Positions 1 through 47,068 of a stretch of DNA of 47,068 bases are shown piece by piece. The stretch spans positions 1-47,068 of IMG/VR virus record IMGVR_UViG_3300035199_000718. One strand, written 5' to 3'. Position numbers and translations under genes: made by a program. The number at the start of each line of letters is the position of its first letter. The stretch's first letter is position 1. The notes under the pieces were generated by a model. It made no database searches. It saw nothing but the letters and a program-made list of their open reading frames with translations, and was not told where the DNA came from. This stretch comes from a virus.

Positions 1-1361
1 CTCCTAAGCCCGATGGTGGAGGAGGTAATGGCGTAAATCCATATGGCACCTTACCCCCCAACTTAGGGGGTGATCAGTTTGATGGTGATAAATCAGATGA
101 ATATAAAAAACAGATTGAAGACCTAGAGCAAAAAATAGGTGCTTTAACTGAAGAAAAAAATACGCTCAGTAAAGATTTAGATGGATTAAACTCTTCTTTA
201 AGTCAAAAGACTCAAACCTTAGACGCGTTGAAAAAAGAGCTAGAAATAGCAAAAAAATCTACGACAAGCAGAACTAAGGAGGTAGAATCTTTAAGCGGAA
301 GAATACTAGATTTAAACCATCAGATTATACAACAAATTACTAATATAGTAGCGCTAGAAGATGAGTTAGTTACAAAAGATAGTGAGCTAGGTAGTCTAGA
401 AGGACAATATTCTGACCTTAAAGGTAAGGCTACACAGGTAAAAAGTCAACGCAATTTATTTGCATGGTTGTTTGGAGGAAGTACTACTGGAACATTAATA
501 TGGATCGCTTCGTTTTACTGGAAATTACGAGGGAAAAGAAAAGTGAAAAACATTATAGACGAAAAGCTAGACCCTGAAGAAATTACAGAGACTATAGGAG
601 ATCGTATTGACGATGTGCAAGATAGTAAAGAAGAAGATTTAAGAGGACTTGCGGATTATCTACAAGATAAGTTTGAGAACCTTATTGAAAACAAGCTTGA
701 TTCCTTTCAGAGTCAACTATGCGATAGAATAGATAAGCTTGAAGAGGTAACTACTCAAGATATTAATATATATAATAATATAGATGATAACGATACCATT
801 AAAGTTGTACCAACAAATCCATCTGCACATCAGGAAATCCCCGTGATGTCTACGCCTAAACCGAAACAACAACCTAGTGTCAAAGAAGACACAGAGGAAG
901 AAACAGAGTGCGATAGGACAATCTTAGAATATATTCGACAACCCGAGTTTCCCCCGGCTACAAATCGCATTAAGGACTTTATTGAACTGAAAAGATCTGA
1001 TGGTGAGAAGATAGAAGAGTTGGCATTTTATGCCCACCTATATAAAGAAGCTGTAGAACTTCTCAAAGTTAATAGGCTAATTGTTACAAAGGGCGCTCAA
1101 GCCTATAAAGTTAATAGTCAGATTAAAGCAGGAGAGGCAATAGACGAGCAAGTACAGGATCAATTTTTAAAACGGGTATCAAGTGCGACCATTAGCAGTC
1201 ACATTTTATATCACGAAGCAATGATTGGATTTTTGTATAGACAGGCGGTCGGAAAATTAAAACGAGGAGAGTTTAACGTTTTGGGGTATAAAGAAGTAGC
1301 AGAATCGGTTGAGAAATGGGTGAAGGTAGAATTTCTCAAGCGAATGGGTTTTGATTTTTAA
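1..1361 (+). CDS. Coiled-coil membrane-anchored protein, 5' end missing
   Basis: The reading frame is open from base 3 of the window to the stop at 1361, so the gene is cut at its 5' end; a TTG at 228 is merely an internal codon. The visible start is Gly/Pro-rich (PDGGGGNG), followed by a long heptad-like Leu/Glu/Lys stretch typical of a coiled coil to about base 450. One hydrophobic segment (LFAWLFGGSTTGTLIWIASF, about bases 456-520) followed by KLRGKRKVK looks like a single membrane span or a buried helix. After it comes an acidic, again coiled-coil region, a Pro/Thr/Glu linker and a folded C-terminal domain of about 140 residues. No enzyme motif is recognised. Position beside other virion-like genes suggests a structural or injection-related role, which is inference. 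Confidence 0.75.
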   Translation, partial: PKPDGGGGNGVNPYGTLPPNLGGDQFDGDKSDEYKKQIEDLEQKIGALTEEKNTLSKDLDGLNSSLSQKTQTLDALKKELEIAKKSTTSRTKEVESLSGRILDLNHQIIQQITNIVALEDELVTKDSELGSLEGQYSDLKGKATQVKSQRNLFAWLFGGSTTGTLIWIASFYWKLRGKRKVKNIIDEKLDPEEITETIGDRIDDVQDSKEEDLRGLADYLQDKFENLIENKLDSFQSQLCDRIDKLEEVTTQDINIYNNIDDNDTIKVVPTNPSAHQEIPVMSTPKPKQQPSVKEDTEEETECDRTILEYIRQPEFPPATNRIKDFIELKRSDGEKIEELAFYAHLYKEAVELLKVNRLIVTKGAQAYKVNSQIKAGEAIDEQVQDQFLKRVSSATISSHILYHEAMIGFLYRQAVGKLKRGEFNVLGYKEVAESVEKWVKVEFLKRMGFDF

Positions 1362-1399
1362 CCTACCTTAACACATCCACTATTTTACTGGAGATTATT

Positions 1400-2035
1400 A
1401 TGGCAGCGCAAAACACTTTTAAAGGCGCGAATACCGAATTTCCTAATCTCGGTATTCATTTTATCTTGTCCGAAATTATTAAGTTTAGAAAGCAGCTAAC
1501 GGTGCGGCAAGAATTCAAGTCTCAGTCTGGCTGGAATAATGCTCTTAATCGTTATATGGTAACAGAGATTGAAAAAGTTGGTGATACTCTTGAGAATATT
1601 ACCTACAATCCTGATGCTCTTACGCAAGAAGAGCTTGAGGCACAGGCAGCTGATACTACTCGTTCAGTAGCTGATGATTACAACGATGTGGCCCTCACTC
1701 AAGATAACGTTTTAATGCCCGTTGGCGTTAATAGAACTGTTACTTGGGATTTGACGGGAAACGACGTTGATATTCCTCAGTTGCATCCGGGTAACTGTCC
1801 TAACGATGCAGCTCGTAGTTTTATTGCTGCTCTTGACAATGTATTTGTTGAACTTACTCGCGTTGATAGTCGTCATCAGCCTTATTCTCTTACTAAGTAT
1901 GAGTCGGTTATGATTCGTTCCTTGTTGAACGTTCTCTATACTCTCACGCAACGTAAGGGTGGCGAAGTTAATAGAAGCGACATTCCTACGGGAACTTTAC
2001 CTTCTGACGATCCGAATACGTTCGGTGGCGCATAA
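1400..2035 (+). CDS. Unknown virion-like protein, probably highly expressed
   Basis: A 211-aa protein of no family I recognise. It starts at ATG 1400 after GGAG at 1390-1393 (ACTGGAGATTATT), and its stop is followed closely by a strong hairpin terminator. It has no membrane segment and no obvious catalytic motif; the centre is Asp/Thr-rich and the C-terminus is a flexible Gly/Pro/Asp tail. Codon choice differs from its neighbours: Arg is mostly CGT and Leu is often CTT or CTC, where the surrounding genes use AGA and TTA. Such bias together with its own terminator is typical of abundant virion proteins. The same pattern is seen in the gene at 8556. A structural role is inferred, not shown. Confidence 0.7.
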   Translation: MAAQNTFKGANTEFPNLGIHFILSEIIKFRKQLTVRQEFKSQSGWNNALNRYMVTEIEKVGDTLENITYNPDALTQEELEAQAADTTRSVADDYNDVALTQDNVLMPVGVNRTVTWDLTGNDVDIPQLHPGNCPNDAARSFIAALDNVFVELTRVDSRHQPYSLTKYESVMIRSLLNVLYTLTQRKGGEVNRSDIPTGTLPSDDPNTFGGA

Positions 2036-2063
2036 GACGAAGCCTGATTTTACTAAGGGGGTT

Positions 2064-2091
2064 GGGGAAGATTCTCCTTCCCCCTTTTTTT
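2064..2091 (+). terminator. Rho-independent terminator
   Basis: A GGGGAAG/CTTCCCC stem (2064-2070 with 2077-2083) closes a 6-base loop and is followed by a run of seven T (2085-2091). It lies 28 bases after the stop of the 211-aa gene and just before the ribosome-binding site of the next gene. Confidence 0.85.
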
Positions 2092-2111
2092 AATTTAATT
2101 AAGGAGGAACA

Positions 2112-3176
2112 ATGCCCGAAGCCCCTATGTTAACCCCTCTATCTCTTAGGAATCTTGGAGAAGGTGATTGGGTAGTCGAAGAAAGCATTCAGTTTTTAAA
2201 TCAAGTAGGAGATAAAGTAAGCGGTATTGGAGCAGGGCAATATATTCCTCCTGAAAATCGTCACAGGGGCTATACTAGCAATCTTATATGGGAAGGCACG
2301 GAAGAGGATAGACCCATACTACATTTCCAAGGATGTGGTATTATAGTAGAAAAGGTTACGTTCGTTGATGCGCCTATCGGAATACTATTGGCAAAAATGA
2401 AAAGGGGTCTAGGAACCGGTAAAATGGTAGTACGGGATTGCTATTTTGACGAATGTAGAGTGGCGTTTGAGGCTGGATACAAAATAAGCGATCACAACAA
2501 CGACTCTGTAGTTCTCGACCATGTTATATCCGATAATGCAGAATCGTTATTAAGATTAAGAAATGCTCAAGCAATGGGATTTTCTATTAGAGACTGTGTG
2601 GCTAAGGGGTCTCGTACCGAAAATATTATTGATGTTTTTTCTGGTGGATGTATTTATGCAGATAATTTAAAAGTTATTAATGGTAAGTGTATATTGAGAT
2701 TAAGGTCAAGAGAAGCAGCGGGAGGTGATACGTCGGGTATCGGAAGTAGTAACGGCTTGTATACCTTACGTAATATTGAATTAGACGAAAACGCCGGAAC
2801 ATGCAAGATTGTCCAAATGGACGAACACTATCCTGTAAATATTGATGTTGTAAACGTGCAAGTCCCGTTCAAGCCTTGGACAGACGCTATTGCAGCGGGA
2901 AGTCCTGCTACAATGTATGAAATGCGTGGTAACTCGGTTTTGACTGTCACGAGTTCTAATCTGTATGAGAACTCTATAACTTGGGAAGATAAAAAACGTA
3001 GTGGTGATAACGAAATACCAAATATAATGTTGAATAGATGTCGCTTTAGTGGCAATAACATTAAAGATGTTTTATCTAAAGACAAGTCTACTGGTAAATG
3101 CTATTTTACTGCACTTCATTGTATAGACAATAAAGGTAATCCTCTTCCAGATACTTCGGGGTATGTTGATGCATGA
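2112..3176 (+). CDS. Parallel beta-helix protein, tail spike/fibre-like
   Basis: A 354-aa protein starting at ATG 2112 behind a near-perfect AAGGAGG. The sequence consists of short repeated strands of the pattern seen in right-handed parallel beta-helices: runs such as GCGIIVEKVTFVDAPIGI, KMVVRDCYFDECRVAF, SVVLDHVISDN and GFSIRDCVAKGS, each about 20-25 residues long with alternating hydrophobics. Such folds are common in phage tail spikes, tail fibres and polysaccharide lyases. I see no clear lyase or hydrolase triad and no signal peptide. The N-terminus (PLSLRNLGEGDWVVEES) could be an attachment domain. Most likely a virion surface or receptor-contact protein; specificity cannot be told. Confidence 0.6.
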   Translation: MPEAPMLTPLSLRNLGEGDWVVEESIQFLNQVGDKVSGIGAGQYIPPENRHRGYTSNLIWEGTEEDRPILHFQGCGIIVEKVTFVDAPIGILLAKMKRGLGTGKMVVRDCYFDECRVAFEAGYKISDHNNDSVVLDHVISDNAESLLRLRNAQAMGFSIRDCVAKGSRTENIIDVFSGGCIYADNLKVINGKCILRLRSREAAGGDTSGIGSSNGLYTLRNIELDENAGTCKIVQMDEHYPVNIDVVNVQVPFKPWTDAIAAGSPATMYEMRGNSVLTVTSSNLYENSITWEDKKRSGDNEIPNIMLNRCRFSGNNIKDVLSKDKSTGKCYFTALHCIDNKGNPLPDTSGYVDA

Positions 3177-3246
3177 CATAGATACGGCTAATTTAATTAC
3201 TCTCTGTGCTGTATACACAAAAATGCAAAAAAGATCGGAGAATATA

Positions 3247-3645
3247 ATGAATGACTATGTTGAACACGACTTAAGTACTCGTATATATAATAAGATGTAC
3301 AATAAGGATAAAGAAGACCAAGAAGTATTTGTTGACCCGGCCACAGTTATTTTAATTGGAAAAATTTCTCTCACCGTAATTCGATTAATCAAAGGATGTA
3401 AAGATTCCAAAGAAGAAAGAACCAATACGGTTATAAGTCCTACTATCAGCGAAAACAGATTGCTAACACGAGTGGTACGACGCAAATTAGGTTGGTTTAA
3501 GTATATGAGGATAGGCAAAAAGGTTATTAAGGGCATCAAAGAAACGGGGGCTGAGCTTACCCTGAACCAAATGAATCAAGCAGGATTGTTTAATGAAGAG
3601 GGAAAAATGACTATATATGAAGGTGAAAAATATCAAGAACTTTAA
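3247..3645 (+). CDS. Small basic protein of unknown function
   Basis: A 132-aa protein. I place the start at ATG 3247 because GGAG at 3237-3240 sits 6 bases upstream; an in-frame ATG at 3163 inside the preceding gene would add 28 residues but has no such site. The middle has a short hydrophobic stretch (FVDPATVILIGKISLTVIRLI) that might contact a membrane, followed by a strongly basic region (VVRRKLGWFKYMRIGKKVIK). No known domain is recognised. It is the last gene of the leftmost virion-like group and is followed by a promoter-containing gap. Confidence 0.6.
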   Translation: MNDYVEHDLSTRIYNKMYNKDKEDQEVFVDPATVILIGKISLTVIRLIKGCKDSKEERTNTVISPTISENRLLTRVVRRKLGWFKYMRIGKKVIKGIKETGAELTLNQMNQAGLFNEEGKMTIYEGEKYQEL

Positions 3646-3670
3646 AATCTGAGAATTTTTAGGATTTAGC

Positions 3671-3698
3671 GTGGCAAACAGAAAAAGTGAAGTATAAT
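3671..3698 (+). promoter_or_regulatory. Candidate sigma70-like promoter
   Basis: A perfect TATAAT at 3693-3698 lies in the 106-base gap before the 75-aa gene; GTGGCA at 3671-3676 (4 of 6 matches to TTGACA) is 16 bases upstream. The surrounding GTATAATAT is shared with the gaps at 6012 and 13580. Confidence 0.5.
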
Positions 3699-3751
3699 AT
3701 ATTGTAGTCAACAGAGTGTTTGTTAACCTATTTTTTTAACAGGAGGAAAGT

Positions 3752-3979
3752 ATGAAGAACTCTACTACGACTGATTGGAATTTGTTACTATCTAACAAGT
3801 GTTCGGTCAAGACGCTCAACAAGTTTGCTGCTGGCGAACAAAGTACTAAGAGCGTAGCAAGTTGTCTCTCAAATTCAGATAAGGCAACTGAGTTTAGGAA
3901 GTTGGTTAGAACCCATGGTTCTATGTATGCGCGCAGACTTACTCGAAAGGCGTTGCGTTATCGTGGTCTTATGAAGTAG
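3752..3979 (+). CDS. Small basic protein of unknown function
   Basis: A 75-aa protein with a strong AGGAGG five bases before ATG 3752 and a promoter-like element upstream, so it is probably well expressed. The C-terminal half is very basic (TRKALRYRGLMK), suggesting nucleic-acid binding, but no fold is recognised. It is followed after 10 bases by the SSB gene and probably shares its transcript. A DNA-binding role would be inference from charge and neighbourhood only. Confidence 0.6.
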   Translation: MKNSTTTDWNLLLSNKCSVKTLNKFAAGEQSTKSVASCLSNSDKATEFRKLVRTHGSMYARRLTRKALRYRGLMK

Positions 3980-3989
3980 GAGATTTGAC

Positions 3990-4391
3990 ATGAGTGATTT
4001 GAACGAAGTGATTGTAAGTGGTCGTTTGACTAGAGATAGCGAGCTTCGCCACACCCCTAACGGTACTGCTGTTACCGATGTGATTGTAGCATCTAATCGT
4101 ATTTGGTCTAAAGACTCAGACCGTCAGGAAGAAACTACGTTTGTTGATGTAACCGTCTGGGGTAAACAAGCAGAGTCTCTTCATGAGTATTTAGTCAAGG
4201 GTCGTCATATTATGGTTGTGGGACGACTCAAACTAAATAAGTGGGAAGCGGAGGATGGAAGCAAGCGTAGTAAGCTTACTATGGTTGCAGAAAAAATCAA
4301 CCTCACTCCCGGTGGAGGAAAGTCTAACGGAAACGGATCTACATCAGGAGGAAAGACAAAGGTTAAAGAAAAAGAGGAAGTTCCATTTTAA
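3990..4391 (+). CDS. ssb: Single-stranded DNA-binding protein (bacterial SSB type)
   Basis: A 133-aa SSB with an OB fold at residues 1-110: it opens LNEVIVSGRLTRDSELRHTP, as in bacterial SSB, and contains the FVDVTVWGKQAE and GRHIMVVGRLKLNKW segments. A short Gly/Ser-rich linker leads to an acidic tail ending EEVPF, comparable to the DDDIPF tip through which SSB recruits partners. It would coat ssDNA at the fork and during recombination and contact replication partners through the tail. It is shorter than the E. coli protein (178 aa), mainly in the linker. ATG 3990 follows AGGAG. A terminator lies downstream, so it closes the transcript that begins near 3700. Confidence 0.95.
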   Translation: MSDLNEVIVSGRLTRDSELRHTPNGTAVTDVIVASNRIWSKDSDRQEETTFVDVTVWGKQAESLHEYLVKGRHIMVVGRLKLNKWEAEDGSKRSKLTMVAEKINLTPGGGKSNGNGSTSGGKTKVKEKEEVPF

Positions 4392-4437
4392 TTGCTTCAG
4401 CCGAAGTTTTAAAAGGAAGTTAAAACAGTGTTAATAT

Positions 4438-4477
4438 AACCCCCTTTAGATGGATAATCTTTAGGGGGTTTATTTCT
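4438..4477 (+). terminator. Rho-independent terminator
   Basis: An AACCCCCT/AGGGGGTT stem of 8 bp (4438-4445 with 4463-4470) with a partly paired loop, followed by TATTTCT. It separates ssb from the glycosyltransferase gene. Confidence 0.75.
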
Positions 4478-4490
4478 AGAGGGCGATTTT

Positions 4491-5558
4491 ATGAAAAATT
4501 TGAATTTAATGACGCCTATTAACACGTTAGGATATGGCGTGGTAGGGTTAAATGTATTAAAAGCAATATCGAAAGACGTTCATGTTTCTCTATCTTTAAT
4601 AGGCAATGCAGACGTTAGTCCAGAAAATGGACAAATTGTTCAAAGCTGTATTAATAACTTGCAGACTTTTGATGCTAAGGCTCCATGTTTAAAAATTTGG
4701 CATGAATTTGCGTTAGCTGAAAGAGTTGGTCGTGGACCAACATTCGCCTTCCCGTTTTTTGAAATTAGTGAGCTTGACGAAAAACGTATCAGACATCTAT
4801 CATCTGTAGACGGCATTATAGTTGCATCGCAATGGGCCAAAGATATAATAGATAGTTATAAAGAAATTTCCACCCCCGTTAGTGTGGTTCCAGCTGGAGT
4901 TGATCGTTCTATTTTTAAAGACATAGACCCTATAGATACAAAGACATGTGTGTTTTTTAACGCTGGTAAGTGGGAAAAGCGTAAAGGACACGATGTTCTT
5001 CTACGAATGTTTAAAGCTGCGTTTCCAAACGAATCGGATGTTGCGCTACACATGATGTCGTCTAATATTTTCTTATCTCCAAAGCAAACTAACGAATGGG
5101 AACGATATTATAAAAGCGATCCAAGAGTAAAGGTTCTTGATCGTGTTGCTGGTCATGTAGAAGTTGCACAAGCAATGTCTGCTGCTAATTGTGGAATATT
5201 TCCTAGTAGGGCTGAAGGATGGAATTTAGAACTTTTAGAAATGATGTCTATGGGGAAGCATATAATTGCTACCAACTATTCTGCACATACAGCCTTTTGT
5301 AACTCCAAAAATTCAAGTCTTATAGAAATTGAAAAATTAGAAACAGCAGAAGATGAATTGTTTTTTAATGGATCTGTGGGTCAATGGGCATCGCTAGAGG
5401 GTAAACCCTTTAAACAAGGCGTGCAGTATATGCGAGACTTTTATGAGGAATGGAAATTGAATCCTAACATTATTAATCAGGAAGGTATTAGTACAGCTAA
5501 ATCTCTATCATGGACTAATACTGCCAATAAACTACAGGAGATTATCTATGGAAATTAA
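4491..5558 (+). CDS. GT-B glycosyltransferase (family 4-like)
   Basis: A 355-aa protein with the two-domain GT-B layout. The C-terminal half shows the GT4 signature: FNAGKWEKRKGHDVLLRMF (start of the nucleotide-sugar domain) and PSRAEGWNLELLEMMSMGK, in which two Glu are 7 residues apart, followed by IIATNYSAHTAF. The N-terminal half has IVASQWAKDII and VVPAGVDRSIFK, also standard. It would transfer a sugar from a nucleotide donor; donor and acceptor cannot be read from the sequence. It is separated from the larger glycan island at 28-35 kb and overlaps dut by 11 bases. Phage enzymes of this sort modify virion proteins, DNA or host glycans. Confidence 0.85.
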   Translation: MKNLNLMTPINTLGYGVVGLNVLKAISKDVHVSLSLIGNADVSPENGQIVQSCINNLQTFDAKAPCLKIWHEFALAERVGRGPTFAFPFFEISELDEKRIRHLSSVDGIIVASQWAKDIIDSYKEISTPVSVVPAGVDRSIFKDIDPIDTKTCVFFNAGKWEKRKGHDVLLRMFKAAFPNESDVALHMMSSNIFLSPKQTNEWERYYKSDPRVKVLDRVAGHVEVAQAMSAANCGIFPSRAEGWNLELLEMMSMGKHIIATNYSAHTAFCNSKNSSLIEIEKLETAEDELFFNGSVGQWASLEGKPFKQGVQYMRDFYEEWKLNPNIINQEGISTAKSLSWTNTANKLQEIIYGN

Positions 5559-5973
5559 GGTTCAACGATTAAGTAGTAGCTCACGGATGCCAACAAAGCC
5601 TAATCAAACAGATGCGGGGTGGGACTTATATGCGTCAGATGATGCAGTTTTAGAACCCGGAGATAGAGAGCTAATTGGCACGGATGTAGCAATGGCTATT
5701 CCAGAAGGATATGTAGGATTAATTTGGGATCGATCTGGACTGGCTGCAAAAAAGGGTATACATCGTTTTGCGGGTGTGATTGATAGTGGTTATCGCGGTG
5801 AGCTTAAGGTCTGCCTATGGAACTCCTCCTCTCAAGAATTTTATATAATAAATAAAGGAGACAGGATTGCACAGATACTTTTTCAGCCCGTACCACACTT
5901 TGCTCTAATTGAAGTTGGCGATTTAGAATCTAGTGATCGAGGAAGTGGGGGTTTTGGCAGTAGTGGTTCATAA
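5548..5973 (+). CDS. dut: dUTP diphosphatase (trimeric dUTPase)
   Basis: A 141-aa protein with all five motifs of trimeric dUTPase in order: DAGWDLYA, DRSGLAAKKGI, GVIDSGYRGEL, GDRIAQILF and the C-terminal GSGGFGSSG arm that closes over the substrate. It hydrolyses dUTP to dUMP and pyrophosphate, keeping uracil out of phage DNA and supplying dUMP to the thymidylate synthase encoded at 6513. ATG 5548 overlaps the end of the glycosyltransferase gene, with AGGAG upstream. Length is normal for the family. Confidence 0.96.
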   Translation: MEIKVQRLSSSSRMPTKPNQTDAGWDLYASDDAVLEPGDRELIGTDVAMAIPEGYVGLIWDRSGLAAKKGIHRFAGVIDSGYRGELKVCLWNSSSQEFYIINKGDRIAQILFQPVPHFALIEVGDLESSDRGSGGFGSSGS

Positions 5974-6012
5974 AAATTCAATGGTAGAGAGCTACGGTAT
6001 AGCTTTTGGGTG

Positions 6013-6018
6013 TATAAT
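6013..6018 (+). promoter_or_regulatory. Candidate -10 element (GTATAATAT)
   Basis: A perfect TATAAT within TGTATAATATAC lies between dut and the next gene. No convincing -35 box is seen, so it may be a phage-type promoter with only a -10 region. The same GTATAATAT string occurs at 3692 and 13580. Confidence 0.4.
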
Positions 6019-6051
6019 ATACTTCACAACCATCTCATTGGTCATTCCTAT

Positions 6052-6513
6052 ATGTTAAGATCGTTTCTACAAAAATATATACAACTTATCCAAGACCTTA
6101 GCAAGTCTCAAATGGATAGTTATATGTCTGATAAGTCTAAAAAGACTCTAGACACTGAGGCTGTTGTTGAATTAGAACCTGATCTAGAAGACGCTTGTGC
6201 AAAATTTGTGATTCATTTCAGAGAAGATGGTGAATTTACCATTGCTACTGACTTTATACGAAACGACCAAGAAGCTGTTGAAATATCGGGGCTACTATTG
6301 CACATGCTTAATTCAGGTAATTTAGCTGAATATTTTGTCGAATCTTTAAAAGTATGGGCGCGAGGAGATATAGAAAAAGAAAGCTTTGCTAAAGAAGTTA
6401 TTAAAGAGTGGAAAAAAACATTTTATGAAAATTCAGAACAGGATTTACCATTAGAAAAAAATAAACTAGCAATAGACCCCTCGGACGTATTTGGATTAAA
6501 AAGGATACAATAA
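6052..6513 (+). CDS. Unknown acidic protein
   Basis: A 153-aa protein if ATG 6052 is used; no candidate start (6052, 6112, 6124) has a good ribosome-binding site, and an in-frame GTG at 6010 falls inside the promoter-like element. The core, about residues 30-110, is acidic and includes CAKFVIHFREDGEFTIA and a helical LLLHMLNSGNLAEYF region. No known family is recognised. It overlaps thyA by one base (TAATG), so it is cotranslated with it. Function unknown. Confidence 0.6.
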   Translation: MLRSFLQKYIQLIQDLSKSQMDSYMSDKSKKTLDTEAVVELEPDLEDACAKFVIHFREDGEFTIATDFIRNDQEAVEISGLLLHMLNSGNLAEYFVESLKVWARGDIEKESFAKEVIKEWKKTFYENSEQDLPLEKNKLAIDPSDVFGLKRIQ

Positions 6514-7337
6514 TGCAACAATACTTAGATATTGTACAAGACACATTAATATTTGGCGATTGGAAAAAAAATAGAACAGGCAAGCGCGCCCTTACTAGTG
6601 TAGGTCAGGTGTTTAGACACGATATGGCTCATGGGTTTCCACTACTCACTACAAAAAAAATTAACCCACAAACCGTATGGACAGAACTAGAAGGGTTTAT
6701 TAAAGGTATAACATCTAAGCAATGGTATAAAGATAGAAACTGTAATATTTGGAACCAATGGTCTAACCGTACAAACAATAACGATGACGATTTAGGTCCA
6801 ATTTATGGATACCAATGGCGCAGGTTTAATGAAGTTTATAACGAAGACGACAATGGTAGTCTTACAGGATATGACCAACTTAAAAATATAGTTAATACTT
6901 TAAAAGAAAATCCCGAAGATAGACGTATGGTCTGTAGTGCATGGAATCCTATACAAATGGATAGTATGGCACTTCCTCCATGTCACGTCATGTGGAATAT
7001 AGTTGTTGTAGATAAGAAAATGAGCTTGTTATGGCATCAAAGAAGTTGTGATTTAATGCTGGGTATTCCGTTTAATATTGCTAGCTATGCTACGCTATTA
7101 CTGTTATTAGCTAAAGAAGCAGGTCTACAACCAAACATATTACAAGGGACGTTTGCCGATTGTCATATATACGAGGATCATATTGAGGGAGCAAAAGAGC
7201 AACTATTACGAGACCCTAAATCACTACCATCTGTGAACTTAGGGCAATACAGCTCGATATATGAATGGAATAGTCAAGACGCTGGTGTATTTAATTATGA
7301 ACCCCACGGTAAAATTAATTTTCCAATAGCGGTATGA
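6513..7337 (+). CDS. thyA: Thymidylate synthase (ThyA type)
   Basis: A 274-aa folate-dependent thymidylate synthase converting dUMP to dTMP with methylene-tetrahydrofolate. Seen in the sequence: RTGKRALTSVGQVFRHDM at the N-terminus, FPLLTTKKI, the WNQW region, GPIYGYQWR, the catalytic Cys157 in LPPCHV, the HQRSCDLMLGIPFNIASYA nucleotide-binding segment and DCHIYEDH. Length is normal. With dUTPase, deoxycytidylate deaminase, RNR and dNMP kinase it completes dTTP supply up to dTMP/dTDP. This is classical ThyA, not flavin-dependent ThyX. It sits between two uncharacterised genes with overlaps on both sides. Confidence 0.97.
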   Translation: MQQYLDIVQDTLIFGDWKKNRTGKRALTSVGQVFRHDMAHGFPLLTTKKINPQTVWTELEGFIKGITSKQWYKDRNCNIWNQWSNRTNNNDDDLGPIYGYQWRRFNEVYNEDDNGSLTGYDQLKNIVNTLKENPEDRRMVCSAWNPIQMDSMALPPCHVMWNIVVVDKKMSLLWHQRSCDLMLGIPFNIASYATLLLLLAKEAGLQPNILQGTFADCHIYEDHIEGAKEQLLRDPKSLPSVNLGQYSSIYEWNSQDAGVFNYEPHGKINFPIAV

Positions 7338-7345
7338 GGTGTATT

Positions 7346-7810
7346 ATGAACGTTCCTACTCCTAGTGGATATGATGTATATTGGGAAAAATGGATTGATG
7401 CTTTTGAACAGGAAGACAATGAATTAGATGAAGAAATTCAAGAGATGCATGAATTACTTAAAAACGAAGATCTAATAGAAGATATGGATGAAGACCTAGA
7501 CTTGGTCAAGCATTCGGTATCGCACATTCGAAGCATAGTTACGCCTTTCGGTGTTTTACCATTAACGGAGCAAACCAGAGCAAGTAATTACTTTAAATTA
7601 TGGGTAGGTCATTCCAACTTTAAACTTACCGAAGACTTTTATAAAATAATAGGTCAACAACCGGGCATAGAAGCCTTAGATATTTTAACGCCATATCGTT
7701 TTAGAATAGCTGTAGGAAAAATGTTTGTAGATCGAGATGTTATGAAAGAAGTGAGAGATACGATGGTTAAGCATATAAGGAATGACACGCACGATGGTAG
7801 AGAAGAATAA
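7346..7810 (+). CDS. Unknown acidic protein
   Basis: A 154-aa protein. ATG 7346 is preferred because GAGGT lies 6 bases upstream; ATG 7334, overlapping the thyA stop, is the alternative. The first third is very acidic (EQEDNELDEEIQEM, EDMDEDLDL), the rest is mixed helix and strand without a recognisable motif. It overlaps the ClpP-like gene. Function unknown. Confidence 0.6.
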   Translation: MNVPTPSGYDVYWEKWIDAFEQEDNELDEEIQEMHELLKNEDLIEDMDEDLDLVKHSVSHIRSIVTPFGVLPLTEQTRASNYFKLWVGHSNFKLTEDFYKIIGQQPGIEALDILTPYRFRIAVGKMFVDRDVMKEVRDTMVKHIRNDTHDGREE

Positions 7811-8474
7811 TAGCCTTATACACTCAGCAATTTCTGAAGCACATGATAATGATATTATTGTAACCAGTCGGGAAATATTTTTACATGGATATTCAGAAGA
7901 AGAACAAGACTCTATTATTGATTGTCGGGTGTCTACCAGATTTTTAAAAAATTTACAAATATTACAAAGTATTAATAACGATCCTATTACCATACATCAA
8001 TATAGCATTGGTGGCGAATGGGAAAGTGGTATGATGATTTATGATGCTATTCGACAAAGTTCAGCATCGTTTATTTTTATATGTCATGGTGTCGCTGCTT
8101 CTATGGGGAGTATCATACCTCAAGCGGTGTATAAAAAAGGTATCAGACTCAGTATGCCAAACTGCTCTTGGCTTATTCATGAAGGCGAACAGTCTATATC
8201 AGGCACGACAAAACAAGTTCAGTCTTATTACGAACTTTCTAAATTAAGTAAAACACAGATGTACGACATCTATACAGAGGTTTGTTTAGAAAGCGGAGAT
8301 AATTTTAAACAGATGAATAGGTCAAAGACTCGCAATTTTATTCGACGTAAACTGGAATCTAAAGAAGATTGGTGGTTAACCGCTCCAAATGCAGTGGCAA
8401 ATGGTTTTGCGGACGGTATTTTAGGGTCTAAAAAATATCCCTCAATTTCTGAAGTAACTAAGGGTTTGGTGTAA
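7782..8474 (+). CDS. ClpP-like serine protease (S14 fold)
   Basis: A 230-aa protein with the ClpP/crotonase layout: SIGGEWESGMMIYDAI corresponds to the Gly-rich oxyanion region, GVAASMGSII carries the nucleophile Ser107, LIHEGE carries His133, and KEDWWLTAPNAVANGFADGI matches the segment carrying the third catalytic residue (Asp196) of ClpP. The full triad is therefore plausible. Phage ClpP-like proteins can serve as head-maturation proteases or as host-directed degradation subunits; no capsid gene is adjacent, so the role is open. It overlaps the preceding gene. Start 7782 or 7794 (both ATG) cannot be settled; AAGG at 7777 is close to the first and 13 bases from the second. Confidence 0.8.
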   Translation: MTRTMVEKNNSLIHSAISEAHDNDIIVTSREIFLHGYSEEEQDSIIDCRVSTRFLKNLQILQSINNDPITIHQYSIGGEWESGMMIYDAIRQSSASFIFICHGVAASMGSIIPQAVYKKGIRLSMPNCSWLIHEGEQSISGTTKQVQSYYELSKLSKTQMYDIYTEVCLESGDNFKQMNRSKTRNFIRRKLESKEDWWLTAPNAVANGFADGILGSKKYPSISEVTKGLV

Positions 8475-8527
8475 ATTATATTGGACAGGAATTTTAAATT
8501 GTTAGGAACTATAGGATAAAAATTTTC

Positions 8528-8533
8528 TATAAT
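8528..8533 (+). promoter_or_regulatory. Candidate -10 element before structural-like gene
   Basis: TATAAT at 8528-8533 (TTTCTATAATTG) lies in the 81-base gap before the gene at 8556. No good -35 box at normal spacing. If used, the leader is short and contains AAGAAGG 8 bases before the start. Confidence 0.35.
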
Positions 8534-8555
8534 TGTATAGAAAGAAGGCTTTATT

Positions 8556-9173
8556 ATGGCTTTTGCAACAAACTTAACGGGAACTTTAATTACAAACCAA
8601 TTTGGTGGCGATGGCTTACCATTGGGCGTTAGAAATGACTACGGAAACATTCGTGGCGGTGGAGCGATTGCGGATACCGGACTTGCTACAACCTCTACGT
8701 TTGGTGAAACCGATCAAAGTTGGATAGTCACAACCATCACGTCTGGTGTTGGTCCAGTTGAAGCTGCGGTTACCGCTGCTGGCGCCTCTTTTAACTCGGG
8801 CGAACAGACGATTATGGTAACTCAGACTAGGATTGCGAATATTATTAACAGTACTTTACAGGGTGGTCAGTCTGATAGTGCTAACTTTGCTAATACGCCA
8901 TTGCAATTAGATGTACTTAGAACTTACTACTATAAGGTAGCAGTTAAACAGGGTAATTGGAACGTATTTAATGGCTCGTTTAGCTCAATTTCCAACAGTG
9001 CCGTATCTGGTGTATGGGCCATTGGTAGTCAAGTAGAAAACACTTCTACAATGAAAGCCTCTGGTACAGACGTTGCGGCTAACCCAAGTCAAAGTCAACC
9101 GGGACGTATCGTCATTACTGATGGAAGTCCGAATCCAACACAAACCGGTTATCAAGCAAGATACAACTGGTAG
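8556..9173 (+). CDS. Probable abundant virion protein, function unknown
   Basis: A 205-aa protein rich in Gly, Ser, Thr and Asn with few charged residues, typical of beta-rich virion proteins: for example TNLTGTLITNQFGGDGLPLG and NVFNGSFSSISNSAVSGVWAIG. No known domain. It stands alone between a promoter-like element and a strong terminator, and its codons (GGT/GGC Gly, CGT Arg, GCT/GCG Ala) are more biased than its neighbours, as in the gene at 1400. I infer a structural protein made in large amounts, perhaps a head or tail decoration protein. It could instead be a secreted or host-interacting product. Confidence 0.65.
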   Translation: MAFATNLTGTLITNQFGGDGLPLGVRNDYGNIRGGGAIADTGLATTSTFGETDQSWIVTTITSGVGPVEAAVTAAGASFNSGEQTIMVTQTRIANIINSTLQGGQSDSANFANTPLQLDVLRTYYYKVAVKQGNWNVFNGSFSSISNSAVSGVWAIGSQVENTSTMKASGTDVAANPSQSQPGRIVITDGSPNPTQTGYQARYNW

Positions 9174-9196
9174 TTTTTTTATTGGTCATTATACGG

Positions 9197-9224
9197 GGGG
9201 TCTTAGGAAACTAAGGCCCCTTTT
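9197..9224 (+). terminator. Rho-independent terminator with GAAA tetraloop
   Basis: A ten-base-pair stem (9197-9206 with 9211-9220, one T-G wobble) closes a GAAA loop and is followed by TTTT. This is the strongest hairpin terminator in the window. Confidence 0.9.
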
Positions 9225-9256
9225 ATATTCCTAAAATCTTCAATTACGAGAGAACC

Positions 9257-9604
9257 ATGAAAGATAATAATGTTATGAAAGACTTAATATTTTTTCTTGG
9301 ATTTTGCATAGTAAGCATGGCTGGATTTTGGATGATGATTGGTGGAAAATACGTAAACAGAGAAGAAGCGGTTCTTATCATTCAGCAACAAACTGTTGCG
9401 ATAGAGACCAAACTAGACATTTATCATAGCTCCCTACTAGAGCAAGAAGATAGAATTTCTAAACAAGAAGATAAACTACAAAGAGTGTTAGAACAAAATA
9501 CAGAAGCAATTAATGAGCTAAAAATTCAAATCGCAACACTTTCTCAATCACTAAAATCTATCAATATGAGCTGGTTCTATGAGCAAGAAGATACCATACA
9601 GTGA
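9257..9604 (+). CDS. Single-span membrane protein with coiled coil
   Basis: A 115-aa protein with one N-terminal membrane segment (LIFFLGFCIVSMAGFWMMIGG, residues 10-30) and then a long coiled coil (EEAVLIIQQQTVAIETKLDI through LKIQIATLSQSL). The topology resembles an inner-membrane spanin or another lysis or host-membrane protein, but there is no diagnostic motif. It overlaps the following hydrolase gene by 26 bases, suggesting the two products act together. Lysis role is inference. Confidence 0.65.
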   Translation: MKDNNVMKDLIFFLGFCIVSMAGFWMMIGGKYVNREEAVLIIQQQTVAIETKLDIYHSSLLEQEDRISKQEDKLQRVLEQNTEAINELKIQIATLSQSLKSINMSWFYEQEDTIQ

Positions 9605-10172
9605 AGCAAAGGAACTTATACAAGAGGGCGATGTTTTATTATTTAGAGGCTGCGGGGTTCTCTCATGGCTGATTAAGAGATATGGCTCTGGCGTACATAG
9701 TCATGTAGGTATTGCACATTGGGATGGAGATCATTTACAGTGTGTAGAATTTAGAGAGTTCAAAGGTGGCAGGTCTGTTTCATTAAGAAGTCAGGTGAAT
9801 GATACTCCATCAGGTATTGACGTATTTCGAGCAGCAAAAAAAGTACATTATGAAAATGTAGAGTATGATTTAACGGACTCCGTAAGGTCAAAAATTAGTA
9901 GTATACTAATATTGCTAACGGGCTTACCGTATGGATGGAAAAATATATGGAAACTAGTTAAGCACTACACACCGTTTTTACGACTAGAAGCACAAAATAT
10001 GAAGGATGATGACCCAACTAAAGTTTTTGTTTGTAGTACCGCTGTAGCTTATGCATATCGAATGGCCTATATTGATCCTGTACCATATCTGGCTGATACG
10101 GCAGTAGCGCCTGCTGATTTAGCACGCTCAGCGATTTTTCAATATCAATTTACTATAGAAAAGGATTGGTAA
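9579..10172 (+). CDS. Permuted papain-fold (YiiX/NlpC-P60-like) hydrolase
   Basis: A 197-aa protein with the arrangement of circularly permuted NlpC/P60 (YiiX-like) enzymes: GDVLLFRG, then SHVGIAHW carrying the catalytic His42, VEF with a possible third residue, and near the end FVCSTAVAYAYRMA carrying the nucleophile Cys152. Family members hydrolyse peptide, amide or ester bonds in cell-wall peptides or lipids. No signal peptide is present. The gene overlaps the upstream membrane coiled-coil gene, so a joint role in envelope attack, lysis or host-lipid modification is possible. The fold assignment is fairly secure; the substrate is not. Confidence 0.75.
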   Translation: MSKKIPYSEAKELIQEGDVLLFRGCGVLSWLIKRYGSGVHSHVGIAHWDGDHLQCVEFREFKGGRSVSLRSQVNDTPSGIDVFRAAKKVHYENVEYDLTDSVRSKISSILILLTGLPYGWKNIWKLVKHYTPFLRLEAQNMKDDDPTKVFVCSTAVAYAYRMAYIDPVPYLADTAVAPADLARSAIFQYQFTIEKDW

Positions 10173-10173
10173 C

Positions 10174-10422
10174 ATGACCAAGGAATCAAGCACACAGGAA
10201 AAAAGACCCTTTTTTTACAGATCAACATTCGATCCATTGATAGCACGACTGTATAATAATAGTAAGTGTAGACAGTGTGAGGGGCGTGGTTATTTCATGT
10301 CAGAAATTCCTCCCGAAGGGCTGAAATACTTTATCAAGGGTATCAAAAATCGAGAAGTATATACCTATTGTTCCTGTGTAGACAAGAACGTACAAAAGCA
10401 CAGTCGAGAAGTAAGTAAATGA
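10174..10422 (+). CDS. Small zinc-ribbon-like protein
   Basis: An 82-aa protein with a CRQCEGRGYF motif, like one half of a DnaJ zinc centre (CxxCxGxG), and a later CSCVDKN. These four Cys could bind one zinc ion. The rest is polar and basic with no further motif. ATG 10174 is one base past the preceding stop, and the end overlaps the deaminase start (ATGA). Function unknown; a nucleic-acid or protein adaptor is possible. Confidence 0.6.
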   Translation: MTKESSTQEKRPFFYRSTFDPLIARLYNNSKCRQCEGRGYFMSEIPPEGLKYFIKGIKNREVYTYCSCVDKNVQKHSREVSK

Positions 10423-11060
10423 TTAAGGAAAAGTTTATTAGGAAATATATGAAATTAGCAAAGGGAATTGCTAATGATCAAAACCCATGTTTATCAAGAA
10501 AGGTAGGAGTGATTGTCGTCGATCCTACTACTCATGGCATTGTGGGCGCAGGATATAATGGCCCACCTGAAAACACACCTCATTGTAACGAGGTTAAATT
10601 TCTAAAAAATTTCTTTTGGCCCCAGTTAACAGATGACGAACAGATGCGTATATTCGAAAAGTATGCTGATGCCAAACACGTTAAAAACCACCTAAGTTTT
10701 ATCCATAATGTACAACCCCTCGATGGCACAAAAGATATTTATAAATATCTATCACAATGTAATGAATGTCCTCGAAGAATATTGGGATATTCAGCGGGAA
10801 AAAGGTCTGAGCTTTGTTCATGCCAACACGCGGAACGAAACGCTCTTAATAAATTACCAATTCCCGCTAAGGGTTTAGTTATGTTTTGTTGGTGTGGAAT
10901 ACCATGTATACAATGTAGCGGCTCAATTATTAATGCAGGTATAAAAGAGATACATTGTGTAAAAGAAAAAGACTATCAATCATCTGCAAGGTGGTTATTT
11001 AAACATGCTGATACAAAATTATTTGAACATGATTTATCAACGTTGGAAATACAAGAGTAA
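10419..11060 (+). CDS. Deoxycytidylate deaminase family protein
   Basis: A 213-aa zinc-dependent deaminase: LSRKVGVIVVD and GAGYNGPP at the N-terminus, catalytic QHAERNAL (His-Ala-Glu) and the GIPCIQC pair that completes the zinc site. The usual reaction is dCMP to dUMP, feeding ThyA. Compared with the roughly 150-180 aa of standard enzymes, an insertion of about 70 residues separates YNGPPENTPHC from the HAE motif; it holds another CNEC and a CSC, so it may bind an extra zinc, as in T4-type dCMP deaminases. Lies directly upstream of the RNR gene in the same operon. Cytidine or tRNA substrates are less likely. Confidence 0.85.
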   Translation: MIKEKFIRKYMKLAKGIANDQNPCLSRKVGVIVVDPTTHGIVGAGYNGPPENTPHCNEVKFLKNFFWPQLTDDEQMRIFEKYADAKHVKNHLSFIHNVQPLDGTKDIYKYLSQCNECPRRILGYSAGKRSELCSCQHAERNALNKLPIPAKGLVMFCWCGIPCIQCSGSIINAGIKEIHCVKEKDYQSSARWLFKHADTKLFEHDLSTLEIQE

Positions 11061-11071
11061 AGGAGTTGGCT

Positions 11072-13576
11072 ATGTCGGATAGATTTACTAATAGTTTTAG
11101 CCATGAGACATGGGAGCAAAAATATAAGTATAAAAACGATTCATGCATTGATGATACGTGGCGTAGGGTTGCAAAAGATTTAGCGTCGGTAGAAGAAAAT
11201 AAAGAAGAGTGGGAAGCAAAATTCTATACGGCTCTCGAAGATTTTAAATTCGTTCCCGGTGGTCGTATTACATCTAATGCTGGGACTGGTCTTAAAGGTA
11301 CTACTTATATTAATTGTTTTGTCGATGGTTTTGAAGGTAAAGATGTAGATTCTATTGAAGGTATCTATGGAACACTCTTAAAACAAGCTCAAATTCTCAA
11401 GAGTGAAGGTGGTTATGGATTTTGTGTTGATACTCTAAGGCCGTGTGGTTCTCATATTGGTGGTATTGGCAACCAATCTCCCGGTGCGGTCAAGTTTCTG
11501 GAGCTATGGGACAAGTCTTCTGAAATTATTACTTCTGGTTCTGGTAAGAAAGCTCGTAAGGACCAAAAGAATTTTATACGTAAGGGCGCACAAATGGTAA
11601 CGATGAGTTGCTGGCATCCTGACGTAATAGAATTTATTGAAGCTAAAAAAACCCCCGGTAGACTATCTAAGTTTAATATGTCTGTTCTTTGTACAGATGA
11701 GTTTATGGGAGCGGTTAAGCTAGATATGCCTTGGAAGCTTGTCTTTCCTAATTATGAAAAATATGCATCTCAGTATAAAACAGATTGGAATGGAGACTTA
11801 GATTCTTGGACCAAGGCTTGTGGAGAAGAAGATGCGTTAGTAACCTATCATGAGTTTGAATCTGCAAGAGACTTGTGGAACTTGATTATGGACAATACAT
11901 ACAACCGAAATGAGCCGGGAGTATTATTTGTTGACCATATGAATAAAATGAATAATTTAAACTACTGCGAATGGATTAATGCGACCAACCCATGTGGTGA
12001 ACAGGTACTCCCAATTGGAGGTGTTTGCCTATTGGGTTCTATTAATCTAGTACATTTTATTGATGCTGAAAACAAGTCATGGAAGTATAAAGAACTAAAG
12101 CAAACAATTCATACAGCTATTCGTTTTATGGACAATGTAAACGATAAGACTCAAGTACCATTAAAGCATCAAAAAGAAAACTTAAAAGATAAAAGACGTA
12201 TCGGATTAGGGGTTTTAGGATACGGATCTGCATTGTTAATGGCCCATGTAAAATATGGAAGTAAAAAAGCATTAGAAATGACCAACGAGTTGATGAAGTT
12301 TTTTACCAACGAAGCATATAGAGCCTCTGCATTACTTGCCAAAGAGAAGGGCTCATTCCCTCTGTACGATAAAGAAAGGTACACTCAAGGTGAGTTTATA
12401 AAAAGGTTGGATAGGAGCGTTGTCAATTTAATAAAAGAACATGGAATACGAAATTCTCACATCACATCAATCCAACCAACAGGTAATAGTTCGTGTTTTG
12501 CGAACTTAGTTAGTGGTGGATTAGAACCTTTATTCATGCATGGCTATGTGAGAACTTCTATTCAACCCTCGCCACCAGAAGGCCTACCAATACCAAAAAA
12601 TATAGATTGGTCAAATAAAACCTTTGACCTAACCGATATTCCAGACAATGAGGTGGATTGGAGTTGGATTAAAGAAGGTGATGAAGACCTTTTAGCAACA
12701 AAATTTGAAGATAAAATATGGAAGTTTGATCGCACAAGAGGCTTATTAAAAGAAGAGTGGATAGAAGACTATGGAGTTTCTTATTTAAAAGAGATAAACA
12801 AGTGGAGTCCTGACGCTGGATGGGCAGCATGTACAATGGACCTAAATGTACAAGCGCATGTAGATACCATGTCTCTATTTGCAAACTGGGTAGACTCGGC
12901 AATCTCTAAAACAATTAATCTTCCTAATAATTATCCTTATCAGGACTTTAAAAATGTATATAAAAAGGCTTGGGAAAATGGAATTAAGGGATTTACAACA
13001 TATCGTGCGGGTACAATGACTAGCGTGCTATCTGAGTCGTCTTCGCTTGATAAAAAATCTAGTAGACCATTAATTTCAGATAAAAGACCTAAAGAGCTTC
13101 CCTGTGCCGTATACCATATTACCGTTAAGAGCGAAAAATATTTTGTATTAGTTGGTATGTATGAAGACGAACCCTACGAGGTATTCGCCGGTAAAAATGG
13201 ATTTATAGATAAAAAAGTAAAAACCGGAATTGTTTTGAAGTTAGGAAGGCCAAAAGGTGTATATAAAGCCATACTGGAAGATGGTTTAGAGCTTTCACCT
13301 ATCAATGCTACATGTAGTGCTGAAGAAGATGCCTTAACACGTATGACTTCTTTATCGTTACGGCATGGAGCAGACATACATACAGTTGTGCAACAACTTG
13401 AAAAGGTTAAGGGTGATATGACATGCTTTGCAAAGAGTATGGCAAGAGCATTAAAGAAGTATATTCCAGATGGAACAGAAGAAGAGGGGGCATGTCCTGA
13501 ATGCAACAGTGATGGTTTAATACGCCAAGAAGGATGTGTGACATGCACACAGTGTGGATGGTCAAAGTGTGTGTGA
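11072..13576 (+). CDS. nrdJ: Class II (adenosylcobalamin-dependent) ribonucleotide reductase
   Basis: An 834-aa RNR that reduces ribonucleotides to deoxyribonucleotides without a separate radical subunit. Features seen: GGRITSNAGT, a substrate-site Cys in TYINCFVD, SEGGYGF and RPCGSHIGG, the radical Cys in NATNPCGEQVLP, NDKTQVPL, and IQPTGNSSCFANLVSGGLEP. The C-terminus carries CPECNSDG and CTQCGWSKC, the redox/zinc tail characteristic of NrdJ. No NrdB gene is nearby, which agrees with class II. It depends on host B12. ATG 11072 follows AAAGGAG; a TTG at 11066 is also in frame but overlaps that site. Codon choice drifts along the gene, with more CGT and CTN in the first third. Confidence 0.93.
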   Translation: MSDRFTNSFSHETWEQKYKYKNDSCIDDTWRRVAKDLASVEENKEEWEAKFYTALEDFKFVPGGRITSNAGTGLKGTTYINCFVDGFEGKDVDSIEGIYGTLLKQAQILKSEGGYGFCVDTLRPCGSHIGGIGNQSPGAVKFLELWDKSSEIITSGSGKKARKDQKNFIRKGAQMVTMSCWHPDVIEFIEAKKTPGRLSKFNMSVLCTDEFMGAVKLDMPWKLVFPNYEKYASQYKTDWNGDLDSWTKACGEEDALVTYHEFESARDLWNLIMDNTYNRNEPGVLFVDHMNKMNNLNYCEWINATNPCGEQVLPIGGVCLLGSINLVHFIDAENKSWKYKELKQTIHTAIRFMDNVNDKTQVPLKHQKENLKDKRRIGLGVLGYGSALLMAHVKYGSKKALEMTNELMKFFTNEAYRASALLAKEKGSFPLYDKERYTQGEFIKRLDRSVVNLIKEHGIRNSHITSIQPTGNSSCFANLVSGGLEPLFMHGYVRTSIQPSPPEGLPIPKNIDWSNKTFDLTDIPDNEVDWSWIKEGDEDLLATKFEDKIWKFDRTRGLLKEEWIEDYGVSYLKEINKWSPDAGWAACTMDLNVQAHVDTMSLFANWVDSAISKTINLPNNYPYQDFKNVYKKAWENGIKGFTTYRAGTMTSVLSESSSLDKKSSRPLISDKRPKELPCAVYHITVKSEKYFVLVGMYEDEPYEVFAGKNGFIDKKVKTGIVLKLGRPKGVYKAILEDGLELSPINATCSAEEDALTRMTSLSLRHGADIHTVVQQLEKVKGDMTCFAKSMARALKKYIPDGTEEEGACPECNSDGLIRQEGCVTCTQCGWSKCV

Positions 13577-13586
13577 TCCGTATAAT
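13559..13586 (+). promoter_or_regulatory. Candidate promoter (GTATAATAT)
   Basis: TATAAT at 13581-13586 with TGGTCA at 13559-13564 (4 of 6 to TTGACA, 16-base spacer) lies at the end of the RNR gene, 14 bases before the start of the next gene. Confidence 0.4.
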
Positions 13587-13599
13587 ATAGAAAAGAGAG

Positions 13600-13911
13600 A
13601 TGAGAAGTTTATTAAATATTTGTTCAACCATTATTGTATGTATTTCAGGTATAGATATTTATTGGTTAAGTAAAAATCGTGACTATATAGTTACCTTAGA
13701 AGAAAATCCATTAGGAAAGTATTTATTAAATGTAGATAATGGAGACGTGTCTTTATTTATTTTATGTAAATTTCTCGGAACATACATTGTAATAGCTACA
13801 CTATATTATTTAAAAAACAATCAAATAAAATACGTACCCACTATTGCTATAACTCTAGCAATTACACAGATTTTTTTATTATTTTACTTATATTACGCGC
13901 CTGATATTTGA
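13600..13911 (+). CDS. Small integral membrane protein
   Basis: A 103-aa protein with three hydrophobic spans: LLNICSTIIVCISGIDIYW (residues 3-22), LFILCKFLGTYIVIATLYYL (52-71) and TIAITLAITQIFLLFYLYY (81-99). ATG 13600 has GAGAG upstream and a promoter-like TATAAT. No signature of a known holin family, although size and topology would fit a holin or another host-membrane modifier. Function unknown. Confidence 0.6.
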   Translation: MRSLLNICSTIIVCISGIDIYWLSKNRDYIVTLEENPLGKYLLNVDNGDVSLFILCKFLGTYIVIATLYYLKNNQIKYVPTIAITLAITQIFLLFYLYYAPDI

Positions 13912-13955
13912 TAAAATATAAAAAGGTTATTGCCTAGCTGTGTTGGATTTGAGAG

Positions 13956-13961
13956 TATAAT
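13956..13961 (+). promoter_or_regulatory. Candidate -10 element (GAGTATAATACTC palindrome)
   Basis: TATAAT centred in the inverted repeat GAGTATAATACTC (13953-13965), 20 bases upstream of the FmdB-like gene. No -35 box is evident. The symmetry could instead be a repressor operator overlapping a -10 region. Confidence 0.4.
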
Positions 13962-13980
13962 ACTCATAAAGGAAACATAT

Positions 13981-14331
13981 ATGCCCGAATACACCTTTAT
14001 ATGCGAAGTCTGTTCAAGCCATACAACCTTAGTATGTATGATATCTGAATATTCTGATAAATTAAAAACCATTAAGTGCGAATCTTGTGGGGGTGTTCTC
14101 TATAGGGATTTCTCTGAAGATAATATTGACGCGTTTGTTTCTGTAGGCTTGTCTGATTGTAAAACTATAGGTCAATATGCAGATAAGCAAACTGCTAAGT
14201 ATAGCAAAACACAACTGGAAGATATTAAAGAAGGATATAAGACTAAGAAAACAGAAGGTGGAAATCCGCTACCTCAAGGCATGAGTCGTATGGAAAAACC
14301 CAATCATGGTATAAAGTGGACAAAAGATTAA
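13981..14331 (+). CDS. FmdB-like zinc-ribbon protein
   Basis: A 116-aa protein beginning MPEYTFICEVC, with a second CESCG about 30 residues later, the pattern of FmdB-type putative regulatory zinc ribbons, which are widespread in bacteria and phages. The remainder is a Lys-rich tail ending in GMSRMEKPNHGIKWTKD. Start ATG 13981 has AAAGGAA upstream; an in-frame start at 13930 would place the N-terminus before the promoter-like element. The molecular role of the family is not established; nucleic-acid binding is likely. Confidence 0.7.
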   Translation: MPEYTFICEVCSSHTTLVCMISEYSDKLKTIKCESCGGVLYRDFSEDNIDAFVSVGLSDCKTIGQYADKQTAKYSKTQLEDIKEGYKTKKTEGGNPLPQGMSRMEKPNHGIKWTKD

Positions 14332-14346
14332 CCAAGGAGAGACATT

Positions 14347-14760
14347 ATGGCTAAAAAGAAAACTGAAACCCATATAATTAATAAAAAGAAAACTACAAAA
14401 AAAATTAAAAGAACGGAAGTAATTTATACTATTACGGGCAAACAAGAATATCTTGAAGACGACCAATATCCATGTATTAAATTAGATTATGAAACAGCAC
14501 AAGAATCGCCAGACGCATTCGCCATGAAGATAATTATTGGTCAACGAACTAAGTTCTATACCAAAAGAGGTAAGCATGGTAGGCTATACAATCCTATTGG
14601 TATGTTTAGTGAGGGTATGGCATCAAAAAGACTTGGACATGCTGGTAAGTTAGAATGGAAATTTACGGAAGTAAGCGAGAGGGTGTTTAATTTTTATAGG
14701 GATTTTTTAAGAACTAAGAACGTTGCATATTTACACAACGCAGAAAGGGAATTGTTATGA
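14347..14760 (+). CDS. Unknown basic protein upstream of recombination genes
   Basis: A 137-aa protein with a Lys-rich N-terminus (AKKKTETH, NKKKTTKKIKR) and a folded region of about 100 residues that includes KIIIGQRTKFYTKRGKHGRLYNPIGMF. No known family is recognised. ATG 14347 has AAGGAGAG upstream; the end overlaps the next gene by ATGA. Operon position before RecA suggests DNA metabolism, as inference. Confidence 0.6.
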   Translation: MAKKKTETHIINKKKTTKKIKRTEVIYTITGKQEYLEDDQYPCIKLDYETAQESPDAFAMKIIIGQRTKFYTKRGKHGRLYNPIGMFSEGMASKRLGHAGKLEWKFTEVSERVFNFYRDFLRTKNVAYLHNAERELL

Positions 14761-15071
14761 AAAAGGGTAAACTTACAGAAACGGAAAAGGCTTGTATTGA
14801 AGGCATGATTGCATCAGACGTTAACATAGAAGACATGGCAACCCAGTTGGATCGTTCTGTACCGATTATAGAAAAGGAAGCGGAAAAAATTAAATCTCAA
14901 TCAGTAAGAAATCAGTTATATATTAATAAAACCGCCTCTGGACATAAGGGCGTTAGTATAATGACAGAAGCGGCGTCTACTCGCGGAGACACGGTTAAGG
15001 ATAAAGCTAGCGCTACCCCTACATCAAAAGAGACCAAACGCTCCTCTTGGGTCCATAAGATACACGAGTAA
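14757..15071 (+). CDS. Small protein with N-terminal HTH-like region
   Basis: A 104-aa protein. Residues 5-45 (LTETEKACIEGMIASDVNIE, then MATQLDRSVPIIEKEAEKI) have the helix pattern of a sigma-region-4-like or MarR-like helix-turn-helix: a helix, a turn and a recognition helix with DRSVPII. The C-terminal half is Ser/Thr/Lys-rich and probably disordered. Start and stop overlap the neighbours (ATGA, TAATG). A DNA-binding role is plausible but not shown. Confidence 0.55.
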   Translation: MKKGKLTETEKACIEGMIASDVNIEDMATQLDRSVPIIEKEAEKIKSQSVRNQLYINKTASGHKGVSIMTEAASTRGDTVKDKASATPTSKETKRSSWVHKIHE

Positions 15072-15526
15072 TGGCTAAAACTAGATCAAACGATAGACGC
15101 TATCCATCTAGATATTCTCCAGATGTCGATAGTCAGGGTTTTGCATGGGTAACTGGTAGGCAATACATAGTCGAGCTTATATGTGAAAATAAAGCTTTAA
15201 AGGATAAAAAAGAACTACCTCGTGGTTTCTATACTAAAAATCTTAACCTGTCTGTATGGCAAAAATTCTATCAACAGCAAATTAAGAATCGCAGCTTAAC
15301 AAAGCTAATTAAAGATCATACTATAGATAAGATTATTGCCTTTCTAAAAGACAACAGATACATATTAAGTCTACGTCCTAAGTGGGTACATCAAAAACTT
15401 GATGAATATAAATATGTTGTTAAAGAACACTCGGCAGATTCGGAATATGACTTTAAACAATCGCAAAACTTTAATACTAACAATACTAAAAAATCGATCT
15501 TATCAAGACTAGAGGAACTCGAATGA
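15071..15526 (+). CDS. Unknown protein upstream of RecA
   Basis: A 151-aa protein with many Lys and Tyr and no recognised domain. It has the short conserved-looking segment LPRGFYTKNLNLSVWQKFYQ and a helical C-terminal half ending SILSRLEELE. It is coupled on both sides by overlapping start and stop codons, and its neighbour is RecA, so a recombination or repair role is possible. Confidence 0.55.
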   Translation: MAKTRSNDRRYPSRYSPDVDSQGFAWVTGRQYIVELICENKALKDKKELPRGFYTKNLNLSVWQKFYQQQIKNRSLTKLIKDHTIDKIIAFLKDNRYILSLRPKWVHQKLDEYKYVVKEHSADSEYDFKQSQNFNTNNTKKSILSRLEELE

Positions 15527-16509
15527 AGGATATTGTAAAAGAGTACGGTGATGTACTTCACGACCCTGCTTCAATTACCGATGAAGAACTTAGTGTTATT
15601 TCTATAAGTCCTAAGTTAGATATTGCTTTAGGTGGAGGAGTCCCTGAAGGTTCTTTATTTATTATGACAGGGCCAGAAAAGATTGGTAAAACAGTTACTG
15701 CACTAACTTTCTGTGCTAATGCGCAAAGACTTAATAGAAAAACTTACTATGGCAATATTGAAGGCAGGTTAAGGAAGAGGGACATTGAAGGTATTAAAGA
15801 GTTAAAGCTAGACCCCGAGCTTTTTAAAATTATAGGATCTACACAAGGTAATATTTTATCAGCTGAAAAGTATCTGAGTATATTTGATCAAATCATCCAT
15901 ACACAACCACAAACCATATGTGTAGTAGATTCTTTTTCCGCTCTTTCTAGCGATGCCGAACTAACAGGTAATTTAACCGATCAGCAAGTTATGACGGTAC
16001 AAAAAGTACTCTCTAAGTTCTGTAGACGAATCTCAAACGTTCTTCCAATTAATAAGGTTACAGTGGTAGGTATTACACATTTAATGGCAAACGTTTCTTC
16101 TTTTGGTAGACAAAAAACTAAAGTTGAAAAATCCGGTAGCGCACTTAAATATCAAGTCGATGTCAAGCTTCACGCTAGTCACACAGAAAAAATAATGCAG
16201 GGTGATAGCCAAATCGGCCAAACCATTCATTGGCAGGTTGTTACTTCTGCTATTGGACCTCCCGGTCAAAAAGTCACAAGCCATATCAAATATGGAAGGG
16301 GCATTTGGAAGGAGATGGAATTGGCAGACCTGATGATTGATTTTGGTCTTGTGCAAAAATCCGGCGCATGGCTCAAGCTACCCAACGAAGAAAAGCTACA
16401 AGGTAAAAATAATCTTGCTAAGTATTTAGAAGACAACCCGGACAAATACAGCGAGTTTGAAAAAGAAATCTTTTCTATGGTTGGGATCGAAAAAAATGAA
16501 GGTAAGTGA
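15523..16509 (+). CDS. RecA/UvsX-type recombinase
   Basis: A 328-aa RecA-family ATPase. Walker A is GPEKIGKT (residues 50-57), preceded by the LDIALGGGVPEGSLFIMTG segment that opens all RecA cores; Walker B is the CVVDSFSAL strand, and KVTVVGITHLMANV fits the next beta strand with its switch residue. Then come SGSALKYQVDVKLHA and a C-terminal lobe. It would form filaments on ssDNA and drive strand exchange for recombination-dependent replication and repair. Slightly shorter than bacterial RecA (about 350 aa), as phage versions usually are. It overlaps both neighbours, including a nuclease gene downstream. Confidence 0.9.
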   Translation: MKDIVKEYGDVLHDPASITDEELSVISISPKLDIALGGGVPEGSLFIMTGPEKIGKTVTALTFCANAQRLNRKTYYGNIEGRLRKRDIEGIKELKLDPELFKIIGSTQGNILSAEKYLSIFDQIIHTQPQTICVVDSFSALSSDAELTGNLTDQQVMTVQKVLSKFCRRISNVLPINKVTVVGITHLMANVSSFGRQKTKVEKSGSALKYQVDVKLHASHTEKIMQGDSQIGQTIHWQVVTSAIGPPGQKVTSHIKYGRGIWKEMELADLMIDFGLVQKSGAWLKLPNEEKLQGKNNLAKYLEDNPDKYSEFEKEIFSMVGIEKNEGK

Positions 16510-16912
16510 TTTAGAGGGTACAATACACAAGTGGAAGATTGAACAGGGATTTATTAGGTCAAACGATCAAAGACCTCGATCTAAGCTTCACCTAATCGCC
16601 CGCTCTTTGTTAAAAGATATTTATCCTACACTGCAAATCTGTGAAGAAGTCCCAGTTCGGCTAAGGGGTAATCAAAAGATATTTGTTGATTTTTATATCA
16701 ATACTATCAAAACCGTTATTGAGGTTCATGGAGCGCAGCATTATAAATTTAATAGCCTATATCATAGTAGCGCACAAGACTTTGTTAATCAAAAAACTAG
16801 AGATAATAATTTAAAAGAATGGTGCGAACTTAATAACTTAAACTATATAGAACTACCTTTTAACGAGAACCAAGACAAATGGAAAATCAGGATATTGCAA
16901 GAGAGCGATTAG
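16496..16912 (+). CDS. EDxHD/Vsr-like endonuclease
   Basis: A 138-aa protein. ATG 16496 (MKVSDLEG) lies inside the end of recA; an upstream in-frame ATG at 16457 would deepen the overlap to 53 bases. Motif core is FVDFYINTIKTVIEVHGAQH: an Asp on the first strand, then Glu on the next and the HGxxH turn, as in Vsr/DUF559 and EDxHD nucleases of the PD-(D/E)XK superfamily. A similar core occurs in the protein encoded at 35486. No HTH or NUMOD domain is present, so it is more likely a working repair or recombination nuclease than a homing enzyme. Confidence 0.7.
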   Translation: MKVSDLEGTIHKWKIEQGFIRSNDQRPRSKLHLIARSLLKDIYPTLQICEEVPVRLRGNQKIFVDFYINTIKTVIEVHGAQHYKFNSLYHSSAQDFVNQKTRDNNLKEWCELNNLNYIELPFNENQDKWKIRILQESD

Positions 16913-17367
16913 CTAAACTCGACAGCGTTTTAGATGAATACGAATCTTCGCTAGGACTTCCTAGTTTTACTGACAGCTTTCACGATGATACGGCTAAAAA
17001 CTACTTGCAACTAACACGAAATCAAATAGAAAAACTAACTCCAGATCAGTGTAGTGAGGCCGCACTATTGTTGTCTAGCCTAGCATTTCATATACAAAGA
17101 AGTTATAATAGAGAAGTGGCTCGTAGCAACTGGGCTGATAGGGTTTTAAAAAGCACTATCGCTGGAAAAGAACAATCATACAGAGGGTCTTGGGAAAGTC
17201 AATTTAATCAAGCTGTCAAAGAGGATGGCTATACTACTAAAATTGCCGATATAAAAAGATACGCACAACAACGTGCTGATCGTCTTACGTATTTATCCTC
17301 ATCGATAAAAAGCATGAGTGATATTTTTCTTAGTGTTCAACGATCAAAGGTTTTAAAGCATGGATAA
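16879..17367 (+). CDS. Unknown helical protein beside RecA
   Basis: A 162-aa, mostly helical protein rich in Ser, Gln and Arg, for example TPDQCSEAALLLSSLAFHIQ and QRADRLTYLSSSIKSMSDIF. No enzyme motif. Size, helicity and position after the RecA and nuclease genes resemble recombination mediators such as T4 UvsY, but I see no decisive sequence similarity. Start ATG 16879 overlaps the nuclease gene by 34 bases, implying coupled translation. Confidence 0.55.
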   Translation: MENQDIARERLAKLDSVLDEYESSLGLPSFTDSFHDDTAKNYLQLTRNQIEKLTPDQCSEAALLLSSLAFHIQRSYNREVARSNWADRVLKSTIAGKEQSYRGSWESQFNQAVKEDGYTTKIADIKRYAQQRADRLTYLSSSIKSMSDIFLSVQRSKVLKHG

Positions 17368-17779
17368 AAAAGAACAAATTGCAGAACTGTTGTCTAATCT
17401 ATCGGAAGAAGATCTTGCAAATTTAACAAGCTTATTACAGGATAAGCCGACTAAAAAAGCGACTAAGAAAAAAACGACTAAAAAAAGAACGCCTCGTAAA
17501 AAAGCTACGAAGAAAGTAAATACTGCTGATTTTATGCATGGTATTCATTTAGATCCACAAGAACGAGCAGAGTTAAAATCTGCCTCTAAGTTCGATAAGG
17601 ACAAAGGTCTTGACAAACCAAAAGAAGCTGGTATAATACCAAAGTCACCGGGTTTTCAAAAGGTCGAAGCCCGATGTATGATATGTGGTAAAAGCTTTAA
17701 AGTTGCGCCATCGCTAATACCACCAGAACGAGATCGTTTTAAATGTAATATGTGCTGTTCCACTAGAGGATCTCATTAA
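17360..17779 (+). CDS. Histone H1-like Lys-rich protein with zinc ribbon
   Basis: A 139-aa protein in three parts: a short helical N-terminus (EQIAELLSNLSEEDLANLTS), a repeated basic stretch of KKATKKKT / KKRTPRKKATKK units like the tails of histone H1 and bacterial histone-like proteins, and a C-terminal zinc ribbon with CMICGKSFK and CNMCCSTRG. The basic tail should bind DNA through charge and the ribbon may add specificity. It lies immediately before the DnaB helicase gene, so a replication or packaging accessory role is likely. Exact function unknown. Confidence 0.65.
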   Translation: MDKKEQIAELLSNLSEEDLANLTSLLQDKPTKKATKKKTTKKRTPRKKATKKVNTADFMHGIHLDPQERAELKSASKFDKDKGLDKPKEAGIIPKSPGFQKVEARCMICGKSFKVAPSLIPPERDRFKCNMCCSTRGSH

Positions 17780-17782
17780 GCT

Positions 17783-19234
17783 ATGATATTATCTGATGTA
17801 CCTGCCGAACGAGCAGTCCTAGCTGGTATCTGCCGTTACGCCTCGGAAGCCTATTATGATGTCGGAGACTTGGTAGACGCAGAAAGCTTTACCATTGAGT
17901 CCAATTGCATGATTTATTCATGTCTAAAGCATATTATGGAAAAGGATTCCAATACCAGTATCGACCTACCTACAATTTTATCTTCTGCCAAAGAGATTGG
18001 TTTAGACGACATATTATCTAACAAAAATGAGATTGAGCATCTATCCGCAATTATGAAATTTCCCGTACTACTAAACAATGTACGGAAAATGGCAGCAAAA
18101 GTACGTAAGCTTCAAATTGCCAGAATGATGTATGATCAGTTAGAGTCTACTAAGGAAAAATATACTAGTGTTAAGGGCGACGAACCCATATCTCAAATAT
18201 TAGGTATCGCAGAAGAGTCTATTTTTGATTTTACTTCTTTATTAAATGATAATGATGACTCACCACAGAAAGTATTTGGAGACGTAGAAGAGAGATTGGA
18301 TGAGTTATGTGAAAATCCAATTGATCAGGTTGGCGTACCGACAGGATTTGATAGATATGATTTTGCCATTGGAGGAGGACTTAGAAGGGGTACGGTCAAT
18401 GTAATAGGAGCTAGGCCCAAAGTGGGTAAAACATTATTTGCAGAGAATGTTGGAATATATATAGCTAAACACCTAGGAGTTCCTGTATTAAACCTTGATA
18501 CCGAAATGACTAAGAAAGACCACCAAGATCGTGGCATAGCAATGCTGACAGAAGTTGCAATTAACGATATTGAAACTGGCAGTTTTGCTTCTAATAGCTA
18601 TAAGAATCAAAAAATTAGAGATGCTGCAAAAGAAGTAAAGGATATCCCCTACTTTCATAAGTCTATTGGCGGTAAGCCCTTTGAAGACCAACTATCTATT
18701 ATGAGAAGGTGGATAGCTAAAGAAGTTGGTCTCAATAAACAAGGTAAGGCAAAAGATTGTGTTATAGTATATGATTATTTAAAAATTATGGAGTCGTCTG
18801 AAATTAGTAAGGACATGAAGGAGTATCAACTATTGGGTTTTTTAATGACCTCCTTACATAACTTCGCCATAAGATACGAAGTTCCAGTTCTTGCTTTTGT
18901 TCAGCTAAATAGAGATGGTATTACTAAAGAGTCTACAGACACTGCAAGCGGATCAGATAGAATCATTTGGCTATGTTCTAACTTTAGTATTTATAAATCT
19001 AAATCTGATGAGGAAATTGCCAAGGATGGTCCTGAAAACGGAAATAGAAAACTAGTTCCAGTAATAGCTAGACATGGCGAAGGCCTTGCAGATAAAGACT
19101 ATATCAATGTTAATATGATTGGTAAATACGCAAAGCTGGTTGAGGGTAAAACCGCTTTTGAATTAGAAGATGGTACAAACTTAATTACTAACGACCCAAT
19201 GGAAATACAAAATGACGACGTTCCCTTCGCCTAA
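17783..19234 (+). CDS. dnaB: Replicative DNA helicase (DnaB family)
   Basis: A 483-aa hexameric-type helicase. The N-terminal helical domain (residues 1-150) carries the usual AERAVLAGI start; the RecA-like motor has GVPTGFDRYDFAIGGGLRRG, Walker A GARPKVGKT (209-217), a Glu in LNLDTEMTKK, Walker B CVIVYDYLKIM and the FVQLNRDG motif. It would unwind the fork 5' to 3' ahead of the polymerase. Length matches bacterial DnaB. The end is acidic and overlaps the primase gene by 23 bases, so helicase and primase are made together. Confidence 0.92.
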   Translation: MILSDVPAERAVLAGICRYASEAYYDVGDLVDAESFTIESNCMIYSCLKHIMEKDSNTSIDLPTILSSAKEIGLDDILSNKNEIEHLSAIMKFPVLLNNVRKMAAKVRKLQIARMMYDQLESTKEKYTSVKGDEPISQILGIAEESIFDFTSLLNDNDDSPQKVFGDVEERLDELCENPIDQVGVPTGFDRYDFAIGGGLRRGTVNVIGARPKVGKTLFAENVGIYIAKHLGVPVLNLDTEMTKKDHQDRGIAMLTEVAINDIETGSFASNSYKNQKIRDAAKEVKDIPYFHKSIGGKPFEDQLSIMRRWIAKEVGLNKQGKAKDCVIVYDYLKIMESSEISKDMKEYQLLGFLMTSLHNFAIRYEVPVLAFVQLNRDGITKESTDTASGSDRIIWLCSNFSIYKSKSDEEIAKDGPENGNRKLVPVIARHGEGLADKDYINVNMIGKYAKLVEGKTAFELEDGTNLITNDPMEIQNDDVPFA

Positions 19235-20363
19235 ATACAAAGATCAAGCAAAGCTGAATGCGATAACAGACTTGATTATACAAAACCTAGATAGATTTTA
19301 TGACTATTTCAATACAGAGATCGAATATAAAAATAATATTTTAATTAAATCTTCGTGCTTTATTCATGGAGGAGACAATCCTACGGCTCTTAACCTATAT
19401 TATAATGGAGATATAAGGGTCCACTATAAGTGTCGCACACATCAATGTGAAGAGCTATTTGGATCTTCAGGAATTAGTTTAATTAGAGGTGGCTTATCAA
19501 AACTAAAATATGGATGGAAAATTAATGGAGATAAAGAAGCGTCTTTTAATGAAACAATAGAGTTTATATTAGAGTTTACTAAACAAGACTTTAATAATTT
19601 AAAGGGAAAGCATACTGACTTAGATACGGATAAGCTCAAATTTTCTTCCTTAGTAAATACTTTTGAATTACCAAATCAACAGATACAGGGTATAGATGAC
19701 GAATATTATAGATCTAGCGTTGATATTCCCGCCCAGTATTATTTACAAAGAGGCTATTCAATAGAAATTTTAGACAAATATGGGGTAGGTACTTGTAAAA
19801 GAAAAGGGAAGTCATTATATCAACGTGCCGTTGTTCCTATTTATGATGAGGTAGGAAACTCTATTTTAGGTTTTAGCGGTAGAAGTATTTTTGAAAAATG
19901 TAGTAAATGCAACCATTATCATGATCCTAAGAAAGAATGTGGGTTTTTTCCAAAATGGAAGCACACATCTGGGTTTAAAAAAGAAAACTGCTTGTATAAT
20001 TATTGGAACGCAAAGGATGTTATACTACAAACTGGAGTAATCGTTTTAGTAGAATCTCCGGGAAATGTTTGGCGATTAGAAGAAGCTGGTATTCATAGTT
20101 CGGTTGCAATATTTGGAACACATTTAAGTCAAAATCAAAAAAAGATTATCGATTCGTCAGGTGCCTTTTCTATTATTTGTCTACTAGACAATGACGAGGC
20201 AGGAAAGAACGGTGCAAAAAAAATTCATGATCAGTGTTCCAATATGTATCGTATATATTTTCCTAAGTTTGCAGGAAACGACATAGGAGATATAGGTGTA
20301 GACGTAGTTACTAAAGATATTAAACCATTAATAAGTAAAATAGGAGACCTTTACAGTGAGTGA
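19212..20363 (+). CDS. DnaG-type DNA primase
   Basis: A 383-aa protein with a CHC2-type zinc-binding region near residues 48-80 (SCFIHGGDNPTAL, then HYKCRTHQCEELF) and a TOPRIM core (VLVESPGNVWRLEEAG with the catalytic Glu, FGTHLS, and CLLDNDEAGKNG with the metal-binding Asp residues). It makes RNA primers for the DnaB helicase encoded just upstream. It is much shorter than E. coli DnaG (581 aa) because the C-terminal helicase-binding domain is missing or small. A second Cys cluster CSKCNHYHDPKKEC (about residue 234) may bind another zinc. Overlaps both neighbours. Confidence 0.85.
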   Translation: MTTFPSPKYKDQAKLNAITDLIIQNLDRFYDYFNTEIEYKNNILIKSSCFIHGGDNPTALNLYYNGDIRVHYKCRTHQCEELFGSSGISLIRGGLSKLKYGWKINGDKEASFNETIEFILEFTKQDFNNLKGKHTDLDTDKLKFSSLVNTFELPNQQIQGIDDEYYRSSVDIPAQYYLQRGYSIEILDKYGVGTCKRKGKSLYQRAVVPIYDEVGNSILGFSGRSIFEKCSKCNHYHDPKKECGFFPKWKHTSGFKKENCLYNYWNAKDVILQTGVIVLVESPGNVWRLEEAGIHSSVAIFGTHLSQNQKKIIDSSGAFSIICLLDNDEAGKNGAKKIHDQCSNMYRIYFPKFAGNDIGDIGVDVVTKDIKPLISKIGDLYSE

Positions 20364-20598
20364 AGAATCAAAAGACACGCCAACAACAAATGTTAACTAT
20401 TCTCAACTGTTATTGCAAGCTATTGAAAGCCATTTTATTGCTAAAAAAACTAAAGCAATTGCAAATCTTACTAATTATTTACAACACCCAGCAGCAATTG
20501 GTGAACATCCTGATATAGTTACAGAAGGTATTAAGTTATTTGAAGATATTTCACATGCAGATGGCGTTCTAGACACTATTAAAAGGATTACACAATGA
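20356..20598 (+). CDS. Small unknown helical protein
   Basis: An 80-aa protein starting at GTG 20356, overlapping the primase end by 8 bases, and ending with an ATGA overlap to the dNMP kinase gene. It is mostly helical (SQLLLQAIESHFIAKKTKAI) with no motif. Coupling to the primase gene suggests a replisome accessory, but nothing in the sequence shows that. Confidence 0.5.
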   Translation: MSEESKDTPTTNVNYSQLLLQAIESHFIAKKTKAIANLTNYLQHPAAIGEHPDIVTEGIKLFEDISHADGVLDTIKRITQ

Positions 20599-21344
20599 GT
20601 GATATACAAATTATTGGATTTGCCGGTAGCAAACAGGCTGGTAAGGATACTGCTTGTAATTTTCTTCTTGCTGTAAAGCTAGCCGAACTTGGCATCAGCG
20701 AAAGTGTTCGACTAACCGACATGGGCAAGATCGAAGTCACAGACATATTAAGTGAATCTATCTCTGGACAAGAATGGATGCCATTTAAACCGCCTCATGT
20801 AGATGTTGAAAACCTATTTAATAATAAGCTTGGTAAGTTTATTAAAATATATTCGTTTGCTAATAAATTAAAACATATGTGCATCGATATTCTAGGCCTC
20901 AAAGAGAATTTAGTTTTTGGCAGCGATGAAGAAAAAAACACGTTAACGGACATACCATGGGATATTCCAGAGAAAACCGGCAATATGACAGTTCGAGAAG
21001 TTTTGCAACACGTAGGAACTGATATGTTTAGAGGTTTAGATCCTAGCGTATGGGTTAATGCTTGCTTACGACAAATAGAAGATGATGCGCCAGAACTAGC
21101 ACTTATATCTGATGTAAGATTTGAAAATGAAGTTAAGGCTATTCAGAACAAGGGTGGTTTTGTTATTGGACTAACTAGAAAACCATATGAAAAGCAAGAT
21201 AGTCATATCAGCGAACAAGAACCGAAAAAATGTTTGACCTTGTGCGATGCTATAATTGACAATAGCACTCTATCAATTTCAGAACAAAACGAACAAATTT
21301 ATTTAACCATTAAAGATCTAAAAAATGTTCCCCACATATTTTGA
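20595..21344 (+). CDS. Deoxynucleoside monophosphate kinase
   Basis: A 249-aa P-loop kinase beginning with GFAGSKQAGKD (residues 8-18), the Walker A form of phage T4 gp1-type dNMP kinases. Further features are MTVREVLQHVGTDMFRGLDPSVWVN and LISDVRFENEV, the acceptor and LID-side motifs of that family. It would phosphorylate dNMPs, including dTMP from ThyA, to dNDPs. Length is similar to T4 gp1 (241 aa). Lies between primase and a HAD phosphatase gene in one transcript. Confidence 0.85.
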   Translation: MSDIQIIGFAGSKQAGKDTACNFLLAVKLAELGISESVRLTDMGKIEVTDILSESISGQEWMPFKPPHVDVENLFNNKLGKFIKIYSFANKLKHMCIDILGLKENLVFGSDEEKNTLTDIPWDIPEKTGNMTVREVLQHVGTDMFRGLDPSVWVNACLRQIEDDAPELALISDVRFENEVKAIQNKGGFVIGLTRKPYEKQDSHISEQEPKKCLTLCDAIIDNSTLSISEQNEQIYLTIKDLKNVPHIF

Positions 21345-21355
21345 AAGGAGACTCA

Positions 21356-21766
21356 ATGCCACTTCCAGAATCGTCTAATACTTTAATTGTAGACTGCGAT
21401 GGTGTTATTGCAGATAAAACACACGGTGGAGACTATCATAAGGCTGGGCCGTTACAATATGGCATAGATCAGGTTAATAAACTGTATCATATGGGATATA
21501 CTATTGTTTTATATACAGCTAGATATGGAGATAGAGAGCATGGTAATATTCATTTACAATACGGAAGGGGATATAAAGAATGGACTGAGTGGCTAGCGAA
21601 ACATAAGGTTCAATATCATCATGCCTTTATGGGCAAGCCAGCAGGCGTTATGTATATAGACGACAAAGCTGCCCGAGTAGGAGGAGATCATCAAGATGGT
21701 TGGGGTCAGGTTTGGCAAGAAATTGATAATCTACAAGATCGAGATCAATATGGAAACAAGTCATGA
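21356..21766 (+). CDS. HAD-superfamily phosphatase
   Basis: A 136-aa HAD protein: LIVDCDGVIAD holds the nucleophile DxD, IVLYTARYGD is motif II, and GKPAGVMYIDDKAAR holds motifs III and IV. It lacks a large cap domain and resembles the phosphatase half of polynucleotide kinase/phosphatase and other small phage HADs. Substrate may be a DNA 3'-phosphate or a nucleotide; this is not resolved. Start ATG 21356 has AAAGGAG seven bases upstream; a TTG at 21341 in frame is an unlikely alternative. Overlaps the nuclease gene by ATGA. Confidence 0.8.
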   Translation: MPLPESSNTLIVDCDGVIADKTHGGDYHKAGPLQYGIDQVNKLYHMGYTIVLYTARYGDREHGNIHLQYGRGYKEWTEWLAKHKVQYHHAFMGKPAGVMYIDDKAARVGGDHQDGWGQVWQEIDNLQDRDQYGNKS

Positions 21767-22833
21767 TTCCTGTAGTATATTTTAGATCTTCATCGTTTAA
21801 TTGTCATCGATTTTGTCCGATGCAATACTACCTAGAATATACTCTAGGCTGGAGAGGTCCGTCTAATAAAAAAGCTGACAAAGGGACAATAGTGCATAAG
21901 GTTTTGGAAATTTGTGCTGTTGCCAAAAAAGCTTTACAAGACGGTAAGAAGATTATTACCGACGAGCAGATAGGTCGTGTTAGCACCTGTAATTATAAAC
22001 CAGAATACTTAGACAAAATAACAGCAAGGGTTTACGAATACTATACAAGTCGAATCCATCATCATCAATGGACTGAAAAAGATGCTAAGGATTGTCAGAA
22101 ATGGGTGTGCAAAGCCTTAGACTATAACGATGGTATGTTCGATCCCAGAAACAGAGACGTGGTTGATGTAGAACCACACTTTGATTTTCCAATAAAAGAA
22201 GACTGGGCAAACTATTCTTATGATATTGGCGATGAAAAAATTGAGGGATGTCTGAATTTAAAGGGTACAATAGACTTAGTGACACGCCTTGATGAAGACA
22301 CCATAGAGGTTATCGATTGGAAAACAGGAAAAAGACTGGACTGGGCTACTGGAAAACAAAAAACACAGGCGAGCTTATTTAAAGATCCGCAGTTAAGAAT
22401 TTATCACTATGCTGTTAAACAAATGTATCCTGATGTGTCATCATTCATTATAACAATATTTTTTATTAATGATGGAGGAGCGTTTACATTAAATTTCCAA
22501 GACGAAGATTTAAAAGATACGGAAAGAATGCTTAAGAATAAATTTGAATTTATTAAAGACACAGATGATCCTAAAATTATTAGACATCTAGATCCTCCAC
22601 AATCATGGAAATGTACAAAACTTTGTCATCAAGGCATGAGTACTTTTGAAGATACAAGCGTTAGGTCAATTAAAGAACACAGACCTAGACAAAAAACACC
22701 TCATGGAGAAGCGATGACTAAGTGTGAACAAACTAGATATATGATTAAAAAATATGGTATCGATTGGGTTACCCAAAACATCGCACATCCAGATCATGTT
22801 ATTGGAACCTATCAAGCACCGGGAGAAGTATAA
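21763..22833 (+). CDS. RecB/Cas4-like PD-(D/E)XK nuclease with probable Fe-S cluster
   Basis: A 356-aa nuclease. The core is KGTIDLVTR followed by IEVIDWKTGKRLDW (Asp, then Asp-x-Lys), the RecB-family active site, and a QLRIYHYAVKQMYP helix. The start SSSFNCHRFCPMQYYLEY and the late SWKCTKLCHQ give two pairs, Cys14/Cys18 and Cys284/Cys288, placed before and after the core as in AddB and Cas4, where four Cys hold a 4Fe-4S cluster. It would be an exonuclease for DNA end resection. It lies in the recombination and replication operon next to another nuclease gene. Confidence 0.8.
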   Translation: MIPVVYFRSSSFNCHRFCPMQYYLEYTLGWRGPSNKKADKGTIVHKVLEICAVAKKALQDGKKIITDEQIGRVSTCNYKPEYLDKITARVYEYYTSRIHHHQWTEKDAKDCQKWVCKALDYNDGMFDPRNRDVVDVEPHFDFPIKEDWANYSYDIGDEKIEGCLNLKGTIDLVTRLDEDTIEVIDWKTGKRLDWATGKQKTQASLFKDPQLRIYHYAVKQMYPDVSSFIITIFFINDGGAFTLNFQDEDLKDTERMLKNKFEFIKDTDDPKIIRHLDPPQSWKCTKLCHQGMSTFEDTSVRSIKEHRPRQKTPHGEAMTKCEQTRYMIKKYGIDWVTQNIAHPDHVIGTYQAPGEV

Positions 22834-23325
22834 ATGATAGAAGTTAAAATTACACCACAAATGAAAAAACGAGCATGGGCCAAAGCTAGGCAAATGGGTC
22901 GACTTAGAAACTCTATCACTCGCGGCAAAGGAAATATAGCGGGGTTTTTGGGGGAAGAGGTTGCTAACGCGCTTATCAAAGGTACTATTAGCAACACATA
23001 CGACTATGACATCTTATATAAAAACATCAAATATGATGTTAAAACCAAAAGATGTACGTCGCCCCCAAAACCCTTTTATGAATGTTCTGTTACAGCATAT
23101 AATACAAAACAAAAATGTGATCGATATGTGTTTGTAAGAATTGAATGGGTTAAAGGCAAATGGGGAAGAGCATGGGTCTTGGGCTGGTTAGAACATCAAG
23201 AATATTTTACAAAAGCTAAAAAACTCAACCGAGGAGATATTGATACGTCTAATGGATATATGGTTAAGGCCGATTGTTATAATGTTCCAATTAATACATT
23301 AAGACCTTTTAGGAGAAGGAAATGA
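22834..23325 (+). CDS. PD-(D/E)XK-type nuclease
   Basis: A 163-aa basic protein with a compact restriction-like core: GFLGEEVANAL (Glu on the first helix), a YDYDILY strand with Asp, and IKYDVKTKR (Asp-x-Lys on the next strand). The C-terminus ends in basic RPFRRRK. This is the minimal catalytic arrangement of phage PD-(D/E)XK nucleases. Its role could be Holliday-junction cleavage, repair or host DNA breakdown. It immediately precedes the polymerase gene and is coupled to it by ATGA. Confidence 0.6.
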   Translation: MIEVKITPQMKKRAWAKARQMGRLRNSITRGKGNIAGFLGEEVANALIKGTISNTYDYDILYKNIKYDVKTKRCTSPPKPFYECSVTAYNTKQKCDRYVFVRIEWVKGKWGRAWVLGWLEHQEYFTKAKKLNRGDIDTSNGYMVKADCYNVPINTLRPFRRRK

Positions 23326-25187
23326 CCTATGTTCCTTTGCATGTTCATTCTGAATATAGCCTGTTGGATGGACTTTCTCAAACCCATCAGATTTCAAAAA
23401 GAATGTCTGATATCGAAACAAACGTTTGTGCATTAACAGACCATGGCAGCGTATCTGGCGCAGTTGATTTTTCTAGAACGTTAAATAATGCTTCTCAAAA
23501 GCCTATTCTAGGATGTGAGTTTTATATTTGTTTTAATGACGCTAAAGAAAAAACTCAAGAAAATCGAAACTTAATTCACCAAGTTATTTTAGCAAAAAAT
23601 TTACAGGGCTGGAAAGACATTTTAGGACTTGTATCACAATCAAATCATCCAGATCAGTTCTACTATAAGCCACGTATTGATTTCAATCAGCTAAAAAAAG
23701 TCGCAGAAAAAGGCAACTTAGTATCTTTTAGTGGGCACTTAGGGTCATATCTAGGTAAGCTAGTAGTAGAAAATGAGTCAGACGATCTAATTTGTACAGC
23801 CGCATTGAAAATGCAACAAATTTTTGGAAAAGATAATTTTTTTATTGAAATACAATTAATTGATTCTGACAACAACGAAACCTCAAGGATTACGGCTGAA
23901 AAATTACGTCAGATTTCTATCAAAACCGGTATCCCATGCGTAGCAACTCCCGATGCTCATTATCCCACTAGAGAGGCCGCAGAGGACCAGCAAGTACTTC
24001 TCTGTACGTCGTTAAAAAAGACGATAGGACAAGTTCAACGAGAATTAAAAGAAGGCAAATCTAGATCTCTAGAGTGCTTTTTTTCTTCAAATAATTTTCA
24101 TATTCCCTCCTATGAGGAAATGAAACAATACCATAATGATGAGGAGCTATCCAATACTGTTTTAATTGCAGATATGTGTGATTCATACAATATTCTCGGA
24201 CCACCCAATCCACCCGAGTTTAACTGTCCATCGGGATACTCTCCAAAAGAATATCTCCGTTATATTTGCAAAATGGGATGGGCACAAAAGATGCAACATG
24301 TTAATAAAGAAAACCCCAAATTCCCACAATATGGAGAACGGGTTAATAAAGAGCTAGAGATCTTTGAAGGAGCTGGCTTATCGAGCTATTTTTTAATTGT
24401 ACAAGATATCTTAAAGTATTGTAAAGATGCTGGTTATTTAACTGGTCCGGGACGAGGTAGCGCAGCTGGTTGTATGGTTTCTTACTTAATTGGTATTACG
24501 CAAATTGATCCAGTTAAATATGATTTAGTTTTTGAAAGATTTTATAATGCAGGAAGAAACACCGATACTAGAATATCTATGCCCGATATTGATATTGATG
24601 TTCCTAAAGAAGCAAGAGAAAAAGTTATAGAATACATTAAACAAAGGTATGGTACAGATAACGTAGCTCAAATTGTTACTTACCAAACCTTGCAAGGTCG
24701 GTCAGCACTTAAACGCGTTATGCAGGCGCGTGGCAATATATCTTTTGCTGAACAAAACGAAATCACTAAACATATTATGGACGAGGCAAAAATTGCTGAT
24801 GAATTACAAGACATGAAAGAGGAGTTGGGCGAGTCATCCTTGATTCTATGGGCTTTAAAAAATAGAAAAAAACAATTAAAAGATTGGTGTGAGATTGGTG
24901 AAAATGGCAAATTAGAGGGTAAACTATCTAAGGTGTTTGAACAGGCTATGCGTATGGAGGGAACCAAAATTATTCAATCCAAACATGCAGCGGGCGTAGT
25001 GGTTTCACCATCACCAATTTCTAAGACATGTCCAATGATTAGATCAGCTGCTAAAGGAGATAAAAATCTTTTGGCGGGATTTGAAGGGCCAAGTTGTGAA
25101 GATGTAGGACTATTAAAGTTGGATGTATTAGGAATTAGAATGCTAGATAAAATAATGGAAGTTCCACAGATACTTAAACAGTCATAG
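23322..25187 (+). CDS. DNA polymerase III alpha, N-terminal part (PHP + palm)
   Basis: A 621-aa protein matching the first half of bacterial DnaE. Residues 1-270 form a PHP domain whose metal ligands look intact: HVH (His7, His9), TDHG (Asp40, His41), GCEFY, SGHLG and PDAHY; in E. coli several of these are lost. The palm holds GPGRGSAAGCMVSYL, the catalytic pair Asp422 and Asp424 in MPDIDID, and the third catalytic Asp601 in LLKLDVLGIRML. The protein stops 20 residues after Asp601, where normal DnaE continues into the fingers. The missing part is encoded at 25861. It needs that partner to be a polymerase. No intein motif is seen at the end. Confidence 0.92.
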   Translation: MTYVPLHVHSEYSLLDGLSQTHQISKRMSDIETNVCALTDHGSVSGAVDFSRTLNNASQKPILGCEFYICFNDAKEKTQENRNLIHQVILAKNLQGWKDILGLVSQSNHPDQFYYKPRIDFNQLKKVAEKGNLVSFSGHLGSYLGKLVVENESDDLICTAALKMQQIFGKDNFFIEIQLIDSDNNETSRITAEKLRQISIKTGIPCVATPDAHYPTREAAEDQQVLLCTSLKKTIGQVQRELKEGKSRSLECFFSSNNFHIPSYEEMKQYHNDEELSNTVLIADMCDSYNILGPPNPPEFNCPSGYSPKEYLRYICKMGWAQKMQHVNKENPKFPQYGERVNKELEIFEGAGLSSYFLIVQDILKYCKDAGYLTGPGRGSAAGCMVSYLIGITQIDPVKYDLVFERFYNAGRNTDTRISMPDIDIDVPKEAREKVIEYIKQRYGTDNVAQIVTYQTLQGRSALKRVMQARGNISFAEQNEITKHIMDEAKIADELQDMKEELGESSLILWALKNRKKQLKDWCEIGENGKLEGKLSKVFEQAMRMEGTKIIQSKHAAGVVVSPSPISKTCPMIRSAAKGDKNLLAGFEGPSCEDVGLLKLDVLGIRMLDKIMEVPQILKQS

Positions 25188-25196
25188 AGGTTTAAT

Positions 25197-25868
25197 ATGA
25201 ACAATCGTTGGATTATAGTTTTTGATTGGGAAACTGACAGTCCAGACCCCACTAGTTGCAACCCTGTAGAATTAGCGGCAATTCCTATTGACCCAAGGAC
25301 TTTAGATATTAAAGTCGATAAGGCGTTTAATGCGACTATCAAGCCGCCGGGAATTACTAAAGAAGATTACTTCACAGATGAAAAACAAAAAACCATTGAG
25401 TGGCACGCAAAGCAAAGAGGTGTAACAAGCGAAGATATTATTAAAACATGGAAGTCCGGTAAAAGCGAAAAGATTGTTTGGAAAAACTTCTGTGAGTATT
25501 GTAAAAAATTTGAGATCGAAAAATCAAGAAACAACTGGTATACAGAACCTATTGCTGCTGGTTATAACATTATAGGTTTTGATTTACCAATTTGTGAGCG
25601 ACTTGCTAAAAAGCATAAAACTAAAATGCCCTTTGCAAAAGTGACCAAGATAGATATCATGGACATGCTATTCTATTGGCTTGAAAATCTAGATGAGCCA
25701 CAAAACATGAGGCTTGATACCATGCGAGATTGGTTTGGTATTAAAGCAGAACAGGCGCACGAGGCATTGTCCGATACAATGGATAGTGCAAAACTACTCA
25801 CGCAATTTATGAAATTCCATCGACGACAATCAAGTGTGGCTAAATTTAAGGGAGCAATGAGTGGCTGA
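25197..25868 (+). CDS. DEDDh 3'-5' exonuclease (epsilon/DnaQ-like)
   Basis: A 223-aa exonuclease of the DnaQ superfamily: ExoI FDWETDS (Asp10, Glu12), ExoII AAGYNIIGFDLPIC (Asp129) and ExoIII AHEALSDTMDSAKLL (His188, Asp193), giving the DEDDh set. It would remove misincorporated nucleotides 3' to 5'. Its gene lies between the two halves of the polymerase, 9 bases after the first and overlapping the second by 8, so it is very likely the proofreading subunit of this enzyme. Between ExoI and ExoII is a longer insert than in E. coli epsilon. There is no sign of a mobile or homing element. Confidence 0.9.
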   Translation: MNNRWIIVFDWETDSPDPTSCNPVELAAIPIDPRTLDIKVDKAFNATIKPPGITKEDYFTDEKQKTIEWHAKQRGVTSEDIIKTWKSGKSEKIVWKNFCEYCKKFEIEKSRNNWYTEPIAAGYNIIGFDLPICERLAKKHKTKMPFAKVTKIDIMDMLFYWLENLDEPQNMRLDTMRDWFGIKAEQAHEALSDTMDSAKLLTQFMKFHRRQSSVAKFKGAMSG

Positions 25869-27507
25869 AGTTTTTGAATGTGGGTGTAAATTTGAAGTGC
25901 TTGGTGGTGATATTATATATGATCCCAACATCGAGACATTACCACTAAATTGCGAGCATACTTGGGATATAATTTCCGAAGGGAATACCAAGGGTGTCTT
26001 CCAACTAGAATCGCAGCTTGGTCGTAGTATGTCAGAAAAGGTTAAGCCTCGTAATATTGAGGAGCTTTCTGATTTAATTGCTATCATTAGACCCGGATGT
26101 ATGGAAGCTATCGTTGATGGGAAAAGTCTCACGCAACACTATATAGACCGTAAGCAGGGCATAGATCCTGTAGAGTATTTCCACGGCGCACTTAAACCAA
26201 TTCTTTCTAGTACCTATGGTATATTAGTTTATCAAGAACAGGCTTTGTTGATAGCTAGAGATATCGGCGGTTTTAATTTGCAAGAAGCAGACATTCTTCG
26301 CAAGGCTATTGGTAAGAAAAATGTCTCCTTAATGGCAGAGTTGCGAAATCAATTTATTGAAAAAGCCGAAGTCAAAGGAACTGTTAATAAAGAACAAGCT
26401 GAAGAAATTTTTGGATGGATCGAAAAATCACAAAGATATTCTTTTAATAAGTCTCACTCAGTTAGTTACGCATACAACGCATATCTTACAGCCTATACCA
26501 AACAACATTTTCCACATGAATTTTTTACAGCATACCTTAAGCATTCTATTGGAAAACCAGATGCATATTTAGAAATAGAGGAGCTAGTAAACAATGCACG
26601 ATTAATGAATATTCATGTTCAACCCCCGAATATTAAACAGATGAATAAATATTTTACATTAGTCATTGACACATTACCAACTTTTGGTATTACAGAAATT
26701 AAGGGGGTTGGTGGTTCAGTATATGATAAAATGGTGCTATGTTTAGAAAAAAATAAAATAGATTTAAAAACATGCGACTGGGACACATTTCTTATTGGTT
26801 TTGGTCCATGCATAAAGGTAGATGCTTTTGAAGCTTTAATTCTTAGCGGTGCTTTAGACTGTTTTAAGATCAGTCGTAGTAAAATGAATCATGAGTTAAA
26901 AATGTTTAGAGAATTAAGTAAAAGAGAGATTCCGTGGATAGAAAAATTCAAACAAGACAATGCCAAGAAAAACTTTACCGATTGTATTCAAGCGATGCTT
27001 GATAAAAACGATTGGTCAAACAGACACAGGCCAATTTTCAGAAAAGACAGGGTTGAGGTTGTAGAAAGTATTATCGACTCTTTAAACAATCCGGGCTATG
27101 AACTGGTGGATTTACCCGGATGGAAAGCCAGACAAGAGGAAAAATACTTAGGTGTTTCGTTAACCTGTGCCAGAGTAGACGAATACGATACCAGCGGAGC
27201 AAATTGTACCTGTAAGGAATATGTGGATGGCTTTAATTGTAAGGGTACAATAAGAATAGCCGCTCAGGTGGATGGCGTTAGAGAATGGAAAATTAAAAAG
27301 GGAAACTCTAAGGGGCAAAATATGGGCTTTGTAACGATCAGCGATGGAACGTGTAGTCTCGACAGTGTAACAGTTTTTTCTGAAGAATGGAATAAATATG
27401 CAAAAGATATTACAGAAGGAAACGTACTATTATTAATAGGTAGTAGAGATAAAAAAAGAGGAAGTTTTTTAATAAAGTCGGTATCTAAGGTTAAAAACCT
27501 AGCTTAG
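25861..27507 (+). CDS. DNA polymerase III alpha, C-terminal part (fingers to OB)
   Basis: A 548-aa protein beginning at GTG 25861 that continues the DnaE sequence where the 23322 gene stops: NIETLPLNCEHTWDIISEG and GVFQLES match the segment that follows the third catalytic Asp in DnaE. Then come IIRPG, KPILSSTYGILVYQEQ, DILRKAIGKK, FNKSHSVSYAYNAYLTAY (fingers), an HhH-like FGITEIKGVGG and an OB-type domain near the end (MGFVTISDGTCSLDSVTVF). The two parts total 1169 aa, the normal DnaE size. The first 17 residues are extra; Cys7, Cys9, Cys31 and His33 might bind zinc at the junction. No clamp-loader-binding motif is obvious. Confidence 0.92.
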   Translation: MAEVFECGCKFEVLGGDIIYDPNIETLPLNCEHTWDIISEGNTKGVFQLESQLGRSMSEKVKPRNIEELSDLIAIIRPGCMEAIVDGKSLTQHYIDRKQGIDPVEYFHGALKPILSSTYGILVYQEQALLIARDIGGFNLQEADILRKAIGKKNVSLMAELRNQFIEKAEVKGTVNKEQAEEIFGWIEKSQRYSFNKSHSVSYAYNAYLTAYTKQHFPHEFFTAYLKHSIGKPDAYLEIEELVNNARLMNIHVQPPNIKQMNKYFTLVIDTLPTFGITEIKGVGGSVYDKMVLCLEKNKIDLKTCDWDTFLIGFGPCIKVDAFEALILSGALDCFKISRSKMNHELKMFRELSKREIPWIEKFKQDNAKKNFTDCIQAMLDKNDWSNRHRPIFRKDRVEVVESIIDSLNNPGYELVDLPGWKARQEEKYLGVSLTCARVDEYDTSGANCTCKEYVDGFNCKGTIRIAAQVDGVREWKIKKGNSKGQNMGFVTISDGTCSLDSVTVFSEEWNKYAKDITEGNVLLLIGSRDKKRGSFLIKSVSKVKNLA

Positions 27508-27538
27508 ATAAGATACTATACTATATATGAGGATTGCT

Positions 27539-28054
27539 ATGGAAGATTTAATCGAAAAGAACATGGGATTGGTACTTACAATAGTTAATAAGTTTAATCC
27601 TAAAAATCAAACTGAAAAAGAAGAATTTATTCAAGCGGGTCGGATCGGCTTGTGGAAAGCTCTAACAAAGTTCTCAGAAAATGGTGGTAGTAAATTCTCT
27701 CCATATGCGTGGAACCCCATAAGATGGGAAATAATTAAAGAAATAAATTCCATTAAAGGAAAAAAACATATAGAATTTGCCGGATCTGGTAAGGACGTAG
27801 AGCTTTATGCACAACAACGCTATGGTCGTAGGTTCGATACAGACCCAGTAAAAACTAACAAAACAGAAGAATCTACGTTCTGGGAATTATTACCAAATAG
27901 CTTAACTGAAATAGAACGCGAAATTATTATATTAAAGCTAGCTGGTTATACTTTTAAAGAAATATCTACCAATCTCAACCAAACAAGAGCTAACATTAAA
28001 AAATTATTTGATAGCTCCGTTAATAAGATACGCGAAACAAATAAGTATGAATAA
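27539..28054 (+). CDS. Sigma-70-family RNA polymerase sigma factor
   Basis: A 171-aa sigma-like protein. ATG 27539 follows GAGG; ATG 27527 is in frame but lacks one. Residues 1-75 carry region 2 (EFIQAGRIGLWKALTKFSEN and SKFSPYAWNPIRWEIIKEI), and the C-terminal 50 residues carry a region 4 helix-turn-helix (LTEIEREIIILKLAGYTFKE then a recognition helix RANIKKLFDSS). There is no regions 1 or 3 domain, as in small alternative or phage late sigma factors. It would redirect host RNA polymerase to phage promoters, possibly those with the GTATAATA element. The gene overlaps the first glycosyltransferase gene by 8 bases. Confidence 0.85.
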   Translation: MEDLIEKNMGLVLTIVNKFNPKNQTEKEEFIQAGRIGLWKALTKFSENGGSKFSPYAWNPIRWEIIKEINSIKGKKHIEFAGSGKDVELYAQQRYGRRFDTDPVKTNKTEESTFWELLPNSLTEIEREIIILKLAGYTFKEISTNLNQTRANIKKLFDSSVNKIRETNKYE

Positions 28055-29702
28055 TAATAAAAAAAAGGTTTTAATAGTTAGTGAAGCACATCATCTAGGT
28101 TCTGGGTTTGGTACTTATGCATTAGAATTATTGACTAGACTACAGGCTACAAACAAGTATGTACTGGCTGAGTTTGCGTCCTATGGTAAGCCACGAACCG
28201 TTAATCCACAGTGGTTATATTACGCAAATGCGCCAGCTGATGAGGATCAGGAACAATTAAAACTCTATAATAGCAATCCTCTAAATCAATTTGGAGCATG
28301 GAGATTTGACAAAGTTTGTTTAGATTTTAAACCAGATATAGTTTTATGCTATCGAGATCCTTGGATGGACAATTGGATTCAAGACTCTCCACTTAGACCA
28401 TACTTTCATTGGGTGTGGATGCCAACTGTTGATTCCGCACCACAACGTCAAGAATGGATTGATACATTTGCACGATGTGACGCTATTCTAACCTATTCAG
28501 AGTTTGGAGGAGAAACACTTAAAGAGCAGGGTAAAGAACGTATTAATTACATAGGATGTGCCTCTCCCGGCATTCATAGCGAAGCCTACAAGCCGATCCC
28601 CAAGAAGCCACATCGCATTGCTATGGGGCTTGATCCAGATGCATTCATAGTAGGAACCGTTATGAGGAATCAAAAACGAAAGTTATTTTTTGAACTTATG
28701 AAAGCATTTCGTTTGTTTTTGGATCAGGCACCAAAGGAAGTTGCGCAAAAAACATTTTTATACTTACATACAAGCTATCCCGAAAAACAAGGATGGGATA
28801 TTGCACAAGGTATTATGTCTCATAATCTTTGTGGTAAGGTTCTTATGACGTATATTTGCAAAGTATGTGGTAAGTTTTTTCCATCTATGTTTCAGGACGC
28901 TTTAGGTAAGTGTAAGCATTGTGGAAATATGTCTGCTGTATGTCCTACAGTAGGTCTTGGATTGTCTGTAAAAGATCTAGGCAAAGTATATAATTTATTT
29001 GATATATATGCTCAATATGCTATATGTGAGGGGTTTGGTATGCCACAAGTCGAAGCCGGTGCTTGTGGAGTACCTGTGACAGCTACAGACTATAGCGCAA
29101 TGCACGACGTATTACACTTTACTAAAGGGTATCCCATACCTGTCGAAACTTTCTTTAGAGAATTAGAAACCGATGCTGAACGAGCTTATCCAAATAATCA
29201 GGCTTTTGCAGATATACTAATTAATTTTTTCACACAAAGTGAAGAAGAAAGAATGACAAAAGCTCTCGAAGTTCGAGAAAACACTGTTAGTCGATATAGT
29301 TGGGATGGTTCTGCTAAGGTTTGGGAAAAATATATAGACTCATATACGCCCCAAGGATTGCAAGGTCAATGGGATGCTCCACCGTCAATTATCAATATAC
29401 CAAATAAAATGCCCGAAAATATTTCGAACGAAGACTTTGTCACATGGATATATAACGATATTTTACATATGCCAGATAGACTTCATCAGTATGAATCAAC
29501 CAAGCTTGTCAGAGAGTTGGCATTCGGAGCTACGATGGGACAGGGTATGTTAGAGCCCATTACTAGACAACAGATTTATGATGGATCGAAACAAAGGTCT
29601 TATAATAGAAATCAAACAGAACATATTAGAGCAGGAAACATACCACTTCCACCAGAACGATTTATTATAGAAGCTCACGAAATGTTAAAGGAAAAATCAT
29701 GA
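28047..29702 (+). CDS. GT-B glycosyltransferase with inserted zinc ribbon
   Basis: A 551-aa GT4-like enzyme. The N-terminal half has VSEAHHLGSGFGTYALELL and a DAILTYSEFGGETL segment; the C-terminal half has GTVMRNQKRKLFFELMKAF and the donor-site signature YAICEGFGMPQVEAGACGVPVTATDYSA. Uniquely, a zinc ribbon (Cys271, Cys274, Cys289, Cys292: CKVCG and CKHCG) is inserted between them, where standard GT-B enzymes have a loop. About 150 further residues follow the fold. ATG 28047 overlaps the sigma gene by 8 bases. Donor and acceptor unknown; the ribbon may bind a partner or nucleic acid. First gene of the glycan island. Confidence 0.85.
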   Translation: MNNNKKKVLIVSEAHHLGSGFGTYALELLTRLQATNKYVLAEFASYGKPRTVNPQWLYYANAPADEDQEQLKLYNSNPLNQFGAWRFDKVCLDFKPDIVLCYRDPWMDNWIQDSPLRPYFHWVWMPTVDSAPQRQEWIDTFARCDAILTYSEFGGETLKEQGKERINYIGCASPGIHSEAYKPIPKKPHRIAMGLDPDAFIVGTVMRNQKRKLFFELMKAFRLFLDQAPKEVAQKTFLYLHTSYPEKQGWDIAQGIMSHNLCGKVLMTYICKVCGKFFPSMFQDALGKCKHCGNMSAVCPTVGLGLSVKDLGKVYNLFDIYAQYAICEGFGMPQVEAGACGVPVTATDYSAMHDVLHFTKGYPIPVETFFRELETDAERAYPNNQAFADILINFFTQSEEERMTKALEVRENTVSRYSWDGSAKVWEKYIDSYTPQGLQGQWDAPPSIINIPNKMPENISNEDFVTWIYNDILHMPDRLHQYESTKLVRELAFGATMGQGMLEPITRQQIYDGSKQRSYNRNQTEHIRAGNIPLPPERFIIEAHEMLKEKS

Positions 29703-30817
29703 ACGTGCTATTTATTGGGCCATATAGACAACAGGACGAATGGGGTCGTAAAAGTCGCGCCATTCTACAATCATTACAGCGTAGTCAGCACAATATTACA
29801 GCCCGACCAATATTTTTATCATCGAGCAACCAATACGATACATATCAAGAAATTGCAGAACATAATATCTCCAATAGTTATGATATGTTAATACAATTTT
29901 TGTTGCAGCCATATGCGGTTTATAACGGTAGCATTGCAAAAAATATAGGGATTTTTAATAGCGAAACCCTTCCCGCGCAAGTTCCTATAGCACAATTGAC
30001 CAAAGAATTATTAATGGATGAAATTTGGACAGAAAGCGATTCCATTCAACAGAGATTGCAACAAGTCTTACAAGATCATACCAACAATACCAAAGTTGTT
30101 GCCATGCCTCCTTCATTAGATGTTGAACATCTGTCAACCACTCCAAGCGTTTCGATTAAAAGTTCTCATCCAGACTTGGCTAATAAATTTATTTTTTACT
30201 ACATAGGAAATCCTATGGATGACAAAGACGCATTTAAAGAAACCCTTATTGCATATAGCAAAGCATTTTGTTATCAAGACGAGGTATGTCTTATTGTTTT
30301 TTCAGATATAGTAATACCGCAAGAAAAAATGGAGAGCGTTTTAAAAGAATGTACGGAATTGATGCATGATGTACGACCACCTACACAAAAACCGATGATC
30401 AAATTTTTAATGCCGCCCAATGGAGTGTGGAGTACAGAAGAAAGAGTAGCATTACACATAGAAGGTGACTGTTTGGTTGCCCCTAGCTATAGCCTATCGG
30501 CTACTTCAACGGTATTAGAAGCGGGATTATACAATAGCACCCCGATTATTAACAAGGGGAATGCCGCATTTGAATGCCTAACCGAAGAAAACTCATGGGG
30601 AATAGAATCATACGAAGATATTTGTATGTATAAGACAAGGCCTTTGAATAGTAGGTTTACATCCAACGAATTATGGCGTAAGCCTATTATTCGCTCTTTA
30701 AGCGCAATCATGAAGACGTGCTTTCTTGATAAGTTCAAACGTGATGAAAAAATAAAAGCCAATAGTCAATTACGAAACTATTTTAGCAATATATCTTATG
30801 AGAATCTTTTAAAATAA
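29699..30817 (+). CDS. GT-B-like glycosyltransferase
   Basis: A 372-aa protein with the layout of GT-B enzymes: FIGPYRQQDEWGRKSRAILQ at the start, KNIGIFNSETLPAQVP and FIFYYIGNPMDDKDAFKETL in the middle, and APSYSLSATSTVLEAGLYNS with Glu at the donor site near the end. It overlaps the preceding gene by ATGA. The classical GT4 Glu-x7-Glu pair is not clean, so the family is uncertain. It probably works with the neighbouring transferases on one glycan. Confidence 0.7.
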   Translation: MNVLFIGPYRQQDEWGRKSRAILQSLQRSQHNITARPIFLSSSNQYDTYQEIAEHNISNSYDMLIQFLLQPYAVYNGSIAKNIGIFNSETLPAQVPIAQLTKELLMDEIWTESDSIQQRLQQVLQDHTNNTKVVAMPPSLDVEHLSTTPSVSIKSSHPDLANKFIFYYIGNPMDDKDAFKETLIAYSKAFCYQDEVCLIVFSDIVIPQEKMESVLKECTELMHDVRPPTQKPMIKFLMPPNGVWSTEERVALHIEGDCLVAPSYSLSATSTVLEAGLYNSTPIINKGNAAFECLTEENSWGIESYEDICMYKTRPLNSRFTSNELWRKPIIRSLSAIMKTCFLDKFKRDEKIKANSQLRNYFSNISYENLLK

Positions 30818-30826
30818 AGGACAACG

Positions 30827-31792
30827 ATGCTAACTGTTAATAACATTATACGGTCTGTTTATAGGGCGTCTCCTAGTTCTGATATTGATAAGTTCAATAT
30901 ACTATCAATAGGTCCAAATAATGAAAAGTACCTATCCCTCTTAGCCCAAACAGAGCATAAGTTTTACATCCTTCCTGAGAATCCATGGAATGAACTGATA
31001 GAAAATAAACCCTCGAATATCCAAGACATAACATTACTGCTGGACGATCTAGATTTTATTATCTGCTACAATCGAGCAGAACAATACGAACACGCCCAGT
31101 ATTGGTCAAAACAATTACATGTTCCAATCATCCTTGTTGATATGTGTAGTGCCAACCTAATTAGACCTCAACACCTATTAGAAGGAGTTAGTGTTACGAA
31201 TAGAGAACTACTTAATAAGCAGCCAGCTTTAAGAGTGTCTTGTACTGAGTATATACAAGAGTCATGGAGTAATACTAAATCTATCGTAATTCCTATTGGA
31301 ATAGATACTAATAAATTTAAAGCTAATAAACCTGAAAATGAAGTATATGTTGCGATTGATAATAACACAGTACAGCAAATTGGTAATGTAATAGCTGGCC
31401 ACATAGGTAATAATTATCAAGTAATTCCTACAGACCATGACAACTTAAACGACATCTCATTAAACAAGGCTAAATACTTTATCAATACTAACAAGAGTAT
31501 TACGGTTAAAACACTAGAGGCTATGGCGGCAGGAGCGATTGTAATATCGTTGAGAACGCCAGATTCTGAAAAGTATATAGACAATTATAAAACCGGCGTA
31601 CTTATTGACCGTATAGAAAATATTATGATGGTCCTAGACACTTTTGAAGGGCCAGATATAGAACTGGCAAAAGAAATATCGACGAACGCACGCCAAAAAA
31701 TTATCGATGAGCATTCTATGGAAAGCTTCTTGTCTAAATGGCATCAGGCTTTTAATATAGTTCGTTCAACTTTTTATGTTCCTGAAATTTAA
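30827..31792 (+). CDS. GT-B-like glycosyltransferase (family 4-like C-terminus)
   Basis: A 321-aa protein whose C-terminal third has the GT4 donor-site pattern: SITVKTLEAMAAGAIVISLR followed by KTGVLIDRIENIM. The N-terminal half has LLDDLDFIICYNRAEQYEHA and the linker motif SIVIPIGIDTNKFK that joins the two GT-B domains. It is somewhat short for GT4 (usually 350-400 aa). AAGG precedes ATG 30827. Substrate unknown. Confidence 0.7.
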   Translation: MLTVNNIIRSVYRASPSSDIDKFNILSIGPNNEKYLSLLAQTEHKFYILPENPWNELIENKPSNIQDITLLLDDLDFIICYNRAEQYEHAQYWSKQLHVPIILVDMCSANLIRPQHLLEGVSVTNRELLNKQPALRVSCTEYIQESWSNTKSIVIPIGIDTNKFKANKPENEVYVAIDNNTVQQIGNVIAGHIGNNYQVIPTDHDNLNDISLNKAKYFINTNKSITVKTLEAMAAGAIVISLRTPDSEKYIDNYKTGVLIDRIENIMMVLDTFEGPDIELAKEISTNARQKIIDEHSMESFLSKWHQAFNIVRSTFYVPEI

Positions 31793-31805
31793 AAAAGGTA
31801 TTAGG

Positions 31806-32201
31806 ATGAATATTAACTTAGTAACTCGTGATGATAGCCCAAGCATTGCTGATCATCAGAATATTTTAATTGGAAACTTAGAACAACTACCCAATAATAT
31901 ATGTAAAAGTATTATCATAAACGGAACGTTTAATGTATTAAATCCTAACCAGTGTGATCTATTAATTCATAAAATTAGACATAATGGTATTTTACAGATT
32001 TCTTCGGTAGATGCTATGGAATTAGCTTTCGCATTTACACAAGGGAGTATAGACATAAACCAATTCACCTCTTTTACCCAACACTCACAGCAACAACATA
32101 CGCTATTAGAGACAAAAGTATTTTTAGAGCAGCGGGGATATATTATTGAAACCGCAGGTATAAAAGATCTAACTTTTTATATTAAGGCTAAACGACCATG
32201 A
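31806..32201 (+). CDS. Methyltransferase-like fragment
   Basis: A 131-aa protein resembling the second half of class I SAM methyltransferases: LIHKIRHNGILQISSVDAME looks like the post-motif strand (L.pGG.l.i...D), and the end LEQRGYIIETAGIKDLTFYI like the last beta hairpin. The SAM-binding GxGxG motif of the first half is absent, so it may be inactive, act as a partner, or have another function. ATG 31806 has AAAGG upstream. Overlaps the next gene by ATGA. Confidence 0.5.
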   Translation: MNINLVTRDDSPSIADHQNILIGNLEQLPNNICKSIIINGTFNVLNPNQCDLLIHKIRHNGILQISSVDAMELAFAFTQGSIDINQFTSFTQHSQQQHTLLETKVFLEQRGYIIETAGIKDLTFYIKAKRP

Positions 32202-33016
32202 CAGAGACAGAGCAAAAAACTAGCATAGCTTCAACAATATGTTTAAATTGTGTATTTGCAAATTACACAGACAAGGTACAAACAGGATGTAGTGCGAATC
32301 GACTTGAATTATTTAAAAAGGCTAAGCAAGAAATTTCAGAAGTGCCCCTTGAAGATAAAACTACTTTTGTGATTGAAGGTAAAACCTGTGTTTACTATAG
32401 AAATAAAGCATGGGCCGAATCATACTATAAAACCAAAGATACCGAACATATCTTATCAAAAATAAAACAAGAGTTAAAAATTCCATACCATGCTATATTG
32501 TTCTTTCGAAAGAATGATACGTTAGAACAATTAAAAAACAAACTAATACAACTAGATCAGCAAAGTGTCAAACCCAAGATATTAACTATTCTAGATCGAT
32601 CCCACAGCGTTAATGTGGTAACTGATCAAATTATGGAACTATGTCAACAATTTAATTTTGAACATTGGCGAGTACAAAAAATTCAAGCAACAGACCAATT
32701 GGACAATGACGTTATAGACTTGGCATATGATTCTACTAAGAATTTAAAATATATGTTTTATATAATATTTGAAACTTCACAAGACATTCCTATCACTCTA
32801 TCGCAAGAGATTCATAAATCTTTACATGACGATATGAAAGCATTTACTATACTCTTACCAAATAAAAACCAAATAGGTAAAACGGTATTAAATATTGCGC
32901 ATAAAAAATATGCTGGTAATTCTTTTACGGTTCCTCTAGAAAAGAAAATACTACATTATGATGATGCTCCTCACTTAATTAAAAAGGTTGAAGAAATATG
33001 TCCGAGTCTCCAGTAA
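32198..33016 (+). CDS. Unknown protein with N-terminal four-Cys cluster, possibly GT-A-like
   Basis: A 272-aa protein. The first 65 residues hold Cys15, Cys18, Cys31 and Cys64 (CLNC, GC, KTC), a spacing that could bind a zinc or Fe-S. From about residue 90 the sequence YHAILFFRKNDTLEQLKNKL with DQQSVKPKILTILDRS resembles the first strands of GT2 (GT-A) glycosyltransferases, but no DxD is seen. It is embedded in the glycan block and coupled to both neighbours. Confidence 0.55.
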   Translation: MTETEQKTSIASTICLNCVFANYTDKVQTGCSANRLELFKKAKQEISEVPLEDKTTFVIEGKTCVYYRNKAWAESYYKTKDTEHILSKIKQELKIPYHAILFFRKNDTLEQLKNKLIQLDQQSVKPKILTILDRSHSVNVVTDQIMELCQQFNFEHWRVQKIQATDQLDNDVIDLAYDSTKNLKYMFYIIFETSQDIPITLSQEIHKSLHDDMKAFTILLPNKNQIGKTVLNIAHKKYAGNSFTVPLEKKILHYDDAPHLIKKVEEICPSLQ

Positions 33017-33498
33017 TTTTAATAGCAATGGCAGACAATGAAAAGCCAATCAAACAGCAGAATTATGATCATTTATCGGTAGTGTACAACCCATCACCCG
33101 TAAGCTCAACAAAAATAGAAAGCGATTTTTATAATAGTATTCCATCAATATCCCACCAAGCAGACATGTATGGTTTTTTACCTACATACGCTGATCTTAC
33201 ATTTGATTATAGTATAGATAAAATTGTTAAATTTTTTATGCAAGACGAAATGATCAATCTTATAGTCTGTGATCTAATTCATCAATATAAAAACTTTACA
33301 GCATATGAATACATTCAGCCAGAATCTCGTGCAAATAACATACCATTTTTTATTCGCAACTCCATTAAAGATAGAATTAATTTTGCTGATAACGGCCCTA
33401 TACTTCAAAACCAACTCAACACGCTACAAGAGCAAGGAAACACTATATTTCATATCGCTGAGCCTTTAATTACTATAAATAAAGAAGGCGATGCATGA
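32998..33498 (+). CDS. Unknown protein in glycan block
   Basis: A 166-aa protein. It has the pattern of part of a GT-A-like domain (EMINLIVCDLIHQY, then RANNIPFFIRNSI and FHIAEPLITI), but no catalytic motif I can name. It overlaps its upstream neighbour by 19 bases and the nucleotidyltransferase gene by ATGA. It may be a subunit or a reduced transferase. Confidence 0.5.
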   Translation: MSESPVILIAMADNEKPIKQQNYDHLSVVYNPSPVSSTKIESDFYNSIPSISHQADMYGFLPTYADLTFDYSIDKIVKFFMQDEMINLIVCDLIHQYKNFTAYEYIQPESRANNIPFFIRNSIKDRINFADNGPILQNQLNTLQEQGNTIFHIAEPLITINKEGDA

Positions 33499-34178
33499 AG
33501 GAAAAAGACCACGTTAATATTATTATTCCCGCAGCAGGCATGGGACGTAGGATGAAATCCTATGGGCCTAAGCCGCTAATAAAAATAGGTAATTCAACCA
33601 TTATTAAAAACCAAATTAGTTTAGTAAGGTCTTACATACCTAATTCTAATATCATTTTAATTTGTGGCTTTCAAGCTTCTGTATTAATGAACGCAACACC
33701 CAATAATATAATTAAAATAGAAAATGAAAAACATCAAGAAACTAATGTAGTTCGCAGTATCGGAATGGGTTTACGCGCCATAAATGACTGTTGTAAAGTA
33801 ATAGTGATATATGGAGATCTAGTTTTTAATGCTGAAACAATACAAAGTATTACATTTAAGCATTCTAGTATTATTATAGCAAATGAAACAATGGGTCAGG
33901 AAGAGGTGGGGTGTGTAATCGATAAAAATCGTTTGCAACACCTAATGTATGACCTACCCAACAAGTGGGGACAAATAGCTATATTTGTTGATAAAGAACT
34001 AGAACTGTTACAACAACTGTGTTGGGATCGCAAAAACAGCAGTAAGTTTGGTTTTGAGATTATTAATGAGATTATAGAACAAGGAGGGGAGTTTCGATGT
34101 ATTGAAAACAAAAATATAAAGATTGTTGATATTGATAGTTCTAAAGATATTCAAACAGCTCAAGAAATTTTATTATGA
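33495..34178 (+). CDS. Sugar-1-phosphate or phosphocholine nucleotidyltransferase-like
   Basis: A 227-aa protein with a nucleotidyltransferase Rossmann-like fold: VNIIIPAAGMGRRMKSYGPK contains the GxGxRM nucleotide loop and Lys; ETNVVRSIGMGL and VIVIYGDLVF hold the base-binding and metal-binding segments (Asp in YGD). This group covers enzymes that make CDP-choline (LicC-like), CDP-glycerol, or NDP-sugars. It would supply an activated donor to the neighbouring transferases. Length (227 aa) fits LicC/IspD-size enzymes better than 290-aa RmlA. Confidence 0.75.
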   Translation: MKEKDHVNIIIPAAGMGRRMKSYGPKPLIKIGNSTIIKNQISLVRSYIPNSNIILICGFQASVLMNATPNNIIKIENEKHQETNVVRSIGMGLRAINDCCKVIVIYGDLVFNAETIQSITFKHSSIIIANETMGQEEVGCVIDKNRLQHLMYDLPNKWGQIAIFVDKELELLQQLCWDRKNSSKFGFEIINEIIEQGGEFRCIENKNIKIVDIDSSKDIQTAQEILL

Positions 34179-35038
34179 AAATTATTATCCCAAATATACC
34201 CATACCTATATTGTTGGATATAGTCCAATGTTTAGAAAGTATTAAAGAAGTTGCTAATATACAACCTCTACTTTGGAATGTGCAACATAAGTCTATAACC
34301 GATATGTTTGATGAAATTCAACCTAATTTATTATTTATTCACGAATCGCAATTAGACATGGCTTTTGAAATGCTCTGTCAAGAATTAGAATTTGAGTATA
34401 TTTTAGTAGGCAACCAACCCATACCTTCTCATATTTCTAAGACACCCAAGGTGATTTTAACGGACAACCCAGAAACACAGTTTAACCAGACCTATATACC
34501 AATTCGACCTTTAGCGAGAATAGCTCAAATTCATAATGCTAAAATGGATCATACAATTGAATCTGAGGTGTTAGTTAATACAACCAATATAACAATAACT
34601 CCAGATATTCAAAAACTACTACTGTTTTTAAGCAATAAATATAAAACTAAAATTTTCGGACAGCAACCTATTCGATCCCATCACTATATAGGCGATGTGG
34701 ACATGTTCCAAAGAGCAAACTTAATTAAATCTGCTAAGTGCGTAGTGGATTTTACAGAATATGATTTTTGGGATGCTTCGTACTTAAAAATACCTTGTAT
34801 TTGTATGAACCCTAGGCATCCCTTTATTATGCCCTTTAACAATATTCAAAACTTAAATAATAATCTACACGGAATAATTAATAATAATATCGTAAGAAGT
34901 AAATATATTATGGACTGCTATGAGAAAGTCTATGAAAATAATACTAGCTATCATTTGTCTTCGCAAGTATTTAAAGCCATAGATTTAGATGACATCGCTA
35001 CAACCCTTATCCAATATGTAGAAAGTTTAAAAATATGA
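34175..35038 (+). CDS. GT-B/CgeB-like protein in glycan block
   Basis: A 287-aa protein. Its last 110 residues include IFGQQPIRSHHYIGDVDMFQ and NLIKSAKCVVDFTEYDFWDA, similar in layout to the donor half of CgeB/spore-maturation-type GT-B transferases. The N-terminal half is a weak Rossmann-like fold. The usual donor-site Glu pair is not obvious, so activity is uncertain. It overlaps both neighbours (ATGA). Confidence 0.55.
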   Translation: MKIIIPNIPIPILLDIVQCLESIKEVANIQPLLWNVQHKSITDMFDEIQPNLLFIHESQLDMAFEMLCQELEFEYILVGNQPIPSHISKTPKVILTDNPETQFNQTYIPIRPLARIAQIHNAKMDHTIESEVLVNTTNITITPDIQKLLLFLSNKYKTKIFGQQPIRSHHYIGDVDMFQRANLIKSAKCVVDFTEYDFWDASYLKIPCICMNPRHPFIMPFNNIQNLNNNLHGIINNNIVRSKYIMDCYEKVYENNTSYHLSSQVFKAIDLDDIATTLIQYVESLKI

Positions 35039-35493
35039 TTGGTATACTTAAAACAAATGTGACGAACAACGACAAAGATTTTTTTGCAATTAAAAATCTA
35101 AACGAACTACGCAATACAAATACGAACACTTGCTTATTTTGTAATCATATCGATAATAAATTTCCACTTCCCGTTTTAACTAACACACTTCAAAGATCTC
35201 ACTGCTACTCTTTCAATGGTATTTTAATAACTGATGATTTAATGAGATCTCAAGACTTAATCAATACGACATATGCTAAAAAAAGATTTATATATTTATA
35301 CCATTTGGACTGGCCTTACGTTCAAAACTTACAATTTACCCATATCAAACGAGTATTTTTAAATGAGAATATTGAATTAATAGCCCGTAGCAAACCACAT
35401 GCGTTACTAATAGAAAGCGTTTTCAAAAAACCTAAATATATTATGAAGGAATGGGATTACCAAACTCTCATCGAGGTAGATCAAAATGAATAA
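35035..35493 (+). CDS. Unknown protein at end of glycan block
   Basis: A 152-aa protein with no family I recognise. It has a CLFCNH motif in its first third and a C-terminal half of mixed strands (KKRFIYLYHLDWPYVQNL). Coupled to the preceding gene by ATGA and to the nuclease gene by 8 bases. Its place in the operon suggests a role with the glycan genes. Confidence 0.5.
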   Translation: MIGILKTNVTNNDKDFFAIKNLNELRNTNTNTCLFCNHIDNKFPLPVLTNTLQRSHCYSFNGILITDDLMRSQDLINTTYAKKRFIYLYHLDWPYVQNLQFTHIKRVFLNENIELIARSKPHALLIESVFKKPKYIMKEWDYQTLIEVDQNE

Positions 35494-36250
35494 AGACGAA
35501 CAAAAGGTCTTAGATATGTATCAAAATAAAAAATGGAGTACGTATCAAATTGCAGAACGTCTAAATACGTATCCAAATAAAATTAGACGCATTTTAACAA
35601 AACATGGAATTGATTTGCGAAATGCTAAAGAGGCACAAACAAACGCATTAAAAAGCGGAAGGTCAAAACACCCTACGGCTGGAAGCCTTATGTCCGAAGA
35701 AACGAAACAAAAAATTAGCGAAACCCAAGGTCAGGTTTGGGATAAATTAAGTCAACAGCAAAAAGAATATAGATCTAAAATTGGTAAAGAGGCATGGTCA
35801 CAAAAAACCGACGAAGAAAAAGCCGATTTTATTGCCCATGCGCAGGAAGCGATTAGAAAAAGTAGTCGTGTCGGATCAAAATTGGAACATTTCTTATTAT
35901 CTGAACTCAGCTCAAGAAAAACGAGGGTAGAATTCCATAAGGAACAATGGTTACAAAACCAAAACCTTCAAGTTGATCTATATCTTCCTGAATACAGTAC
36001 TGTAATCGAAGTTGATGGGCCGTCTCATTTTAAACCAATATGGGGGGAAGAAAACTTAGCCAAAAATATTAAGGCAGATCAGCAAAAAACAGGTTTGGTA
36101 TTAAATAGTGGGCTAGTAATGATTAGGATTAAACAAGATCAATCATTAACACAAAGATTCATGCGAAATACATTAGAGAACTTATTAAATCTTTTAGATA
36201 CAATTAAGAAGGACTATCCCAAGGAAAATGAAAGGTATTTTGAAATATGA
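35486..36250 (+). CDS. HTH plus EDxHD/Vsr-like endonuclease, homing-type
   Basis: A 254-aa protein. Residues 1-40 form a helix-turn-helix (EQKVLDMYQNKKWSTYQIAE then IRRILTKHGIDLR), as in invertases and HNH/GIY homing enzymes. Residues 60-115 contain SEETKQKISETQ and SQKTDEEKADFI, a NUMOD3-like repeat typical of homing endonucleases. The catalytic core VDLYLPEYSTVIEVDGPSHF shares the pattern of the protein at 16496. This architecture suggests a free-standing homing endonuclease, although it may also be a domesticated repair nuclease. It overlaps both neighbours, which argues for long residence. Confidence 0.7.
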   Translation: MNKDEQKVLDMYQNKKWSTYQIAERLNTYPNKIRRILTKHGIDLRNAKEAQTNALKSGRSKHPTAGSLMSEETKQKISETQGQVWDKLSQQQKEYRSKIGKEAWSQKTDEEKADFIAHAQEAIRKSSRVGSKLEHFLLSELSSRKTRVEFHKEQWLQNQNLQVDLYLPEYSTVIEVDGPSHFKPIWGEENLAKNIKADQQKTGLVLNSGLVMIRIKQDQSLTQRFMRNTLENLLNLLDTIKKDYPKENERYFEI

Positions 36251-36981
36251 ATACGCAAACTGAGTTCGAAGAAATGGTAGAAGAAGTTGTGGAAGATACT
36301 ATTGAAACGTCAAAAACTAAAAAGATACCGTCAGAACAAGATCCAGAATGGTCAGAATATCTTCTAGACCAGCTATCCGATACTGAGCTAATCAATGGTG
36401 CGCCCACCGTAGATGGTCTACGTCGCATAACGCAGAAATGCTTTGGGGAAATTGTAGAATCTCATAGTCAAATTATCGAAACACCAACATCTCAAAACAA
36501 TCAAAGATGTGTGATTAGACATACTCTGGGAATTGAAAAACACAATGGTATAGGTATTATTCGAGTAGATGGGTGTGTGGATGTTTTATATCATAAAACT
36601 CCATATCCATTCAAAGATCACTTAGTTGCTACTGCCGATACTAGAGCAGAGGGCAAAGCCCTTCGTCGTGCATTAAAAATCCGTGTCGTGACAGCTGAAG
36701 AGCTTCAAAATGAAGATGAGTCAGAAGCAATTTCGACCGACGAATTAATTAACGATCAACAAGTACTAGCTATTAATCAGCTTTGTAAACGGTTAGATAT
36801 CTCTGTAGAATCTATCGTTACGGGTGAATATAATAAAGTAGATAAAATCAATCAGTTAAGAAATCTCGAAGCTAGATTACTTATTAGTAAAATATCCGAA
36901 TTGCAAAGAAAACCGAAAGATATTCCAGAAGCTTATCTTGGATATAATGAAAACTGGAAAACCAACTTTTATGGGAGTTAA
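36247..36981 (+). CDS. Candidate Rad52/Erf-like ssDNA-annealing protein
   Basis: A 244-aa protein. The motif ATADTRAEGKALRRALKIRV is the type found near the end of the core of Erf/Rad52-like annealing proteins (A-TxA-GRALR-ALxI), and the C-terminal NDQQVLAINQLCKRLDISVE with NQLRNLEARLLISKISEL is the helical tail often attached to them. The N-terminus is acidic. If correct it would anneal complementary strands, working with SSB and RecA. The assignment rests on motif resemblance, without a structural check. ATG 36247 overlaps the upstream stop. Confidence 0.45.
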   Translation: MNTQTEFEEMVEEVVEDTIETSKTKKIPSEQDPEWSEYLLDQLSDTELINGAPTVDGLRRITQKCFGEIVESHSQIIETPTSQNNQRCVIRHTLGIEKHNGIGIIRVDGCVDVLYHKTPYPFKDHLVATADTRAEGKALRRALKIRVVTAEELQNEDESEAISTDELINDQQVLAINQLCKRLDISVESIVTGEYNKVDKINQLRNLEARLLISKISELQRKPKDIPEAYLGYNENWKTNFYGS

Positions 36982-36983
36982 GT

Positions 36984-37364
36984 ATGCAAGCTAGAATAAA
37001 AGCAACCGATGGCCTTTGGTTCGATGTTGAGGCAGAACAAGAGGACGAACTTTTTAAACAAATTGCTAGAGTACAAGAAATATTTCAACATAATAGCTGT
37101 GGTAATTGTGGATCTGTTAAAATCAAATTTATCTGTAGACACGATAGTTCAGATAATGACTGGTTGGAAATTACCTGTCAGGAGTGTCGTGCCAAGCTAG
37201 TATTTGGAAGAACTAAAAAGGGTGGTTTGATATTTCCCAAAATTAGATGGGATCAACTATCTGAAAAACAGCAGGAACAAAGAGTTAATGAACAAGTTTA
37301 CGCTGAAAAACACAGAGGATATCTACCTAATAGGGGATGGTTTATATATAAGCCTAAACCATAA
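36984..37364 (+). CDS. Small zinc-ribbon protein
   Basis: A 126-aa protein with SCGNCGSVKIKFICR followed by CQECRAKLVFGR, a two-knuckle zinc ribbon (CGNC/CQEC). The N-terminal 40 residues begin MQARIKATDGLWFDVEAE, a beta-hairpin-like region. Strong GGGAG before ATG 36984. It sits between the candidate annealing protein and a DnaJ-like protein. Likely nucleic-acid or protein binding; function unknown. Confidence 0.65.
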   Translation: MQARIKATDGLWFDVEAEQEDELFKQIARVQEIFQHNSCGNCGSVKIKFICRHDSSDNDWLEITCQECRAKLVFGRTKKGGLIFPKIRWDQLSEKQQEQRVNEQVYAEKHRGYLPNRGWFIYKPKP

Positions 37365-37372
37365 ACAACAAC

Positions 37373-37987
37373 ATGAATCCCTATACAGTTCTTGGAATTA
37401 ACGAAAATGCAAATACAGCAACTATTAAAGAGGCATATCGTAATCTAGCACGAGAACATCATCCTGATCGTGGTGGAGATGTTAAAAAATTTAAAGAGGC
37501 TACTGAAGCTTATTCCATTCTTTCCGACGAGCAAAAAAGAAACAGGTATCATAAGCCATCACCAACCTTTGGGTTTGAACATATTTTCGGTCAAGAGTTT
37601 AACCCGTTTGCGGATTTATTTAATTTTCAGCAACCTCCCCAATCCAAACCTACCCAAGCACAAACAAAAGACTCTGATATTTTCTTTAATTTTAAAGTAA
37701 ATTTAGAACAAATAAAAAAAGGAGCTTCTGTCAACCTATCTTATCCTCGCAACAACCAATGTGGGGCTTGCAAGGGAAGTGGAGGAGCGGGTAAGACAAG
37801 TTGTAAATCTTGTGGAGGATCGGGCATGATCATTTCTAAGCCCAATCCTAATTCTATACAACAGATTACATGTCCAAGCTGTTACGGTAAGGGCTTGTTG
37901 TTTGAAGAACCTTGTGAAACATGCCAAACCAAAGGTTTTGTCCAAGAAACTGAGCAAATTACGATCAAAATAGAACAACAACAATAA
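37373..37987 (+). CDS. Truncated DnaJ (J domain plus zinc centre)
   Basis: A 204-aa DnaJ. Residues 1-60 are a J domain with the catalytic HPD (REHHPDRGG) and the end of helix IV. A Gly/Phe region follows (FGFEHIFGQEFNPFADLF), then four CxxC repeats of the type I zinc centre: CGACKGSG, CKSCGGSG, CPSCYGKG and CETCQTKG. It ends 20 residues later, so the second substrate domain and dimerisation region of a full DnaJ (about 375 aa) are missing. It should stimulate an Hsp70-type ATPase; an actin/Hsp70-fold protein is encoded at 38467. Confidence 0.85.
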   Translation: MNPYTVLGINENANTATIKEAYRNLAREHHPDRGGDVKKFKEATEAYSILSDEQKRNRYHKPSPTFGFEHIFGQEFNPFADLFNFQQPPQSKPTQAQTKDSDIFFNFKVNLEQIKKGASVNLSYPRNNQCGACKGSGGAGKTSCKSCGGSGMIISKPNPNSIQQITCPSCYGKGLLFEEPCETCQTKGFVQETEQITIKIEQQQ

Positions 37988-37994
37988 CCTATTC

Positions 37995-38025
37995 ATGACA
38001 ATGGGGTAGATATTATTGTTATAAG
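37995..38025 (+). promoter_or_regulatory. Weak candidate promoter
   Basis: ATGACA at 37995-38000 (5 of 6 to TTGACA) and TATAAG at 38020-38025 (5 of 6 to TATAAT) are separated by 19 bases, longer than ideal. It lies in the 61-base gap before the small membrane-protein gene. Confidence 0.3.
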
Positions 38026-38048
38026 TGTATTTAATATAGGGAGAATAC

Positions 38049-38324
38049 ATGCTAACTAATTTTTTACAAATATTCTTAACCATGTTTGCCTATTGTTTTT
38101 GGCCCTTTGTATTTGTGCTTATGATAATATTTTTAATTAATAAATACTTTAATCATGGGTATACTAAGAGTATAGAGAAACAAAATAGGATCTTGGGCAC
38201 CAACAAAGAATATAAACTTCCAGACGTGCCAGAAGATACACTTTCTTTTAAAACTCCAAAAATAGAAACCTCTTTTGGAGATCAAAGAATAGGGCAGGTT
38301 CACAGTGCAACACCGAAGAATTAG
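38049..38324 (+). CDS. Small single-span membrane protein
   Basis: A 91-aa protein with one N-terminal hydrophobic span (ILTMFAYCFWPFVFVLMIIF region, residues 8-30) and a polar C-terminal tail with several Pro and Lys. GGGAG precedes ATG 38049. It lies between the DnaJ and the actin-like genes and could tether one of them to the membrane, which is inference. No known family. Confidence 0.6.
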   Translation: MLTNFLQIFLTMFAYCFWPFVFVLMIIFLINKYFNHGYTKSIEKQNRILGTNKEYKLPDVPEDTLSFKTPKIETSFGDQRIGQVHSATPKN

Positions 38325-38466
38325 AAAGGTATCTGGACTACAAGAGGCTTTTGTTGATCTGGAAAGTCCTACGTCACAACCAACACCCGAGATTGCCCCT
38401 CCTAAAGCCCAAGCTATTACCCAAGATCTAAATTATTCAAAACCTAAAGTATATGAGGTATTTACG

Positions 38467-39522
38467 ATGGCTGATACTACAGAAATTACTACTAATAAAC
38501 GTGCTGTTGGTGTTGATATTGGAACAGGATTTATTTCTTGTGCCGAACAAACAGAATCAAATATAGAGTTTAGAAAAGTTAGAGATGCATTCTTCAAACT
38601 TAATCCATCTAAATTCTTAGAGGGTTCAGCTACTAATTTTGGTGAAAATATGCTCAAAAGCTCAGGAGCGCACTATGTAAAAGTAGACGGTCTTATTTAT
38701 GTACTCGGAGACGATGCATTTAAATTTGCTAGCCTGTTCCATCAAGAATGTTTACGTCCTATGTCACAGGGTGTTCTCAATTCCAAACAGCCAGTTTCTA
38801 ATTTAATGGTTGGTGAGCTAGTAAAGGCTGTAGCTGGTCGCCCCACTTCGGATGATGATGTCCTTTACTACTGTGTGCCAGCAGAGCCAATTGATGCTGA
38901 TTTTGATGTGGAATATCATAAACAAATTCTTAGCGGTGTGTTTACAGACTTGGGATATAAGAACATAAATGTTATGACTGAAGCATTGGCCGTTGTGTAC
39001 TCAGAGTTAGCCAGTACTCAATATACCGGTATTGGTATGAGCTTTGGGGCCGGTATGTGTAATATCGTATATTCCTTTATGGGAATGCCCGTATTTGCTT
39101 TTAGTCTTAGTAGAGGTGGCGATTGGATTGATTCTCATGCTGCACAGCACACCGATGAAACTAATAATGTTGTGACAAGTATAAAAGAAAAGGCTGACTT
39201 TAGTCTGTATGATAACACATCCGGCATACAACGAGCTATTTCTATCTATTATGAATCTTTACTAACATATGTTGTAGAACAATTTAAAGAACTATATGAA
39301 CGTACTCCAAAAAAACAACTTCCTAATGTTACAGAAGAAATGCCTATTGTAATCGCAGGAGGCACATCTTTAGTTCTAGGGTTTGTAGAAAAACTTAGAG
39401 AGTTAATTACAGACGATTTTCCCGTACCTATTTCTGAAGTTAGACACGCAGAGCAACCGCTTTTTGCTGTTTCTAACGGCCTTTATCAAGCAGCTAAATT
39501 GTCTGCACAACAGGATAGCTAA
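38467..39522 (+). CDS. Actin/Hsp70-fold ATPase (ParM/MreB-like)
   Basis: A 351-aa protein with the five-motif actin-superfamily nucleotide site: phosphate 1 VGVDIGTGF near residue 14, connect 1 EALAVVYSEL, phosphate 2 GIGMSFGAGMCNIV, RGGDWID, and adenosine motif IVIAGGTSLVLGFVEKL. Length fits ParM, MreB and phage actin homologues, or a minimal Hsp70 ATPase domain; there is no Hsp70 substrate domain. I prefer ATG 38467, with GAGGT 8 bases upstream; GTG 38305 would add a Pro-rich 54-aa extension overlapping the previous gene. It may form filaments for DNA or virion positioning, or work with the DnaJ. Overlaps the dehydrogenase gene by one base. Confidence 0.8.
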   Translation: MADTTEITTNKRAVGVDIGTGFISCAEQTESNIEFRKVRDAFFKLNPSKFLEGSATNFGENMLKSSGAHYVKVDGLIYVLGDDAFKFASLFHQECLRPMSQGVLNSKQPVSNLMVGELVKAVAGRPTSDDDVLYYCVPAEPIDADFDVEYHKQILSGVFTDLGYKNINVMTEALAVVYSELASTQYTGIGMSFGAGMCNIVYSFMGMPVFAFSLSRGGDWIDSHAAQHTDETNNVVTSIKEKADFSLYDNTSGIQRAISIYYESLLTYVVEQFKELYERTPKKQLPNVTEEMPIVIAGGTSLVLGFVEKLRELITDDFPVPISEVRHAEQPLFAVSNGLYQAAKLSAQQDS

Positions 39523-40601
39523 TGAATAAAAAAATTGTTGTTGTAGGCTCAGGGAATATGGGTCGATCAATTGCATGGGCATTGGAATCGCTAGGCTATG
39601 ATTTGATTGTTTTAGATCAAAATCAACAATCTTTATTAAGTTGTAAAAAATTATTACAAAATAAAAAGAACCACAGGTTTAGTAGGTTTGATTGTGATAC
39701 TCATTACGGCCATATTAATACAGCAGCATTTAATATTATTAAAGGATCTGCTGCGGTTATATCGTCGCTTCCGTATCATAAGAACTTACTATTAGCCCAA
39801 CAGTGTGTAGCATATAATATTCCCTATTTCGATCTCGGAGGGCATATTAACACAAGTAAACAAATCCATGAATTAACTACAGCAAAAAAAGGAACCGCTT
39901 TTACTGATCTAGGCTTAGCTCCCGGTTGGGCAAACATCATTGCTGAAGAACTATGTGATGAACTAGAAAGCCAAGGACAGCAACCTAAAGAAGTACAAAT
40001 CATGGTAGGTGGACTTCCCGTTAATCCTACTAATACCTTGCAATATGCATGTACGTGGTCTTTTGATGGTTTAGTCAACGAATACAAAGATGATTGTATT
40101 GTACTTAAAGATAATTTGATTTCGATGGCTTCTGGAATGAGTGGTTTAGAATCTATTGATAGTTCTATCGGTCCATTAGAAGCTTTCTATACAAGCGGGG
40201 GTGTAGCTCACAGTATTAGCTCTATGTTAAAAAGAGGAGTTCCAACCTGTTGTTACAAAACATTAAGATATCCGGGTCACAATAAAATAGCTAAGTTTTT
40301 AATTCATGAGTCTGGATTAACTGATGAAGAAATTATTAAAGTATTTAAACATACCTGTCCTGCTCAAGAAGATTTAGTAATTATTAAAGTTTTAGTTAAT
40401 GATTTATTATTTGAACAAGTCATATATTCAGATGTCAAATTCTCTGCTATGCAAAAAGCAACGGGCTTTCCTGTGGCTTCAGCGGTCCACACAGTCCTGC
40501 TAAGCGATCAATATGGCGGTGTTTTAAAATATAGCGACCTCGATCATTCCGAATTTAATAAAAATCTAAAGTTCTTACTTAATTCGGCCATTTCGGAGTA
40601 G
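39522..40601 (+). CDS. Saccharopine dehydrogenase/lysine 6-dehydrogenase family enzyme
   Basis: A 359-aa oxidoreductase. VVVGSGNMGRSIA at the N-terminus is the GxGxxG dinucleotide loop of a Rossmann fold. Later motifs resemble L-lysine 6-dehydrogenase from memory: YFDLGGHI, FTDLGLAPGWANI, VGGLPVNP, GPLEAFYTSGG and CYKTLRYPGH. Such enzymes oxidise lysine to allysine (or use saccharopine). The length is close to LysDH (about 380 aa), and saccharopine reductase or carboxynorspermidine synthase activity cannot be excluded. This is an unusual metabolic gene in a phage setting. Its 3' end overlaps a minus-strand gene by 23 bases. Confidence 0.8.
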   Translation: MNKKIVVVGSGNMGRSIAWALESLGYDLIVLDQNQQSLLSCKKLLQNKKNHRFSRFDCDTHYGHINTAAFNIIKGSAAVISSLPYHKNLLLAQQCVAYNIPYFDLGGHINTSKQIHELTTAKKGTAFTDLGLAPGWANIIAEELCDELESQGQQPKEVQIMVGGLPVNPTNTLQYACTWSFDGLVNEYKDDCIVLKDNLISMASGMSGLESIDSSIGPLEAFYTSGGVAHSISSMLKRGVPTCCYKTLRYPGHNKIAKFLIHESGLTDEEIIKVFKHTCPAQEDLVIIKVLVNDLLFEQVIYSDVKFSAMQKATGFPVASAVHTVLLSDQYGGVLKYSDLDHSEFNKNLKFLLNSAISE

Positions 40602-40833
40602 AAGGAGAACATCTTCCGGTCAGTTCATACAATCGTTTTTTAAGAGGAATGATTTTATAAGCAAAGTTTAAGATATCTTCTTGTTGTGCTTTCTTGCCAC
40701 GGAATGCGTGCATAGACGCAAATTCGGGCGGCTTAATATATGTTGCATTTTTTATAACTTCAATAGCATGTTGATATCTACGAATATAGTACTCTAAGTG
40801 TTGGTCTTCTCTGAGTGCCCCAAACTTTTTCAT
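40579..40833 (-). CDS. Small unknown protein
   Basis: An 84-aa protein transcribed leftwards, the last gene of the minus-strand block. It starts 4 bases after the phoH stop, so it is cotranscribed with phoH. Basic and mostly helical (YYIRRYQHAIEVIKNATYI), with no recognised motif. Its 3' end overlaps the plus-strand dehydrogenase gene by 23 bases. Confidence 0.6.
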   Translation of the reverse strand: MKKFGALREDQHLEYYIRRYQHAIEVIKNATYIKPPEFASMHAFRGKKAQQEDILNFAYKIIPLKKRLYELTGRCSPSTPKWPN

Positions 40834-40837
40834 GGTA

Positions 40838-41518
40838 TTATTCGCCTAGTCTGTTAAGAATCCTAGCAATAATATCGTTTCTAACAATATCATTTCCTTC
40901 TAGCTTACACACTGCAATACCTTCTACATCTGCTAACCGATCCATACAAAAATCAAAACCACCCCTTTGATTCTCATATAAATCACTTTGAGCAGGATCG
41001 CCATTAAGAATAGCTTTAGAGTCTTTACCCATTCTAGTAATAAACATTTTAATTTGTTCATACGTAGCATTCTGAGCTTCGTCTAAAATCATAAAAGAAT
41101 GATGAAAGTTACGACCTCGCATAAATTCCAAAGGACACAGCTCTATAGTATTAGAATTACGAAGTAATCGAATAACTTCAGGGGCAAGATATTTATGCAT
41201 TTCCTCTAGAACGGGAATAAGATAGGGTTGAATTTTAGCTGTATAGGTTCCCGGTAAGTGACCAAGACCTCGACCGGATTCTATGGTTGGTCGTGCAATA
41301 ACAATTTTCTCTACTTTTTTTTCTACTAAGAACTGACAGGCACATGCTACGGCAATAGCGGTTTTCCCCGATCCCGCAGGACCAGAACAAAACACAACAT
41401 CAGATCTGTATAAAGACTTTAAATATTCTGCTTGGTTTTGGCTTTTAGGTTTTAATTGAGTTTGAAGGGTTGGGGAGGTATTAGTATTATGATTAGCTTT
41501 ATGTTTTTTTCTAGCCAA
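40838..41518 (-). CDS. phoH: PhoH-like P-loop ATPase
   Basis: A 226-aa ATPase: Walker A GPAGSGKT (residues 46-53), the VIARPTIESGRGLGHLPG motif typical of PhoH, Walker B SFMILDEAQNATYEQIK and the sensor NGDPAQSDL. It covers the PhoH core only, as in many phage copies (about 200-260 aa). The molecular role is thought to be an RNA helicase or nucleotide-dependent RNA function; it is a frequent phage gene. Start is TTG 41518, behind AAAGG within the end of the upstream gene, because no ATG exists in frame nearby. Confidence 0.92.
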   Translation of the reverse strand: MARKKHKANHNTNTSPTLQTQLKPKSQNQAEYLKSLYRSDVVFCSGPAGSGKTAIAVACACQFLVEKKVEKIVIARPTIESGRGLGHLPGTYTAKIQPYLIPVLEEMHKYLAPEVIRLLRNSNTIELCPLEFMRGRNFHHSFMILDEAQNATYEQIKMFITRMGKDSKAILNGDPAQSDLYENQRGGFDFCMDRLADVEGIAVCKLEGNDIVRNDIIARILNRLGE

Positions 41519-41522
41519 TATA

Positions 41523-41825
41523 TTATGCCTTTTTTCTAAAGGGAATAATTTTGTTTAAAAACTTTTTCCTTTTTTGACAACCACACCCCTCTAAACCCGA
41601 CCATTTCTGTACGGTTTCTTCAGTGATGCCCAATTTAGAAAAAACATTACCAATAACATCCCCTAAGCCATCTTTTTTTTCCTCGTAATTCTTAAGATTA
41701 ATACCTTCTTTTTCTAACGCATTAACTACTAGGTCTAGTTTTTCTTTTTCGTGATTCATATTTTGCAATACCGTGTGTTGATGTGCATAAACCGTATTAA
41801 TATTTACCGCGCTATAAGCTTGCAT
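41523..41825 (-). CDS. Small coiled-coil protein with GCGC tail motif
   Basis: A 100-aa protein (or 105 aa from ATG 41840). ATG 41825 has GGGGT 8 bases upstream. The middle is helical (HEKEKLDLVVNALEKEGINL), and the end has GCGCQKRKKFLNKIIPFRKK, a Cys-pair followed by Arg/Lys and LN that I associate with short phage proteins near structural genes. Followed by phoH after 4 bases. Function unknown. Confidence 0.6.
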   Translation of the reverse strand: MQAYSAVNINTVYAHQHTVLQNMNHEKEKLDLVVNALEKEGINLKNYEEKKDGLGDVIGNVFSKLGITEETVQKWSGLEGCGCQKRKKFLNKIIPFRKKA

Positions 41826-41864
41826 AGTTATATACCCCATTCTTAAGTGTGAATTGTTAAAAAA

Positions 41865-44800
41865 TTAATGATCGGATGCTGGAGGCATCACTGGAATGAA
41901 TGCAGAACTAGTTGCAAGACAATCCTTTATCCAGAGACGACCCTCCTTATTTGTGGGCGTTACACTGAAGTGGGTCGATTGTGAACCTTTAGAAAGCATA
42001 GGACAAGAAGTATTCGTTAAGTTATACTTGTAATCACAATTGCCAGTTTGTGTTAAATTTTGCTCACGACATCCAAAAGGAACCCAAAGCTTACCAGCAT
42101 TTCCTGAATGACCAGCGTGTAATACCATCCAATCTCGCCATAGAAAATCACCATCTGTGCCTACATACTTCCATTGATCAGTATTAAATGGACCTGCAAT
42201 AGTAGGACAGTTACCATCTATATTATATACATCCCAATGAGACAATGTAAAAGCTTCCGGTGTAGTAATGTTTTGATTAGCCTGATAATATGCATTATTA
42301 TATTTAACCTTAGCGCCTATACTATAGGTTGAACTTGCACTGTATGCTGATATATCTTGTCCACAATCTATTAAGTCCCACACTTCAAAACCGCCAACAT
42401 CTACCGTAAAACCATCGGCACACCTCTGTGTTTCGTTACGACTATCATACTGTGTAAATTTATATATTTGTCCATCATTACTAACAACCGCACCCCATTG
42501 ATACTGAACACCACATTCCCACTCTACCCCATCAACATCGACATAAGACGAATTAGTCCTTGCTATATATGCCTGTCCTTCATAAGTAACGCGATCTCCT
42601 ATTACATATTTATCATTTTGATTATATGCTGGCGAATTAACAATAGTAGCCGGATTATTAGGCCACAGATTAGGAAAATTAGGAGCAGTACCTGTTGCAA
42701 TATGTTCGCTTAGTCTAATACCATTAGCTAAAGCTCCTGTTTGTTCAAAAGAAGCTCGCGTTAAAGGAAAATTTCGTATATATAACCATCGGTCTGATGA
42801 CCAATCCATTTCTGGTCGCCAGTCAGGCGTTGCCAAAGCATTAGCTTTGTACATTCCGTTGGACATAAATGCGGCGTCAGTATTAATATTATATCTTGCT
42901 ATATTAGCCCACTCACTAACTGGAGATCTAGATCCAGTAATTTCAGAGCCCCTATGATACCATCGAAGATTCCATCGTACACAATTGGCTACTGGGTTTT
43001 CATTATAGCCAACCTCACGGGGATAGGGCATTGCCTCATTCTGTGGAAAACCAAAATCATCCAAATTTTTATGAACTCCAGTAACATTATCCCACCAAAC
43101 CGCTGCTACTAAAGGTTCAACGCGTTCGTCTAATCGATCATACCCCTCAGACATTGAACAAACATGTACGGCGGGACAGAAAAAATCGGTAGTTATTTCT
43201 TGTACATATGAGCCAACGTTACCTGCCCCACGAAAATCTACATCTATTGTTTTTAGATGAGTAGTATTAGTGTTTTGAGCATATACGTGATCGGCTCGTA
43301 CAGGTCGAAAATTTTTCGCATCGCCATATATACGCTGACCATCTACTACCTCTCCACTATTAATTACTACATTTTCTATATAACTATTCTCCCCGTTCCA
43401 TTCCTTATGTTGAGGTTCATCTGTAGGACGATGACCGGTAATACTATAGGTAAAAAGATCCTCATCTATTACTAGCTCATTGTCTATTAATAATCTAACG
43501 CGATAATTATAGTCTTCTATAACTCCAGAGATGTCACCCAGTGATGAATAAGTCCCCATCGGCCTTCGAGACTTGTTCGCATCAATATCCTCACACTCTA
43601 TTTCGTGCCAAAGAGTGTGATTCTGTCCGTCAACAAAAGCTGTTGTTTGAAAACCGGCTGCACATCTTACATCTGGATCTCTAGTGTCTAAATATCCGGG
43701 TTTATATCTCTTTCCACCGTGTGAAACAAATTTAGTTTTGTAGCTATAGTTTCGTCTACAGTCCCAATTAAATATCGAACTGTCTTCGGTACACGCTAAA
43801 GGCAAGCCCCATCTTTCAACGATCTCAAGATTACTACAGAATCTATGCGGTGTTAAATATCCCTGATTGGGCGAGCCTATTGGCCCACAGTCCGCATCTA
43901 GTGGAGTCACACATCTTACCTGACATCCTCTCCCATCGTATACTTTTGTAACTACGTATCCCTCTGGACAGCTGCAACCTGCTGTGCACCCATCACAGCT
44001 ATCCTCATTATCACATCCATACCACTCACTTAAATCCCTCCCATCACAGCCCACGGCCACTGGGGACTGCATACAACTACGGTCAGTTACGTCGGTACAG
44101 GAAAACCCTTTGTCTCCTCGCCGTGCTTCCTGAAAGACACCCGCCACCACGGAACCGGGCTGAACGCCAGCGCTTGTCCATCCAAACCCATCTGGCATTG
44201 TAGGATAATATCGAGTTTCCAACTTAGTACATAGCGTCGAAGCCATAGCAGCAACATCGATATAGTCTTTTCGGGAATAACGTGGCGCTGTTTCTTTTGC
44301 TCTAATTGGCCCTGAGTCATATACAATAATCATTGAACCATGAATCAGGGGTTTTGGTCGGCCATAAAGTCTTGCTGTATGTTGAAACGTATCAGTATGA
44401 AGAATATCTGGTATAGCATTACCATGAGATGCACAGTTAGCATAACTATATTCTTCCTTCGGTAAAATTCCAAACGCATCTTCGTTATCGTTCGAAACAA
44501 ACTCCCAATCTCCCGCCTCCCGAATGTCCGATTGGTAGAAATAACCCTCTCCCCATACCATATGTGAAGCATCACCCCTACCGGCAAGACCTGTTCCTTT
44601 TGGTCTTCTACCCTGAAATCCAACAACAATACTATCTTTATAAGTAAAATCATATGTAGATTCAGTCTCAGGATTCTCTCCCCAATAACGCGCGCACTGT
44701 AAGTCTGTAGGATCTAGACGTAGAGCTGGCTGACCGTCAACTTGATCATAGTCTTCAGCGCTCCCACCGTTAGATCTATGAAACTGACTAGGTACTTCCG

Positions 44801-46331
44801 CATAATGGATCATACCTAAAACTCGTTTTGGAACTCTAATCGCATAAGAAAATGGCTGTGGAATAGTTCGTTGCATCATCAGACCATAGGTGTTAAGTCG
44901 ATTACAACCACCCTCTATCGTATCGAAATTCCTGTCAAAACCACCGAAAACTGCGTCGACTTGGACATTATCGGTTACCATATCCTTTTCCCATGTCCAC
45001 TCCTCAAATTCTGCTGATGAATGACGTTGGTTGTTCTCTATCGTACTAACTAGATATACAACATTTTTATGAGCACAACCTTCGCCGCAATAACAGTCGC
45101 TTTTTCCTTGCTCTATTTGGAGGCTTCGAGACCCCATAGTTGATGAATAGGTAAGAACGTGGCTATTGCCAAGCTGATCGGAATCGGCTGCTTCAGTTCT
45201 AGTAATCATTCCATCTTCTACAATATTAGTGCTATTACCATAGATATTATCCCAGTTGGAGTGCGTAAAATGTAATTGATATTCATTAGCAGATAGCATT
45301 GTTATTTTACCATCTGGATGACTATCGAAGTCATTCATAATGTCAATTTCACCCCATCCTCTTCCCAGTGTGCCGTCTAGACCTACATAGGTCTGTAGCT
45401 GATTCACAGTACGATAAGTCGCCTTCGGTACATTACCCAGTACCCCCATGTTCACTGATAGAGTTCCGAACTCAGAATATTCTTCCGTAAGCTGCGCCGC
45501 ACCTAAAATCTTAGCAAAGCCAAACTCTGGTGATCCAGTTCCTAACGCATCATCTTTATCGGCAAGTAAGTTATTTCCATGCGGAGGAAAGCCACCTCCA
45601 GTACCTGATATCGGTTGTGCCCAATCTACAAACAATACATAACTATCTGTAAGTTGTTTTGGGTCAGTATAGTTTGACCGCAAAGGAGGTAGAGGTTTCA
45701 TCTTACCCTGAGTAATCAAATTTTCAAATGTTGTTCCGTCACCTTCAAAATCCTCAGTCACATACCAACGATTACATCCGTCAGTTTCGTCATAGTCACA
45801 ATCATACTTCGTAGTCGTTTCAATAAGATCCCCGGACGCAAAAGTATCGCTTGCGTTAAAGTATTTACGACGAGGAACTACAAGTCCGTCACCACCGACT
45901 ATGCTTGCCCAATCCGTATTATGAACCAAATGCCATGCATAAGATACTGGATTGTCATAGGCTCCACTATGACGAGCAGCTAGAGTGACTGTATCCGTAA
46001 GCCAAGCACCGCTAGGAAATTTAAAGTCAACATCATAAAGAGATTTATAAGGATTAAATCTAAAATAGTGCTGATTTTCAGTACTATCCTTTGGAAGGCA
46101 ACACTCCTTGTCAATACATTGATTCGGGTCATTATGGATAAATGGTCCATAATTACATGTATCGTCCGTATAAGAGTTTATATTAGAACGAACATTCTGA
46201 TCCATTCCCGACCAGTGAACTCTCTCACTACTGATATTTAAATTAAAAGGCTGTGCAAGCCAAGGATAATACCCTCCGCACCCACAAGACATGTCTGACG
46301 ACGTTGTGCCCGGACTACCATAATCAGCCAT
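41865..46331 (-). CDS. Giant Cys-rich virion-like protein with carbohydrate-binding modules
   Basis: A 1488-aa protein on the minus strand, starting at ATG 46331 behind AAGGAG. Two modules in the last 300 residues, YNQNDKYVIGDRVTYEGQAY and YSASSTYSIGAKVKYNNAYY, follow the chitin-binding type 3 (CBM5/12) pattern. Mid-protein (about 43.93-44.07 kb) an EGF-like Cys cluster occurs (CDGCTAGCSCPEGY). Dozens of further Cys are spread through the protein, unusual for a cytoplasmically made phage protein. No signal peptide is seen. Probably a tail-fibre, baseplate or surface adhesin. No enzymatic domain recognised. Next upstream gene is similar in style. Confidence 0.7.
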   Translation of the reverse strand: MADYGSPGTTSSDMSCGCGGYYPWLAQPFNLNISSERVHWSGMDQNVRSNINSYTDDTCNYGPFIHNDPNQCIDKECCLPKDSTENQHYFRFNPYKSLYDVDFKFPSGAWLTDTVTLAARHSGAYDNPVSYAWHLVHNTDWASIVGGDGLVVPRRKYFNASDTFASGDLIETTTKYDCDYDETDGCNRWYVTEDFEGDGTTFENLITQGKMKPLPPLRSNYTDPKQLTDSYVLFVDWAQPISGTGGGFPPHGNNLLADKDDALGTGSPEFGFAKILGAAQLTEEYSEFGTLSVNMGVLGNVPKATYRTVNQLQTYVGLDGTLGRGWGEIDIMNDFDSHPDGKITMLSANEYQLHFTHSNWDNIYGNSTNIVEDGMITRTEAADSDQLGNSHVLTYSSTMGSRSLQIEQGKSDCYCGEGCAHKNVVYLVSTIENNQRHSSAEFEEWTWEKDMVTDNVQVDAVFGGFDRNFDTIEGGCNRLNTYGLMMQRTIPQPFSYAIRVPKRVLGMIHYAEVPSQFHRSNGGSAEDYDQVDGQPALRLDPTDLQCARYWGENPETESTYDFTYKDSIVVGFQGRRPKGTGLAGRGDASHMVWGEGYFYQSDIREAGDWEFVSNDNEDAFGILPKEEYSYANCASHGNAIPDILHTDTFQHTARLYGRPKPLIHGSMIIVYDSGPIRAKETAPRYSRKDYIDVAAMASTLCTKLETRYYPTMPDGFGWTSAGVQPGSVVAGVFQEARRGDKGFSCTDVTDRSCMQSPVAVGCDGRDLSEWYGCDNEDSCDGCTAGCSCPEGYVVTKVYDGRGCQVRCVTPLDADCGPIGSPNQGYLTPHRFCSNLEIVERWGLPLACTEDSSIFNWDCRRNYSYKTKFVSHGGKRYKPGYLDTRDPDVRCAAGFQTTAFVDGQNHTLWHEIECEDIDANKSRRPMGTYSSLGDISGVIEDYNYRVRLLIDNELVIDEDLFTYSITGHRPTDEPQHKEWNGENSYIENVVINSGEVVDGQRIYGDAKNFRPVRADHVYAQNTNTTHLKTIDVDFRGAGNVGSYVQEITTDFFCPAVHVCSMSEGYDRLDERVEPLVAAVWWDNVTGVHKNLDDFGFPQNEAMPYPREVGYNENPVANCVRWNLRWYHRGSEITGSRSPVSEWANIARYNINTDAAFMSNGMYKANALATPDWRPEMDWSSDRWLYIRNFPLTRASFEQTGALANGIRLSEHIATGTAPNFPNLWPNNPATIVNSPAYNQNDKYVIGDRVTYEGQAYIARTNSSYVDVDGVEWECGVQYQWGAVVSNDGQIYKFTQYDSRNETQRCADGFTVDVGGFEVWDLIDCGQDISAYSASSTYSIGAKVKYNNAYYQANQNITTPEAFTLSHWDVYNIDGNCPTIAGPFNTDQWKYVGTDGDFLWRDWMVLHAGHSGNAGKLWVPFGCREQNLTQTGNCDYKYNLTNTSCPMLSKGSQSTHFSVTPTNKEGRLWIKDCLATSSAFIPVMPPASDH

Positions 46332-46346
46332 ACCATCTCCTTCTTC

Positions 46347-47068
46347 CTATACATTAACCCAACCCGGAATAATATTACAATCATACCAAACTAAAATATC
46401 ACTTCCAACATGCCCTTCGACATAATGACCTTGTTCGGGAGCGGTGCTCATACCATGTTGCCATTGCACAACACAACCGGTAGTGTTTATATATCTCGCA
46501 CCATTTTGTAGCTGCCAATCGCTATTAGTAGCTGCGGGTGGTCCTTCAATAGGTTCAGGGCCAACCGCCTTCCATCTTTTACGATATTCTAAAACGCGAC
46601 CCCAATTCCGATAACCTGTTCCTCCCACATTAAATTCACCGGGCGGATGACCCTGAGTAGCTTTATAAACAACGTCTTCACATTCATTATCGTAAGCTAC
46701 AGCACTACTTCCTACATACTGCTTATACATTACTAGATCGCCTTCTCTATATTCAAGAGTTGTATCATGTCCTGATGCTGATATAATAACCTGATCGCCT
46801 ATCATATAAGTTTTCGACGAATCATAATCATCTGGCAATATAAATGGCCATACTACAATTTGACCATCTTTCATAGAACTTTCAGCAGGAACCCACACAG
46901 CAGATGTACCACTACTACAAACACCCGCAAGAACCTTTCCTCCACCTCCACCACCTACTAACCAATATTTAGATTCAGCAGTATCATAATATGCTAAATT
47001 TTTTGCACCCTTACTAACAGTAGAATCAGTCCAATTTTCCACTCGAATCGTAGGATCAAGAATCGGTT
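46347..47068 (-). CDS. Virion-like protein with carbohydrate-binding modules, 5' end beyond window
   Basis: The frame is open through the right edge of the window (the residues PILDPTIRV precede an internal GTG at 47042), so this is the C-terminal part of a longer protein. It contains KYWLVGGGGGG and DSSKTYMIGDQVII, the start of a CBM5/12-like strand set, plus REGDLVMYKQYVG. The end DILVWYDCNIIPGWVNV is Trp-rich. It ends 15 bases before the start of the giant Cys-rich gene and probably shares its transcript and virion location. Confidence 0.65.
   Translation of the reverse strand, partial: PILDPTIRVENWTDSTVSKGAKNLAYYDTAESKYWLVGGGGGGKVLAGVCSSGTSAVWVPAESSMKDGQIVVWPFILPDDYDSSKTYMIGDQVIISASGHDTTLEYREGDLVMYKQYVGSSAVAYDNECEDVVYKATQGHPPGEFNVGGTGYRNWGRVLEYRKRWKAVGPEPIEGPPAATNSDWQLQNGARYINTTGCVVQWQHGMSTAPEQGHYVEGHVGSDILVWYDCNIIPGWVNV

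Follow-up and report, generated by a model that had tools for sequence, protein, structure and literature searches.

We report that a group of uncultivated phages encodes its bacterial-type replicase in two neighbouring genes, between which stands the gene of a DEDDh exonuclease. In the window (the whole stretch of DNA analysed: 47,068 nt, positions 1 to 47,068 of the IMG/VR virus record IMGVR_UViG_3300035199_000718) two ORFs are together one DnaE-type (C-family) Pol III alpha, end to end in comparison with Taq DnaE, and the layout (N half, exonuclease, C half; hereafter N-exo-C) is conserved, without being rigid, across uncultivated phage lineages. Judging from sequence and its conservation, we consider it probable (roughly 0.8) that the two halves form a single replicase, which would be held together non-covalently and served by a dedicated DEDDh proofreader.

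Gene structure and domain content

The window encodes a DnaB-like helicase, a primase, a RecA/UvsX-like recombinase, a thymidylate synthase and RNR, with helicase and primase genes placed directly upstream of the three genes considered here, all of which lie on the plus strand. The DnaE N half (23322..25187, 621 aa; PHP, palm and thumb, assigned by Pfam and by alignment to Taq DnaE) is followed, after a gap of 9 bp, by the DEDDh (DnaQ-like) exonuclease (25197..25868, 223 aa; Pfam RNase_T and PHROG 192 ‘DNA polymerase exonuclease subunit’), which overlaps by 8 bp the DnaE C half (25861..27507, 548 aa, GTG start; fingers, HhH and OB, assigned by Pfam, Taq alignment, AlphaFold2 and Foldseek). An earlier note had described a dnaE split in this manner around the exonuclease, and its coordinates, gap, overlap and summed length (621 + 548 = 1169 aa) are exact. 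Shine-Dalgarno-like sequences on the same strand precede the N half (AGGAG, 23311..23315), the exonuclease (GAGG, 25187..25190, overlapping the N-half stop codon) and the C half (AAGGGAG, 25848..25854, within the exonuclease gene), a site of this kind being present upstream of the C half in 19 of the 24 relatives checked.

Distributed over the two chains we found the domains by which a DnaE-type enzyme is recognized (PHP, thumb, fingers, HhH, OB and a palm bearing the three catalytic Asp); a single polypeptide they are not, since every N-exo-C lineage has two ORFs. Pfam placed PHP and DNA_pol3_alpha (E 7.9e-71) in the N half, and DNA_pol3_finger (E 4.4e-44), HHH_6 and OB in the C half. The N half aligns to residues 7-638 of Taq DnaE and the C half, from its own residue 24 on, to residues 645-948, so that the second gene does resume at the matching place in DnaE, as had been claimed; the alignment of the joined halves is free of any large missing segment at the split (at most about 6 linker residues are missing at the junction in comparison with Taq DnaE, and no domain is lost). 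Modelled alone with AlphaFold2, the C half reached a pLDDT of 91.7, and its best Foldseek matches were the Pol III alpha subunits of Taq, M. tuberculosis and E. coli.

Two of the palm aspartates (D422 and D424, in PDIDID; codons at 24585..24593, plus strand) and the third one (D601; codon at 25122..25124, plus strand) are 100% conserved in 83 relatives (L065 and L067, discussed below, included), and the N half does stop 20 residues past D601, in agreement with the earlier note. The PHP positions H7, H9, D16, H41, E66, H86, D211 and H213, which align with the metal ligands of Taq, are 89-97% conserved among relatives (L001 has Asn at position D16), and His139 (96% conserved) occupies the place of a Cys in Taq.

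Conservation of the layout

Relatives were collected from IMG/VR with each of the three genes as query, and the ORFs of every locus were mapped; this sample, being gathered by similarity to the window, depicts the extent of the layout and not its fraction of all phage DnaE. The three-gene order that the earlier note had proposed to look for in related phage genomes was recovered, on one strand, in 160 loci (among them overlapping fetches of single contigs, which clustering removes), corresponding to 95 lineages (at 95% N-half identity) and 20 clusters (at 70%). The N halves of these loci diverge down to about 36-50% identity among themselves and to about 36% identity with the window, and their contigs are up to 230 kb in length. 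As the window is a single metagenomic contig, its two frames might be ascribed to an assembly or sequencing error (a source of doubt that the earlier note had itself named) or to a decaying gene; we rejected this explanation, to which we give practically no credence, on the grounds that the same frames and order recur in 95 lineages with their catalytic residues conserved.

For 86 of the 95 lineages the spacing between exonuclease and C half lies in the range from -45 to +30 nt (with an overlap of exactly 4 nt in 33 and of 8 nt in 18, some overlaps being overestimated because the first ATG/GTG/TTG was taken as ORF start), and the distance from N half to exonuclease varies far more. In the larger subclade a conserved ORF of 60 aa, marked by the motif [KR][VI]SCC, stands between N half and exonuclease (the one copy searched had no Pfam or PHROG family match), in L005 an ORF of 115 aa with a SET domain is found in this interval, and in some members 0.1-3.6 kb of other DNA separates the exonuclease from the C half. 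Furthermore, two relatives have an exonuclease gene upstream of a dnaE that is unbroken at the palm/fingers site: L067, in which dnaE is single and continuous, and L065, which has a split intein further inside. The split is thus not required for function. A quick tree nested L065 and L067 inside the split group, and an AU test did not reject a topology in which all split members form one clade without them (p = 0.317); the unbroken form may be either ancestral or re-fused. The notion of a fixed three-gene polymerase constituting a distinct arrangement can therefore be kept as regards the conserved order, but has to be given up as regards fixity, in view of the intervening ORFs and of the unbroken genes of L067 and L065; nor is a split phage DnaE new by itself.

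When cultured members were sought, the N half had no match above about 36% identity, and the exonuclease had none at 1e-5 among 50,697 phage records. A genome scan that addressed a possible cellular origin gave relatives with at most 36% identity, which by title are mostly bacterial genomes and MAGs.

The break site and the alternatives of joining

On the AlphaFold2 model of the unsplit L067 polymerase (1144 aa, pLDDT 92.5) the break maps to a loop (residues 631-639) flanked by a palm helix (618-630, just past the third Asp) and a fingers helix (640-647), and a break in this palm/fingers loop leaves whole domains in each chain. The site tolerates separation, since two distant phages (P1201 and phiT1, see below) are broken at the same loop. 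The C half of the window opens with about 23 extra residues (FxCGCxF; 25861..25929, plus strand; about 20-35 residues across relatives) that neither ordinary DnaE nor the unsplit L067 possesses and that are conserved in about 92% of the relatives. This CGC extension is predicted by AlphaFold2 to be a beta-hairpin (pLDDT about 87), and it evolves as coding sequence (differences of 0.36, 0.36 and 0.59 at codon positions 1, 2 and 3).

Cyanobacterial DnaE is also encoded by two genes, the products of which are trans-spliced by a split intein, and the halves described here could similarly be joined after translation by a split intein that escapes recognition. Relatives do contain such elements: L065 and L172 have recognisable split-intein parts near C-half residue 198, with a nuclease gene adjacent to or between them (that beside the split intein of L065 has NUMOD3/DUF559 domains). 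At the palm/fingers break of the window, however, neither Pfam nor the junction alignment revealed any intein parts. The first 20-35 residues of the C half are devoid of intein signatures, the N half stops some 20 residues past the D601 motif, the residue preceding the conserved Cys31 varies between members (N, D, E, S, T, K, V and others), and Pfam Hint, by which the L065 intein is recognized, has no match in either half. The cyanobacterial break is situated further downstream, within the fingers region. We saw neither an intein motif nor a homing gene at the junction, as had been noted from the sequence, and we regard trans-splicing as highly improbable.

The N and C halves could otherwise be united via RNA, if the exonuclease ORF were held by a group I/II intron, or via translational bypass. 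Self-splicing introns occur in phage polymerase genes, and in L072-L079 a LAGLIDADG ORF interrupts the N half at another place, which is consistent with an intron and indicates that introns probably enter this gene. Nevertheless, the Rfam search of the window (which would miss undescribed introns) returned zero matches and so detected no intron RNA between the halves; the C half begins at a start codon of its own behind a Shine-Dalgarno-like site, and its conserved extension evolves as coding sequence from that start; the exonuclease, conserved clade-wide as an active enzyme, lies outside dnaE in L067 and L065. Joining by either of these two routes seems to us very unlikely. We thus find two separately translated chains without an intein to be supported.

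The exonuclease and its probable role in proofreading

The middle gene belongs to RNase_T (Pfam, E 1.6e-8, over the curated cut-off), and within this domain the catalytic residues of a DEDDh proofreading exonuclease (D10, E12, D129, H188 and D193) show 100% conservation across 82 relatives (L065 and L067 included). The invariance of these residues and of the palm aspartates argues that both proteins are under selection as active enzymes. An exonuclease model had exactly one match in each of the 20 records searched. That a DEDDh exonuclease is associated with the split polymerase, as the earlier note had put forward, is supported, as is the keeping of the gene order in relatives. Furthermore, the C-terminal tail of the exonuclease (HRR..SS..KFKG.F) is conserved among relatives and is a candidate contact with the polymerase.

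It may still be that the halves make up the polymerase and that the DEDDh protein has no part in its proofreading (being, for example, a general nuclease), in which case the PHP domain proofreads or nothing does. The tie between exonuclease and polymerase is one of gene neighbourhood, and the PHP domain may itself be active, given the 89-97% conservation of the positions aligned with metal ligands and the His139 that replaces the usual Cys. We nonetheless hold this to be unlikely, as the exonuclease adjoins or stands near DnaE in nearly all members, in either order (in L065 it overlaps the start of dnaE by 4 bp), its C-terminal tail is conserved, and an annotated DEDDh gene overlaps dnaE also in Pseudomonas phage SN. 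The DEDDh protein would thus be a dedicated 3'-5' proofreading subunit.

Probable main replicase and proposed assembly

Polymerases of family A or B were looked for in 20 records, the window among them, and none was detected (controls were positive; the records may be incomplete). The C-half model had one match in 19 of the 20 (inside one unbroken frame in G008, the record of L067), and in G013 (the L172 record) the split intein divides the C half in two. We infer that the split polymerase is the main replicase of these phages. As regards processivity, a beta clamp (PF00712) was not found in the 20, possibly incomplete, records, the T4-type clamp (PF02916) was searched without a positive control, and the clamp pentapeptide Q..[LMI][FLW] was not found at its expected place after the HhH in the 8 C halves scanned; a GQ-type clamp-binding motif is present in the phage relatives L009, L010 and L018.

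In the assembly that we propose, the N and C halves would be translated separately, and the chain with PHP, palm and thumb would fold together, without a covalent bond, with the chain of fingers, HhH and OB to give a C-family polymerase, with which the exonuclease would be partnered. Owing to the overlapping stop and start codons, translation of the C half is probably coupled to that of the exonuclease, a coupling that would tie the amount of the one to the amount of the other. A more elaborate version, which we advance tentatively and think rather doubtful, would have three to four obligate subunits, with the halves bridged by the exonuclease (in the larger subclade also by the 60-aa SCC protein), the CGC hairpin as a new interface, no canonical clamp contact, and regulated assembly.

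Comparison with known systems

Corynebacterium phage P1201 (NC_009816; gp59 corresponds to N-half residues 1-614 and gp58 to C-half residues 27-308), which belongs to another phage lineage, has its DnaE divided at the palm/fingers boundary just as the window does. Its two genes are adjacent and overlapping, no exonuclease separates them, and gp58 does not visibly open with a CGC extension. Rossellomorea phage phiT1 (PV767480) is split in the same loop into gp20 and gp18 (annotated as two alpha subunits), but the ORF between its halves (gp19, 49 aa) is unrelated and not an exonuclease; phiT1 falls outside the N-exo-C clade with full support, and its break is therefore probably independent. DnaE is encoded by two neighbouring genes also in Cellulophaga phage phi13:1, Bacillus phage BpsS-140 and Microbacterium phage Anakin, the breaks of which lie upstream of the palm/fingers boundary. 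Pseudomonas phage SN (Pbunavirus) resembles L065 in having the exonuclease upstream of an unbroken DnaE (ORF56-ORF55, with an overlap of 4 bp); in a pairwise profile comparison the SN exonuclease and the window-type one gave no significant match. Among viral models, a structure search further listed a number of phage Pol III alpha proteins of shorter length.

Iyer et al. 2021 (PMC7824862) describe in group 2.2 jumbo phages a split minimal Pol III alpha, the catalytic module of which is divided between two proteins predicted to form a single enzyme together. There the genes are far apart, other DnaE domains are missing and a family B polymerase is also present, whereas in the window the genes are neighbours and retain all domains, and the 20 records lack a polymerase of family A or B. 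For OM43 phages a split family A polymerase is reported, the parts of which are separated by a small ORF (PMC10580990). The literature searched, with partial coverage, yielded no description of the N-exonuclease-C arrangement. Split phage DnaE is thus already known from a few cultured phages, and the long-conserved version with the exonuclease gene between the halves is, as far as we found, apparently undescribed.

Significance

Bacterial-type replicases are usually regarded as single chains. Here an uncultivated phage group has kept a break in its replicase over the long term, with the gene of the probable proofreader inside it. It offers a natural split Pol III, the halves of which could be reconstituted, and a route to asking how exonuclease and polymerase are balanced. 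Moreover, phages elsewhere that share the break, unbroken relatives and carriers of split inteins are natural controls for the study of break sites in polymerase genes.

Two loci of the IMG/VR relatives carry a split intein at approximately residue 198 of the C half, the fingers/HhH/OB part of DnaE (L065, 5001-9687; L172, 11470-12845), where the sequence reads FN[KR] followed by C... and, in L065, picks up again at SHS. A nuclease ORF adjoins the intein in both loci (NUMOD3/DUF559 in L065), and their DnaE is interrupted by a mobile element at a site other than the palm/fingers junction. Within the N half (the PHP/palm/thumb part), a LAGLIDADG endonuclease ORF splits the gene immediately 5' of the palm PDID motif in L072 (6289-7140) and likewise in L073-L079; this placement is consistent with an intron, and Rfam returned no match. 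The window itself encodes two HNH homing-endonuclease-like ORFs (16457-16912 and 35486-36250), both away from the split DnaE genes, as well as a 1488-aa minus-strand ORF (41865-46331) without a PHROG match.

Between the N half and the exonuclease, the larger subclade encodes a conserved 60-aa protein (e.g. L190, 7360-7545) with the motif [KR][VI]SCC...NA; the copy searched matched neither Pfam nor PHROG. The relative L005 has a 115-aa SET-domain ORF in this position (3993-4340). As regards processivity, the window's C half (25861-27507) lacked the simple clamp-binding pentapeptide pattern, and the beta clamp family had no match across the 20 viral records searched.

A contig of the window's subclade (L033) bears a permuted tmRNA at 2003-2231 (Rfam RF04321 and alpha_tmRNA), which may hint at an alphaproteobacterial host.
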